Source of the DNA: Microcystis wesenbergii FACHB-1317
GTDB lineage: Bacteria > Cyanobacteriota > Cyanobacteriia > Cyanobacteriales > Microcystaceae
Length of the DNA: 42,536 nucleotides
Assembly (NCBI RefSeq): GCF_014696875.1
Contig: NZ_JACJQV010000175.1
Location: 1-42,536, forward strand
Reading direction: 5' to 3'
Shown here: one piece after another, positions 1 to 42,536 of the stretch
Numbering within the stretch: position 1 is the stretch's first letter
Layout: every line of letters starts with the position of its first letter
The notes under the pieces: generated by a model
What the model was told of the DNA's origin: nothing
Database searches by the model: none
The model's input: only the letters and a program-made list of their open reading frames with translations
Made by a program: the position numbers and the translations under genes

Positions 1-24
1 TTACAGACGTATCAGCAGCTGCGT

Positions 25-207
25 GTAAGCATCCCACCGAAAAACTAATGCGCGGGGGGTTTGGGGGCGGCGCCACGCCCCCAACGGGGGGTTTGGGGGG
101 TAGAACCCCCCAAAAGCTTGGATTGAGTCATAAAATCGTGGGAAGTAACGCCCAATTTTAGCCGAGAGTTTCCCCGTAAAAATCCCAACTTAGTAGATTT
201 ACAAAAA
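25..207 (+). repeat. Dispersed intergenic repeat, copy 1
   Basis: A spacer element whose core (about 103-197) recurs at 9518-9634 in the same orientation and at 12246-12393 inverted. Shared blocks are AAAAGCTTGGATTGAGT, then a stretch ending in AGCCGAGA, then AATCCCAACTTAGTAGATTT. The homology with the third copy continues outward through CTAATGCGC and GTAAGCATC, so this copy is probably close to full length. The G-rich part (50-115) is self-complementary in places. No open frame of any size lies in it. It is best read as a non-autonomous mobile or MITE-like repeat. Confidence 0.7.
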
Positions 208-225
208 TTAACTTAAAACTTACAT

Positions 226-306
226 CTGATCACTGATAACTGATAACTGATAACTGATAACTGATCACTGATAACTGATAACTGATAACTGATAACTGAT
301 AACTGA
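226..306. repeat. Heptameric tandem repeat (TGATAAC/TGATCAC)
   Basis: About eleven tandem copies of a seven-base unit, mostly TGATAAC with TGATCAC variants. The array ends directly at the stop codon of lipA, which reads toward it on the minus strand. The same family appears at 16555-16603, 18007-18052, 18121-18168 and 20748-20785. This is the type of short tandem heptamer repeat (STRR) known from cyanobacteria. Confidence 0.85.
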
Positions 307-307
307 T

Positions 308-1192
308 TTACTCTCCCGCATGATAGGAACTGCGGACTAGGGGGCCGGATCTAACCTGAGAAAACCCCATTTTTTGGGCAATTTCTCCCAACTCGCTAAA
401 TTCTGCGGGAGTCCAATATTTCTGTACGAGCAAATGTTCCAGAGAAGGACGCATATATTGACCAATAGTAACTCGATCGCAGTCGATCGCCCGTAAATCT
501 GCCAAAGTCTCGATAATTTCCTCTTTTGTCTCACCGTGACCGACCATTAAGCCAGATTTCGTCGGAATTGAGCAATCAATTTCCTTAACATAACGCAAAA
601 CCGCCAAAGAGCGATCATATTTAGCCCCGCGTCTAACCGGTCCTTGCAAACGGCGCACCGTCTCGATATTGTGATTGTAACAGGCAGGTTTTGCCCCTAC
701 CACCGTCGCCACCCGTTCCTGTTGACTTCCCTTACCTCCAGCAAAATCCGGGGTTAACACCTCAATTAAAGTGTGGGGATTGAGTTCGCGAATGGCTGTC
801 ATCGTCCGCACGAACCAACTGGCTCCGCCGTCTTCCATATCATCTCTGGCTACAGAAGTCAAGACAACGTAACTTAAATTTAACAATTGCACCGCTTCCG
901 CCACTTTTTGCGGTTCCTCCACATCGAGAGGCATGGGTGCATGACCCTTATCCACTTGACAAAAAGCACAGGACCGGGTACAAGTGGGACCCATCAACAA
1001 AAAAGTCGCCGTACCTTGGGCATAACATTCGCCGCGATTAGGACAGCGACCCTCCTCGCAGATAGTATGAATGTTCCTTTGTTTGATAATGCGCTGAACC
1101 GTGGAAATTTCGCTAGATTTGCCGAGCGAACGCCGTAACCAAGGGGGTAAAGAGGTAATTTCCTTGCGCCACTGTGGGGAAATATTGGACAT
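308..1192 (-). CDS. lipA: Lipoyl synthase LipA
   Basis: Radical-SAM enzyme that inserts two sulfur atoms into protein-bound octanoyl groups to make the lipoyl cofactor of 2-oxoacid dehydrogenases and the glycine cleavage system. The 294-residue protein has the family's two iron-sulfur cysteine sets: C45/C50/C56 ([12 protein letters not shown]) for the sulfur-donating auxiliary cluster and C71/C75/C78 (CTRSCAFC) for the SAM cluster. The C-terminal RSSYHA motif supplies the serine ligand of the auxiliary cluster. Length is normal for the family. The ATG start has no clear Shine-Dalgarno sequence. The gene stands alone, divergent from the channel gene at 1363, and its stop codon abuts a heptamer repeat array, so any terminator would have to lie inside repeats. 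Confidence 0.97.
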
Positions 1193-1362
1193 GAGAAGTT
1201 AAGTAGGGTGTTGGGGATTGCAGTTATCAGTTATCACTGGGGAGAAGGGAGAGGCACGACCGACTCCCCAAAACGAAAACTTTTGATCTCACCATTAAGA
1301 TAACTGCCATAAGCTGTGAAAGCGAGTCAAGATCATTGTTAATCAAAAAGGAAACTTGGGCA

Positions 1363-3102
1363 ATGGGACGACGGCAACGGGGAAAAATTTTCAATCTGGT
1401 CCTTCAAGGATTGGCGAGTTGCCTGTTAATTAGTATATTTGTTCTTAATTCCCTGCCATCCCTAGGCCAAAATTTTCTAGTTCCATTTGTATCTCCCACG
1501 GGGACAAGGATTTTTGTAGCCGGGGATATAGAATATGCTTCCGTGCATCTAGATGGATTTGCCTTATTTCAGATTGCCTCCCAAGATTTTACCGCTTCTG
1601 AGGCCCGGGAACTCTCCCCAGTACAAAGACGGGCTAGGCGCATTGAAAGAGGCTTAAATAATATTATCAATCGGGGTTTCGATCCGACAACCCTGCAAGT
1701 AAGTACGGCGACTCTCAATAATTTAACCGTGATTGTGGCCAAGGATAACCGGAAGTTACCGCAACAGGTAATTCTGACGGTAACAGAAATTGATGCCCTG
1801 ATCGATTCTTCTTCGGTTGGCGATTTAGCGGACAGATGGGTTAAAATCATCCAAACAGCTTTGCTCCAAGCTTGGCAAGAACGTCAGCCCGCCCCTCGCC
1901 GGCAACAGGTAATGACTGCCACTATAATTATTTTGGGGCTAACTTTCTTAAGCTGGGTATCAATTTGGTGGCAGAAACGTTTAAGAAATCGCTTTAATCT
2001 CCTCAAAAAACAGGCTAAAAGTCAATCTGATCGAAATTCAGCCATAAATTCCCCCCCCAGAAAAGATCGCTCCCAAGAGCCGATTTTAGCCGCTCTAGGA
2101 GATTCCTCTAATTTCCGTCAACAGGCTGATATTCAGCGACAACTAACGTTAAATATTCTCTGGAAAAGACTGGCTCTTATTGGACTGATACTGCTTTGGT
2201 TTGGCGGAGTAGCGGCGATTTTGTATGTATTTCCTGAAACTAGGCTAGAAGGACGCGGAATAATCCGTATTCCTTTACGGATTTTTATTATCTGGTTGCT
2301 GCTGACATCAGTGAGCAATATGATTAATCTCTACGTTAATTCTCGGCTACGGGAGTGGGTAGAGGAAGGAGCGGTTTTTTCCGAAAATTTGGAAAGGAGG
2401 ATTCTGCGCGCTCCCACTTTATTAGAAGTTTGGCGACAAATTATCACATTTATCGCTATTTTTCTGGGAATTTTGGTTTTTTTGAGTTGGATGGGCCTTT
2501 CTTTCGCCTTTTTACTCACGGGAGCCGGTTTAGTGGGAGCATTGCTCACCTTTGCCTTTCAGGATCTTTTAAAAGATTGGATTAACGGTTTTCTAATTAT
2601 CTTTGAAGACCAATACACTGTCGGTGATATGGTCCAGTTTCAGGAGTTTATCGGTTTGGTGGAAAATATGAGTTTGCGAGCGACTCAATTGCGGGCTGCT
2701 GATGGACGTTTAATCACTATTGCCCATAACCAAATTATTAGCGCACACAACCTCAGTAAAGATTGGGCGCGGGTCGATTTTACCATCGAAGTCGCCTATC
2801 AGACCGAGCCAGATGTGGCGATCACTTTAATGGCAGCCATCGCTGAAAATATGGCTGTAGATCCACAATGGCAAGAAGATATCATCAATCCCGTGCAGGT
2901 TGCTGGTGTTAGTCGGGTTTCTCACACGGGAATGGAAATTATGCTCAGAATTGTCGTCAAAAGATTACGACAATGGGACATAGAAAGAGAGTATCGTCGT
3001 CGTCTAAAAATTGCTTTTGAGGAGAAGGGAATTCACATCGGTATCCCCCAACAAAGTTTCCTCATAGCAAGAGATAGAGAAGAATTCAAGGGACAGTTTT
3101 AA
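1363..3102 (+). CDS. MscS-family mechanosensitive ion channel
   Basis: Predicted small-conductance mechanosensitive channel, which would open under membrane tension to release osmolytes. The ATG at 1363 is preferred over the TTG at 1336 because AAGGA lies about 10 bases upstream; it gives 579 residues. An N-terminal hydrophobic segment (about residues 10-37) looks like a signal or first membrane segment. It is followed by a periplasmic stretch of about 150 residues and then several membrane helices. The last helix is glycine/alanine-rich (LLTGAGLVGALLTFAFQDL), as expected for the MscS pore helix TM3, and leads into the cytoplasmic beta domain (YTVGDMVQF). This is larger than E. coli MscS and more like the cyanobacterial long MscS proteins. 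Its substrate or gating threshold cannot be read from sequence. Confidence 0.9.
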   Translation: MGRRQRGKIFNLVLQGLASCLLISIFVLNSLPSLGQNFLVPFVSPTGTRIFVAGDIEYASVHLDGFALFQIASQDFTASEARELSPVQRRARRIERGLNNIINRGFDPTTLQVSTATLNNLTVIVAKDNRKLPQQVILTVTEIDALIDSSSVGDLADRWVKIIQTALLQAWQERQPAPRRQQVMTATIIILGLTFLSWVSIWWQKRLRNRFNLLKKQAKSQSDRNSAINSPPRKDRSQEPILAALGDSSNFRQQADIQRQLTLNILWKRLALIGLILLWFGGVAAILYVFPETRLEGRGIIRIPLRIFIIWLLLTSVSNMINLYVNSRLREWVEEGAVFSENLERRILRAPTLLEVWRQIITFIAIFLGILVFLSWMGLSFAFLLTGAGLVGALLTFAFQDLLKDWINGFLIIFEDQYTVGDMVQFQEFIGLVENMSLRATQLRAADGRLITIAHNQIISAHNLSKDWARVDFTIEVAYQTEPDVAITLMAAIAENMAVDPQWQEDIINPVQVAGVSRVSHTGMEIMLRIVVKRLRQWDIEREYRRRLKIAFEEKGIHIGIPQQSFLIARDREEFKGQF

Positions 3103-3158
3103 AGGGGAGCATTTTCTATCGGTGGAATTATAGGCCGTTGAAAGCAGATTTTCCATCA

Positions 3159-3754
3159 CTACACTTGAATGATATCAAAACTGCCTTGGTTTTGAATCCG
3201 ATAAAACAGGAAATCTGCATCGAGGGTGAGAATTTGCCGATACCCAGTCTTTTCAGCTACTAAAACTAGGGTTGCATCTGCCAAGTCCATCGGTCGATCA
3301 CAGTATTGTTCCATTAAAGCCAACAAGCGACTAAAATCACTTTCTTGAATATTGTAAACCACCAGCAGTTTATCTAATGGGACTTAGGCATTTTCGGGCA
3401 GCAAAAAAGGCTCAAACCATTACGGGACAAAGGGTTAACCTCGATTTATGATTTTCCTTGATCTATCTGGGTTTCAGCGATTTTGGGCTTCTCGAAGTAA
3501 ATCCCAAGCAGGGATTGGGGTTGAGGCTTTTCTCGATTTGTTTTTTGTCTAAGTCCCACTAAAAGAAGTTGTCCCAGTTGTTTTTGCATTTGCCAACCCC
3601 CCCGATGCAGCGCCAAGTACATGGCTTCGGTCAGGCATGACCAAGTTGTGACCAGAGGCTTTGCTAAACGCATTACTGTATTTCTGTAGGCTTTATGTTG
3701 GGGTTGGGTGCGATCAACCAAACAAAGCAGCACTCCTGCATCACACAGGATCAT
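3159..3754 (-). pseudogene. PIN-domain toxin (VapC-like), interrupted by a MITE
   Basis: PIN-domain ribonucleases of this kind are the toxins of VapBC pairs. The 5' part (3563-3754, MILCDAGVLLCLVD...) carries the first acidic residue of the PIN active site. The 3' part (3159-3373) carries the later acidic residues in DLADATLVLVAE and LTLDADF. Between them sits a 181-bp inverted-repeat element. Deleting the element plus one copy of its CTAA target duplication joins the halves exactly in frame (...GQLLL-DKLLVVYNIQE...), giving a normal-length protein of about 135 residues. As it stands, translation from the 5' start reads into the element and stops after 102 residues. The start codon overlaps the antitoxin stop (ATGA at 3751-3754), the usual coupling of such pairs. 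The toxin is presumably inactive. Confidence 0.88.
3378..3558. mobile_element. MITE (181 bp) with 4-bp CTAA target duplication
   Basis: The ends are inverted: TGGGACTTAGGCA on the left and, read from the other side, TGGGACTTAGACA on the right (12 of 13 matching). CTAA flanks both sides (3374-3377 and 3559-3562). No transposase is encoded. Four-base YTAR duplications are known for the IS5 group of IS5-family elements, so mobilisation by such a transposase is an inference. The element lies in the PIN toxin gene. Confidence 0.85.
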
Positions 3755-4011
3755 AGCTCTAGTCCTTGTTGCCGATATTTTTCGAGCAGCAGTTGCTGGT
3801 AGTCGTTTATTGGTTCCGGTGAATTGACAGTTAAGCCATCTACGGCTTCAAACCATTGTAACCATCTTTCTATCAGTTTTCCATCAGGCTGAGTGTCAAA
3901 GGTTTTGACTCGATATTTATGATCGAGAAGATCAATAAAGTCGCTTACTTCCTGAACAAGGACTTCGGGGAGTTGCTGTAGCTTAGAAATTGCAGTTTCT
4001 CGGATTGTCAC
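3751..4011 (-). CDS. Antitoxin-like protein (DUF2281/VapB type)
   Basis: A protein of about 86 residues beginning MTIRETAISKLQQLPE and continuing into a helix-rich DFIDLLDHKYR segment, the pattern of the DUF2281 antitoxin-like family paired with PIN toxins in cyanobacteria. The GTG at 4011 is chosen because GAGG lies 8 bases upstream. An ATG at 4017 and a TTG at 4029 are alternatives that add 2 or 6 residues. It overlaps the start of the broken toxin by four bases, so the pair was translationally coupled. With the toxin disrupted it now appears to be a solitary antitoxin. The family assignment is by N-terminal pattern only. Confidence 0.75.
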   Translation of the reverse strand: MTIRETAISKLQQLPEVLVQEVSDFIDLLDHKYRVKTFDTQPDGKLIERWLQWFEAVDGLTVNSPEPINDYQQLLLEKYRQQGLEL

Positions 4012-4088
4012 AATCATCACCTCTACCAAGATTGCTAGTTGGACAACTTTAAACTAGGTTAGGTTAGATATCCTAACCTAGAAAATTT

Positions 4089-4412
4089 TTAGGAAGCTAA
4101 GGCTACCTCGACTATTTGTTGTAGTTCCCCATTTTGATAGAGTTCGATCATAATGTCGGAACCACCAATAAATTCACCGTTGATATAGACTTGGGGAATA
4201 GTCGGCCAATTGGAATACTCCTTAACTCCTTGTCTTAACTCCTGATCTTCCAGAATATCGACAGTTTCGTAGGAAACCCCCAGAATATTGAGAATTTGTA
4301 TGACGTTATTGGAGAAACCACACTGAGGCATTAATTTATTGCCCTTCATGAACACAAGAACTTTGTTATTCTGGATTAATTGATCGATTCTGGCCTTAGT
4401 TTCGGGTGTCAT
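4089..4412 (-). CDS. grxD: Monothiol glutaredoxin, Grx4/GrxD type
   Basis: CGFS-type glutaredoxin, a family that binds a glutathione-coordinated [2Fe-2S] cluster and works in iron-sulfur trafficking. The ATG at 4412 gives 107 residues, the usual cyanobacterial length, with [13 protein letters not shown] at the N-terminus. The TTG further upstream (4448) would only add a non-conserved extension. The active site CGFS is at residues 31-34 after KGNKLMPQ. The glutathione-binding segment [18 protein letters not shown] follows. It is a single-gene unit between the toxin-antitoxin remnant and dnaX, both on the same strand. Confidence 0.95.
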
Positions 4413-4499
4413 AGGTCTAGTAGCTAGAATTTGAGCAAGAATAGCCAATCCTGAGACGTGGCATATCCTATTAGTTTAGCACAAGCCGTTGGGATAGCT

Positions 4500-6908
4500 T
4501 TAAAAAGGAAGATCTTCGTCCTCCTCCAAACTATCTAAAATTTCGTTAACATCAGGTCTCCCGCGCACGATAGTCATATTTTCCAGAGACTTATTAACTT
4601 TAGTTTCTGCGACCGAATTTTCTGGCACTGAATAACCCATATTGACCAGTTCACCATCAAAAGATTTCGCTAACTTTTGAGCGGCTGCCAAAATTTCGCT
4701 AACATCTACATCCTGATCTAATGTCCCTAAAGATGAATCAAAATTTAAGATTTTTTCGGGCAGTTCTGTGCTAAGAGTTTTTGGGGTTTCCGACGCGGTG
4801 AACTTTGCTTCTTTTTTCTCGATAATTGCTTCTTTGACCGGGGGAATATCCACCACGGTCATAACTTTATTTTCGGGGGTTATTGGTGGGTTTGCTGCGG
4901 TTTCTGGTGGTGGTAGTATCTTAGCTGCTGGGGATTGAGAAACTTCCGCAGCCATGGCAGCAGTAGCGGAACCTACCTGTAAATGAACTTTAATCCGGCG
5001 CTGAAAAACTGCCTCGAAAGCTGACTCAATATTAGTCAATCGTAGCCTGGCCATTTTTAATAATTGTTCCGAAGATATGCTTAAATAAGCGCTCGATTCT
5101 TCCATATTAAAAAGACTGCCGTGCTGACGCAAGAGAGTGCGAGTAGTGGGGGGTTCCATTACTTCTAAAACCTGCTGCCAAATTTGTTCATGATTGTCAT
5201 CACTGGTAACAGTTTTAACCTCAGTTTTCGCCACTTCGACCCTAGTTGTCGGGGTGATAACCGCCGGTTTTATCGGTTCATTAACCGGCGCCGGCGCTGT
5301 GATCATTTCAGTAGGCCTCTCGGCGCTGGTTTGGGGACGGGAAGGCGCTGTCGTGGCAACTAGCGGAATCACCTGTGCTTGCGGTAACAGTCCCAAGAGA
5401 GTGACTTCTAACCAGAGACGGGGTTGAGTGGTGTTTTTTAGTTGCGTTTCGCTGTCTTTAAGCAGTTGTTGACCGCGGAGAATTTCCTCTAAAGACCAAG
5501 TACGCGCTTCCGTACACAAATCCTGCCAAGTGGGAGCGGTGACAGCGACCATTTCTGGACGATTAGGGGCAGTTTTAGCTAAAAGTAGGTTTAAATAGAA
5601 TCCCGCTAGATTTTGCAGAACGATTAAAGGTTCCTTACCGCGATTCATCAGATGGCGACATTGTTCGATAACTTGATCGGGAATATTGCTATGAATGACT
5701 TTAAGTAGGGTTAAAAGGTCTCTTTCGGGGACTGCACCGACCAAATCCCAGACTCGCTCGGCCGTAATCGTTCCTGCGAGTAAACTTAATTGATCAAGAA
5801 GACTTTCGGCATCGCGTAAACCACCGTTAGCGATCTGAGCCACAAGGGTTAATGCTTCTAGGTTAATATCGATCGCTTCTATTTGGGCGATTTTTTGCAG
5901 GTGTGCCACCATGGCATCGAGAGCAATACGGCGATAATCAAAGCGTTGACAACGGGAGATGATGGTAGGCAAGACACGCTGAGGATCCGTGGTAGCAAGC
6001 ACGAAAATCACTCGATCCGGCGGTTCTTCCAGAGTTTTCAGCAAAGCATTAAAGGCCGCCGTACTGAGCATATGGCAGTTATGAACTAATAACCCATTGG
6101 CAACAAAATTATGATTGTCCTCCACTTCTAGGTCATAGACGCTTTCTGTGTCACCTTCTTGAATCCCTATCACTTCCTCGAAATTTGTCAGCCATTGAGG
6201 GGATTTTATGCTATTGGGCCTGTATTGCACCGCAGCCACATTGACAGGGGATAGGATCTGATCGCCGATTTTGAGATTTTTTGCTTGTATCCATGCTTTT
6301 TCTGTTCTAATCAAATGATTACCAGTGCAATTAATCGTCCGATTTCTGGTTTGAATGGTTAAAGTTGCTTTTGCGCCTCGGTTTAGCCATCGCAGGACTT
6401 TTTTATATTCCCACTCTCCGCTGCTCTCGTTGTAACTGAGAACTCGTTTTCCGAGAATCTCAGGATGATTAATGGGGATTAATCCCGTTTCGGTGAAAAC
6501 AAGGCTATCCCCAGTCAGGCATTCATCGATGACATAGACTTTATAACGACATTGGACGGGGGCAAATTGCGATCGCTCGATAATTTCCCGAATGTTATCC
6601 ACACCCGTATTACTAGCGGCATCAATTTCGATCACGTCTAAAGCGGAACCATTGGCGATCGCTTGACAGACGGAACACTTACCGCAGGGAATCGGTGTCG
6701 GATGGTCACTAGACAGACAGTTGAGGGATTTGGCTAAAATTCGCGCCGAGGAGGTTTTCCCCGTGCCTCTGGGTCCAGTAAATAGGTATGCAGGGGCGAT
6801 TCGCTCACTGATTAAGGCATTACTCAAGGTCGTGGCGATCGCTGATTGTCCCACCAAATCGGCAAAGGTTTGGGGACGATACTTATGATGTAGAGGTTCG
6901 TAGGTCAT
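4500..6908 (-). CDS. dnaX: DNA polymerase III subunit gamma/tau with intein
   Basis: Clamp-loader ATPase subunit of the replicative polymerase. The precursor has 802 residues: Walker A GPRGTGKTSS at 45-54, zinc-binding cysteines C64/C75/C78/C81, and the Walker B VIDE at 126-129, which is followed directly by an intein (130-277). The host sequence resumes at CHMLSTAAFNALLKTLEEPP, so splicing would leave a 654-residue DnaX. The C-terminal third is proline- and threonine-rich linker followed by a tau-like tail ending in EDEDLPF. There is no obvious Shine-Dalgarno sequence before the ATG. The insertion is in one of the most conserved catalytic motifs, so the unspliced protein should be inactive as an ATPase. 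No A-rich slippage site for making gamma was recognised. Confidence 0.96.
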   Translation of the reverse strand: MTYEPLHHKYRPQTFADLVGQSAIATTLSNALISERIAPAYLFTGPRGTGKTSSARILAKSLNCLSSDHPTPIPCGKCSVCQAIANGSALDVIEIDAASNTGVDNIREIIERSQFAPVQCRYKVYVIDECLTGDSLVFTETGLIPINHPEILGKRVLSYNESSGEWEYKKVLRWLNRGAKATLTIQTRNRTINCTGNHLIRTEKAWIQAKNLKIGDQILSPVNVAAVQYRPNSIKSPQWLTNFEEVIGIQEGDTESVYDLEVEDNHNFVANGLLVHNCHMLSTAAFNALLKTLEEPPDRVIFVLATTDPQRVLPTIISRCQRFDYRRIALDAMVAHLQKIAQIEAIDINLEALTLVAQIANGGLRDAESLLDQLSLLAGTITAERVWDLVGAVPERDLLTLLKVIHSNIPDQVIEQCRHLMNRGKEPLIVLQNLAGFYLNLLLAKTAPNRPEMVAVTAPTWQDLCTEARTWSLEEILRGQQLLKDSETQLKNTTQPRLWLEVTLLGLLPQAQVIPLVATTAPSRPQTSAERPTEMITAPAPVNEPIKPAVITPTTRVEVAKTEVKTVTSDDNHEQIWQQVLEVMEPPTTRTLLRQHGSLFNMEESSAYLSISSEQLLKMARLRLTNIESAFEAVFQRRIKVHLQVGSATAAMAAEVSQSPAAKILPPPETAANPPITPENKVMTVVDIPPVKEAIIEKKEAKFTASETPKTLSTELPEKILNFDSSLGTLDQDVDVSEILAAAQKLAKSFDGELVNMGYSVPENSVAETKVNKSLENMTIVRGRPDVNEILDSLEEDEDLPF
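6078..6521 (-). other. DnaX mini-intein (148 residues)
   Basis: In-frame protein intron in dnaX. It starts with Cys (CLTGDSLV, block A), has the block B motif TGNHLIRT, and ends with block F (YDLEVEDNHNFVA) and block G NGLLVHN, followed by Cys as the +1 residue. All canonical splicing residues are therefore present: C1, the block B histidine, penultimate His147, Asn148 and Cys+1. There is no room for a LAGLIDADG or HNH endonuclease, so it is a mini-intein. The likely remnant of a lost endonuclease domain is around residues 95-115. Full-length endonuclease-containing dnaX inteins are known from other cyanobacteria. Splicing should be autocatalytic after translation. Confidence 0.95.
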
Positions 6909-7046
6909 GACTGGCTGAAAACTTTTTCCCCACCCTAGAGACTACTATTATCCTATCCCGATTCTTTTTTAACACGAGAACAAGTGTATGCTTTTTAAGC
7001 TGTTAACTATTGAAATTGCTTGTTGAGATCAGGCAACAGTATAAAA

Positions 7047-7098
7047 CCCCACACCCCACACCCCACACCCCACACCCTACACCCCACACCCCACACCC
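7047..7098. repeat. CCCCACA heptanucleotide tandem repeat
   Basis: Seven and a half tandem units of CCCCACA with a single C-to-T variant in the fifth unit. It lies in the 357-base spacer between the divergent dnaX and narB starts. It could slip during replication. No link to either promoter is evident, as it sits about 80 bases upstream of the NtcA site. Confidence 0.9.
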
Positions 7099-7179
7099 AT
7101 CAGCAAATTTTATCTAGACAGGTTTAATGCGCGATTTGCATCACGAAAATGGCAATTTAGCTAAGGCTTGTAATAAATT

Positions 7180-7224
7180 GTATTAATAACTACAATTTGG
7201 CCGAGAAAATCTGCGGACTATCTT
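7180..7224 (+). promoter_or_regulatory. NtcA-activated promoter of narB
   Basis: GTA-N8-TAC at 7180-7193 matches the NtcA consensus exactly (TTAATAAC as spacer). It is followed 25 bases later by TATCTT (7219-7224), which fits the TAN3T -10 box of class II NtcA promoters. The start codon of narB is 42 bases further on. This predicts induction under ammonium limitation. Confidence 0.8.
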
Positions 7225-7265
7225 AGTATGCCCAAAGATAGCGCCACTAATCAGACCCACTGCTT

Positions 7266-9491
7266 ATGACTGAATCTACAAAAACCCAATGTCCTTACTG
7301 TGGAGTAGGTTGTGGTTTGACAGTCACCCCCCCTGCGTCGGCCGGACAAGCAGCGAAAGTCTTTGGGGACAAGTCCCACCCCTCCAGTCAAGGTATGATC
7401 TGTGTTAAAGGGGCCACTGTAGCGGAATCAATCGATAAAAATCGCCTCAAAACCCCGATGATCCGCGATTCTCTCCAAGAGCAATTTCGTCCTTGTACCT
7501 GGGAAGAAGCCCTCGATCGCATCGTTAACCGTATCCAAACTCTAATCGCTCAGGGGGAAAAGGAAAGTATCTGTCTATACGGTTCGGGACAATTTCACAC
7601 CGAAGATTACTACATCGCCCAAAAACTGGTCAAGGGTTGTCTGGGAGTCAATAACTTTGATGCTAATTCCCGTCTCTGTATGTCTTCGGCCGTGGCCGCT
7701 TACCTGGACAGTTTCGGGTCCGACGGTCCCCCCTGCTGTTACGATGACCTAGAATTAACCGATTGTGCCTTTCTGGTGGGGACAAATACGGCCGAATGTC
7801 ACCCCATCATCTTTAACCGTCTGCACAAGTATCTCAAAGGCAACCAACAAGCGAAATTAATCGTCGTTGATCCCCGCAGCACCAAAACCGCCAAGGCCGC
7901 TAATCTCCACCTAGCCATTAACCCGGGGACCGATATTGACCTATTTAACGGTATTGCCCACCTGTTACTGAATTGGGGTGCGATCGATACCTATTTTATC
8001 GATAAATGCACCAGGGATTTCCCCAAATACGCCGAAATTATCCGCCATTATCCCCCCGAAATCGTCGCGGGTAAATGCGGTATCCCCATCGACGATTTAG
8101 AAAAGGCTGCCCGCTACTGGGCCGAATCGAAAAGAGTGCTTTCCCTCTGGTCGATGGGTATCAATCAATCTAGGGAAGGCACGGCCAAAGCCCGCACTTT
8201 AATCAATTTACACCTAATGACGGCTAATATCGGTAAACCGGGGGCTGGTCCTTTTTCCCTAACGGGACAACCCAACGCCATGGGAGGAAGGGAAGCCGGC
8301 GGCCTCTGCCATCTTCTGCCCGGTTATCGTTCCGTCAAAAATCCCCAACACCGGGCCGAAGTGGAACAAGCTTGGGGTTTACCTGCTGGTCAGATTTCTC
8401 CCGTCCCCGGTCGCGATGCTTGGAGTATGATTACCGGTTTGGAGACGGGAGATGTCAAACTTCTCTGGATTGCCGCCACTAATCCGGCCGTTAGTATGCC
8501 TGATCTAGAACGTACCAAGGCGGCCCTGTTAAAATCACCTTTTACTATCCATCAGGATGCCTACTATCCCACGGAAACCAGCGCCTATGCCCATTTATTA
8601 CTGCCAGCGGCCCAATGGGGCGAAAAAACGGGAACAATGACCAATTCTGAGCGCGTGGTGACGTTAAATAAGGCTTTTCGTCCTCCCGTTGGTCAAGCTA
8701 GGGCCGACTGGCAAATTTTTGCCGAAGTTGGTCGCCGTTTGGGGTTTCAGGCACAATTTAATTTTCAGGATTCGGCCGAGGTATATTCCGAGTTTGCCGG
8801 CTTGACATATAAACGTCCTTGTGATATGACAGGGATTAATTATGATCGCCTGGCCGACACTCCCCTCCAGTGGCCCGATTCCATTGATGAAATTTCCGCC
8901 CCTAAAATCGCTAATTCTGGGGAATTACTGGGTAATTTAGTTAAAGATAACGATAAAAGCCAAAAAACAGCCGCAAAACGCCTTTATACCGATGGTAAAT
9001 TTAATACTGCCGATGGTCGTGCTGTTTTCGCCGCTTACCACAGTAAAGGTTTAGCGGAACCCCCGGACGATGATTATCCCCTAGTTTTGACCGTGGGGCG
9101 TTTGTACGGTCACTGGCACACCCAAACTCGCACTGGCCGCATCGAGAAAATTGTCAAAATGCACCCTGCACCTTTTCTGGAAATTCATCCCCAAGATGCG
9201 GCAAAATTGGGCATAGAAGCTGGGGAATGGGTGGAAGTGCGTTCTCGTCGCGGTTCTGCCCGTTTTCCCGCTTTAATTACCAAAGCAATTGCTCCTAATT
9301 GTGTCTTTGTGCCGATGCACTGGGGGGCCCTATGGGCAGAAAATGCTGAGGCTAATAGTCTCACCCATCCGGCCGCTTGTCCGATTTCCCTGCAACCGGA
9401 ATTAAAAGCTTGTGCTGTCAAATTAATCCCGTTGAAGTCTTTAGTTAATGCCGAATTATCTCCCGGTCAATTTCTGGCAACTCCCCGATAG
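7266..9491 (+). CDS. narB: Ferredoxin-nitrate reductase NarB
   Basis: Assimilatory molybdoenzyme that reduces nitrate to nitrite with ferredoxin as electron donor, in the cytoplasm. The 741-residue protein opens with the [4Fe-4S] ligands C9/C12/C16 (CPYCGVGC) and C46 (GMICVKG). It has the molybdenum-ligating cysteine candidate C138 in SRLCMSSAV and the C-terminal molybdopterin dinucleotide-binding domain (from about residue 600, [20 protein letters not shown]). Length is normal. Nitrite reductase and nitrate transporter genes are not adjacent, so narB forms its own unit here. An NtcA site upstream (7180-7193) ties it to nitrogen control. GC-rich, HIP1-containing coding sequence is typical of the core genome. 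Confidence 0.97.
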
Positions 9492-9517
9492 AATTTGGCT
9501 TTTTTTCTATCTACTAA

Positions 9518-9634
9518 GTGGCGTTTGGGGGGTAGAACCATCTAAAAGCTTGGATTGAGTGATAAAATCGGGAGTAACGCCCAATTTTAGCCGAGATTTT
9601 CCCTTTAAAAATCCCAACTTAGTAGATTTATAAA
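9518..9634 (+). repeat. Dispersed intergenic repeat, copy 2
   Basis: Same core as the repeat at 25-207 and, inverted, at 12246-12393. The ends here are short inverted repeats, ATCTACTAAGT on the left and ACTTAGTAGAT on the right, which suggests a shorter and perhaps complete MITE-like version of about 117 bp. It lies between narB and the next gene on the same strand. Confidence 0.75.
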
Positions 9635-9721
9635 AGTGAGATGCAGCCTATTTAATTCTCAGGAAAAAGCCTGTATAATGATAGCTATAGTTCGATTCTT
9701 ACCGCAAGATTATACATATCT

Positions 9722-10297
9722 ATGGCTAAGTCCAAAAAACACAATCTGCAATGGATCAAAGAAACCCTCGATTTAAATCCAGATCATAACTGGAAATCTA
9801 GTCCGGGTAATAGTATTTTTGTAGCTGGTCGCGGCGCAGTTCGCTTTGAAGTTCCTCAAGATTGGCATTTTGAACCCGATGATAATTCCTTTCGTTTTTT
9901 AGATAGAAAACCCCCCGATGATGATTGTCGTTTAGAGGTTTCCTATAATTTACTTCCCCCCGGAGATTGGAAAGAATTACCCCTAAAAGGAATGGTCAAA
10001 AAATTAGCTCGTGAAGATAGCCGTAATCCTCACGAAATCGGCGAAGTTATCCAAGAAAAACGCCAAACCGCACGCATTGTTTGGGTGCAAATTCAATTCA
10101 TCGACCCTCAAGAAAATCGGCCGGCTTATTCGCGTATTGCCGTGGGTATTGGTTCCGGGGTTCAATGTTTAATTACTATGGATTATTGGGTCGATGATGC
10201 GGAAAAATTCACCCCCGTCTGGGATACGGTTATCTCCTCGCTGGTCTTAGGTTTATACATTCGCGATCCCCGCAGCGGTTTAGCTTTCCCCGACTAA
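9722..10297 (+). CDS. Conserved protein of unknown function
   Basis: A 191-residue soluble protein with no signal peptide or membrane segment. It begins MAKSKKHNLQWIKETLDL and contains a beta-rich middle (AGRGAVRFEVPQDWHF, CRLEVSYNLLPPG) and a C-terminal DDAEKFTPVWDTVISSLVLG segment. I do not recognise a characterised family; it resembles proteins I would expect only in cyanobacteria. A TATAAT-like box is at 9673-9678 upstream. Its last 18 bases overlap the 3' end of the convergent hydrolase gene, so transcription of the two may interfere. Confidence 0.8.
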   Translation: MAKSKKHNLQWIKETLDLNPDHNWKSSPGNSIFVAGRGAVRFEVPQDWHFEPDDNSFRFLDRKPPDDDCRLEVSYNLLPPGDWKELPLKGMVKKLAREDSRNPHEIGEVIQEKRQTARIVWVQIQFIDPQENRPAYSRIAVGIGSGVQCLITMDYWVDDAEKFTPVWDTVISSLVLGLYIRDPRSGLAFPD

Positions 10298-11923
10298 AGG
10301 TAATAACAATTTTGCAGGAAAATTTCCTTGACAAAAAACCTTAATTGTGATAATAGAAAAATTGATCGCCCGACTTGCGTGGGGATAGCTGCCGGTTCCC
10401 GCATTGACGGGATGTGCGGGAAAGCAAGAGGCACTCAGACTTAAACGCAAGCTATGACCTTGAGGAATAGTGATAAAAGTGGCCTGCATGGCCATATTTA
10501 GGGGCAATTCGGGATTATTTACCCGTTTATAACCCTGAGTGATATTAAAAACTCGACCATCGGGGGTAACTTGAGAAACCACCGCACAGATATCGAAACT
10601 AACCGCGTCTGCTTGACAATAACAATCCAGACGGGGACTACCCAAAATCGTTAAATCTTTCTCTAGGGGGGGAGAAGTGTAGGTAATCACATCACTGCGA
10701 CAGTCTAGCATGGTGCGATCGAATATTCCCCCCGGTAGGGCGCTATGACCTCCTAAAGATGGGACCGGTCGCCAAGGATCGTGAACGATGGTATCCTCGA
10801 TCGCAGGTTCTAACAAAATCGCGCTTAATTTCCCCTCATCCTCGCGCAGATTGGCTAAACCTTGACTAGCAAGATAATAAATTTGCTGATTTTCTGTTGG
10901 AAATTTATCCAGATATTGCCATTGATTAGACCCCATTTGAAATAGATACATAGGAGGATTTTTTAATAACTCCACTTCCTGACCTTTTAAGAAATAATCA
11001 AACCATTGCAGCTGCATTTTATCCACGGGACTAATTGCCTGTTGACCATAATCTATCTCTCCTGCTTTTCTCCCCCAAGGTAGATGAGTCCAAGCACCAA
11101 TAATTAGCTGTTGGGGATAGATAGAACGCGCTTGCATTTCTTGGTATAAACTCAAAGTTCCCCGGAGATGAGGATCGAACCAACCTCCGATATGTAACAT
11201 CGGTAAATCGATATTTTTTAAAAGGTGTTGCGGTGATAAATTTTGCCAGTAGTCATCGGGAAGATAACGAGTAATCCAATCGTGATAAAAAGAATCGGCG
11301 GCTAAATCATGCAGAATCTGAGGAGAGGCAGCAACAGGATCAAAAAGGGGTAAATTTCGGGAAGCTACCCAGAGTTTTTGATAGGCAGTTTCGTCCCCTT
11401 TTAATCTTGCTGTTTCCGCCGCTAATTGTATTGCCCAAGCGAGATTATATTGTAAATTAAATGCTTCATTTTCATAGCCCCAATCTCGATATAAATCGTG
11501 AGCAATCATAGCTGGACAAATAGTTTTTAAAGCACCGTGACCATTAGCAGCCGCGTATAATTGGGTCATTCCCTGATAGGAAAAACCATACATTCCCACC
11601 ACACCCGTATTATTAGGAATAGTTAAAACCCATTCAATAGTTTCTAATCCGTCGCTAATTTCATGGGCAAATAAATTAAAATTTCCCGTCGAGTTTCCCC
11701 GGCCACGGACATCCTGAATTACCACAATATAACCCTGACGTGCATACCAGCTAGGATGGGCATAAACCACCGTAGAAGCGATCGCTTTTCCGTAGGGTTG
11801 TCGCATTAGTAAAATCGGAAAAGATTCCCGACTATCGGGACGATAAATATCGGCAGCTAAACTAATTCCATCTTTGGTGATCAAACTAGCTGTTTCTTTT
11901 TTTATCGGGTGGGGATTAAGCAT
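10280..11923 (-). CDS. CocE/NonD (S15) family hydrolase
   Basis: Alpha/beta hydrolase of the X-Pro dipeptidyl-peptidase/cocaine-esterase family, 547 residues. The nucleophile is S115 in YGFSYQG. The acid and base are the Asp in GGWFDPH and the His in GAWTHLPWG. The C-terminal jelly-roll domain (from about residue 400, with DRTMLDCRSDVITYTSPPL) is typical of the family. The oxyanion-hole Tyr is probably that of RQPYGK. Members hydrolyse acyl esters or amides (antibiotic acylases, glutaryl acylases, peptidases), so the substrate cannot be named. No signal peptide is seen, implying a cytoplasmic location. The gene is alone on its strand and overlaps its convergent neighbour by 18 bases. Confidence 0.9.
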   Translation of the reverse strand: MLNPHPIKKETASLITKDGISLAADIYRPDSRESFPILLMRQPYGKAIASTVVYAHPSWYARQGYIVVIQDVRGRGNSTGNFNLFAHEISDGLETIEWVLTIPNNTGVVGMYGFSYQGMTQLYAAANGHGALKTICPAMIAHDLYRDWGYENEAFNLQYNLAWAIQLAAETARLKGDETAYQKLWVASRNLPLFDPVAASPQILHDLAADSFYHDWITRYLPDDYWQNLSPQHLLKNIDLPMLHIGGWFDPHLRGTLSLYQEMQARSIYPQQLIIGAWTHLPWGRKAGEIDYGQQAISPVDKMQLQWFDYFLKGQEVELLKNPPMYLFQMGSNQWQYLDKFPTENQQIYYLASQGLANLREDEGKLSAILLEPAIEDTIVHDPWRPVPSLGGHSALPGGIFDRTMLDCRSDVITYTSPPLEKDLTILGSPRLDCYCQADAVSFDICAVVSQVTPDGRVFNITQGYKRVNNPELPLNMAMQATFITIPQGHSLRLSLSASCFPAHPVNAGTGSYPHASRAINFSIITIKVFCQGNFPAKLLLPLVGES

Positions 11924-12020
11924 TATTATCTCTTTCAGATAAAAAATACTGTCAGGTGGCTCAATTTAAGATTACTTTCAGTCTAGTATATAGCGTTTGT
12001 TGCAATCATGAGCTACATTG

Positions 12021-12150
12021 ACATCCTCACCGCAGATGAGGATAGGGATTATTCAGTTCAATAAAATTAACCGTAACTGCTGAGAGTGAACTCTTATCGG
12101 ATGTCTTTCGCTGTTAGATGAGTAATAAAACCATAGCCAACATCAATTAG
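12021..12150. mobile_element. Possible IS200/IS605-type end remnant
   Basis: A small hairpin, ATCCTCA (12023-12029) with TGAGGAT (12037-12043), preceded by TTGAC, resembles the imperfect hairpin often found at the ends of IS200/IS605 and tnpB elements. A second small hairpin (GAGTGAACTC) follows at about 12086. No tnpA or tnpB coding sequence remains. This is a resemblance only. It sits in the 530-base spacer between the hydrolase gene and the SRPBCC gene, the other half of which is a dispersed repeat copy. Confidence 0.25.
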
Positions 12151-12245
12151 GAACTAGCCCATCAAAGTATGGACTCTGAAGATTTTTATAACCCGTCAAG
12201 TCATTCGTCGTTTTACTTACCGAAGGCTGCATCTAATTTTTGTCA

Positions 12246-12393
12246 ATCTACTAAGTTGGGATTTTAAAAAAGAAACTCTCGGCTAAAATCGGGCGTTACT
12301 TGCGATTTTATGACTCAATCCATGCTTTTGGCGGTTTATACCCCCCCAAACGCCAGAGCGCATTAGATTAACTGTCAGATGCTTACAGGCGAT
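12246..12393 (-). repeat. Dispersed intergenic repeat, copy 3 (inverted)
   Basis: Reverse-orientation copy of the repeat at 25-207. It runs from AATCTACTAAGTTGGGATTT at the left through the conserved core to GCGCATTAG and GATGCTTAC at the right, so it shares the outer segments with copy 1 that copy 2 lacks. Confidence 0.75.
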
Positions 12394-12457
12394 TGTGCAG
12401 ATTTTTTGTACCAATTTAAGAGTCGCTGATAATTGCTGATTGTCAGTATTTCTGCAA

Positions 12458-12997
12458 ATGGGGGATGCAGCCCTTACAATAGAAGATTACCTGGATTATT
12501 TTTGCGGGGGGCAATCGGTGATTCTCAATTTTTCCCTAAGGATTGTAGCGGCCAAAGGCAGACTATTCTGTAAGTTTTCACTCTACAAAACCTATCGGGT
12601 GGTCAGTAGTGCCCCCGTCGATGTCCTCTGGCAAAAATTAATCAATGTGGCCGATGTCTCTTGGCATCCTTTGATCGCCAAGGCTGATGTTCCCTTGGGT
12701 TTAATCGCTAAACCGGGGTTAATCTATCAAGCTGTCACCCGTCTGACTCCCATTCCTATCCGGGTTTTCGTGGAAAATGTCCGCCCCGGGGAACTCCTCA
12801 GCCTCAGAGTTCTCGCTATCCCCGGCATGGAACAGAAAATGACCTACCAAGTGGAATCAACCCTCTGTGGTAGTTATATTTCCTATTCTGTCACCCTGCG
12901 GGGTTGGCTGTCCCCCTTTATCTGGTGGTTAAGTCGTCCCTATTTAGCCAAAGTCGCCGCCCAACTAGCTCACGCCGCCGAAGAATTAACGGCCTAA
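12458..12997 (+). CDS. SRPBCC-fold protein
   Basis: A protein of 179 residues from the ATG at 12458 (a TTG at 12440 would add six). From about residue 45, the segment YKTYRVVSSAPVDVLWQKLINVADVSWHP has the look of the START/SRPBCC (polyketide cyclase-like) fold, in which a hydrophobic cavity binds a lipid or small ligand. The segment SVTLRGWLSPFIWWLSRPYLAKVAAQLAHAAEEL is the long C-terminal helix typical of the fold. Ligand and role are unknown. No Shine-Dalgarno sequence is obvious before either start. It is followed 220 bases later by the acetolactate-synthase-like gene on the same strand. Confidence 0.75.
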   Translation: MGDAALTIEDYLDYFCGGQSVILNFSLRIVAAKGRLFCKFSLYKTYRVVSSAPVDVLWQKLINVADVSWHPLIAKADVPLGLIAKPGLIYQAVTRLTPIPIRVFVENVRPGELLSLRVLAIPGMEQKMTYQVESTLCGSYISYSVTLRGWLSPFIWWLSRPYLAKVAAQLAHAAEELTA

Positions 12998-13216
12998 AAA
13001 AAATTCTCCCCAATTGTGCTAATAAATAATCTGCCAAGGGTCAAGATTTAAGTCACAATGGTATATGGATAGACTTAAACAAAATTTTAGTCAGCTACAT
13101 TGGTACATATAGTCTACTGATATCATCCCGACGAGTTGAGCGCAACAACCTCAATCCGCCGGGATGAACTATCTCTAGAGACTTTACTGATGAAGTAAGC
13201 TCTACAGGAGGGAACT

Positions 13217-14869
13217 ATGGGGGAATTAAACACAGCCGAACTTCTAGTTAAATGTCTAGAGAATGAAGGGGTCGAGTATATTTTTGGGCTACCCGGGGAA
13301 GAAAACCTCGATGTTTTGGAAGCCCTAAAAAACTCCTCGATCAAATTTATCACCACCCGTCACGAACAGGGCGCCGCTTTTATGGCCGATGTCTATGGAC
13401 GCTTAACGGGAAAAGCGGGGGTTTGTCTCTCCACCCTAGGACCGGGGGCGACTAACCTGATGACAGGGGTAGCCGATGCTAACCTCGATGGGGCGCCCTT
13501 GGTGGCCATCACCGGCCAGGTGGGAACCGATCGGATGCACATTGAATCCCATCAATATCTGGATTTGGTGGCCATGTTCGCCCCGGTGACGAAATGGAAT
13601 AAACAGATCGTCCGGCCGGGTATCACCCCAGAAGTGGTACGGAGAGCCTTTAAAACCGCCCAAAGTGAGAAACCGGGGGCAGTTCATATCGATCTTCCCG
13701 AAAATATCGCCGCTATGGCTGCCGATGGTAGTCCTTTGCCCCTCGATAGTCAGGAAAAAGTTTACGCTTCCTATCGGACTTTGAATATGGCGGCGGCGGT
13801 GATTTCTAAAGCCAAAAATCCCTTGATTTTGGCGGGAAATGGGGCAATTCGCGCTAATGCTAGTGAGGCTTTAACGGAATTCGCCACGGCCTTGAATATC
13901 CCTGTGGCTAACACTTTTATGGGTAAGGGGGTGATTCCCTATACCCATCCTCTGGCTCTTTGGGCGGTAGGATTACAGCAACGGGATTTGATTAGTTGTG
14001 CCTTTGATCGCAGTGATTTAATTATCGCTGTTGGTTACGATTTAATCGAGTATTCCCCGAAAAAATGGAATCCAGACGGGAAATTACCGATTATTCACAT
14101 CGGCATGACTCCGGCGGAAATTGACAGCAGTTATGCGCCGGTGGTGGAAGTGGTGGGTGATATCACCGATTCTCTCATCGATATCCTCAAACGGGCCGAT
14201 CGCCAGAATAAACCAACTCCCGTCACCGCGGGATTAAAGACGGAAATTCGGGCCGATTACGAAACCTATGCCAATGATACGGGTTTTCCGATCAAGCCAC
14301 AAAAATTGATCTACGATCTGCGTCAGGTGATGGGACCGGAAGATATCGCCATTTCTGACGTGGGCGCTCATAAAATGTGGATGGCCCGTCAGTATCACTC
14401 CGATTGTCCCAATACTTGCATTATTTCTAACGGTTTCGCCGCTATGGGTATTGCTATCCCTGGTGCGATCGCCGCTAAGTTAGTTTATCCCGATAAGCGC
14501 ATTGTGGCGGTGACGGGAGACGGCGGTTTTATGATGAATTGTCAGGAATTGGAGACAGCTTTGCGGGTGGGAACTCCCTTCGTCACTCTCATCTTTAATG
14601 ATGGCGGTTACGGTTTAATCGAATGGAAGCAGTTAAACTATTTTGGGACATCTTCTTTTATTAAGTTTGGTAATCCCGATTTTGTTAAATTTGCCGAAAG
14701 TATGGGATTAAAAGGCTATCGGGTGGAATCTGCCCAGGATTTGATCCCGATCCTAGAGGATGCTTTCCGGCAAGATGTCCCTACGGTGATCGATGTTCCC
14801 GTCGATTACGGTGAAAATCTGCGTCTTTCCCAAAAATCGGGCGATTTAAGCTGTCAGATTTGGGAATAG
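13217..14869 (+). CDS. Acetolactate synthase-like ThDP enzyme
   Basis: Thiamin-diphosphate enzyme of the acetolactate synthase large-subunit family, 550 residues. It condenses two pyruvates (or pyruvate with 2-oxobutyrate) toward branched-chain amino acids or acetoin. The catalytic glutamate is in TTRHEQGAAFMAD. The ThDP/Mg motif GDGGFMMN...N is in the C-terminal domain, followed by DGGYGLIEWKQ. Domain order (pyrimidine, central, pyrophosphate) and length are normal. A strong Shine-Dalgarno (AGGAGGG, 13207-13213) fixes the ATG. The sequence looks closer to single-subunit AlsS-like enzymes than to IlvB, and no small-subunit gene is adjacent. Whether it is the biosynthetic or a catabolic type is not decided here. 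Confidence 0.9.
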   Translation: MGELNTAELLVKCLENEGVEYIFGLPGEENLDVLEALKNSSIKFITTRHEQGAAFMADVYGRLTGKAGVCLSTLGPGATNLMTGVADANLDGAPLVAITGQVGTDRMHIESHQYLDLVAMFAPVTKWNKQIVRPGITPEVVRRAFKTAQSEKPGAVHIDLPENIAAMAADGSPLPLDSQEKVYASYRTLNMAAAVISKAKNPLILAGNGAIRANASEALTEFATALNIPVANTFMGKGVIPYTHPLALWAVGLQQRDLISCAFDRSDLIIAVGYDLIEYSPKKWNPDGKLPIIHIGMTPAEIDSSYAPVVEVVGDITDSLIDILKRADRQNKPTPVTAGLKTEIRADYETYANDTGFPIKPQKLIYDLRQVMGPEDIAISDVGAHKMWMARQYHSDCPNTCIISNGFAAMGIAIPGAIAAKLVYPDKRIVAVTGDGGFMMNCQELETALRVGTPFVTLIFNDGGYGLIEWKQLNYFGTSSFIKFGNPDFVKFAESMGLKGYRVESAQDLIPILEDAFRQDVPTVIDVPVDYGENLRLSQKSGDLSCQIWE

Positions 14870-14891
14870 AAGTTGATAGCGTTGACAATCC

Positions 14892-14927
14892 CCAAAAAAA
14901 ATCCCCTAACTAAATCTCAGTTAGGGG
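14892..14927 (-). terminator. Intrinsic terminator of the DUF4912 gene
   Basis: Perfect 9-bp stem CCCCTAACT (14903-14911) with AGTTAGGGG (14919-14927) and a 7-base loop. Read on the minus strand the stem is followed by ATTTTTTT, the U-tract of a rho-independent terminator for the gene ending at 14969. On the plus strand the hairpin lies 33 bases after the acetolactate synthase stop but lacks a U-tract. Confidence 0.85.
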
Positions 14928-14968
14928 GAAGTAATTAGGTTGGCTTTGGTAACGTTAGAAAACCCAAT

Positions 14969-16216
14969 CTAGAACAACCATTCTAGAACCGCCTCATCTT
15001 TAGTGTTGGTATTGCGAGAGGGGGTTTCCCGGGTAAATTTCATGTGGATAGAACGATTTTGTTCACCATCGGCGGCCACGGCCATAATCGGATAATCGAT
15101 TAAACCATCTTGGAAGGACATCTGATAGCGGAAAGTGCCATCGGGATTGAGTTTAATCGGACGACCACCGATAGTTACGGTGGCATCGGGTTCGGTAGCA
15201 CCATAGACGATTAATTCGGCATCGGCAACTAACCAGAATTTGCGCGGACGTTGTAGGGTTTCCGAAGCGCCCATACCGATACCGGAAGCAGTTATGCCGA
15301 TACCGGAAGCGGTTAGTCCCGATACCGTGGGAACTGCCCACATACCAACTCCGGAGGGGAATACATAGGAACTGATCACTTCCGACATCGGTACGGAACC
15401 GGCGACGTGCTGCATGGAACCAAACAAGGAACCGGCCACCCGTAGGGCCTCCATATCGCCGACACTCTCGAAAATTTGGTCGTAGATGGGGCTAGTTGCC
15501 TTGCTTCCGGTGCTGCTGCCGTAGCGTTTGCTGGGGGGAACGAGTTCGTAAACAGTTTTACCCACCAGTTCTTCTTCCCAGTTAACGGTGACAAAAATAT
15601 CTTCAATCCAGTCGGAAGGATAGACGGGAGGAATCCGCACTAAAGGAGAACGGGCCAAAACTAACCAACGACCATCGGCACAACGATAACCGATATCGAT
15701 AACATAATCTCGATCGCTGACCGGAATCGGTAAATACCATTCCCGGGCCAATTCATCACAGAGATATTCTTGGACACTGTGGGCACCTTGGCTATTGAGA
15801 TCGATATCGGTAACATCATAAAGACGCAGGGCTAACTGTTGTCCCCCTTGACGACGGAGATCTTCTTTTGATTCGTTGGGGATATCCCAGTAAGCATAGG
15901 CCCACTGAGGATCGCGAGGTAGGAGGGTGATGCGATTTTCACCGTAGCCACCGGGCAGATCTCCTAAACCATCATCCACTGAACCTAGGATATCTTCGAT
16001 CGGGTGAGCTTGACCTAATTCAAATTTTGCTGCTTCCACTGGTTTTTCCTCTTTAATAATAGATTTAAAATTGCCGCTTACTCCCATAGCTTGGGTAATT
16101 GCCTCGATTAACTGCGTTTTCCGCATCCGACTGTAACGAGAGATGCTGTATTGACTGGCAACTCGTCGCAGTTGCCGCAAGGTCATCTCATCTAAGGGGG
16201 GGTATTCTGGATCCAT
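14969..16216 (-). CDS. DUF4912 protein with Rho N-terminal-like domain
   Basis: A 415-residue protein. Residues 1-50 (LDEMTLRQLRRVASQYSI, RMRKTQLIEAI) form the small helical domain seen at the N-terminus of transcription factor Rho, which binds nucleic acid in other proteins. From about residue 85 the DUF4912 domain follows (RITLLPRDPQWAYAYWDIP). After a glycine/serine-rich stretch with repeated SGIG units, a C-terminal immunoglobulin-like segment (LVADAELIVYGATEPDATVTIGG) is followed by a tail rich in charged residues. The family is widespread in cyanobacteria without a known function. The ATG at 16216 follows no clear Shine-Dalgarno sequence. It is a monocistronic unit with a clear terminator at 14892-14927. 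Confidence 0.88.
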   Translation of the reverse strand: MDPEYPPLDEMTLRQLRRVASQYSISRYSRMRKTQLIEAITQAMGVSGNFKSIIKEEKPVEAAKFELGQAHPIEDILGSVDDGLGDLPGGYGENRITLLPRDPQWAYAYWDIPNESKEDLRRQGGQQLALRLYDVTDIDLNSQGAHSVQEYLCDELAREWYLPIPVSDRDYVIDIGYRCADGRWLVLARSPLVRIPPVYPSDWIEDIFVTVNWEEELVGKTVYELVPPSKRYGSSTGSKATSPIYDQIFESVGDMEALRVAGSLFGSMQHVAGSVPMSEVISSYVFPSGVGMWAVPTVSGLTASGIGITASGIGMGASETLQRPRKFWLVADAELIVYGATEPDATVTIGGRPIKLNPDGTFRYQMSFQDGLIDYPIMAVAADGEQNRSIHMKFTRETPSRNTNTKDEAVLEWLF

Positions 16217-16503
16217 GAGTTGACGCTCTCCGATTAGTTACGACGGCAAATGTTTTTGGGCATTTGCAAAAGCAGTTATCTGGGTAATCCTTCTAACTAC
16301 TCATCGATTGCTGTGTGAACGAGAGATCCACTCGATGGGGATCAAGGGAATCGCTTGTTATAAATACCTATTAAACAGTAAGATTCCGATTTTGACCAAG
16401 TACATTGTCATGATTTCTTGACAAAACCGCCAAACCCTTGATCCCAAAGAGATTGTAATATCAGGAAGTTTTGATACGCTGTGCTGCCTTGAAACTGCAT
16501 AAG

Positions 16504-16525
16504 GAAATTTTAGTACAAATGCTCG
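16504..16525 (+). repeat. 22-bp dispersed repeat (also at 39331-39352)
   Basis: The 22 bases here, containing TTTTAGTACAAATGCTCG, recur exactly at 39331-39352, both times in plus-strand spacers ahead of genes and both followed by C-rich sequence and a stretch like CTCC. Chance identity of 22 bases is unlikely, so this is a further small repeat family. Confidence 0.6.
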
Positions 16526-16554
16526 CCGCTCCCCACTGTTTACTTAACAGTCTC

Positions 16555-16603
16555 CACTGATTACTGATCACTGATTACTGATTACTGATCACTGATCACT
16601 GAT
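16555..16603. repeat. Heptameric tandem repeat (TGATTAC/TGATCAC)
   Basis: Six to seven units of TGATTAC and TGATCAC in the spacer ahead of the histidine phosphatase gene. The rest of that 450-base spacer (16217-16668) holds only a small hairpin, GCAAATG/CATTTGC at 16246-16267, and a 22-bp dispersed repeat at 16504-16525. Confidence 0.8.
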
Positions 16604-16668
16604 TTGTACTCCGATCCCGATCGCCTGTAATCTGATATTGAGACTTTTAGTTAAGGAGACTGAACCGC

Positions 16669-18006
16669 TTGGCTACTCGTGTGATTATTGTTCGTCATGG
16701 ACAAAGCAGTTATAACGCAGAGCAGAAAATACAAGGTCGCAGTGATGGCTCGGTTTTGACAAAAAAAGGGCATCTGGACGCGGAAAAAGTAGGAAATGCC
16801 CTCAGTCAAATCGATATCGCCGCTTTTTACTGTAGTCCTCTCCAAAGAGCCAAATCTACTGCTGAGGTGATTCAGTCTCGTTTAAATCACTCTCCCGTCA
16901 TTCAACCCACTTCGCAGTTACTAGAAATCGATCTGCCTATCTGGGAAAATATGGTCAAAGAGGAGGTAAAAGCTCAATACCCCCAAGAATATCGAGATTG
17001 GCACCAAAAACCTCATGAATTTAAGATGATACTGCCCGATGGTCAAGAACATTATCCCGTTCTCTCCCTCTATCAACAAGCGCAGGATTTTTGGCGGGAA
17101 ATTATTCCCCAACACCAGGGTCAAACTATCCTCATTGTTGCCCATAACGGCATTAATCGCTGTTTAATCCTCAGTGCCATCGGTATTCCGGTTTCCTTAT
17201 ACCATTCCCTGCAACAATCTAACTGTTGCGTTAATGTTCTCAATTTTACGCGTGATTTTGGTGATCCTGTCCAGGTGGAATCCCTCAATCAAACGGCACA
17301 CCTAGGGATAGCTTTACCCCCACCACGTCCTCCTTTCCAAGGTTCTAGGCTGCTGCTGGTGCGTCACGGAGAAACCCAATGGAATCGGGATAAACGTTTT
17401 CAAGGTGTGCGCGATATTCCTCTCAATGATAATGGCAAAGCTCAAGCTGAGAAAGCCGCCGAATTTCTGCGAGAAACGGCGATCGATCACGCTGTCACCA
17501 GTCCTTTGTCCCGTCCCAAGGAAACTGCCCAAATTATCCTGCAATATCACCCCGATGTCACCTTAGATACCCAAGTAGATCTGACGGAAATCTGTCACGG
17601 ACTTTGGGAAGGTAAATTAGAGGAGGAAATTGAAGCGAGTTTCCCCGGGATGTTAGAAGACTGGAAAAATGCCCCAGAAACCGTGCAAATGCCGGAAGGG
17701 GAGAATTTACAGGAAGTTTGGGATCGAGCGATCGCTTGTTGGCAGCAAATCGTTAAAACCTATAGTAATAGTGATAGTCCTAAGACAATTATGGTAGTAG
17801 CTCACGATGCCATTAATAAGGTGATTCTTTGTTATTTATTGGGTTTAAAACCCGCTAATTTCTGGAATATTAAACAGGGAAATGGCGCGGTTAGTGTTAT
17901 CGATTATCCCAAAGGAGTTGACTCTCAACCGGTCTTGCAAGCAATTAATATTACCTCTCATCTAGGAGCGGGAATACTCGATCGCACGGCAGCTGGCGCT
18001 TTATAA
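16669..18006 (+). CDS. Two-domain histidine phosphatase (PGAM family)
   Basis: Two phosphoglycerate-mutase-like domains in tandem, 445 residues. The catalytic histidine motifs are IVRHGQSSYN near residue 8 and LVRHGETQWN near residue 227. The second conserved histidine of each domain is in VAHNGINR and VAHDAINK. Such double-domain proteins are typical of cyanobacteria; a related Synechocystis protein has been studied as a phosphoserine phosphatase, so the reaction could be phosphatase rather than mutase. The TTG start is supported by AAGGAG 12 bases upstream and by MATRVIIVRHG being the natural N-terminus. Conservation of both active sites suggests that both domains are active. It is transcribed alone, and heptamer repeats lie on either side. 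Confidence 0.9.
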   Translation: MATRVIIVRHGQSSYNAEQKIQGRSDGSVLTKKGHLDAEKVGNALSQIDIAAFYCSPLQRAKSTAEVIQSRLNHSPVIQPTSQLLEIDLPIWENMVKEEVKAQYPQEYRDWHQKPHEFKMILPDGQEHYPVLSLYQQAQDFWREIIPQHQGQTILIVAHNGINRCLILSAIGIPVSLYHSLQQSNCCVNVLNFTRDFGDPVQVESLNQTAHLGIALPPPRPPFQGSRLLLVRHGETQWNRDKRFQGVRDIPLNDNGKAQAEKAAEFLRETAIDHAVTSPLSRPKETAQIILQYHPDVTLDTQVDLTEICHGLWEGKLEEEIEASFPGMLEDWKNAPETVQMPEGENLQEVWDRAIACWQQIVKTYSNSDSPKTIMVVAHDAINKVILCYLLGLKPANFWNIKQGNGAVSVIDYPKGVDSQPVLQAINITSHLGAGILDRTAAGAL

Positions 18007-18052
18007 CAGTTATCAGTGATCAGTTATCAGTGGGTAAGTTATCAGTTATCAG
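18007..18052. repeat. Heptameric repeat array (TGATAAC family)
   Basis: Begins one base after the phosphatase stop codon and contains CAGTTATCAGTGATCAGTTA-type units, the complement of TGATAAC/TGATCAC. Confidence 0.75.
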
Positions 18053-18120
18053 ATTTGAGTTTTAAGTGAGCAGTATGTGGTAAGTGTGCAGTATTAAATA
18101 GCAGTTTCTTGCCATCTTTT

Positions 18121-18168
18121 CACTGATTACTGATCAGTAATCAGTGATCACTGATTACTGATTATCAG
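18121..18168. repeat. Heptameric repeat forming a 26-bp perfect palindrome
   Basis: Inverted arrangement of TGATTAC units. Positions 18121-18146 read the same on both strands (CACTGATTACTGA and its complement). It lies between the convergent phosphatase and PEP-CTERM genes and could act as a bidirectional transcription stop. Confidence 0.7.
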
Positions 18169-18172
18169 CCGG

Positions 18173-18844
18173 TCAGCTGCCCTTGGCTTTCTTAATTAAG
18201 AACAGACTACCCCCAAGTATGGCGAAAGCAACAACCGCATTGGGTTCAGGAACTTTGGTGGCAAAGGAAGCATTGTCAATACTAAAACTATCGACATCTG
18301 TTGTATTATTGGCAAAGATAACAGAACTAAATTCTGCTGTCCCGATAATACCGAGAAACCCATTCTCTCCACCAATTGTAGGATTGATAGAAATAGTTTG
18401 GTCTCCTGTGCCATCGAAATTGCCAGTAAGAGTTAACTCATCAATGCGGGAAAAGTCAGCACCAAAAGCCAACACGGTAGCAGGAAACTGCCAGGTTATG
18501 GTATCAGAAGCACCCGGAAGTGTACCGGAAGCATTATCGTAAACACCAGAATTGACACTGTTGTTATTAAACGGAGGATTAGGCAGTATGGGAGGAGCGG
18601 AATTAGTGGAAACAATCCCTGAATCTAGGGTAATTGACTGTGCCGAAGAAATAGTATTGCTAAAGGTATCGGTGGTAATCTTGTACGAGGGGTTAGTGGC
18701 GAGTGCCGCTTCCCAGGCAGTCCGATTTGTATAAATGGTATAAGCACTAACAGAAGACACGCTACTTAACAGTAGAGTTACTGTCCCTGTGGCGAAAGCT
18801 AAAGAATTAAGGGCATTGAGCTTCACTAGGTTATTTCCTCTCAT
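18173..18844 (-). CDS. PEP-CTERM sorting domain protein
   Basis: Predicted exported protein, 223 residues. The N-terminal signal peptide spans about residues 1-35 (basic NNLVKLN, hydrophobic SLAFATGTVTLLLSS, cut near VSA). The C-terminus is a PEP-CTERM tripartite signal: VPEPNA, a hydrophobic helix (VVAFAILGGSLFLI) and the basic end KKAKGS. This kind of tail is recognised by an exosortase (EpsH family) and associates with exopolysaccharide. The middle is a beta-rich region rich in Thr, Ser, Asn and Gly without a recognised catalytic domain. It may be a surface or sheath protein. No exosortase gene is in the window. Confidence 0.88.
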   Translation of the reverse strand: MRGNNLVKLNALNSLAFATGTVTLLLSSVSSVSAYTIYTNRTAWEAALATNPSYKITTDTFSNTISSAQSITLDSGIVSTNSAPPILPNPPFNNNSVNSGVYDNASGTLPGASDTITWQFPATVLAFGADFSRIDELTLTGNFDGTGDQTISINPTIGGENGFLGIIGTAEFSSVIFANNTTDVDSFSIDNASFATKVPEPNAVVAFAILGGSLFLIKKAKGS

Positions 18845-19167
18845 TAAAGGTGAATAAAAACCAGAGTATCAGAGCAGGTACGAAAAATCCTCTCATCTTT
18901 GTAAGGAATAATTACAAACCACTTTCCGCACTTCTTAACATTCAATTGATAATTTTTACTAATACATTGCTTACAACCCTTTGCCAGTAAAGATTGTAGC
19001 TACAAGGATCGATTTTCATCAAGGTGAAGAATTGTAATTTGTTTTCTCAGAAAAAATCAATTATTGAAAATGTTCTCAATAGTAGTTTCTACAATGAAGC
19101 TTTTTCGTCAAAACATCGTGGGGAATGTAAAAATATATAAAGGTATATGAAGATGTGCGGAATGTCG

Positions 19168-19194
19168 GATTTAATTCCACCCACCCACTTAACT
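19168..19194. repeat. MITE end fragment, also at 32196-32218
   Basis: Sequence TTTAATTCCACCCACCCACT followed by TAACT matches the right end of the element at 32088-32218. Only this end is present. It overlaps the crtD stop codon: the TAA that ends crtD is part of the repeat (TTAAGTGGGTGGG on the minus strand). Confidence 0.6.
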
Positions 19195-20697
19195 AGAAGC
19201 TAATAATTTATTCTCAATCTGTCTAACTACCGTTAGCGCCGAATAGCTGACTCCGGCAGTACCTTCTCCCGGATGGGTGGAATCTCCTACTAACCAAAGA
19301 TGGGGGATCGGAGTGCGCGTCGCTACGCCAAAAGGGCCAAAAGTGGACAGTCTTTGACCAATACCGCCGACAATGCCCTGATTTCGCCCCGTAAACCGCT
19401 CAAAAGTGCGAGGAGTAGCTGATTCGATGTGAACGATGTGATCAGGACTAAGATGGAAATAATTACCGAGACGCTCGATCGCCTCTTGGGTGTATGCTGC
19501 TTTTAATTGCTGATAATTATCTTCTCCTTTTCGCCACCAAAGACTGGTATCGGTGAAGGAAGAAGCAATAATCGTCGCTTTTCCCACTGGAGCGCGGCCA
19601 TCCCCTTCTTTACTCACGGAAACAAACAAAGAGTTATTTTCGCCGATTATGCCATCGTCATCGTAGAGAAATTGCAAATGGGGAGGACAATCGGGGGGAA
19701 TAGCAGCGCGATCGACTCCTAAGTAAACCACAAAAGCACCGGATGCGGGGGGAAGTTTTTCGATTCTCCGGTGATAAAGACTGGGAATGGCTTCGCGATC
19801 GATTAATTGTGGTAAATTTTGGATCGGGATATTAGCCACAATCTCATCGGCCATTTCTGGATATATTTGACCATTTTTTTGATTTCTGACGATAATTCCC
19901 GTGGCTTTTTTCTTTTCTGTCAGTATTTTTTCCACTGTGTGGCGCATTTGCAATTTACCGCCGTATTTTTCCAAAGCTGCTACTAGGCGATCGCTTAATA
20001 CTTGCATACTACCCTGAAGGTGGGATAAACCTTGGGGAGACTGAGAAACTGCTAAAGCGGTGGCGGCATAAAGTAAAGCGGTTTCATCGGCAGTAACTTG
20101 GGAATAAAGCTTTAACTGGAGATCCAGAAAGGTTTTTAGGCGTTTATCCCTCTCTAAGCCGTATAATCGCAGAGCATCGCCCACAGTCATCAAAGTAAAG
20201 GGGAAGGTAATAGCAGTATCTACACGCAAAGCGGCGATTAATTGCCCTAAATCCCACCAGTTGCGCGGGGGTAAAACTGGATCGCGACTTTGAAAACGCC
20301 AACTTGCTTGAAAGAGCTTTTGTAATAATTGCCAAAAAGGTTCGCTGCCCGGAAATTGTTTTTGTCTTTCCTCTTGCCACTTTTGCCGATCGCGCCAGAC
20401 ATTAATCGCAGTGGTTTCCCCGGGCAGAAAAACGGCACAGGCGGGATCGCAGGGGACAGAATCGGGTAAATCTATCCCTAATTCGGCAAAAATGCGCTGA
20501 TGAATGCCCCCTACTTCTAATCCTGCCACTTGAGTTGCCCCCACATCAAAAGTAAAACCCCGACGGGAAAAAGTCGAGGCACAACCCCCGGGGACAAGTG
20601 CCTGATCATATACTGTGACTTGATAACCTCGACGCGCCAATAATGCCGCCGCCGTTAGTCCGCCAATCCCTGCACCAATAACGGTAATTTGCGTCAT
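19189..20697 (-). CDS. crtD: C-3',4' desaturase CrtD
   Basis: FAD-dependent carotenoid oxidoreductase of the phytoene-desaturase superfamily, 502 residues. CrtD introduces the C-3',4' double bond during synthesis of myxol glycosides (myxoxanthophyll). The N-terminal FAD dinucleotide fold is at residues 6-30 (IGAGIGGLTAAALLARRGYQV). PGGCASTFSRRGFTFDVGATQVAGLE is more CrtD-like than CrtH- or CrtO-like. The C-terminal FAD-binding segment is LWLVGDSTHPGEGTAGVSYSA. The gene is alone on its strand. Its last codons run into a MITE end fragment which supplies the stop. A carotene isomerase (CrtH) is the closest alternative reading. Confidence 0.88.
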   Translation of the reverse strand: MTQITVIGAGIGGLTAAALLARRGYQVTVYDQALVPGGCASTFSRRGFTFDVGATQVAGLEVGGIHQRIFAELGIDLPDSVPCDPACAVFLPGETTAINVWRDRQKWQEERQKQFPGSEPFWQLLQKLFQASWRFQSRDPVLPPRNWWDLGQLIAALRVDTAITFPFTLMTVGDALRLYGLERDKRLKTFLDLQLKLYSQVTADETALLYAATALAVSQSPQGLSHLQGSMQVLSDRLVAALEKYGGKLQMRHTVEKILTEKKKATGIIVRNQKNGQIYPEMADEIVANIPIQNLPQLIDREAIPSLYHRRIEKLPPASGAFVVYLGVDRAAIPPDCPPHLQFLYDDDGIIGENNSLFVSVSKEGDGRAPVGKATIIASSFTDTSLWWRKGEDNYQQLKAAYTQEAIERLGNYFHLSPDHIVHIESATPRTFERFTGRNQGIVGGIGQRLSTFGPFGVATRTPIPHLWLVGDSTHPGEGTAGVSYSALTVVRQIENKLLASS

Positions 20698-20747
20698 TTT
20701 CTTAATAATTATTTATATTTATTTTTATCCTAACACTGCTGTCTTTT

Positions 20748-20785
20748 CACTGATTACTGATTACTGTTCACTGATAACTGATAAA
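20748..20785. repeat. Heptameric tandem repeat (TGATTAC family)
   Basis: Five units of TGATTAC, TGTTCAC and TGATAAC between crtD and the restriction-modification cassette. Confidence 0.7.
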
Positions 20786-20888
20786 ATTTCCCATCTCCCA
20801 TGCGGTCTTAACGGTTAAACTCACCCGCCGTCAGTAACTTGGGATAATCGTGCAAAGTTTAGCATACGGTCGGGTGCAGTGAATTGCT

Positions 20889-20986
20889 ATATAGCGGTTT
20901 TCAGTCTAATAAGGTATAGTAAATCCCTTGATAGATAGGCGTTTCAGCGTTTCAATCGGGACTCACTTCTGTGAAAACCGCTATAT
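20889..20986. mobile_element. 98-bp inverted-repeat element (MITE-like)
   Basis: Perfect 15-bp terminal inverted repeats, ATATAGCGGTTTTCA (20889-20903) and its complement (20972-20986), enclose 68 bases without a coding frame. The ends contain TATA, so a TA target duplication is possible but cannot be distinguished from the repeat itself. It lies just upstream of the restriction-modification controller gene. Confidence 0.7.
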
Positions 20987-21009
20987 GTTCCCTTAGGAAT
21001 CCCTGTTGT

Positions 21010-21038
21010 GACTTATTGTCTATAGACTAAAAAGTAAC
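21010..21038 (+). promoter_or_regulatory. C-box operator of the restriction cassette
   Basis: GACTTATTGTC (21010-21020), a TATA spacer, then GACTAAAAAGTAAC (21025-21038). This is the two-half-site arrangement of controller-protein operators known from PvuII and Esp1396I-type systems (GACTTATAGTC). It ends 20 bases before the controller start codon, as usual for near-leaderless C genes. Confidence 0.7.
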
Positions 21039-21058
21039 ATACTTTTATTATCCAAAGC

Positions 21059-21274
21059 ATGAGTGTTAGATTACTTTTTGGTCAAAATGTCAAAAAAGTT
21101 CGTGAGCAGAAAGGCTGGTCGCAAGATCGCCTGTCTGAAGAGACAGGATTACACCGAACTTATATCAGTGGTATTGAACGAGGCGTTAGAAATCCAACAA
21201 TTGAAATTGTTCAACAACTTGCTACTGCATTAGGTGTTGAGATTCAAGATTTGTTTATCGATTCTAATAAATAA
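21059..21274 (+). CDS. Restriction-modification controller protein (C protein)
   Basis: A 71-residue XRE-family helix-turn-helix protein. The recognition region is WSQDRLSEETGLHRTYISGIERG, and the length and the small C-terminal dimerisation helix fit C proteins. These proteins switch on the C and R genes after entry into a new host, delaying endonuclease synthesis until the DNA is methylated. A C-box lies directly upstream (21010-21038). The endonuclease gene starts 12 bases downstream on the same strand, so C and R form an operon. Unlike the surrounding genes the cassette is AT-rich and lacks GCGATCGC sites, a sign of horizontal transfer. Confidence 0.92.
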   Translation: MSVRLLFGQNVKKVREQKGWSQDRLSEETGLHRTYISGIERGVRNPTIEIVQQLATALGVEIQDLFIDSNK

Positions 21275-21286
21275 TTGGTATAGTAA

Positions 21287-22189
21287 GTGATTAATCTTTA
21301 CAGGCAGCAACAATTCCAACTTTACAATTCAGCAAGAAACTATTTCATAGCAAGCCCAAATACCTTGATTGAGCTAGAAAGGTTTTTGACTAATCATATT
21401 GTGTCATTAGTTAAATCAAACCTTGCTGAAATTAAAAATGACTACAATGAAGCATCCTATCTTTATCCTTTCTGGGAAAACTATCCACCTGGAGATAGAG
21501 GTCGTCAGCCCATAATGGATCAGTACCCTTGGCTCGAAGTTGGTGAACATACAATAGGAGCTAAACTACCAAGGTTATTAGTCAATAGCTTTGATGTTAG
21601 GGATACTGGAATTCCGACAGGGGCCGATCAAAGATTTGTTATAAGTAGCAAAAATATACTGGAAGCTACCCAAGGATTTACTAATTCAGCATGGCTGTTT
21701 ATAGATATTAAAAGTGTGGGACCAAGAGACGATCAAGATCATACTGTAATGAGCCATAATCAAGTATCGGGTGATGGAACTTGGGAAAATTCTCAAGCAG
21801 GAGTTAGAAACTCGATACTACAAGCAATTGGGGCGAGAGCATCACATGATTTTCAGGCAAGTATTCCACCTATTTATGTTCTGTCTGATGGAACTATTGC
21901 ACCAGTTGTGATTATTGCTCTAAAGCCTGTATATCAAATGTTACAGGCCAACCATAGTAACATCAGAAATAATGGACAACCTTTGGAAAGAATTGATGTT
22001 GCCTGTATCCCTAACGGACTCTTACTAACCCAAAATCCCAATTACCTTAACACTTATAGAGGGATTTTATTTCCAGGGAAAGATGATAAATCAAAAGACC
22101 CGAGGAAATTACGAGTGCGAGTTAGTTTCTCACTATTAAAGAAAATTCACCCGTGGAGAGTAGAATCTATTCTAGTTCCCTACCCTTAA
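21287..22189 (+). CDS. BglI-like type II restriction endonuclease
   Basis: A 300-residue protein strongly resembling BglI (299 residues) from memory of its sequence: ADYNEA-type segment (here NDYNEASYLYPFWENYPP), DRGRQP, PWLEVGE, and FIDIKSVGPRD. BglI cleaves GCCNNNNNGGC. Its catalytic D116, D142 and K144 would correspond to D114 (PTGAD), D140 and K142 (IDIKS) here, offset by a constant two residues. The GTG start gives MINLYRQQQF, which aligns with the BglI N-terminus. The weak Shine-Dalgarno before it suits low or delayed expression. The stop overlaps the methyltransferase stop by 3 bases, tail to tail. All catalytic residues are present, so it may be active. Recognition specificity is inferred from similarity only. 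Confidence 0.9.
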   Translation: MINLYRQQQFQLYNSARNYFIASPNTLIELERFLTNHIVSLVKSNLAEIKNDYNEASYLYPFWENYPPGDRGRQPIMDQYPWLEVGEHTIGAKLPRLLVNSFDVRDTGIPTGADQRFVISSKNILEATQGFTNSAWLFIDIKSVGPRDDQDHTVMSHNQVSGDGTWENSQAGVRNSILQAIGARASHDFQASIPPIYVLSDGTIAPVVIIALKPVYQMLQANHSNIRNNGQPLERIDVACIPNGLLLTQNPNYLNTYRGILFPGKDDKSKDPRKLRVRVSFSLLKKIHPWRVESILVPYP

Positions 22190-23145
22190 AAATTTAGTCT
22201 AAGTTGGCTCTCTTCTTTATTAATATTTTCTCTTGCTAGGCTTACATATTTGGCTTCTTTTTCTATGCCTATAAAGCTTCTTTTATTCTGAATACAAGCT
22301 ATTGCAGTCGTGCCAGAACCCATAAATGGATCTAATACAGTATTTCCTTGAGCGCTATATAACCGCACAACCCTTGAGGCAAGTTCTAAAGGAAATTTTG
22401 CTTCGTGGTCATCGTTTGATCTTACACTTCTAATAAACCATACCGCTCTAGATCCCCAAGCTTTCCACTCATCTGGATTGATCTTTTTTCTGTCTATAAT
22501 TTGCTGACCAGGTTTCCAAAAAATATAAAGATCTTCATACTCATCAACGGACTTAAGCGAGTTAGAAGTCCATTTGCAATTTGCCCATGCTGGATCTTTT
22601 ACCCAAATTCTTCGATCATATAAGTAAAGGCCACATTCTTGTCCATAGCTTTGAAGAAATCCGCCAATAAGATGCATTCTTGTTTGAGACTCGTATTTTC
22701 CACCTCTAATGTTATTGCCGTTAAGTCTCCTATCAATTGTTTGCTCACTACAACCCAAGTAATCAGCCAATTGATAACGATTAAATTCGGGAAATTTTTC
22801 TTTTGCTTCCAGTACCATTTCTTTGGTAACTTTTGATTTCTGCATGCAAAGGTTCATCGCTTGAAATTTAGGAATTTTTTCATCTTTAAAACAACGAATA
22901 TCTCCAGCATTGATTACGAGAAATCCACCAGGCTTCAAAACGGTAAAGTGATGATTGATTACTTGGCGAAGCATTGCCTGCCAAGATTGATATGTTTCTT
23001 CTTTCTCGTATTCTTTTCCTACAAAATATGGTGGTGACCAGAAGCTCAGATCTATTGACTCAGGCGCAATCTGCTTCATCAATATTTCTGCGCGTCCGTG
23101 ATGAATAGTATTGATTTCAAGAAAATCCATTACTTCAATTGCCAA
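22186..23145 (-). CDS. DNA methyltransferase of the BglI-like system
   Basis: Site-specific DNA methyltransferase, 319 residues, of the class with the catalytic motif first and the SAM motif last. Motif IV is SPPY at residues 37-40, typical of N4-cytosine methylases. Motif I DPFMGSGTT is near residue 275, followed by FIGIE. Between them (about 125-165) is a helix-turn-helix-like stretch (MVLEAKEKFPEFNRYQLADYLGCSEQTIDRRL), which may be part of target recognition. It should protect GCCNNNNNGGC sites against the convergent endonuclease, presumably by N4-methylcytosine. The ATG is preceded by no strong Shine-Dalgarno. AT-rich like the rest of the cassette. Confidence 0.92.
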   Translation of the reverse strand: MAIEVMDFLEINTIHHGRAEILMKQIAPESIDLSFWSPPYFVGKEYEKEETYQSWQAMLRQVINHHFTVLKPGGFLVINAGDIRCFKDEKIPKFQAMNLCMQKSKVTKEMVLEAKEKFPEFNRYQLADYLGCSEQTIDRRLNGNNIRGGKYESQTRMHLIGGFLQSYGQECGLYLYDRRIWVKDPAWANCKWTSNSLKSVDEYEDLYIFWKPGQQIIDRKKINPDEWKAWGSRAVWFIRSVRSNDDHEAKFPLELASRVVRLYSAQGNTVLDPFMGSGTTAIACIQNKRSFIGIEKEAKYVSLARENINKEESQLRLNF

Positions 23146-23245
23146 CTGATGTTACTCATAGTGTACATCCTGTGGTCTATATAGTCAACATATTGAGAGT
23201 CAAATCCTGTTTTTTTGAAATCTGTATAACCGGTAAATTGGACTC

Positions 23246-24163
23246 TTAACAGTTTACCCGCGCCCCTAGGGTATCTAAAGCCAAAATTTTGGCACTGGAG
23301 TTAATCCCCACTTGCTGCCAAGCATTTGTCATCTCTGTGGCTGTTTTTTGGGCATTGTCGGGGTTAGTTAAAGCCAATAGGCTCGGACCTGCGCCACTAA
23401 TTACCATCCCGTAAGCACCGGCATTAATGGCGGCTTTTTTCACCTTTTCGTAACCCGGGATCAAAGATTGGCGATAGGGTTGATGCAGTTTATCCTCTAG
23501 GGCAATTCTCAGCCAATCGCCGTTACCCGTCTCCAATCCCCGCAATAATAAACCCAAGCGGGAAATATTGAAAATCGCCTCCTGACGGCTAATTTTTTCC
23601 GGTAAAACCGCCCGAGCTTTTTCCGTAGCCAGTTCAAAATCGGGAATCCCTAGGACGGGAATGAGATTTTTTTGCCAAAATACTTGACAAATAGCCCAAT
23701 TTGTGCTATCTCCTGCCGATAGCTGACAGTTGCCCCGCAAAGCCGGCACCACATTATCCGGATGGCCCTCCAATGCGATCGCTAATGCTTCGATTTCCCC
23801 CATAGATAAAGGATTTCCCGCGCATTGATTGGCAGCCAATAACCCACCGATAATAGCCGTGGCAGAACTACCTAAACCTCTAGCCAGGGGAACCCCTAAA
23901 CCGATCTCGATGGCGATAGGGGGCGGATTCTGTCCTATTTTTTGATAAACTTGCAAAAAAGAAGTATAGATTAAATTATCAGCACCTTGGCTAACTTTAG
24001 CTGATTCAGTTCCCTTGACACTAATGCTGACAGGGTTAGCTGTCGTTGCCGGCAGCAGGGTAAAAGTAAACTGATTATATAGGGTTAAGGCCGCTCCGAG
24101 ACAATCGAAGCCGGGCCCAATATTAGCAGTGGTAGCGGGAACTGTTACCGTAAAAGTTGACAT
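23246..24163 (-). CDS. thrB: Homoserine kinase
   Basis: GHMP-family kinase that phosphorylates homoserine with ATP, the step before threonine synthase. The 305-residue protein has the N-terminal TTANIGPGFDCLGAAL segment and the ATP-binding loop PLARGLGSSATA at residues 92-103, and a C-terminal GAYGMVISGAGPSLLAL. Length is normal. The ATG at 24163 lies two bases after the stop of the superoxide dismutase gene on the same strand, so the two are likely co-transcribed. The other threonine genes are not adjacent; lysC for the shared upstream pathway is at 39.5 kb. Confidence 0.97.
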   Translation of the reverse strand: MSTFTVTVPATTANIGPGFDCLGAALTLYNQFTFTLLPATTANPVSISVKGTESAKVSQGADNLIYTSFLQVYQKIGQNPPPIAIEIGLGVPLARGLGSSATAIIGGLLAANQCAGNPLSMGEIEALAIALEGHPDNVVPALRGNCQLSAGDSTNWAICQVFWQKNLIPVLGIPDFELATEKARAVLPEKISRQEAIFNISRLGLLLRGLETGNGDWLRIALEDKLHQPYRQSLIPGYEKVKKAAINAGAYGMVISGAGPSLLALTNPDNAQKTATEMTNAWQQVGINSSAKILALDTLGARVNC

Positions 24164-24165
24164 GG

Positions 24166-24876
24166 TTAAGCTTTTGCCTGAAGATAGCGGCGATTTACCT
24201 CCTCCCAGTTAACCACATTCCACCACTGTTTTAAATACTCAGCCCGTTGATTACGATATTTTAAGTAATAGGCGTGTTCCCAGACATCATTGCCCATAAT
24301 TGGCTGTAATCCCATCATTAGGGGGCTATCTTGGTTAGCAGTGCTGATAATTTCCAGTTGTCCTGACTTATTTAAAACCAACCATGTCCAACCACTACCA
24401 AAAAGTTTAGTACCTGCTTGGTTGAAAGCGTTTTTAAATTCCTCGAAACTGCCAAATTTAGCGATTATTGCCGCCCCTATTTCTCCTTTTGCTTCGCCAC
24501 CACCATCGGGGGACATAATCTGCCAAAACATCCTATGATTAAGATCGCCGCCGCCATTATTGCGGATAGTGGTGCGAATATCGGCGGGTAAAGAGTCAAG
24601 ATTTTTAATTAATTCTACTACTGTTTTTTTCTGCAATTCTGGATATTTTGCCACTGCCGTGTTGAGATTATTAACGTAGGCTGCATGGTGTTTATCGTGA
24701 TGAAATTGCATCGTTTCCTTATCAATATAAGGTTCTAGGGCATCATAGCTATAGGGTAGGGCAATAAGACTATAGGGACCGGTAGCGGCAAAAGCGGCAG
24801 AGTTAAAACCGGCAAGAGTGGCTGTGCCAAGGGTAGCACCTAAAAGATAAAGAAATTGACGGCGATCAAGAGACAT
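24166..24876 (-). CDS. sodA: Superoxide dismutase (Mn/Fe type), Tat-exported
   Basis: Fe/Mn-family superoxide dismutase. The ATG at 24876 gives 236 residues starting [17 protein letters not shown], a twin-arginine (Tat) signal with RRQFL. A TTG-type upstream extension to 24936 is not conserved-looking. The mature part begins near residue 33 ([20 protein letters not shown]). The metal ligands are present: His in FHHDKHH, the [11 protein letters not shown] segment, and Asp and His in DVWEHAYYL. The GGGDLNH and MGNDVWEH motifs suggest Mn rather than Fe. Export implies protection in the periplasm or thylakoid lumen. It precedes thrB by two bases. Confidence 0.93.
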
Positions 24877-25105
24877 ATTCTCAGAGCAGATGTTCCGATT
24901 ATTAATTATCCTATCGATCGGGGCCTTGGCAGACAAAAGTTTTAATTTTTACCTGTCCGCTATAAGATGTCAAATTTTTTGAGTAATTGCCGGGGAATTT
25001 AAAAAAATTTGTTTACCTAAAATTAAGAGTTAAATTTGGAAGGTTTCTAGAGTGCGTTTTTCCTCAAGTGGGGAAGGAAAAAATCCCATCCCCACACTTG
25101 TCAAT

Positions 25106-25746
25106 TTATCGTTTTTGTTTGAATTGAGAACCGATGCCCAAAAGTCCTAAACCTAATAATCCTAAAATTGCCGAAGGTTCGGGAACTGGTGTGACATTGA
25201 TGTTATCAAACTGATGAAACGGGAATGCCTGAATCCATTGAACAGATACTAAATTAGTGAAGCTAGAATTAAAGGTAAAAGTTTCTAGGGTACTAAGAAT
25301 TGCATCGGTAGTAAAAGCTTGGCTAACGGTACTAGAATCGGCTTTTGTTCCTGTAAAATTGACAGTCACACTATCATTACCATTGAGGCTAGTTAGTTGA
25401 ATAGAATTTAAGTCAAATAAGCCTCCGCCATTTTGGGTTAATCTGGTGATTCCACCAACCGTACCATTTAATAAGGCGGTAGAACCAGGGTAACGAAATT
25501 CCTGAGTGCCAAAAAAGAAAAAAGGAAAAGGAGTAGACAGGTTATCTAGGGTAAAACCGGCTTCGGTATAGGTAAAACCGACATTATTAGGGACTGAGTT
25601 ATTTTGTTCTAAGCTTTGAAAATCGATAATTACAGCTTGGGCGGCTTGGAAAGGGGTTAGGATGGCTAGAGTTGCCCCCGCTACCAATAAGTAATGCTTA
25701 CCCCCCCCCCCACATTTTTGATTACTTTTGTTAATGTTTTGTCCAT
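25106..25746 (-). CDS. PEP-CTERM protein, frameshifted at a poly-G tract
   Basis: The C-terminal part (frame open from 25687) encodes a beta-rich protein ending in VPEPSAILGLLGLGLLGIG and a basic tail, a PEP-CTERM sorting signal. The only start in that frame is a TTG inside the signal peptide. A better ATG is at 25746 with AGAAAGAG upstream and TATAAT further up. From it, translation runs MDKTLTKVIKNV and then into 11 consecutive Gs (25701-25711). With 11 Gs the frame is lost and stops at TAG after a few codons. With 9 or 12 Gs it would continue into GKHYLLVAGATLAILTPFQAAQA, a complete signal peptide. The gene is therefore off as read. Causes could be slipped-strand phase variation or a base-count error in the homopolymer. 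Confidence 0.8.
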
Positions 25747-25930
25747 GAAAAACTCTTTCTTGGTAAGTTTCCTTCGATTATATAATTGTATTTTTCAAAA
25801 GACTGGTATTGCCTGCTACCAATAAGTAATGCTTACCCCCCCCGCACTTTTGATGATTTTTGTTAATGTTTTGCCCATGGAAACCTCTTCTATGGTATGG
25901 TTTCTTCGATTGTATAATTGTCTTTGCCTC
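25679..25930. repeat. Tandem duplication of the PEP-CTERM gene 5' region
   Basis: Two direct copies of about 120-135 bases: 25679-25812 (next to the gene) and 25814-25930. Both hold the start ATG, the first codons, the poly-G tract (11 versus 8 Gs) and the region upstream of the ATG including the TATAAT-like sequence. The upstream copy starts MGKTLTKIIKSAG and is a decoy that runs into stop codons. It fills most of the 316-base spacer to the next gene. Confidence 0.75.
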
Positions 25931-26062
25931 TCTTGGATATTGGCTGAAAAATGTTCACAATGTCACATTATGGGCGCAAGCAGTTCGATAAACTCACTGA
26001 CCAGGTTGCGCCCCTACATTGCACAATAACCTAAAATACTTTTTAAACCAGCCTTTATTTTA

Positions 26063-26737
26063 TTACCATAAACGATAAAAACTTTTCAACAAATGCGGGG
26101 GGATTTTTAGATAATAACCAATAATTATTAATTGATTAACTAAGGTAGTTTTGCCAACTCCTAATTTTTGCCAACGTCTTGCCGAGGTAATCACCGCAGT
26201 AGAAACTATGGCTATCTTACCCGTTTTTTTCAATCTTTGTATTAATTCAAAATCTTCCATAATTGGCAACTCAGGAAAACCGCCCAAATCTGCCAATATT
26301 GAGGCTTTTAAAAATATTCCTTGATCTCCGTAGGGAAGAGAAAACCAGCGAGAACGCCAATTAACTAATTTTTCCACTAAACGCAGGGATTTTTCTTCTC
26401 CATCAATTTTTAATTCAAAAGCCCCCGCTACTATTCCAGATTGGGATAAAGTATTGATAATTTGTTCTTGAAATTCCTGGGGAAGTAAAGTATCTCCGTG
26501 CAGAAATAACAAAATATCTCCTTTGGCTATTTTGGCTCCTAAATTCATCTGAAAGGCACGACCTTTACTAGAAGAAATAATTACCTTCGCTCCCAATTGT
26601 TCGGCTATTTCTCTAGTTTTATCGGTACTTCCCCCATCGACAACAATAATTTCTACTCCTTCACCTATCTGTTTTAACGTTGCTGCAATTCTTAACTCCT
26701 CATTGAGAGTCGGAATGATAATACTAAGATAATTCAT
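26063..26737 (-). CDS. Family 2 glycosyltransferase (TIGR04283 type)
   Basis: A 224-residue GT-A fold glycosyltransferase. N-terminal LSIIIPTLNEELRIAATLKQ is followed by EIIVVDGGSTDKT, and the metal-binding acidic motif is in LLFLHGDTLLP. It then has GYGDQGIFL-like SLPYGDQGIF and a C-terminal GKTTLVNQLIIIGYYL hydrophobic segment. The pattern matches the short family named in TIGR04283, annotated as arsenosugar biosynthesis in databases, but substrate specificity cannot be confirmed here. Its ATG overlaps the end of the short ORF at 26724-26927 by 14 bases, so that ORF may be coupled to it. Confidence 0.85.
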   Translation of the reverse strand: MNYLSIIIPTLNEELRIAATLKQIGEGVEIIVVDGGSTDKTREIAEQLGAKVIISSSKGRAFQMNLGAKIAKGDILLFLHGDTLLPQEFQEQIINTLSQSGIVAGAFELKIDGEEKSLRLVEKLVNWRSRWFSLPYGDQGIFLKASILADLGGFPELPIMEDFELIQRLKKTGKIAIVSTAVITSARRWQKLGVGKTTLVNQLIIIGYYLKIPPHLLKSFYRLW

Positions 26738-26927
26738 CAGGTTTTAAGGTAACTAAAGTCAGAGAATTTAGGGGGAACCATCGGGTAAATTTTCCTACAG
26801 ATACCGAGGGATTGATTGGGATTGGTAATAACTGTTTTTCTGGTAAAAAAGTTAAACATCGCTGCCAGTTCTCCAGAGTGGCTAAAGCTGGAGTCAAAAG
26901 TCGATACCAAATTAGGTTACACTTCAT
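26724..26927 (-). CDS. Short ORF upstream of the glycosyltransferase
   Basis: A 67-residue ORF (MKCNLIWYRLLTPALATLEN...LVTLKPDELS) overlapping the glycosyltransferase start by 14 bases on the same strand, which would allow coupled translation. The composition looks protein-like, but I do not recognise a family. Its first nine residues fall within a mobile-repeat end shared with 41483-41517, so the present start may be a recent acquisition. The antisense overlap with the upstream part of the CoA-binding gene frame argues for caution. Confidence 0.4.
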   Translation of the reverse strand: MKCNLIWYRLLTPALATLENWQRCLTFLPEKQLLPIPINPSVSVGKFTRWFPLNSLTLVTLKPDELS

Positions 26928-26955
26928 CTTTATGGAAAGCGAAACTCTGTTCTAA
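26904..26955 (+). repeat. MITE terminal repeat fragment
   Basis: CCAAATTAGGTTACACTTCA, then ATCTTTATGG and GCGAAACTCTG, resembles both ends of the element at 41483-41667. It lies in the divergent spacer between the short ORF and the CoA-binding gene. Confidence 0.5.
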
Positions 26956-26968
26956 GATAGGTGGGACA

Positions 26969-27385
26969 ATGCCGAATATTAAAGGAGACGATGGTGCGCT
27001 CAAAACCATCTTCAGCAATAGTAAAATTATCGCAGTGGTCGGGCATTCTGAGAAATCGAGTCGCGCCAGCTATCAGGTAGCCAAATTCCTGCAAGCGGTG
27101 GGTTATCGAGTCTATCCTGTCAATCCGATGGTCAAGCAAATTGACGGTCAAAGCTGCTATCCTTCTCTAGAGGCTATCCCCGAACCTGTGGATATTGTTA
27201 ACGTTTTTCGTCATCCTGATTATTTACCTGAAATTGTCGAGTCAGCTATTGCTATTCGGGCTGCTACTCTTTGGACACAATTGAAAATTTATCACCCAGT
27301 TGCCGAAAAAAAGGCGATCGAGGCGGGTTTAAATGTGATTATGGATGCTTGTATCCAGATAGAATATCAGCGTTTATTTGTCTAA
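26969..27385 (+). CDS. CoA-binding domain protein
   Basis: A 138-residue Rossmann-fold protein of the CoA-binding family related to the N-terminal domain of succinyl-CoA synthetase alpha (YccU type). Residues near the N-terminus, KIIAVVGHSEKSSRASYQVAKFL and VYPVNPMVKQIDGQ, form the nucleotide-binding beta-alpha-beta unit; the C-terminal NVIMDACIQIEYQRL is the typical end of the family. The ATG at 26969 is preferred to the TTG-type start at 26816, whose extra 51 residues derive from repeat and spacer sequence. Its ligand is CoA or an acyl-CoA by family, and its role is unknown. A terminator follows immediately. Confidence 0.88.
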   Translation: MPNIKGDDGALKTIFSNSKIIAVVGHSEKSSRASYQVAKFLQAVGYRVYPVNPMVKQIDGQSCYPSLEAIPEPVDIVNVFRHPDYLPEIVESAIAIRAATLWTQLKIYHPVAEKKAIEAGLNVIMDACIQIEYQRLFV

Positions 27386-27389
27386 AACA

Positions 27390-27412
27390 AAACCCCACCA
27401 TGGGTGGGGTTT
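27390..27412. terminator. Bidirectional terminator hairpin
   Basis: Perfect 10-bp stem AAACCCCACC/GGTGGGGTTT with a three-base loop, between the CoA-binding gene (ending 27385) and the convergent porin gene (ending 27433). The flanking A and T runs could serve both directions. Confidence 0.85.
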
Positions 27413-27432
27413 CGGGTTTAATTTAGGAAATC

Positions 27433-29292
27433 CTAGAAGGTAAAGGTTCCGCGGAGAGTGCCAATCCACTCGTTACCAGTGCCTTTGAACTGTTCAGGTG
27501 CAGAAATCCAGATGACACCGGGGGTGATAGAAATATTGTCGGTGACTTGGTACTTGTAGAACAATTCAACGTGGTAGGGAACGATGTTAGATACTTTTAG
27601 ACCCATTTCCCGGAAGCTTAAGTGACCGATGTAGGGCTGCGCACCAGCAAACAGACCTAAGATATTTCCTTCTTTACCCAAGTCGGGGAAGGCAATACCA
27701 GCACCGTAGGTCCACACTTCCGCATCACCGAGACCGAGTAAACGCACGGTGGAGTAGGAACCGAAGGCACTCAAGCTGGCGAAACCAATATCCACTGCAC
27801 CGGTTAAACCGTAGCTATTGGATACTTTGGCTCCGAAGTTGAAGAAACCGACTTCATCCTGTAGGGTGACGCTATCAGGATCGTTGCCGTTGACGTTGAG
27901 CAGGGTATTTAACTGAGTTTGGGAAAGGTTAGCGGCGGAAGTACCCGTTACACCGAAGGAACCACCGTTACCGAAGATGGCGGTATCGGCACCTTGGTAA
28001 GCGTTAACGTAGGTGAAGCCGACGTTGAGGAAGTTAAAGAGGTTAGCGTTAATCTGTGCTAAAGCGGCGTAATCTCCGTTAAAGAGACCATTACCCGGGT
28101 TAGGATTGGCCGCAGAACTAGAGCCACCACCACCGGCTAAGTAACCCAAGGATAGGGAGGTCGGACCGACAATGCTTTGGAGGAAGCCTAACTGTAGGCT
28201 AACACCGGCCCCAGAACCACCACCGATACGATATATGGGGTTTTCGGAAGCGAAGGTAGATAGCGCACCATTACCACCGTCGAAGTCTTCAAAGAAGGGA
28301 TTAGTGGTGGGAACGAAGTCATTCCAAATACCGCCCCAAGCAGCAACATAGGTATTGAAGCGACCAAAATAACCTAAGTCAATCGGGGTATAGTAGGCCA
28401 ACCAGTCGAGAACCACATTGCTACCGTTACCGGCCGCGGTCCAAGTTTGGAATAGGGAAGGGCTTTGCAGATTATCGAATCTGACGGAAGCGGGATCACC
28501 ATTTTGTAGTGTGGTGGTCGATTTGTAATCAAATCCGAAGGGAGTGGCACTACCCGCCGCTAAACGAGTTTTCAGTACGTCCTGACCGGTGAAGCTCGTG
28601 TTTAACAGCAAACGAGCGCGGTATTGCATGGCGGCCTGGGAGGCGGGGCTACCGGCACCGACCGTATCGGTGACAGCGAAGATAACTTCCCCAGCTAATT
28701 TGGTGGTGGTGGAGAATTGGTTATTTTCGAGGAAAGACACCCGGCTTTCTAAGTTATCAACTCTAGCTCCCAAGGCCGCTAATTCGGCCTGGAACTCATC
28801 CATCAAGCGCTTGAGGGCATCTAAGTCTTCCTTGAGGACGTTCACACCATCTTGAATTAAACGTTCCATGACGTTTAAGCAAGCGTTTAAACCAGCCGCA
28901 AATTCCCAACGGGTTAAAGCTCGGTCGCCGCGGAAGGTGCGATCGGGATAACCAACAATACAACCATAGCGTTCAACTAAACTTCTTAAAGCCTCGAAAG
29001 CCCAAGCGGTGGGGGAAACATCCCGCAGTTGGTTAACGCTGGTGACTTGATCGATGGTGTTGCCCTGTACGGGTGCAACTTGACCTTCGTTACCGTAGCG
29101 CTCGATCTGATTGAGTAATTCGCCAGTTCCTGCACTGTTGTCCTGAACTTGGGCGATTTCTAGATTGTTAAATTCGGTAGAAACACTGGTAGATTTGACG
29201 GGGTCGAAGCTACTAGCATTAGCGGAAGCTACCAGGGTAGCCCCTAAAATCGCTGGGCTAACCAGCAATGATTTCCAGAACATTTTTAACAT
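27433..29292 (-). CDS. Iron-uptake porin (SLH + OprB-like)
   Basis: Cyanobacterial outer-membrane porin, 619 residues. A signal peptide spans about residues 1-26 (SLLVSPAILGATLVASANA). An S-layer homology domain is at about 75-135 (VNQLRDVSPTAWAFEALRSL, GDRALTRWEFAAGLNACL), thought to bind the peptidoglycan-linked polysaccharide. It is followed by a coiled coil (about 145-200, rich in heptad leucines: LKRLMDEFQAELAALGARV), and a large carboxy-terminal beta barrel of the carbohydrate-selective OprB family that ends with F (TLRGTFTF), as expected for BAM-dependent insertion. Family members in Synechocystis have been associated with inorganic iron uptake. No Fur box was confidently identified upstream. 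It is convergent with the CoA-binding gene. Confidence 0.93.
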   Translation of the reverse strand: MLKMFWKSLLVSPAILGATLVASANASSFDPVKSTSVSTEFNNLEIAQVQDNSAGTGELLNQIERYGNEGQVAPVQGNTIDQVTSVNQLRDVSPTAWAFEALRSLVERYGCIVGYPDRTFRGDRALTRWEFAAGLNACLNVMERLIQDGVNVLKEDLDALKRLMDEFQAELAALGARVDNLESRVSFLENNQFSTTTKLAGEVIFAVTDTVGAGSPASQAAMQYRARLLLNTSFTGQDVLKTRLAAGSATPFGFDYKSTTTLQNGDPASVRFDNLQSPSLFQTWTAAGNGSNVVLDWLAYYTPIDLGYFGRFNTYVAAWGGIWNDFVPTTNPFFEDFDGGNGALSTFASENPIYRIGGGSGAGVSLQLGFLQSIVGPTSLSLGYLAGGGGSSSAANPNPGNGLFNGDYAALAQINANLFNFLNVGFTYVNAYQGADTAIFGNGGSFGVTGTSAANLSQTQLNTLLNVNGNDPDSVTLQDEVGFFNFGAKVSNSYGLTGAVDIGFASLSAFGSYSTVRLLGLGDAEVWTYGAGIAFPDLGKEGNILGLFAGAQPYIGHLSFREMGLKVSNIVPYHVELFYKYQVTDNISITPGVIWISAPEQFKGTGNEWIGTLRGTFTF

Positions 29293-29680
29293 GATGGTTT
29301 TTTCCTCACACCTTATAGGTTGACTACACAGTTTGATGCCGCATATAGCCTTGCTATTCTTCTGCCATTATACACAACTTAATTACTTAGGGAAAGATGC
29401 GATCTCATTTTTTTGCCTTGACCAGTTGACAAAGTGGCCACTCTGTCGCTCCTAACGGCACTTAAACAAAAACTAAAGTAGGTTAAAATCCTTACAGAGA
29501 GAAGACTTAAGCTCAAATAACAGCCTCATTTAGACGAGTCGGGCAAGGTTCTGTAATTTTGATAACGACGACTGAACTGAGTTGTCGTCAGGTTAATTGA
29601 TGATTTCTGTAGTGGCACTCTTAATATGGAGTGATGTCTAATGGGCAAAACTTAACGCCGATAAAAACAGAGACAAAACC

Positions 29681-30067
29681 ATGAAACAAAAAAAGATAGC
29701 CAATACACTGCGTAAAGCCTTGCTAGAAGATGGCAAGATGGAACGCGCTCTCTATGAATACGAATTAGAAGAACACATAGACTACTGGTACGAAGGTCTC
29801 AAGTCCGACCGTGATCAGTTTGTCTTTGCCGTCACGGAAAACTCCGGTGATGTGGCAATGGTATTGATTACGCCAGGTAAAACTATCTATGTCAATGAGG
29901 AGGCTAGAGAGAAACTAGCTAAATTCTGGATAAAAGCTTATGAGAATAATATAAATCAACTCATTCCCATGATGGCAGAGAATTTGGCCAATGATATTAT
30001 CTCGGTGACAGGCGTTAAAATGGTGTCCCCAAACCAGAAGCGGCGCTGGGTTAGTTTGCGCCCGTAG
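29681..30067 (+). CDS. Small conserved protein of unknown function
   Basis: A 128-residue soluble protein starting MKQKKIANTLRKALLEDGKM. It contains a YEYELEEHIDYWYEGLKSDRDQFVFAVTEN segment and a middle that binds no recognised motif (VAMVLITPGKTIYVNEEAREKL). It has a basic tail (QKRRWVSLRP). I do not know a family. The ATG is 388 bases from the porin gene in a spacer containing a hairpin (ACGACGACT at about 29566 with its near-complement AGTTGTCGT at about 29581). It has no obvious Shine-Dalgarno. Confidence 0.75.
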   Translation: MKQKKIANTLRKALLEDGKMERALYEYELEEHIDYWYEGLKSDRDQFVFAVTENSGDVAMVLITPGKTIYVNEEAREKLAKFWIKAYENNINQLIPMMAENLANDIISVTGVKMVSPNQKRRWVSLRP

Positions 30068-30109
30068 AGTTAAAGTCAAGAAAGGCTCCCTGAGGACAAA
30101 AGTTGACGG

Positions 30110-30290
30110 GAAACCCCCAAAAACTATCCGCCCTTACCAATTGCTCGGTAAGGGCGGTGTAGCGGGTCATCGGAATCGACACCAGACTGCCGGAAGGAAC
30201 TCCAGCTAGTCTAAATCTTGTTTAGACGTGGGGTCTAGAGAACAGCCCCGGCGCACAGCCGGCTGTTGTCGATTAGGAGACCCATGCTTT
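30110..30290 (-). ncRNA. Candidate structured noncoding RNA with terminator
   Basis: Spacer 3' of cbiA with far more secondary structure than other spacers. The closing stem pairs GGGTC (30164-30168) and AATCGAC (30174-30180) with GTCGATT (30268-30274) and GACCC (30279-30283). Inside are GTCTAAA/TTTAGAC (30209-30227) and AACAGCC...GGCTGTT with an inner CCGGC/GCCGG (30241-30267). Outside, at 30128-30157, is a perfect 11-bp hairpin (CCGCCCTTACC/GGTAAGGGCGG) followed on the minus strand by TTTTT (30119-30123), a rho-independent terminator. The architecture (long closing stem with internal hairpins) resembles 6S RNA, but I cannot align it with a known one. It could instead be the structured 3' end of the cbiA transcript. 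Confidence 0.5.
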
Positions 30291-30358
30291 TACTACTTTC
30301 TACCATCGACATCACCTCCTGTATCCCTTAACGGATTGATTATCAAATTTATCTGCAA

Positions 30359-31735
30359 TTAGCTTAACGCAGCTGTGCGGAAAAAATCAAGGCCGGCAGC
30401 TAAAAATTTTTTCGGCAGGCTTAGTTGGCCCCCAAAATGTAGGTGGAGATAGGAAGCGTGCAGATTCTTACCTTGCCACCCTTCGGCATTGATAGCACTT
30501 TTGGGGAATGCTTGCAGTTGATAAATCGGTGCGTCGCTCACCCCGCTTAATTGGGAGCGATGGAATTCATGGCCGCGCACTGGTTGACCTGCTTTGAGCA
30601 GGATCGTCTCCTGTTTGGCGATGGCTTGCCGATAACCTAGGGTTAATTTCGGGGACATTATAGCAGATTGGGGGATTATTTGCAACATAGAATGGTTTTT
30701 TTGCTCAAAATCAACTATTTTGTCACATAAATACATTAATCCCCCACATTCGGCGTAGGTGGGCATTCCAGAGGCGATCGCTTTTCTCACCTGAGTTAAG
30801 ATAGGGGTGTTAGCCGCTAATTCCGGGGCAAAGATTTCGGGAAAACCGCCACCAAAGTACAACCCTTGCAGGTTTTCGGGCAAATTTGCCCCTTGCAAGG
30901 GACTCCAAAAGATTAATTCCGCGCCTAAATTGGCTAAAATATCGAGATTATCGGGATAATAAAAGTTAAAAGCCTTATCTCTGGCAATACCGATACGGAT
31001 AGGGGGAAAAAGCTTATTTGCTCCTGGGGGATTTTTCGGGTTCTCTTGGGGAGAAATAGTGAGTAAAGGCAAGAGAATGTCCCAATTAAAGCAGTTTTGG
31101 GCAATAGAAGCCAGTTGATCTTGCAGTTGCCTGATTTCTCCTAGTTCATCCCTGGGAACTAATCCTAGATGGCGATCGGGAATTGTCAGGGAATCTTGAC
31201 GACGCAAAACCCCGACAATCGGCATATTGATGGATTCTAGGGCGGTTTGCAGTAATTGCAGGTGGCGATCGCTGCCAACCCGATTGAGGATAACTCCGGC
31301 TAGATGAAGATTTTTGTCTAAAGATTGATAACCGCGGACAATAGCGGCGACAGAGGTAGATAAACGACTACAATCGATAACTAACAGCAGAGGAAGCCCT
31401 AAAATACGGGCAATATGGGCGGTACTGGCATAGTCGGGAAATTGAGTATCGCTTAATTGAATACCATCAAATAGCCCCATTACCCCTTCAATCAGAGCAT
31501 AATCGACATTTTGACAATGTTGGGCAAAACAGGTTTTTACATAGTCTTCAGAAGTTAAAACCGGATCGAGATTGCGACAGGGGCGACCGGTAAAATGACT
31601 ATGGAACATGGGATCGATATAATCGGGCCCGACTTTAAAAGATTGCACTCGATCGCCACGACTGATTAAATAGGCCAAGATTGCCAGAGTAATCGTAGTT
31701 TTACCGACTCCGCTTCTTTCTCCTGCGATGATCAT
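30359..31735 (-). CDS. cbiA: Cobyrinate a,c-diamide synthase
   Basis: Enzyme of cobalamin synthesis that amidates the a and c carboxyls of cobyrinate (or hydrogenobyrinate, CobB) with glutamine and ATP. The 458-residue protein has the dethiobiotin-synthetase-like ATP loop GERSGVGKTT at residues 4-13, FKVGPDYIDPMFH, LIEGVMGLFDG, and a class I glutamine amidotransferase C-terminal domain with the cysteine in YAECGGLMYL. Length is normal for the family. No cobalamin riboswitch was recognised upstream or downstream. The 860-base spacer upstream is unusually long. Confidence 0.95.
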   Translation of the reverse strand: MIIAGERSGVGKTTITLAILAYLISRGDRVQSFKVGPDYIDPMFHSHFTGRPCRNLDPVLTSEDYVKTCFAQHCQNVDYALIEGVMGLFDGIQLSDTQFPDYASTAHIARILGLPLLLVIDCSRLSTSVAAIVRGYQSLDKNLHLAGVILNRVGSDRHLQLLQTALESINMPIVGVLRRQDSLTIPDRHLGLVPRDELGEIRQLQDQLASIAQNCFNWDILLPLLTISPQENPKNPPGANKLFPPIRIGIARDKAFNFYYPDNLDILANLGAELIFWSPLQGANLPENLQGLYFGGGFPEIFAPELAANTPILTQVRKAIASGMPTYAECGGLMYLCDKIVDFEQKNHSMLQIIPQSAIMSPKLTLGYRQAIAKQETILLKAGQPVRGHEFHRSQLSGVSDAPIYQLQAFPKSAINAEGWQGKNLHASYLHLHFGGQLSLPKKFLAAGLDFFRTAALS

Positions 31736-31820
31736 TATTAGTTGTTTTTTTTCGAGATCGAGCTAGACTTAATTAACCTGTTACACAATCAATTCTAGAG
31801 CTTGCCAACGGCTAATAGAG

Positions 31821-31889
31821 TCAATTTTGGCCGCTAATTTGCCCTGTGTCAATCGACTTTTTTTTATTAGCGGCGAAATCGATTTGACC
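31821..31889. repeat. Imperfect inverted repeat in the cbiA-pckA spacer
   Basis: GGCCGCTAAT (31829-31838) and ATTAGCGGC (31866-31874) with partly matching outer arms (TCAATTTT and AAATCGATTTGA). A run of Ts lies between the arms. It could be a MITE or a regulatory hairpin. The rest of the spacer up to 32087 holds no recognised feature. Confidence 0.45.
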
Positions 31890-32087
31890 ACGTTTAGGAT
31901 CATTGTCATCATCTCTAGACAACCAGCTATTGTTCTGACTTTCCCAAAAACCAGAGACTTCCTCCCCCACCATTAAGATAGGCTAAGACGCATTTTAACC
32001 GCCTATCCTTAAGATTGGCTAAATCTCCTCAAATCCCTTTACTGTTGCAAGAGTGCCTCATCTCAACAAGCAATTTAAATTCGCGGG

Positions 32088-32218
32088 CAGCTTAAGTAGG
32101 GAGGCACAATTATTTGTAGGATGGGTTAGCGGTAGCGTAACCCATGCGGTCGTTGGGTTTCATACTTCAACCCAACCTACGTTCATCTTATATTTAATTC
32201 CACCCACCCACTTAACTG
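32088..32218. mobile_element. MITE-like element (131 bp)
   Basis: Imperfect inverted ends: CAGCTTAAGTAGGGAGGCAC at the left and, read from the other side, CAGTTAAGTGGGTGGGTGGA at the right. Inside is an interior palindrome (GTAGG...CCTAC, with GTTGGGTTT at 32152-32160 and AACCCAACC). The right end recurs at 19168-19194. No transposase is present; the small reading frame over this region is spurious. Confidence 0.6.
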
Positions 32219-32598
32219 CTAGATTAGCTGACCAATTTTGTTTAGCTGTTAATTTTTGTAAAAAAACATCGTCTGTATCCTATTGTACAGCTAGACTAAA
32301 AATATCTAGAAAAAGCAGTTAGATCGGCAAGAGGGAGAAGGTAAAAACCCTGACTGGGAGATGACGGGTAAATAGGCAAATAATCCTGAATTACCGCTCT
32401 AAGATTGGCTTTACCGACAGCAAAAGACCAGATTAATCAGGCAAATATCGTCAGATCAACTAATCAATATAGCTTCTTAGGTGTCTGGGAGTGAAAAAAG
32501 ACCGAGAACGGAGTTTTTCTAGTTTCTATAACTGCCCTAATCAGAGACCTAGAACTTAACTCTAAACCGACAACTAAATTATCAGGAGAATTGGGATT

Positions 32599-34278
32599 AT
32601 GCCGACTCTACACACGCTGACCAATGATAGTATCTCTTGTCCCTTGCCCGATCGCGTGGAGAACGTCAATTTCTACTACGAATTAGAAAATCAATTTCAT
32701 CCCACCTACGGCCTCGAAAACCTAGGCATGAAAAATCTCGGTCGCGTTTATCGCAATCTTTCCGTACCGCAATTAGTCGAACAGGCGATCGAACGTCATG
32801 AGGGCGTTTTAGCCGATAATGGGGCTTTAGTGGTGGAAACGGGTAAATATACCGGTCGTTCCCCCAAAGATAAATTCATTGTCAAAGAAGCCAATAGCGA
32901 AAAGGAAATCGACTGGAATCAGCATAATGCCCCGATTAGCGAGGAAAAATTCCAGCAGTTATACCGAAAAGTCCTCGCCTATGTGCAGGGAAAAGACCTA
33001 TATATCTTCGATGGTTACGTCGGATCCGATCCTAATTGTCGCTTTGGCGTGCGCGTCGTCACCGAAATCGCCTATCATAATCTCTTTGCTCATCAGTTAT
33101 TCCTCCGGCCTAGTGCGATCGAACTAGCTGCCCATGAAACTGATTTTACCGTGATTGCCCTGCCGGGGTTACAGGGAGATCCCGAGGATGACGGACTGAA
33201 CAGCGAAGCCTTTATCGTCCTCAACCTGGCCAAAAAAATCGTTCTCATCGGTGGCACTCGCTACGCTGGCGAAATCAAAAAATCCGTCTTCTCGATGATG
33301 AATTACCTGATGACCAAACAAGGGGTTTTACCGATGCACGGTGCCGCTAACATCGATAAACACGGTCATACAGCCCTCTTTTTCGGTCTCTCCGGTACGG
33401 GGAAAACCACCCTTTCCGCCGATCCTAAACGCAGCCTCATCGGTGATGATGAACACGGTTGGTCAGAAGACGGCATTTTTAACTTTGAAGGCGGTTGTTA
33501 TGCTAAAACCATCCGTTTAAGTGCCGAATACGAACCCCAAATCTGGGCGGCGATTCAATTTGGCACTATTCTCGAAAACGTGATCCTGTCCCCCGATAAT
33601 CGCCTTCCCGACTACGATGATGGACGTTTGACCGAAAACACCCGCGCCGCCTATCCCCTGCGTTATATCCCTAATTGTGCCGTATCCGGCATGGGAACCC
33701 ACCCGAAAACGATTATCTTCTTAACTGCCGATGCTTTTGGGGTACTGCCACCGATTGCCAAATTAACCACAGACCAGGCGATGTATCATTTCCTCTCTGG
33801 TTATACTAGCAAATTAGCGGGAACGGAACGGGGAATCACCGCCCCACAGGTGACTTTTTCCAGTTGTTTCGGTCAATGTTTCTTCCCTCTCTCACCCCTC
33901 GTTTATGCCCAAATGTTGGGGGAACGTTTAGAACAACACCCCGAAACCTCCGTTTATCTGATTAATACTGGTTGGTCCGGTGGTCCCTACGGAGTCGGCG
34001 ATCGCATTTCGATCAAACACACCCGGGCTATGGTTTCCGCCGCTTTAAATGGCGATTTAGAGGAGGTCGTTTGCCATCCTCATCCCATCTTTCAAGTTCT
34101 CGTCCCCGAAATTGTCCCCGGAGTTCCCAAAAAAATCCTCGACCCGCGACAAGCATGGCAAGATGGCGAATCCTACGACCTACAAGCGCGAGAATTGGCC
34201 CATCGTTTCGTGGAAAATTTCCGTCAATTTACCACTGCCTCCCAAGAAATAATTGCAGCCGGTCCAATTTGGGAATAG
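32599..34278 (+). CDS. pckA: Phosphoenolpyruvate carboxykinase (ATP)
   Basis: Interconverts oxaloacetate and PEP with ATP. The 559-residue protein has the P-loop GLSGTGKTT at residues 263-271, the kinase-2 motif LIGDDEHGW at 280-288, and the substrate loop YAGEIKKS at 222-229, the family's usual active-site set. R87 in GRSPKDK (residues 86-92) contacts oxaloacetate by family homology. Length is normal. CAGGAGAA (32582-32589) 9 bases before the ATG is a good Shine-Dalgarno. The gene is transcribed alone and ends before a strong hairpin. In a cyanobacterium that also has PEP carboxylase it would supply PEP or serve C4-acid turnover. Confidence 0.97.
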   Translation: MPTLHTLTNDSISCPLPDRVENVNFYYELENQFHPTYGLENLGMKNLGRVYRNLSVPQLVEQAIERHEGVLADNGALVVETGKYTGRSPKDKFIVKEANSEKEIDWNQHNAPISEEKFQQLYRKVLAYVQGKDLYIFDGYVGSDPNCRFGVRVVTEIAYHNLFAHQLFLRPSAIELAAHETDFTVIALPGLQGDPEDDGLNSEAFIVLNLAKKIVLIGGTRYAGEIKKSVFSMMNYLMTKQGVLPMHGAANIDKHGHTALFFGLSGTGKTTLSADPKRSLIGDDEHGWSEDGIFNFEGGCYAKTIRLSAEYEPQIWAAIQFGTILENVILSPDNRLPDYDDGRLTENTRAAYPLRYIPNCAVSGMGTHPKTIIFLTADAFGVLPPIAKLTTDQAMYHFLSGYTSKLAGTERGITAPQVTFSSCFGQCFFPLSPLVYAQMLGERLEQHPETSVYLINTGWSGGPYGVGDRISIKHTRAMVSAALNGDLEEVVCHPHPIFQVLVPEIVPGVPKKILDPRQAWQDGESYDLQARELAHRFVENFRQFTTASQEIIAAGPIWE

Positions 34279-34335
34279 TAACATCAAGGAATCGGTTATC
34301 AACTATCAGTTAAAGTGAGATTTTCTCGCAGTTTG

Positions 34336-34377
34336 ATTGCCGTCGGGTGTATTAGGGCAGCCTAATACACCAGCAAT
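34336..34377. terminator. Strong hairpin after pckA
   Basis: GTGTATTAGG (34347-34356) pairs perfectly with CCTAATACAC (34361-34370), loop GCAG, with ATTGC/GCAAT (34336-34340, 34373-34377) in the outer stem. A 3' U-tract is absent, so termination is only suggested; it may instead be a small repeat. The spacer beyond it is G-rich. Confidence 0.5.
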
Positions 34378-34589
34378 ACTGCTATCTAGGGTTTGCGGCA
34401 AAAAGTTTTTCCTGGGGGCAGGTTGTGGCCCCCCGACATCGGGGGGGTCGGGGGGGCAGGGGGGGGTGTAGGGTTTTACCCATTTTCAGGACGTTCGGCG
34501 AGCTCAGTCGAGTGGACGGTGAGGCTTCGACGGTGAGATCAGCCGAACCGCTTGTCGAACCGCCGGCGTCAATTAGCTAATTTTCAGGG

Positions 34590-34639
34590 AAAAAGTGCCT
34601 AAATCTTCCCCCCGATCCCTCCAATGGCTGGCACTTTTT
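34590..34639. repeat. 10-bp inverted repeat in the pckA-terB spacer
   Basis: AAAAAGTGCC (34590-34599) and GGCACTTTTT (34630-34639) are perfect inverted arms around 30 bases. The spacer also has long G-tracts at 34440-34470 (GGGGGGG runs) typical of Microcystis repeats. No coding frame is seen in 34279-34698. Confidence 0.5.
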
Positions 34640-34698
34640 GATTTCAAAAAAGCCTAAAAGTCTTATCCAACAAGGTTTTTAGATTCATTCAGCAACCC

Positions 34699-35109
34699 CT
34701 AATTACTTTGAGTAATTGCCTTGTGGTACAATTTCTGAATTCCCGTCACTAATTTATCTAAAATAGATCGATGGCTATCGTGAGTCGGATCAAGACTCTG
34801 CACTTTGGTTAATAATTTCGCTTCCTGTATATCCACGTCGTCATCGCTATAGATTAAAGTGCTAATCGATGTTATTAGATCTTGATAGGTTTCTGGACTA
34901 GGATTATCGCCTAAATAGGACTCTAACCATCGATAACATTCACCGGTTTTAACTGGTTTTAGTTCCGATAATAGTGGTTTAATCTCCGGATCATCATCAA
35001 GTTTTTCCCTCACAGCTACCTGTCGTAAATAATTTCTTTCTGATGGTTGAATGACACCATCAATCCAAGCAACACCGATGAGAATTTTCAGTAATTGTTT
35101 ATTTTTCAT
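34699..35109 (-). CDS. TerB-like protein
   Basis: A 136-residue protein of the TerB (tellurite-resistance) fold. N-terminal KILIGVAWIDGVIQPSERNYLRQVAV and LITSISTLIYSDDDVDIQEAKLL are the characteristic paired acidic helix-turn segments. The family name does not imply tellurite resistance here, since single-domain TerB proteins occur widely without the ter operon. Its ATG lies inside the 3' end of the rsmB gene (11-base overlap) on the same strand, so it is probably translated from the rsmB transcript. Confidence 0.8.
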   Translation of the reverse strand: MKNKQLLKILIGVAWIDGVIQPSERNYLRQVAVREKLDDDPEIKPLLSELKPVKTGECYRWLESYLGDNPSPETYQDLITSISTLIYSDDDVDIQEAKLLTKVQSLDPTHDSHRSILDKLVTGIQKLYHKAITQSN

Positions 35110-36451
35110 CCCACACTTCCTTGACTAACTTAGCCATAAAAAAACCGTCTTGATTATGTCGATGGGGTAACACTTCGATCGCTCCCGTTTCTGTATAGTA
35201 TTCTGAGAAGCATGAATTAGAGTCAGGAGGAACCATTTTCCAATCGGGATGAGCGGCTAAAAACTGCTCGATCACTCTTTCATTTTCTAACGGATTTAAG
35301 GTACAGGTGGCATAAACTAAGATTCCCTTCGGTTTTACCCAAGTAGCAGCCGAGGCTAAAAGTTCCCCCTGTCGTTTGGCTAGTACAGGTAAATTTTCTG
35401 GTGTTTGTCGCCAACGTATATCAGGACGCTTGTGCAGGGTTCCCAATCCTGAACAGGGAGCATCGATTAGTACACGATCAGCGATGCCGCACCACTGGGG
35501 ACGATCGCGACTATCCCCTAGATGTATTTCGATCGCTTTTAAGTCTAATCTTTTAATATTGGCTTCTAACTGTCGTAAACGGGATGGTGTTTGATCACAG
35601 GCTAATATTCTACCCCGATCGCCCATTAATTCGGCAATATGAGTGGTTTTTCCCCCCGGTGCCGCACAAGCGTCGATAATTGTCTCTCCGGGCTGGGGAT
35701 CGAGGAGATAAGTGACTAATTGGGCGCTAATATCCTGTAGGGTGTAATTTCCGGCTCGAAATCCCTCTAAACGCTCAATATTGCCTAAACCAGAGGTTAA
35801 ACGGCAAGCTAGAGGTAACTTAAGATGATTAAAAGTTATATTGGCTGATTCTAACTCATTTTCTAGGGCTTCTCGGCTAGTTTTCAGGGGATTAATCCGA
35901 ATATCGAGGTCAGGAGAGCGATTAAACCATTGACACAGTTGTTCCGTTTCCGTAACACCAAAGCGATCTAACCACAATTGCACCAACCAATCGGGGAAAC
36001 TGTGGAGAATGCCCAATCTAGAAGCGGTATTTTCCGGCAAAATTAAAGGATCATCGCCATTAGCAGTTAAACGGAGATATTGCCGCAGCATTCCGTTAAC
36101 CACCGCCGCTAATTTGCCTAAATGACTGATTTTAGTTAATTCTACCGCCGTATTCACCGCCGCCGATGGGGGAATCTGGGATAGATAACGCAGTTGATAA
36201 AGACCAATATGGAGAATTCGCCGTAAATCCGGGGGTTGCTCGGCTGCGGTTTTTTTCCCCAGGCGATCGAGCAGCGCATCCAAAGTTCTTTGTCGGCGCA
36301 TTATACCATAAACAATCTCCGTTGTCAAGGCTTTGTCAAGACAATTTAAGGAACTAGCGGACAAATGGCGATCAAGAGCGCGATCGGGATAGGCGGAAGA
36401 GCGATCGATATCCCGTAAAATCAGCAAAGCCAGCTGACGAGCATTATTCAT
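35099..36451 (-). CDS. rsmB: 16S rRNA (cytosine(967)-C5)-methyltransferase
   Basis: RsmB (Sun) methylates C967 of 16S rRNA with SAM. The 450-residue protein has an N-terminal NusB-like RNA-binding domain (about 1-140) and a C-terminal methyltransferase domain. The SAM motif is DACAAPGGKTTHIAEL. Catalytic-site cysteines are those in DAPCSGLGTLHKRPDIRW and YATCTLNPLENE. Length fits the family. The ATG at 36451 lies 5 bases after the stop of the esterase gene at 36457, so esterase, rsmB and terB may form one transcript. Confidence 0.96.
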   Translation of the reverse strand: MNNARQLALLILRDIDRSSAYPDRALDRHLSASSLNCLDKALTTEIVYGIMRRQRTLDALLDRLGKKTAAEQPPDLRRILHIGLYQLRYLSQIPPSAAVNTAVELTKISHLGKLAAVVNGMLRQYLRLTANGDDPLILPENTASRLGILHSFPDWLVQLWLDRFGVTETEQLCQWFNRSPDLDIRINPLKTSREALENELESANITFNHLKLPLACRLTSGLGNIERLEGFRAGNYTLQDISAQLVTYLLDPQPGETIIDACAAPGGKTTHIAELMGDRGRILACDQTPSRLRQLEANIKRLDLKAIEIHLGDSRDRPQWCGIADRVLIDAPCSGLGTLHKRPDIRWRQTPENLPVLAKRQGELLASAATWVKPKGILVYATCTLNPLENERVIEQFLAAHPDWKMVPPDSNSCFSEYYTETGAIEVLPHRHNQDGFFMAKLVKEVWDEK

Positions 36452-36456
36452 GCAGT

Positions 36457-37062
36457 TTATAGACGATTGCGGAGGAATTGGCGTAAAATAGTCAGTGCCG
36501 GAATCGGGATTTCGTGACCCATATTTAACTCGTGATATTCGACGTTAACCCCTAAACCAAGCAGTAAATCTCTGGCTTGACGAGCAGCAGCGATAGGAAC
36601 GACGGGATCCTGCTTACCATGAACAATTAAGACATTTTGTGGGCCTTGGGGATGGGGTTCACCGTGCAGATAACCACTCAAGGAACCCAATCCCGCCAAG
36701 GGTAAAGATAAACCCACATCCAGCGTCATCGCTCCCCCTTGGGAAAAACCGGTCAAAAAAGTCCGCTCTAGGGGAATGCCGGTGGTTGCTTCCAGGGAAA
36801 TAATCCAATCGTGCAACTGTTGACGACTAGCGACTAAACCTTGATAATCGGAGGTTTCTAACGCATACCAGGCGCGTCCCCCCGGCACTTGCGGATGATC
36901 GAAGGGAGCATTAGGAAACAAAAATTGACAATCAGCCAGATCCAGCATCGATGCAAGGGGGGCCAGATCCGTGGCATCCGCACCCCAACCGTGCAGCATG
37001 ATCACTAGATAGCGAGCGGGATTTTCCGGGGAAGGGGGAATGACAATCGGGTTAAAAGACAG
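36457..37062 (-). CDS. Alpha/beta hydrolase (carboxylesterase/phospholipase type)
   Basis: Small soluble esterase, about 201 residues from a CTG start at 37062. The Ser nucleophile is in TGFSQGGAM, the Asp in HGKQDPVVP and the His in NMGHEIP, the order of the carboxylesterase-2/acyl-protein thioesterase family. A GTG at 37005 would give 182 residues but remove the first strand (SFNPIVIPPSPENPARYLVI). The frame upstream is open and reads like the family N-terminus. GAGG at 37071-37074, eight bases before the CTG, is a convincing Shine-Dalgarno. The start is therefore probably the rare CTG. The substrate is unknown. Confidence 0.85.
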   Translation of the reverse strand: MSFNPIVIPPSPENPARYLVIMLHGWGADATDLAPLASMLDLADCQFLFPNAPFDHPQVPGGRAWYALETSDYQGLVASRQQLHDWIISLEATTGIPLERTFLTGFSQGGAMTLDVGLSLPLAGLGSLSGYLHGEPHPQGPQNVLIVHGKQDPVVPIAAARQARDLLLGLGVNVEYHELNMGHEIPIPALTILRQFLRNRL

Positions 37063-37192
37063 AGTTTTTTCCTCGCAATTCTTTTTTCTCTCTATTCTAT
37101 AGCGATTTCCCCGGAGTGAGATGGCTGTTGGGGAGTCTTTTCAGTAACCAGTAATCAGTGAAAAGAAAACTCCGATTACTACCCCCTTCCTC

Positions 37193-37398
37193 TCTCGGAG
37201 AAGGTTTGGGGGTGAGGACATTGTGGGCGCACGCAGTGCGCCCCTACCATTGGCGCAATGATATTATTGTAGGGGCGAATTGCATTCGCCCTCTTGGAAT
37301 AACTTCTGCTTCTCGGAGAAGGTTTGGGGGTGAGGACATTGTGGGCGCACGCAGTGCGCCCCTACCATTGGCGCAATGATATTATTGTAGGGGCGAAT
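37193..37398. repeat. Two direct 88-bp repeats (period 118)
   Basis: 37193-37280 and 37311-37398 appear identical as read. Each contains the hairpin GGCGCAC-GCA-GTGCGCC, the sequence AGGGGCGAAT at its right end, and a left end of TCTCGGAGAAGGTTTGGGGG. The units look like Microcystis intergenic repeats. Spurious reading frames lie in them. Found in the spacer between the esterase and nnr genes. Confidence 0.85.
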
Positions 37399-37537
37399 CA
37401 CCGTCAAGCTAAAACTAGACAGAATGATCTGGCTATTATTACCCAAACCAGCCTTGAGCCAGTGAAAATTGGGGCTAATTGGCAGTTTTTCGGCAAAAAA
37501 GTTATCTACACCTGTTAATAGGCAATTTATCCCTCGA

Positions 37538-39055
37538 ATGAGCTACAATTATCGGTTAAACGTGGTTAATAGCGAGCAGATGCGTCGCATCGAAGGGGCG
37601 ATTTTTGCCTCCGGTATGCCTGTGGCCGCTTTGATGGAAAAGGCAGCCCTGTTAACGGCACAACAGCTTAAAAAGTCCTATTCTTTGGCTAATTTCCCCA
37701 AAATTGGCGTTATCGTCGGTCCTGGTCACAATGGCGGCGATGCTCTCGTGATTGCTAGAGAATTACATCTTGCTGGTTATCAAGTATCTCTTTTTTGTCC
37801 GATCGCCAAACTCAAGGATTTAACAGCACAACAGGCTAATTATGTCAAGCATTTAGGCTTAATTTTTCAGAAAACTTTAGAATCTTTGGAGGATTGTCAG
37901 TTAATTATCGATGGTCTTTTCGGTTTTGGTTTAGAAAGGACTTTATCGGCAGATATTGCCGAATTAGTCGATAAAATTAATAGTTGGCAAAAACCGGTAA
38001 TTAGTATCGATATTGCTTCGGGAATTCACACCGACACCGGAGAGGTTTTAGGCACGGCAATTAAAGCCACTCATACCTTTTGTTTGGGACTCTGGAAGCG
38101 CGCTTTTTTCCAGGATTTGGCCCTACCCTATCTGGGTAAAGTGGAGTTAATTGATATCGGAATTAGTCCCCTTGACCTAGAAACAATTTTACAAGATTCA
38201 CCGCCAATTATGAGGGTTAATCCCGATCTAATTCGCCCTTATTTACCCTTACCCCGTCCTCTCCTTACCCATAAATATCAGCAGGGACATTTATTAATTA
38301 TCTGTGGTTCTCGTCGTTATGCGGGGGGGGCAATTCTCGCCGGATTAGGAGCGCGAGGTAGTGGTGTGGGAATGCTTTCGATTGCCGTTCCTGCTGCCCT
38401 TAAATCTTTATTAATTAGTCATTTACCAGAAGCATTAATTATCGATTGTCCCGAAACTGCCACGGGAGCTATTGCCGAACTTCCCCTAGAATTAAATAAT
38501 TATCATGTCCTCGCCTGTGGTCCTGGATTAACCACAGAAAATCCTGCTATTATCGAACAGGTTTTAGACAGTGATAAGCCGATTATACTCGATGCCGATG
38601 CTTTAAATATTTTGGCTCAATTGGGTATAAAAAAATTATCATCTCGCCAGAATAAGACAATTTTAACGCCTCATTGGGGAGAATTTAAACGCTTATTTCC
38701 TAACTTATCAGATTCTCAAGATAGGATTAATATCACTCAAAAAGCATCTCAACAAAGTGGTGCAATTGTCTTATTAAAAGGAGCCAGAACTATAATCGCC
38801 TCCCCGGGCGGTAAAATCTATATAATCCCCGAAAGTAGCTCCGCTCTAGCGCGAGGTGGTAGTGGCGATGTCTTAACGGGATTAATCGGCGGATTCTTAA
38901 CCCAAATGCCGGATAATCCCCCAGAAACAACCGCATTAGCGGCTTATTTACACGCTCAAGCTGGCATTTTAGCAGCTAAAGAAAGGACAGAATTAGGAGT
39001 AGATGGAGTAACTTTAGCTAATTATTTATTTGCCGCCCTTAAAGATTTAAATTAA
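37538..39055 (+). CDS. nnr: Bifunctional NAD(P)H-hydrate repair enzyme Nnr
   Basis: Fusion of an NAD(P)HX epimerase (YjeF_N) and an ADP- or ATP-dependent dehydratase, about 505 residues from the ATG at 37538. It repairs hydrated NAD(P)H. The N-terminal domain has VVNSEQMRRIEGA and GPGHNGGDALVIARELH (about residues 60-90). The C-terminal carbohydrate-kinase-like domain has RGGSGDVLTGLIGGFL, the nucleotide-binding motif, and DADALNILAQL with LLKGARTIIASP. The TTG-type start 69 bases upstream would add a non-conserved tail from repeat sequence and is rejected. Confidence 0.93.
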   Translation: MSYNYRLNVVNSEQMRRIEGAIFASGMPVAALMEKAALLTAQQLKKSYSLANFPKIGVIVGPGHNGGDALVIARELHLAGYQVSLFCPIAKLKDLTAQQANYVKHLGLIFQKTLESLEDCQLIIDGLFGFGLERTLSADIAELVDKINSWQKPVISIDIASGIHTDTGEVLGTAIKATHTFCLGLWKRAFFQDLALPYLGKVELIDIGISPLDLETILQDSPPIMRVNPDLIRPYLPLPRPLLTHKYQQGHLLIICGSRRYAGGAILAGLGARGSGVGMLSIAVPAALKSLLISHLPEALIIDCPETATGAIAELPLELNNYHVLACGPGLTTENPAIIEQVLDSDKPIILDADALNILAQLGIKKLSSRQNKTILTPHWGEFKRLFPNLSDSQDRINITQKASQQSGAIVLLKGARTIIASPGGKIYIIPESSSALARGGSGDVLTGLIGGFLTQMPDNPPETTALAAYLHAQAGILAAKERTELGVDGVTLANYLFAALKDLN

Positions 39056-39154
39056 ACTCCGAGGGGAAACACACGCAACCCAAAAACCGAGTAAAATCGA
39101 TAAAGGATTAAGTAGGTAGGTGTTAAAAATTGTCAGATTTACCCCCTTATCAAG

Positions 39155-39184
39155 GGTAGGGTTAATTCATGAATTAACCCTACC
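39155..39184. terminator. 30-bp perfect palindrome after nnr
   Basis: GGTAGGGTTAATTCA joined to its exact complement TGAATTAACCCTACC with no loop. A cruciform, repeat or terminator is possible. It is 100 bases after the nnr stop; no U-tract follows. The remaining 39185-39523 spacer is otherwise a 22-bp repeat (39331-39352) and nothing else recognised. Confidence 0.5.
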
Positions 39185-39523
39185 ATGAATCAGTCCTAAG
39201 ATTAAGGGAGTATCAGAATTGATAATTATTACTGTATCTAACATTAAAATATCTTTCATAATACCCACCAAACCTAAGAGAGCCAAAATATTATTAATAG
39301 CATAAATGTACTGTATTTAAACTGCCTATTGAAATTTTAGTACAAATGCTCGGACTGCCTCAACCTAGCTCCGGCGCTCCCTTCTCCGCTGCAGTCTTAA
39401 AGATTAATTCAGATAGTCGGCATTTGATAAAACATAAGGAATGTTAACCAAAACCACTTATCGTTAGGAATTTTGATAAGTTGGAGATTGAACAAAGATA
39501 GAAAGTCTCTAGCGCTGACAACT

Positions 39524-41329
39524 ATGGCTGTAATTGTCCAAAAATACGGTGGTACATCGGTAGGTTCCGTGGAACGCATTCAATCGGTCGCTCAACGGGT
39601 CAAAAATACGGTAATAGCAGGAAACACCGTGGTGGTGGTCGTTTCTGCCATGGGTAAAACCACCGATGGATTGGTCAATTTAGCCAAACAAATCGCCGCC
39701 GAACCCTCGCGCCGGGAGATGGATATGTTATTATCCACGGGGGAACAGGTGACAATCGCCTTGATGAGTATGGCCCTAGAGGAAATCGGACAACCGGCCA
39801 TCTCCCTAACCGGCGCTCAAGTGGGAATTGTCACGGAATCCGAACATAGTCGGGCCCGTATTTTAGAAATTAAAACCGATCGCCTCTCCCGACATCTATC
39901 GGAGGGTAAAGTAGTTGTGGTCGCCGGTTTTCAAGGTGTTAGCGATAGTGATCAACTAGAGATTACCACCCTAGGGCGCGGTGGGTCCGATACCTCGGCC
40001 GTGGCCCTAGCGGCCGCCTTAAAAGCCGATTTTTGCGAAATTTACACCGATGTACCCGGTATTCTCACCACTGACCCCCGTTTAGTCCCCGAAGCGCGTC
40101 TTTTAGACCAAATCACCTGCGATGAGATGCTCGAATTAGCCAGTTTAGGGGCGAAAGTTCTCCACCCGCGAGCGGTGGAAATCGCTAAAAACTTCGGGGT
40201 TCCCTTGGTTGTCCGCTCCAGTTGGACGGATGAGCCGGGTACTTGGGTGACATCCCCGGCACCGAAACCGCGCACCCTGCAAGGATTGGAATTGACAAAA
40301 GCAGTGGATGCGGTGGAATTTGAGGGCAATCAGGCGAAAATCGCCCTTTTACGGGTTCCGGATCGTCCCGGTATCGCTGCCCGTTTATTCGGGGAAATTG
40401 CCCATCAACAGGTGGACGTGGATTTAATTATTCAATCGATTCACGAGGGGGACAGCAACGATATCGCCTTTACGGTGATGGGAAATGCCTTAAAAAAAGC
40501 CCAATCCGTGGCCGAAGCGATCGCGCCGGTTTTACGTTCCCATCCCACTAATACAGAGGAAGCGGAAGTGATCATCGAATCCGGGGCCGCTAAAATCGCC
40601 ATTACCGGCGCTGGTATGATCGGCCGGCCGGGAATTGCTGCCCAAATATTTAGCACTTTGGCCGCAGCGGCAATTAATATCGAAATGATCTCCACTTCTG
40701 AAGTAAAAGTCAGTTGTGTCATCGATGAAGCGGACGGAGAAAAAGCAATTAAAGTCCTTTGTGATGCTTTTCAAGTGGAGTATTCTGCTAAAGTTGCTCA
40801 TTGCGAAATCCCTAAAAATTTAGTCCCAGTCAGGGGAGTGGCCCTAGATAATAATCAGGCCCAAATGGCCATTCGTAACGTCCCCGATCGCCCGGGGATG
40901 GCGGCGAGAATTTTCTCGGTTTTAGCGGCAAAAAATGTCAGTGTCGATATGATTATTCAATCCCAACGCTGCCGCATTGTCGATGGTATTCCCCGACGGG
41001 ATATCGCTTTTACTTTACCCCAAGCTGATGCTAATTCCGCCCAAAAAATCCTTTTAGAACTATCGGAAAGTTTGGGTTTACAGGAAGTGGTGGTTAATAA
41101 TGATGTGGCCAAAGTGAGCATTGTTGGTTCAGGAATGGAAGGACAACCGGGGGTAGCAGCACGCTTTTTTGAAGCTTTAGCAAAGGAGAAAATTAATATT
41201 TTGATGATTGCTACTTCTGATATAAAAATCAGTTGTGTGGTGAATCAGGAAGATGGAGTCAGGGCCCTACAAGTGGTTCATGCCGCTTTTGGATTGGCCG
41301 GACAGGGTAAAATTGAAGTACCCGCCTAA
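39524..41329 (+). CDS. lysC: Aspartate kinase with four ACT domains
   Basis: Aspartokinase, 601 residues from the ATG at 39524; the TTG-like upstream start adds 17 non-conserved residues. It makes beta-aspartyl phosphate, first step to lysine, threonine, methionine and diaminopimelate. KYGGTSVGS (residues 7-15) is the N-terminal nucleotide-binding motif. TTLGRGGSDTSAVALA follows, then two pairs of ACT regulatory domains in the C-terminal half (INIEMISTSEVKVSCVID and INILMIATSDIKISCVVNQ recur as matching ends). Duplicate ACT pairs are typical of cyanobacterial LysC and give feedback inhibition by end products. A strong hairpin follows the stop. Confidence 0.97.
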   Translation: MAVIVQKYGGTSVGSVERIQSVAQRVKNTVIAGNTVVVVVSAMGKTTDGLVNLAKQIAAEPSRREMDMLLSTGEQVTIALMSMALEEIGQPAISLTGAQVGIVTESEHSRARILEIKTDRLSRHLSEGKVVVVAGFQGVSDSDQLEITTLGRGGSDTSAVALAAALKADFCEIYTDVPGILTTDPRLVPEARLLDQITCDEMLELASLGAKVLHPRAVEIAKNFGVPLVVRSSWTDEPGTWVTSPAPKPRTLQGLELTKAVDAVEFEGNQAKIALLRVPDRPGIAARLFGEIAHQQVDVDLIIQSIHEGDSNDIAFTVMGNALKKAQSVAEAIAPVLRSHPTNTEEAEVIIESGAAKIAITGAGMIGRPGIAAQIFSTLAAAAINIEMISTSEVKVSCVIDEADGEKAIKVLCDAFQVEYSAKVAHCEIPKNLVPVRGVALDNNQAQMAIRNVPDRPGMAARIFSVLAAKNVSVDMIIQSQRCRIVDGIPRRDIAFTLPQADANSAQKILLELSESLGLQEVVVNNDVAKVSIVGSGMEGQPGVAARFFEALAKEKINILMIATSDIKISCVVNQEDGVRALQVVHAAFGLAGQGKIEVPA

Positions 41330-41350
41330 ATGAAATTACAAGTTCTATGA

Positions 41351-41392
41351 TGGGGGTAAGAGTTGTTTAATTGTTGGCAACTTATACCCCCA
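41351..41392 (+). terminator. Hairpin after lysC
   Basis: TGGGGGTAAGAGTTG (41351-41365) is complementary, with one mismatch and one small bulge, to CAACTTATACCCCCA (41378-41392). A short A-run follows, so this is a likely transcription stop for lysC with a weak tract. Confidence 0.7.
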
Positions 41393-41482
41393 AAAACCCG
41401 ATAATAAAGTTAACCCTCATAGTAAGGCACGAAGTTTTCATTTTGGGTAGTCACTGAGCCAGTATTCAGGAAACGATATCGA

Positions 41483-41667
41483 ATTTGGTTGTACTTCATT
41501 CTTATGAGAAACTCTATCAAACCGTTGATAAAATTGTTAATTTTTATTAATGAGATGTTAGTATTGACAAGCAAACTGTTACGATCCAACTAGAGTTGTA
41601 TGTTCGAGAACAGGTTAAACAAAATTCTCATACAGAGTTTCTCGCGAAGGTTGAAGTATATACCAAA
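41483..41667. mobile_element. MITE-like element (about 185 bp)
   Basis: Imperfect inverted ends: ATTTGGTTGTACTTCA-TTCTTATGAGAAACTCT at the left, and GTTTGGTATATACTTCAACC followed by a partner of GAGAAACTCT read from the right. One such end recurs at 26904-26955. The interior (41518-41631) has no long frame. It stands between lysC and the AT-rich gene at 41761. Confidence 0.55.
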
Positions 41668-41760
41668 CGTTGCCATTAAGTGATTTCATCCGCAAGAACG
41701 TACCTTATCTATTCGGAGAAACGCTATAACTTTAACTTAAATTGATGGTGATGGTGAATT

Positions 41761-42366
41761 ATGTTTGAACTTACTTTTTTAATAAAATTTATAGCTATTC
41801 TACTAGCATTTTTTTCAGCATTTTTTGCAGCAATAGGTAATGATACATGGGAAAATGGAAAGTTGACACTCAAAGGGTATGTTTTAGTAATTTTCGCTCT
41901 TGCTGCAGCATTGACTCAATTTTGTATACAATGGCAAGAAACAAAGGATTTAGCTAATCGTCAGAAGCTATACAAGACCGCTTATACTGGGTGGGTATCT
42001 ATTGGTTTATATGATAAAAATCAAGAAAAATGGATGGACGGGGAGGACAAATTGTGGAAAAATCGAAATAAATATTTAATCGGTGTAAAAAAGCCTTCTG
42101 ATTTATATAAAAAAGATGAATATTTTATGACTGATACAATGATTTATGGGCGTTCTTTGAAAATAGATGAAACTTCAAAGAATATTGATAACTGTAATGA
42201 TTTTGAGAAATGGATGAACTCAGAAAATAATAAAGAGACTGTTTTTTTGAAAGGACAAGTCGTGAAAATTGACAAGGATAAATATGAACCAAACCCCTTT
42301 ATAGAACTAGATTGTGGAAATGGTCAGGTTAGAGTTTTCGTCAAACTAACTGATGGGAGACTTTAG
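41761..42366 (+). CDS. Membrane protein of unknown function, AT-rich
   Basis: A 201-residue protein with two N-terminal membrane helices (about 7-25, IKFIAILLAFFSAFFAA, and 38-57, GYVLVIFALAAALTQFCI) followed by a short coiled-coil-like turn and a polar soluble domain of about 140 residues. The latter ends in a beta-rich GQVVKIDKDK...FIELDCGNGQVRVFVKL segment, which recalls an OB-like fold. I do not recognise a family. The gene is clearly more AT-rich than its neighbours and lies between a MITE-like element and an NB-ARC fragment, which suggests an accessory origin. No Shine-Dalgarno is obvious before the ATG. Confidence 0.7.
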   Translation: MFELTFLIKFIAILLAFFSAFFAAIGNDTWENGKLTLKGYVLVIFALAAALTQFCIQWQETKDLANRQKLYKTAYTGWVSIGLYDKNQEKWMDGEDKLWKNRNKYLIGVKKPSDLYKKDEYFMTDTMIYGRSLKIDETSKNIDNCNDFEKWMNSENNKETVFLKGQVVKIDKDKYEPNPFIELDCGNGQVRVFVKLTDGRL

Positions 42367-42422
42367 TTAAGCACATTAGTTTTAGTCATAATGTAAAAAA
42401 AGCCTCCTATATCTGAGACTAA

Positions 42423-42536
42423 TTACATCTCAAATTAACTTTACCGGATGAGGGAGAATTAGACGTAAAAATTCGTTATTGTTGGCAAAATTGGTTAGCG
42501 GGAAATGTCCTAATTATCTTTGATGATGTGCGGGAT
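42423..42536 (+). pseudogene. Fragment of an NB-ARC/STAND ATPase gene (runs off the end)
   Basis: Frame without a start codon, beginning directly after a stop at 42420-42422 and open to the window end: LTLPDEGELDVKIRYCWQNW, then LAGNVLIIFDDVRD. The last part is a Walker B motif (LIIFDD) as in NB-ARC ATPases of the STAND class. The region 5' of it, including the P-loop, is not in the window, so a truncated or interrupted gene is likely. The rest of it lies beyond the window. Confidence 0.6.

Follow-up and report, generated by a model that had tools for sequence, protein, structure and literature searches.

We found that a PEP-CTERM gene of Microcystis wesenbergii FACHB-1317 is thrown out of frame by a run of eleven Gs inside its signal peptide. 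Very likely the run is a translational slipped-strand switch, and the gene one member of a multi-gene PEP-CTERM set. The window (the whole stretch of 42,536 nucleotides that was analysed) is contig C85 of the strain's own genome (G000), a 5.04 Mb draft in 248 contigs. The parts of the gene are as follows.

25106..25746, minus strand: PEP-CTERM gene, its start out of frame in the assembly (reading frames; PF07589 match)
25712..25746, minus strand: basic leader MDKTLTKVIKN, which opens the signal peptide (translation of the ATG frame)
25701..25711, minus strand: 11-G run, proposed slippage switch (exact count; length varies at the locus elsewhere)
25634..25699, minus strand: second part of the signal peptide, KHYLLVAGATLAILTPFQAAQA, read in the frame that follows the run (putative signal peptide with a presumed AQA cleavage)
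25187..25633, minus strand: predicted exported body (blastn against G001, G005 and G011)
25130..25189, minus strand: PEP-CTERM sorting motif (PF07589, E 3.0e-6)

As the preliminary description had read it, the frame of the ATG at 25746 enters exactly 11 Gs (25701–25711) and is then lost: it runs for 11 codons up to the G run, ends after 21 codons and reads MDKTLTKVIKNVGGGVSITYW before the stop. The frame after the run stays open for 193 aa, from the TTG at 25687 up to its stop at 25106. Translation at different run lengths agreed with the earlier statement that 9 or 12 Gs restore one open frame, and the two halves of the signal peptide, which lie in different frames here, form a single frame in the corresponding genes of two other Microcystis genomes (G009 and G011). 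The PEP-CTERM tail claimed earlier was found above the family cut-off (PF07589, 27.8 bits versus 20.7). Among NCBIfam models the window ORF passes TIGR02595 (18.2 versus a cut-off of 16), and four other PEP-CTERM models score below their cut-offs. The body carries no named domain besides this tail, and the predicted structure of the protein has no usable fold (mean pLDDT 33). The own genome holds 37 PEP-CTERM motifs, 35 of them above the family cut-off, and one exosortase match (PF09721, C21:1042-1806, E 8.3e-58).

We propose that the run gains or loses a G when the DNA is copied. Only at in-phase lengths would the basic leader and the hydrophobic half be read together as one signal peptide, and the joined signal peptide would allow export, exosortase processing and anchoring through the PEP-CTERM tail. 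At other run lengths translation would end a few codons past the run.

The gene lies between two neighbours and is preceded by a partial copy of itself.

24166..24870, minus strand: Fe/Mn superoxide dismutase, downstream neighbour (domain match)
25812..25925, minus strand: shortened tandem duplicate of the gene's 5' end (ATG at 25878; identity to the main start 84%)
25836..25843, minus strand: 8-G run within the upstream copy (lengths across six genomes: 8, 8, 8, 9, 9 and 10)
26063..26737, minus strand: family 2 glycosyltransferase, upstream neighbour (domain match)

Six other genomes (G001, G005, G008, G009, G010 and G011) have a recognisable counterpart of this site beside the superoxide dismutase and glycosyltransferase genes; not all of the stretches compared include both neighbours. 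The main run has 11 Gs in the own genome, 10 in G001 and G010, 9 in G009 and G011, and 8 in G005 and G008. The gene is in frame in G009 and G011, and its body is broken in one of the seven genomes (G008). The locus has these marks of a slipped-strand (SSR) phase-variable gene: a homopolymer in the 5' coding part, a run length that differs between related genomes with both in-frame and out-of-frame states, and a gene that is otherwise intact when OFF. In G001, G005 and G011 no blastn match to the window body was found, and both flanks match at 87–98.5% identity. Judging from these alignments, the body appears to have been exchanged between signal peptide and tail in the three genomes, with the start cassette and the tail kept. 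Each genome is represented by one assembly, and it is from such between-genome differences that we infer reversible switching inside a clone.

The gene start stands as first described; the tandem 5' copy just upstream of it had been overlooked. The frame after the G run of this copy ends at the TAA at 25778-25780. Of the seven genomes compared at the locus, six carry the copy, which was not found in G009; its run counts 8 Gs in G000, G001 and G011, 9 in G008 and G010, and 10 in G005. Candidate roles for it are a short leader peptide and a recombination partner. The window has further 8-base G/C runs at 2051-2058, 34459-34466 and 38323-38330.

The contingency-locus reading of the preliminary description is supported, but its single-gene scope proved too narrow: a whole set of genes shares a related start, and in a second type the run lies upstream. 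A census of PF07589 matches gave 290 PEP-CTERM motifs in 12 Microcystis genomes, and we examined 137 of about 150 among the matches listed; the 13 left out are five members of a single long family, one motif where a contig begins and seven others. A run of at least seven Gs lies inside the signal peptide for 25 of the 137 motifs (6 in frame, 19 not). Run length across the genus set is about 7–13 Gs. Several leader types occur (TLTK.IKN-G-KHYLL, LAKL-G-KHSLLK, NQQILAKI-G-SLALLL, LAKLIKNSI-G-ILISLA and LAKLINF-G-K), and the bodies behind them differ; related leaders (LAKLI.., LTK.IK..) are found on different bodies. The own genome has five signal-peptide-run genes, with lengths of 11, 11, 12, 9 and 9, all out of frame.

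Because this census starts from open bodies, a second search was made regardless of body, with a pattern of leader, at least six Gs and TA. It returned 31 instances in 8 of the 12 genomes (6 upstream half-copies and 25 gene starts), and the reversed-pattern control gave no match in the same 12 genomes. The pattern is absent from G002, G003, G006 and G007, three of which have runs of another form: the NQQILAKI type in G002 and G006, and a run with no TA after it in G007. With an E-value of 0.01 or lower, 23 of these 25 genes match PF07589. An intact PEP-CTERM body of 197–255 codons follows 23 of the 25, and the remaining two bodies are broken (G008:C197 and G010:161184). Only 4 of the 23 intact genes are in frame and 19 are out of frame, versus 7.7 expected in frame at random (p 0.08). 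With all five own-genome genes OFF as well, a mild OFF bias or low selection for ON is possible. Among PEP-CTERM genes that lack a run at their start, the signal peptide is in frame in 82 of 99 by a crude hydrophobicity test (Fisher p 5e-9 versus 4 of 23, the two groups being different samplings).

If the run provoked transcriptional slippage or ribosomal frameshifting, a steady in-frame fraction could arise whatever the DNA length, which would account for the tolerated out-of-frame lengths and the intact bodies. This process, however, needs no variation of DNA length between near-identical genes, and such variation is found: in two genomes the genes L244 and L246 have bodies that differ by 4 bases in 206 codons and runs of 8 and 9 Gs. 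It also leaves the G runs upstream of genes unexplained, and we consider it improbable, if the strongest of the alternatives.

Slightly less probable still is an error of assembly or sequencing, with the true run in frame and the gene simply expressed. The own genome is a draft of 248 contigs, poly-G is error-prone, and another genome (G006) shows a 20-G run at a contig end. Yet the 19 out-of-frame genes come from 8 genomes, including assemblies of 1–2 contigs, and the same design recurs in different PEP-CTERM genes, so that an error could still alter the count in the window but fails as an account of the recurrence in 8 of 12 Microcystis genomes and three other genera. Nor would it account for codon usage. 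Two run-less relatives (L112 and L252) have a similar leader and the same VGGG written in mixed codons (GGA GGT GGG and GGA GGG GGC for the three glycines; longest G run 4 and 5), versus pure G codons in the run set. Since the same glycines occur there without a homopolymer, the glycines belong to the protein and the homopolymer to the switch.

The recurrence outside the genus comes from a sample of the phylum, in which the leader followed by at least eight Gs is present in 8 of 386 genomes (reversed control: 2 genomes). Five of them are Microcystis (out of eight in the sample), others represent two further genera of the family, and one is a genome from another family in the order. The five matches outside the genus (three genera) all have PEP-CTERM tails; two are in frame and three are not. 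Of these tails only that of L340 exceeds the Pfam cut-off; four score 13–14 bits with Pfam and lie above an NCBIfam PEP-CTERM cut-off (TIGR02595 or TIGR04155). A Synechococcales MAG carries a gene that reads like one of these five (L324 and L332); it is probably the same genome as that match and not independent of it. Two of the candidates for run switching in other genera, L351 and L339, have adhesin-like bodies with a C-type lectin domain and FG-GAP repeats.

Plain pseudogenes, that is, relics with frameshifts in a run, are highly unlikely. The preliminary description had named two outcomes that would speak against switching: a true count of 12 Gs, or a uniform count in many strains together with other disabling mutations. 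Both were checked on assemblies, where the count of this very assembly could be off. The second was not seen: lengths vary at the locus (8–11 Gs in seven genomes), and 23 of the 25 bodies in the genus are undamaged. High dN/dS and the two broken bodies, one of them at the window locus (G008), would fit decay, but the locus gene is in frame in G009 and G011. Moreover, no stop was found in the five bodies of family B over about 254 substitutions (closest links, hand-summed). Random changes create a stop in the window body in 6.6% of cases; hence unconstrained bodies should have gathered about 17. Gaps of whole codons in family B were set aside as an argument, because a codon alignment produces such gaps by construction. 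Body dN/dS, where computable, is 0.48–1.05, and the 4 changes in one body pair are all nonsynonymous; judged on these alignments, such values fit diversifying but also relaxed selection. Domains of a sugar-binding or adhesin-like kind occur in some members of the set: DUF642 in five, CBM96 in one and, weakly, CBM_4_9 in two.

Runs of Gs also precede PEP-CTERM genes. In the own genome 10 PEP-CTERM motifs belong to genes with a G7-11 run at their likely start or ahead of it (C26 L069, C3 L064, C11 L310, C103 L126, C161 L309, C75 L303, C119 L306, C27 L305, C30 L314 and C126 L264). The upstream runs fall into two conserved types, in putative promoter or leader. One type is TTGACA-AAATC-Gn. Here TA(A/G)(A/G)AT stands right after the run in 11 of 17 TTGACA instances, with a spacer of 13–16, and is absent in 6 of 17 (hexamers by eye). 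In two groups of look-alike promoters, paired by visual comparison of the first encoded residues, the spacers are 16, 14, 16 and 13 (L069, L122, L270, L117) and 15, 14, 15 and 16 (L132, L161, L166, L167). The other type has a conserved block ending in GATACAGTTGT before the run and lies mostly ahead of genes with a tail like TLGAASTLKRKLKPSKSTEKETTKVG. From their sequences, this sister set is probably switched by upstream G runs, some of them in a putative promoter spacer. A promoter reading was also tried for GATACA-type runs (TTTTGATACAGTTGT-G7..11-ARTGTGTAT) and rejected; no hexamer spacing fits sigma-70 well, so these are termed upstream runs only.

The upstream runs, where frame is irrelevant, could suggest that a run forms a structure in DNA or RNA, or tunes translation initiation as a spacer, with no frame switch, but the run of the coding set sits in the signal peptide and other lengths cut the protein, which makes this reading as remote as decay.

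When the window is shuffled with its dinucleotides kept, 4 of 100 shuffles contain any 11-G run (mean 0.08 matches), so the run by itself is only mildly unusual. Its placement is unusual. Most upstream-run loci were chosen for their PEP-CTERM motifs, and by themselves they cannot test for an association. A test free of this selection is offered by the 45 distinct runs of at least nine Gs listed for the own genome. Ten of the 45 have a PEP-CTERM motif within 1 kb downstream on their own strand, versus 0.165 expected (Poisson p about 4e-15), in a test that was devised after the pattern had been seen, was hand-counted from two lists and includes the window run among the 10.

Some G runs were noted on other grounds. 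A secreted-looking gene at C83:41930 of the own genome (L081), which is not among the PF07589 matches, has an out-of-frame 9-G run near its start, and the switch may thus reach beyond PEP-CTERM proteins. At C148:3905 (L135) a 9-G run lies at the apparent TTG start of an ORF that is cobalamin-synthase-like (named by eye). Palindrome-like elements of the form CCCCCCCGACATCGGGGGGG surround several runs of at least nine Gs (L073, L087, L129, L130 and L147), and the 20-G run at the end of G006 C23 (L182) is probably an assembly artefact at such a palindrome-like element.

Translational phase variation by poly-G/C is well known from pathogens, as in the contingency loci of Campylobacter, Neisseria and Haemophilus, in which a 5' homopolymer sets expression through the frame. 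As there, the Microcystis homopolymer has variable length and lies near the 5' end of surface-related genes. In contrast to those loci, the run is inside the signal peptide of PEP-CTERM proteins, with a related leader and different bodies, and switching is deduced. Neisseria also varies promoters through poly-G/C spacers. Similarly, the Microcystis G run lies between a -35-like TTGACA and a -10-like TA(A/G)(A/G)AT in the 11 instances above; unlike the Neisseria spacers, these runs precede PEP-CTERM genes, a -10-like hexamer is missing right after the run in 6 of the 17, and the promoters are putative.

As in known PEP-CTERM/exosortase sorting (PF07589, PF09721), the tail, the signal peptide parts and the exosortase are all in the genome. 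A candidate run-switched gene sets Microcystis apart from known systems of this kind: a literature search, judged mainly by titles, found neither run-switched PEP-CTERM genes nor comparable cyanobacterial phase variation. Akkermansia muciniphila has 21 PEP-CTERM proteins and homopolymers longer than 8 bp in 17 genes, for which phase variation was suggested; in the part of that paper available to us two capsule-synthesis genes are named with repeats and no link to PEP-CTERM is made (PMC3048395). For restriction systems, one paper states only that such regulation may occur in cyanobacteria (PMC8262939). Strain FD4 reportedly has 62 PEP-CTERM clusters (PMC7498433). Another study reports PEP-CTERM genes as upregulated in colonies of Microcystis and says that in other bacteria they anchor exopolysaccharide (PMC12642866).

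The candidate PEP-CTERM switch genes presumably act in the cell coat, at the sheath or colony surface. We see about an even chance that in Microcystis and its relatives they amount to multi-gene phase variation of an exosortase-anchored coat, in which a start cassette with exchangeable bodies and the upstream poly-G sister set would give each cell a mixed sheath. If true, each cell of a clonal colony would display a random, changing mix of sheath proteins. Several of the exchangeable bodies would be sugar-binding, and the system may have been shaped by phages, grazers or colony cohesion. To our knowledge, such a coat system would be the first known in a photosynthetic bacterium.

A switch of this kind, if true, would also mean that annotation can take live genes for pseudogenes. 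Microcystis blooms depend on colonies and sheath. Stochastic switching of PEP-CTERM genes would account for heterogeneity in clonal cultures and could affect contact with phages and grazers.
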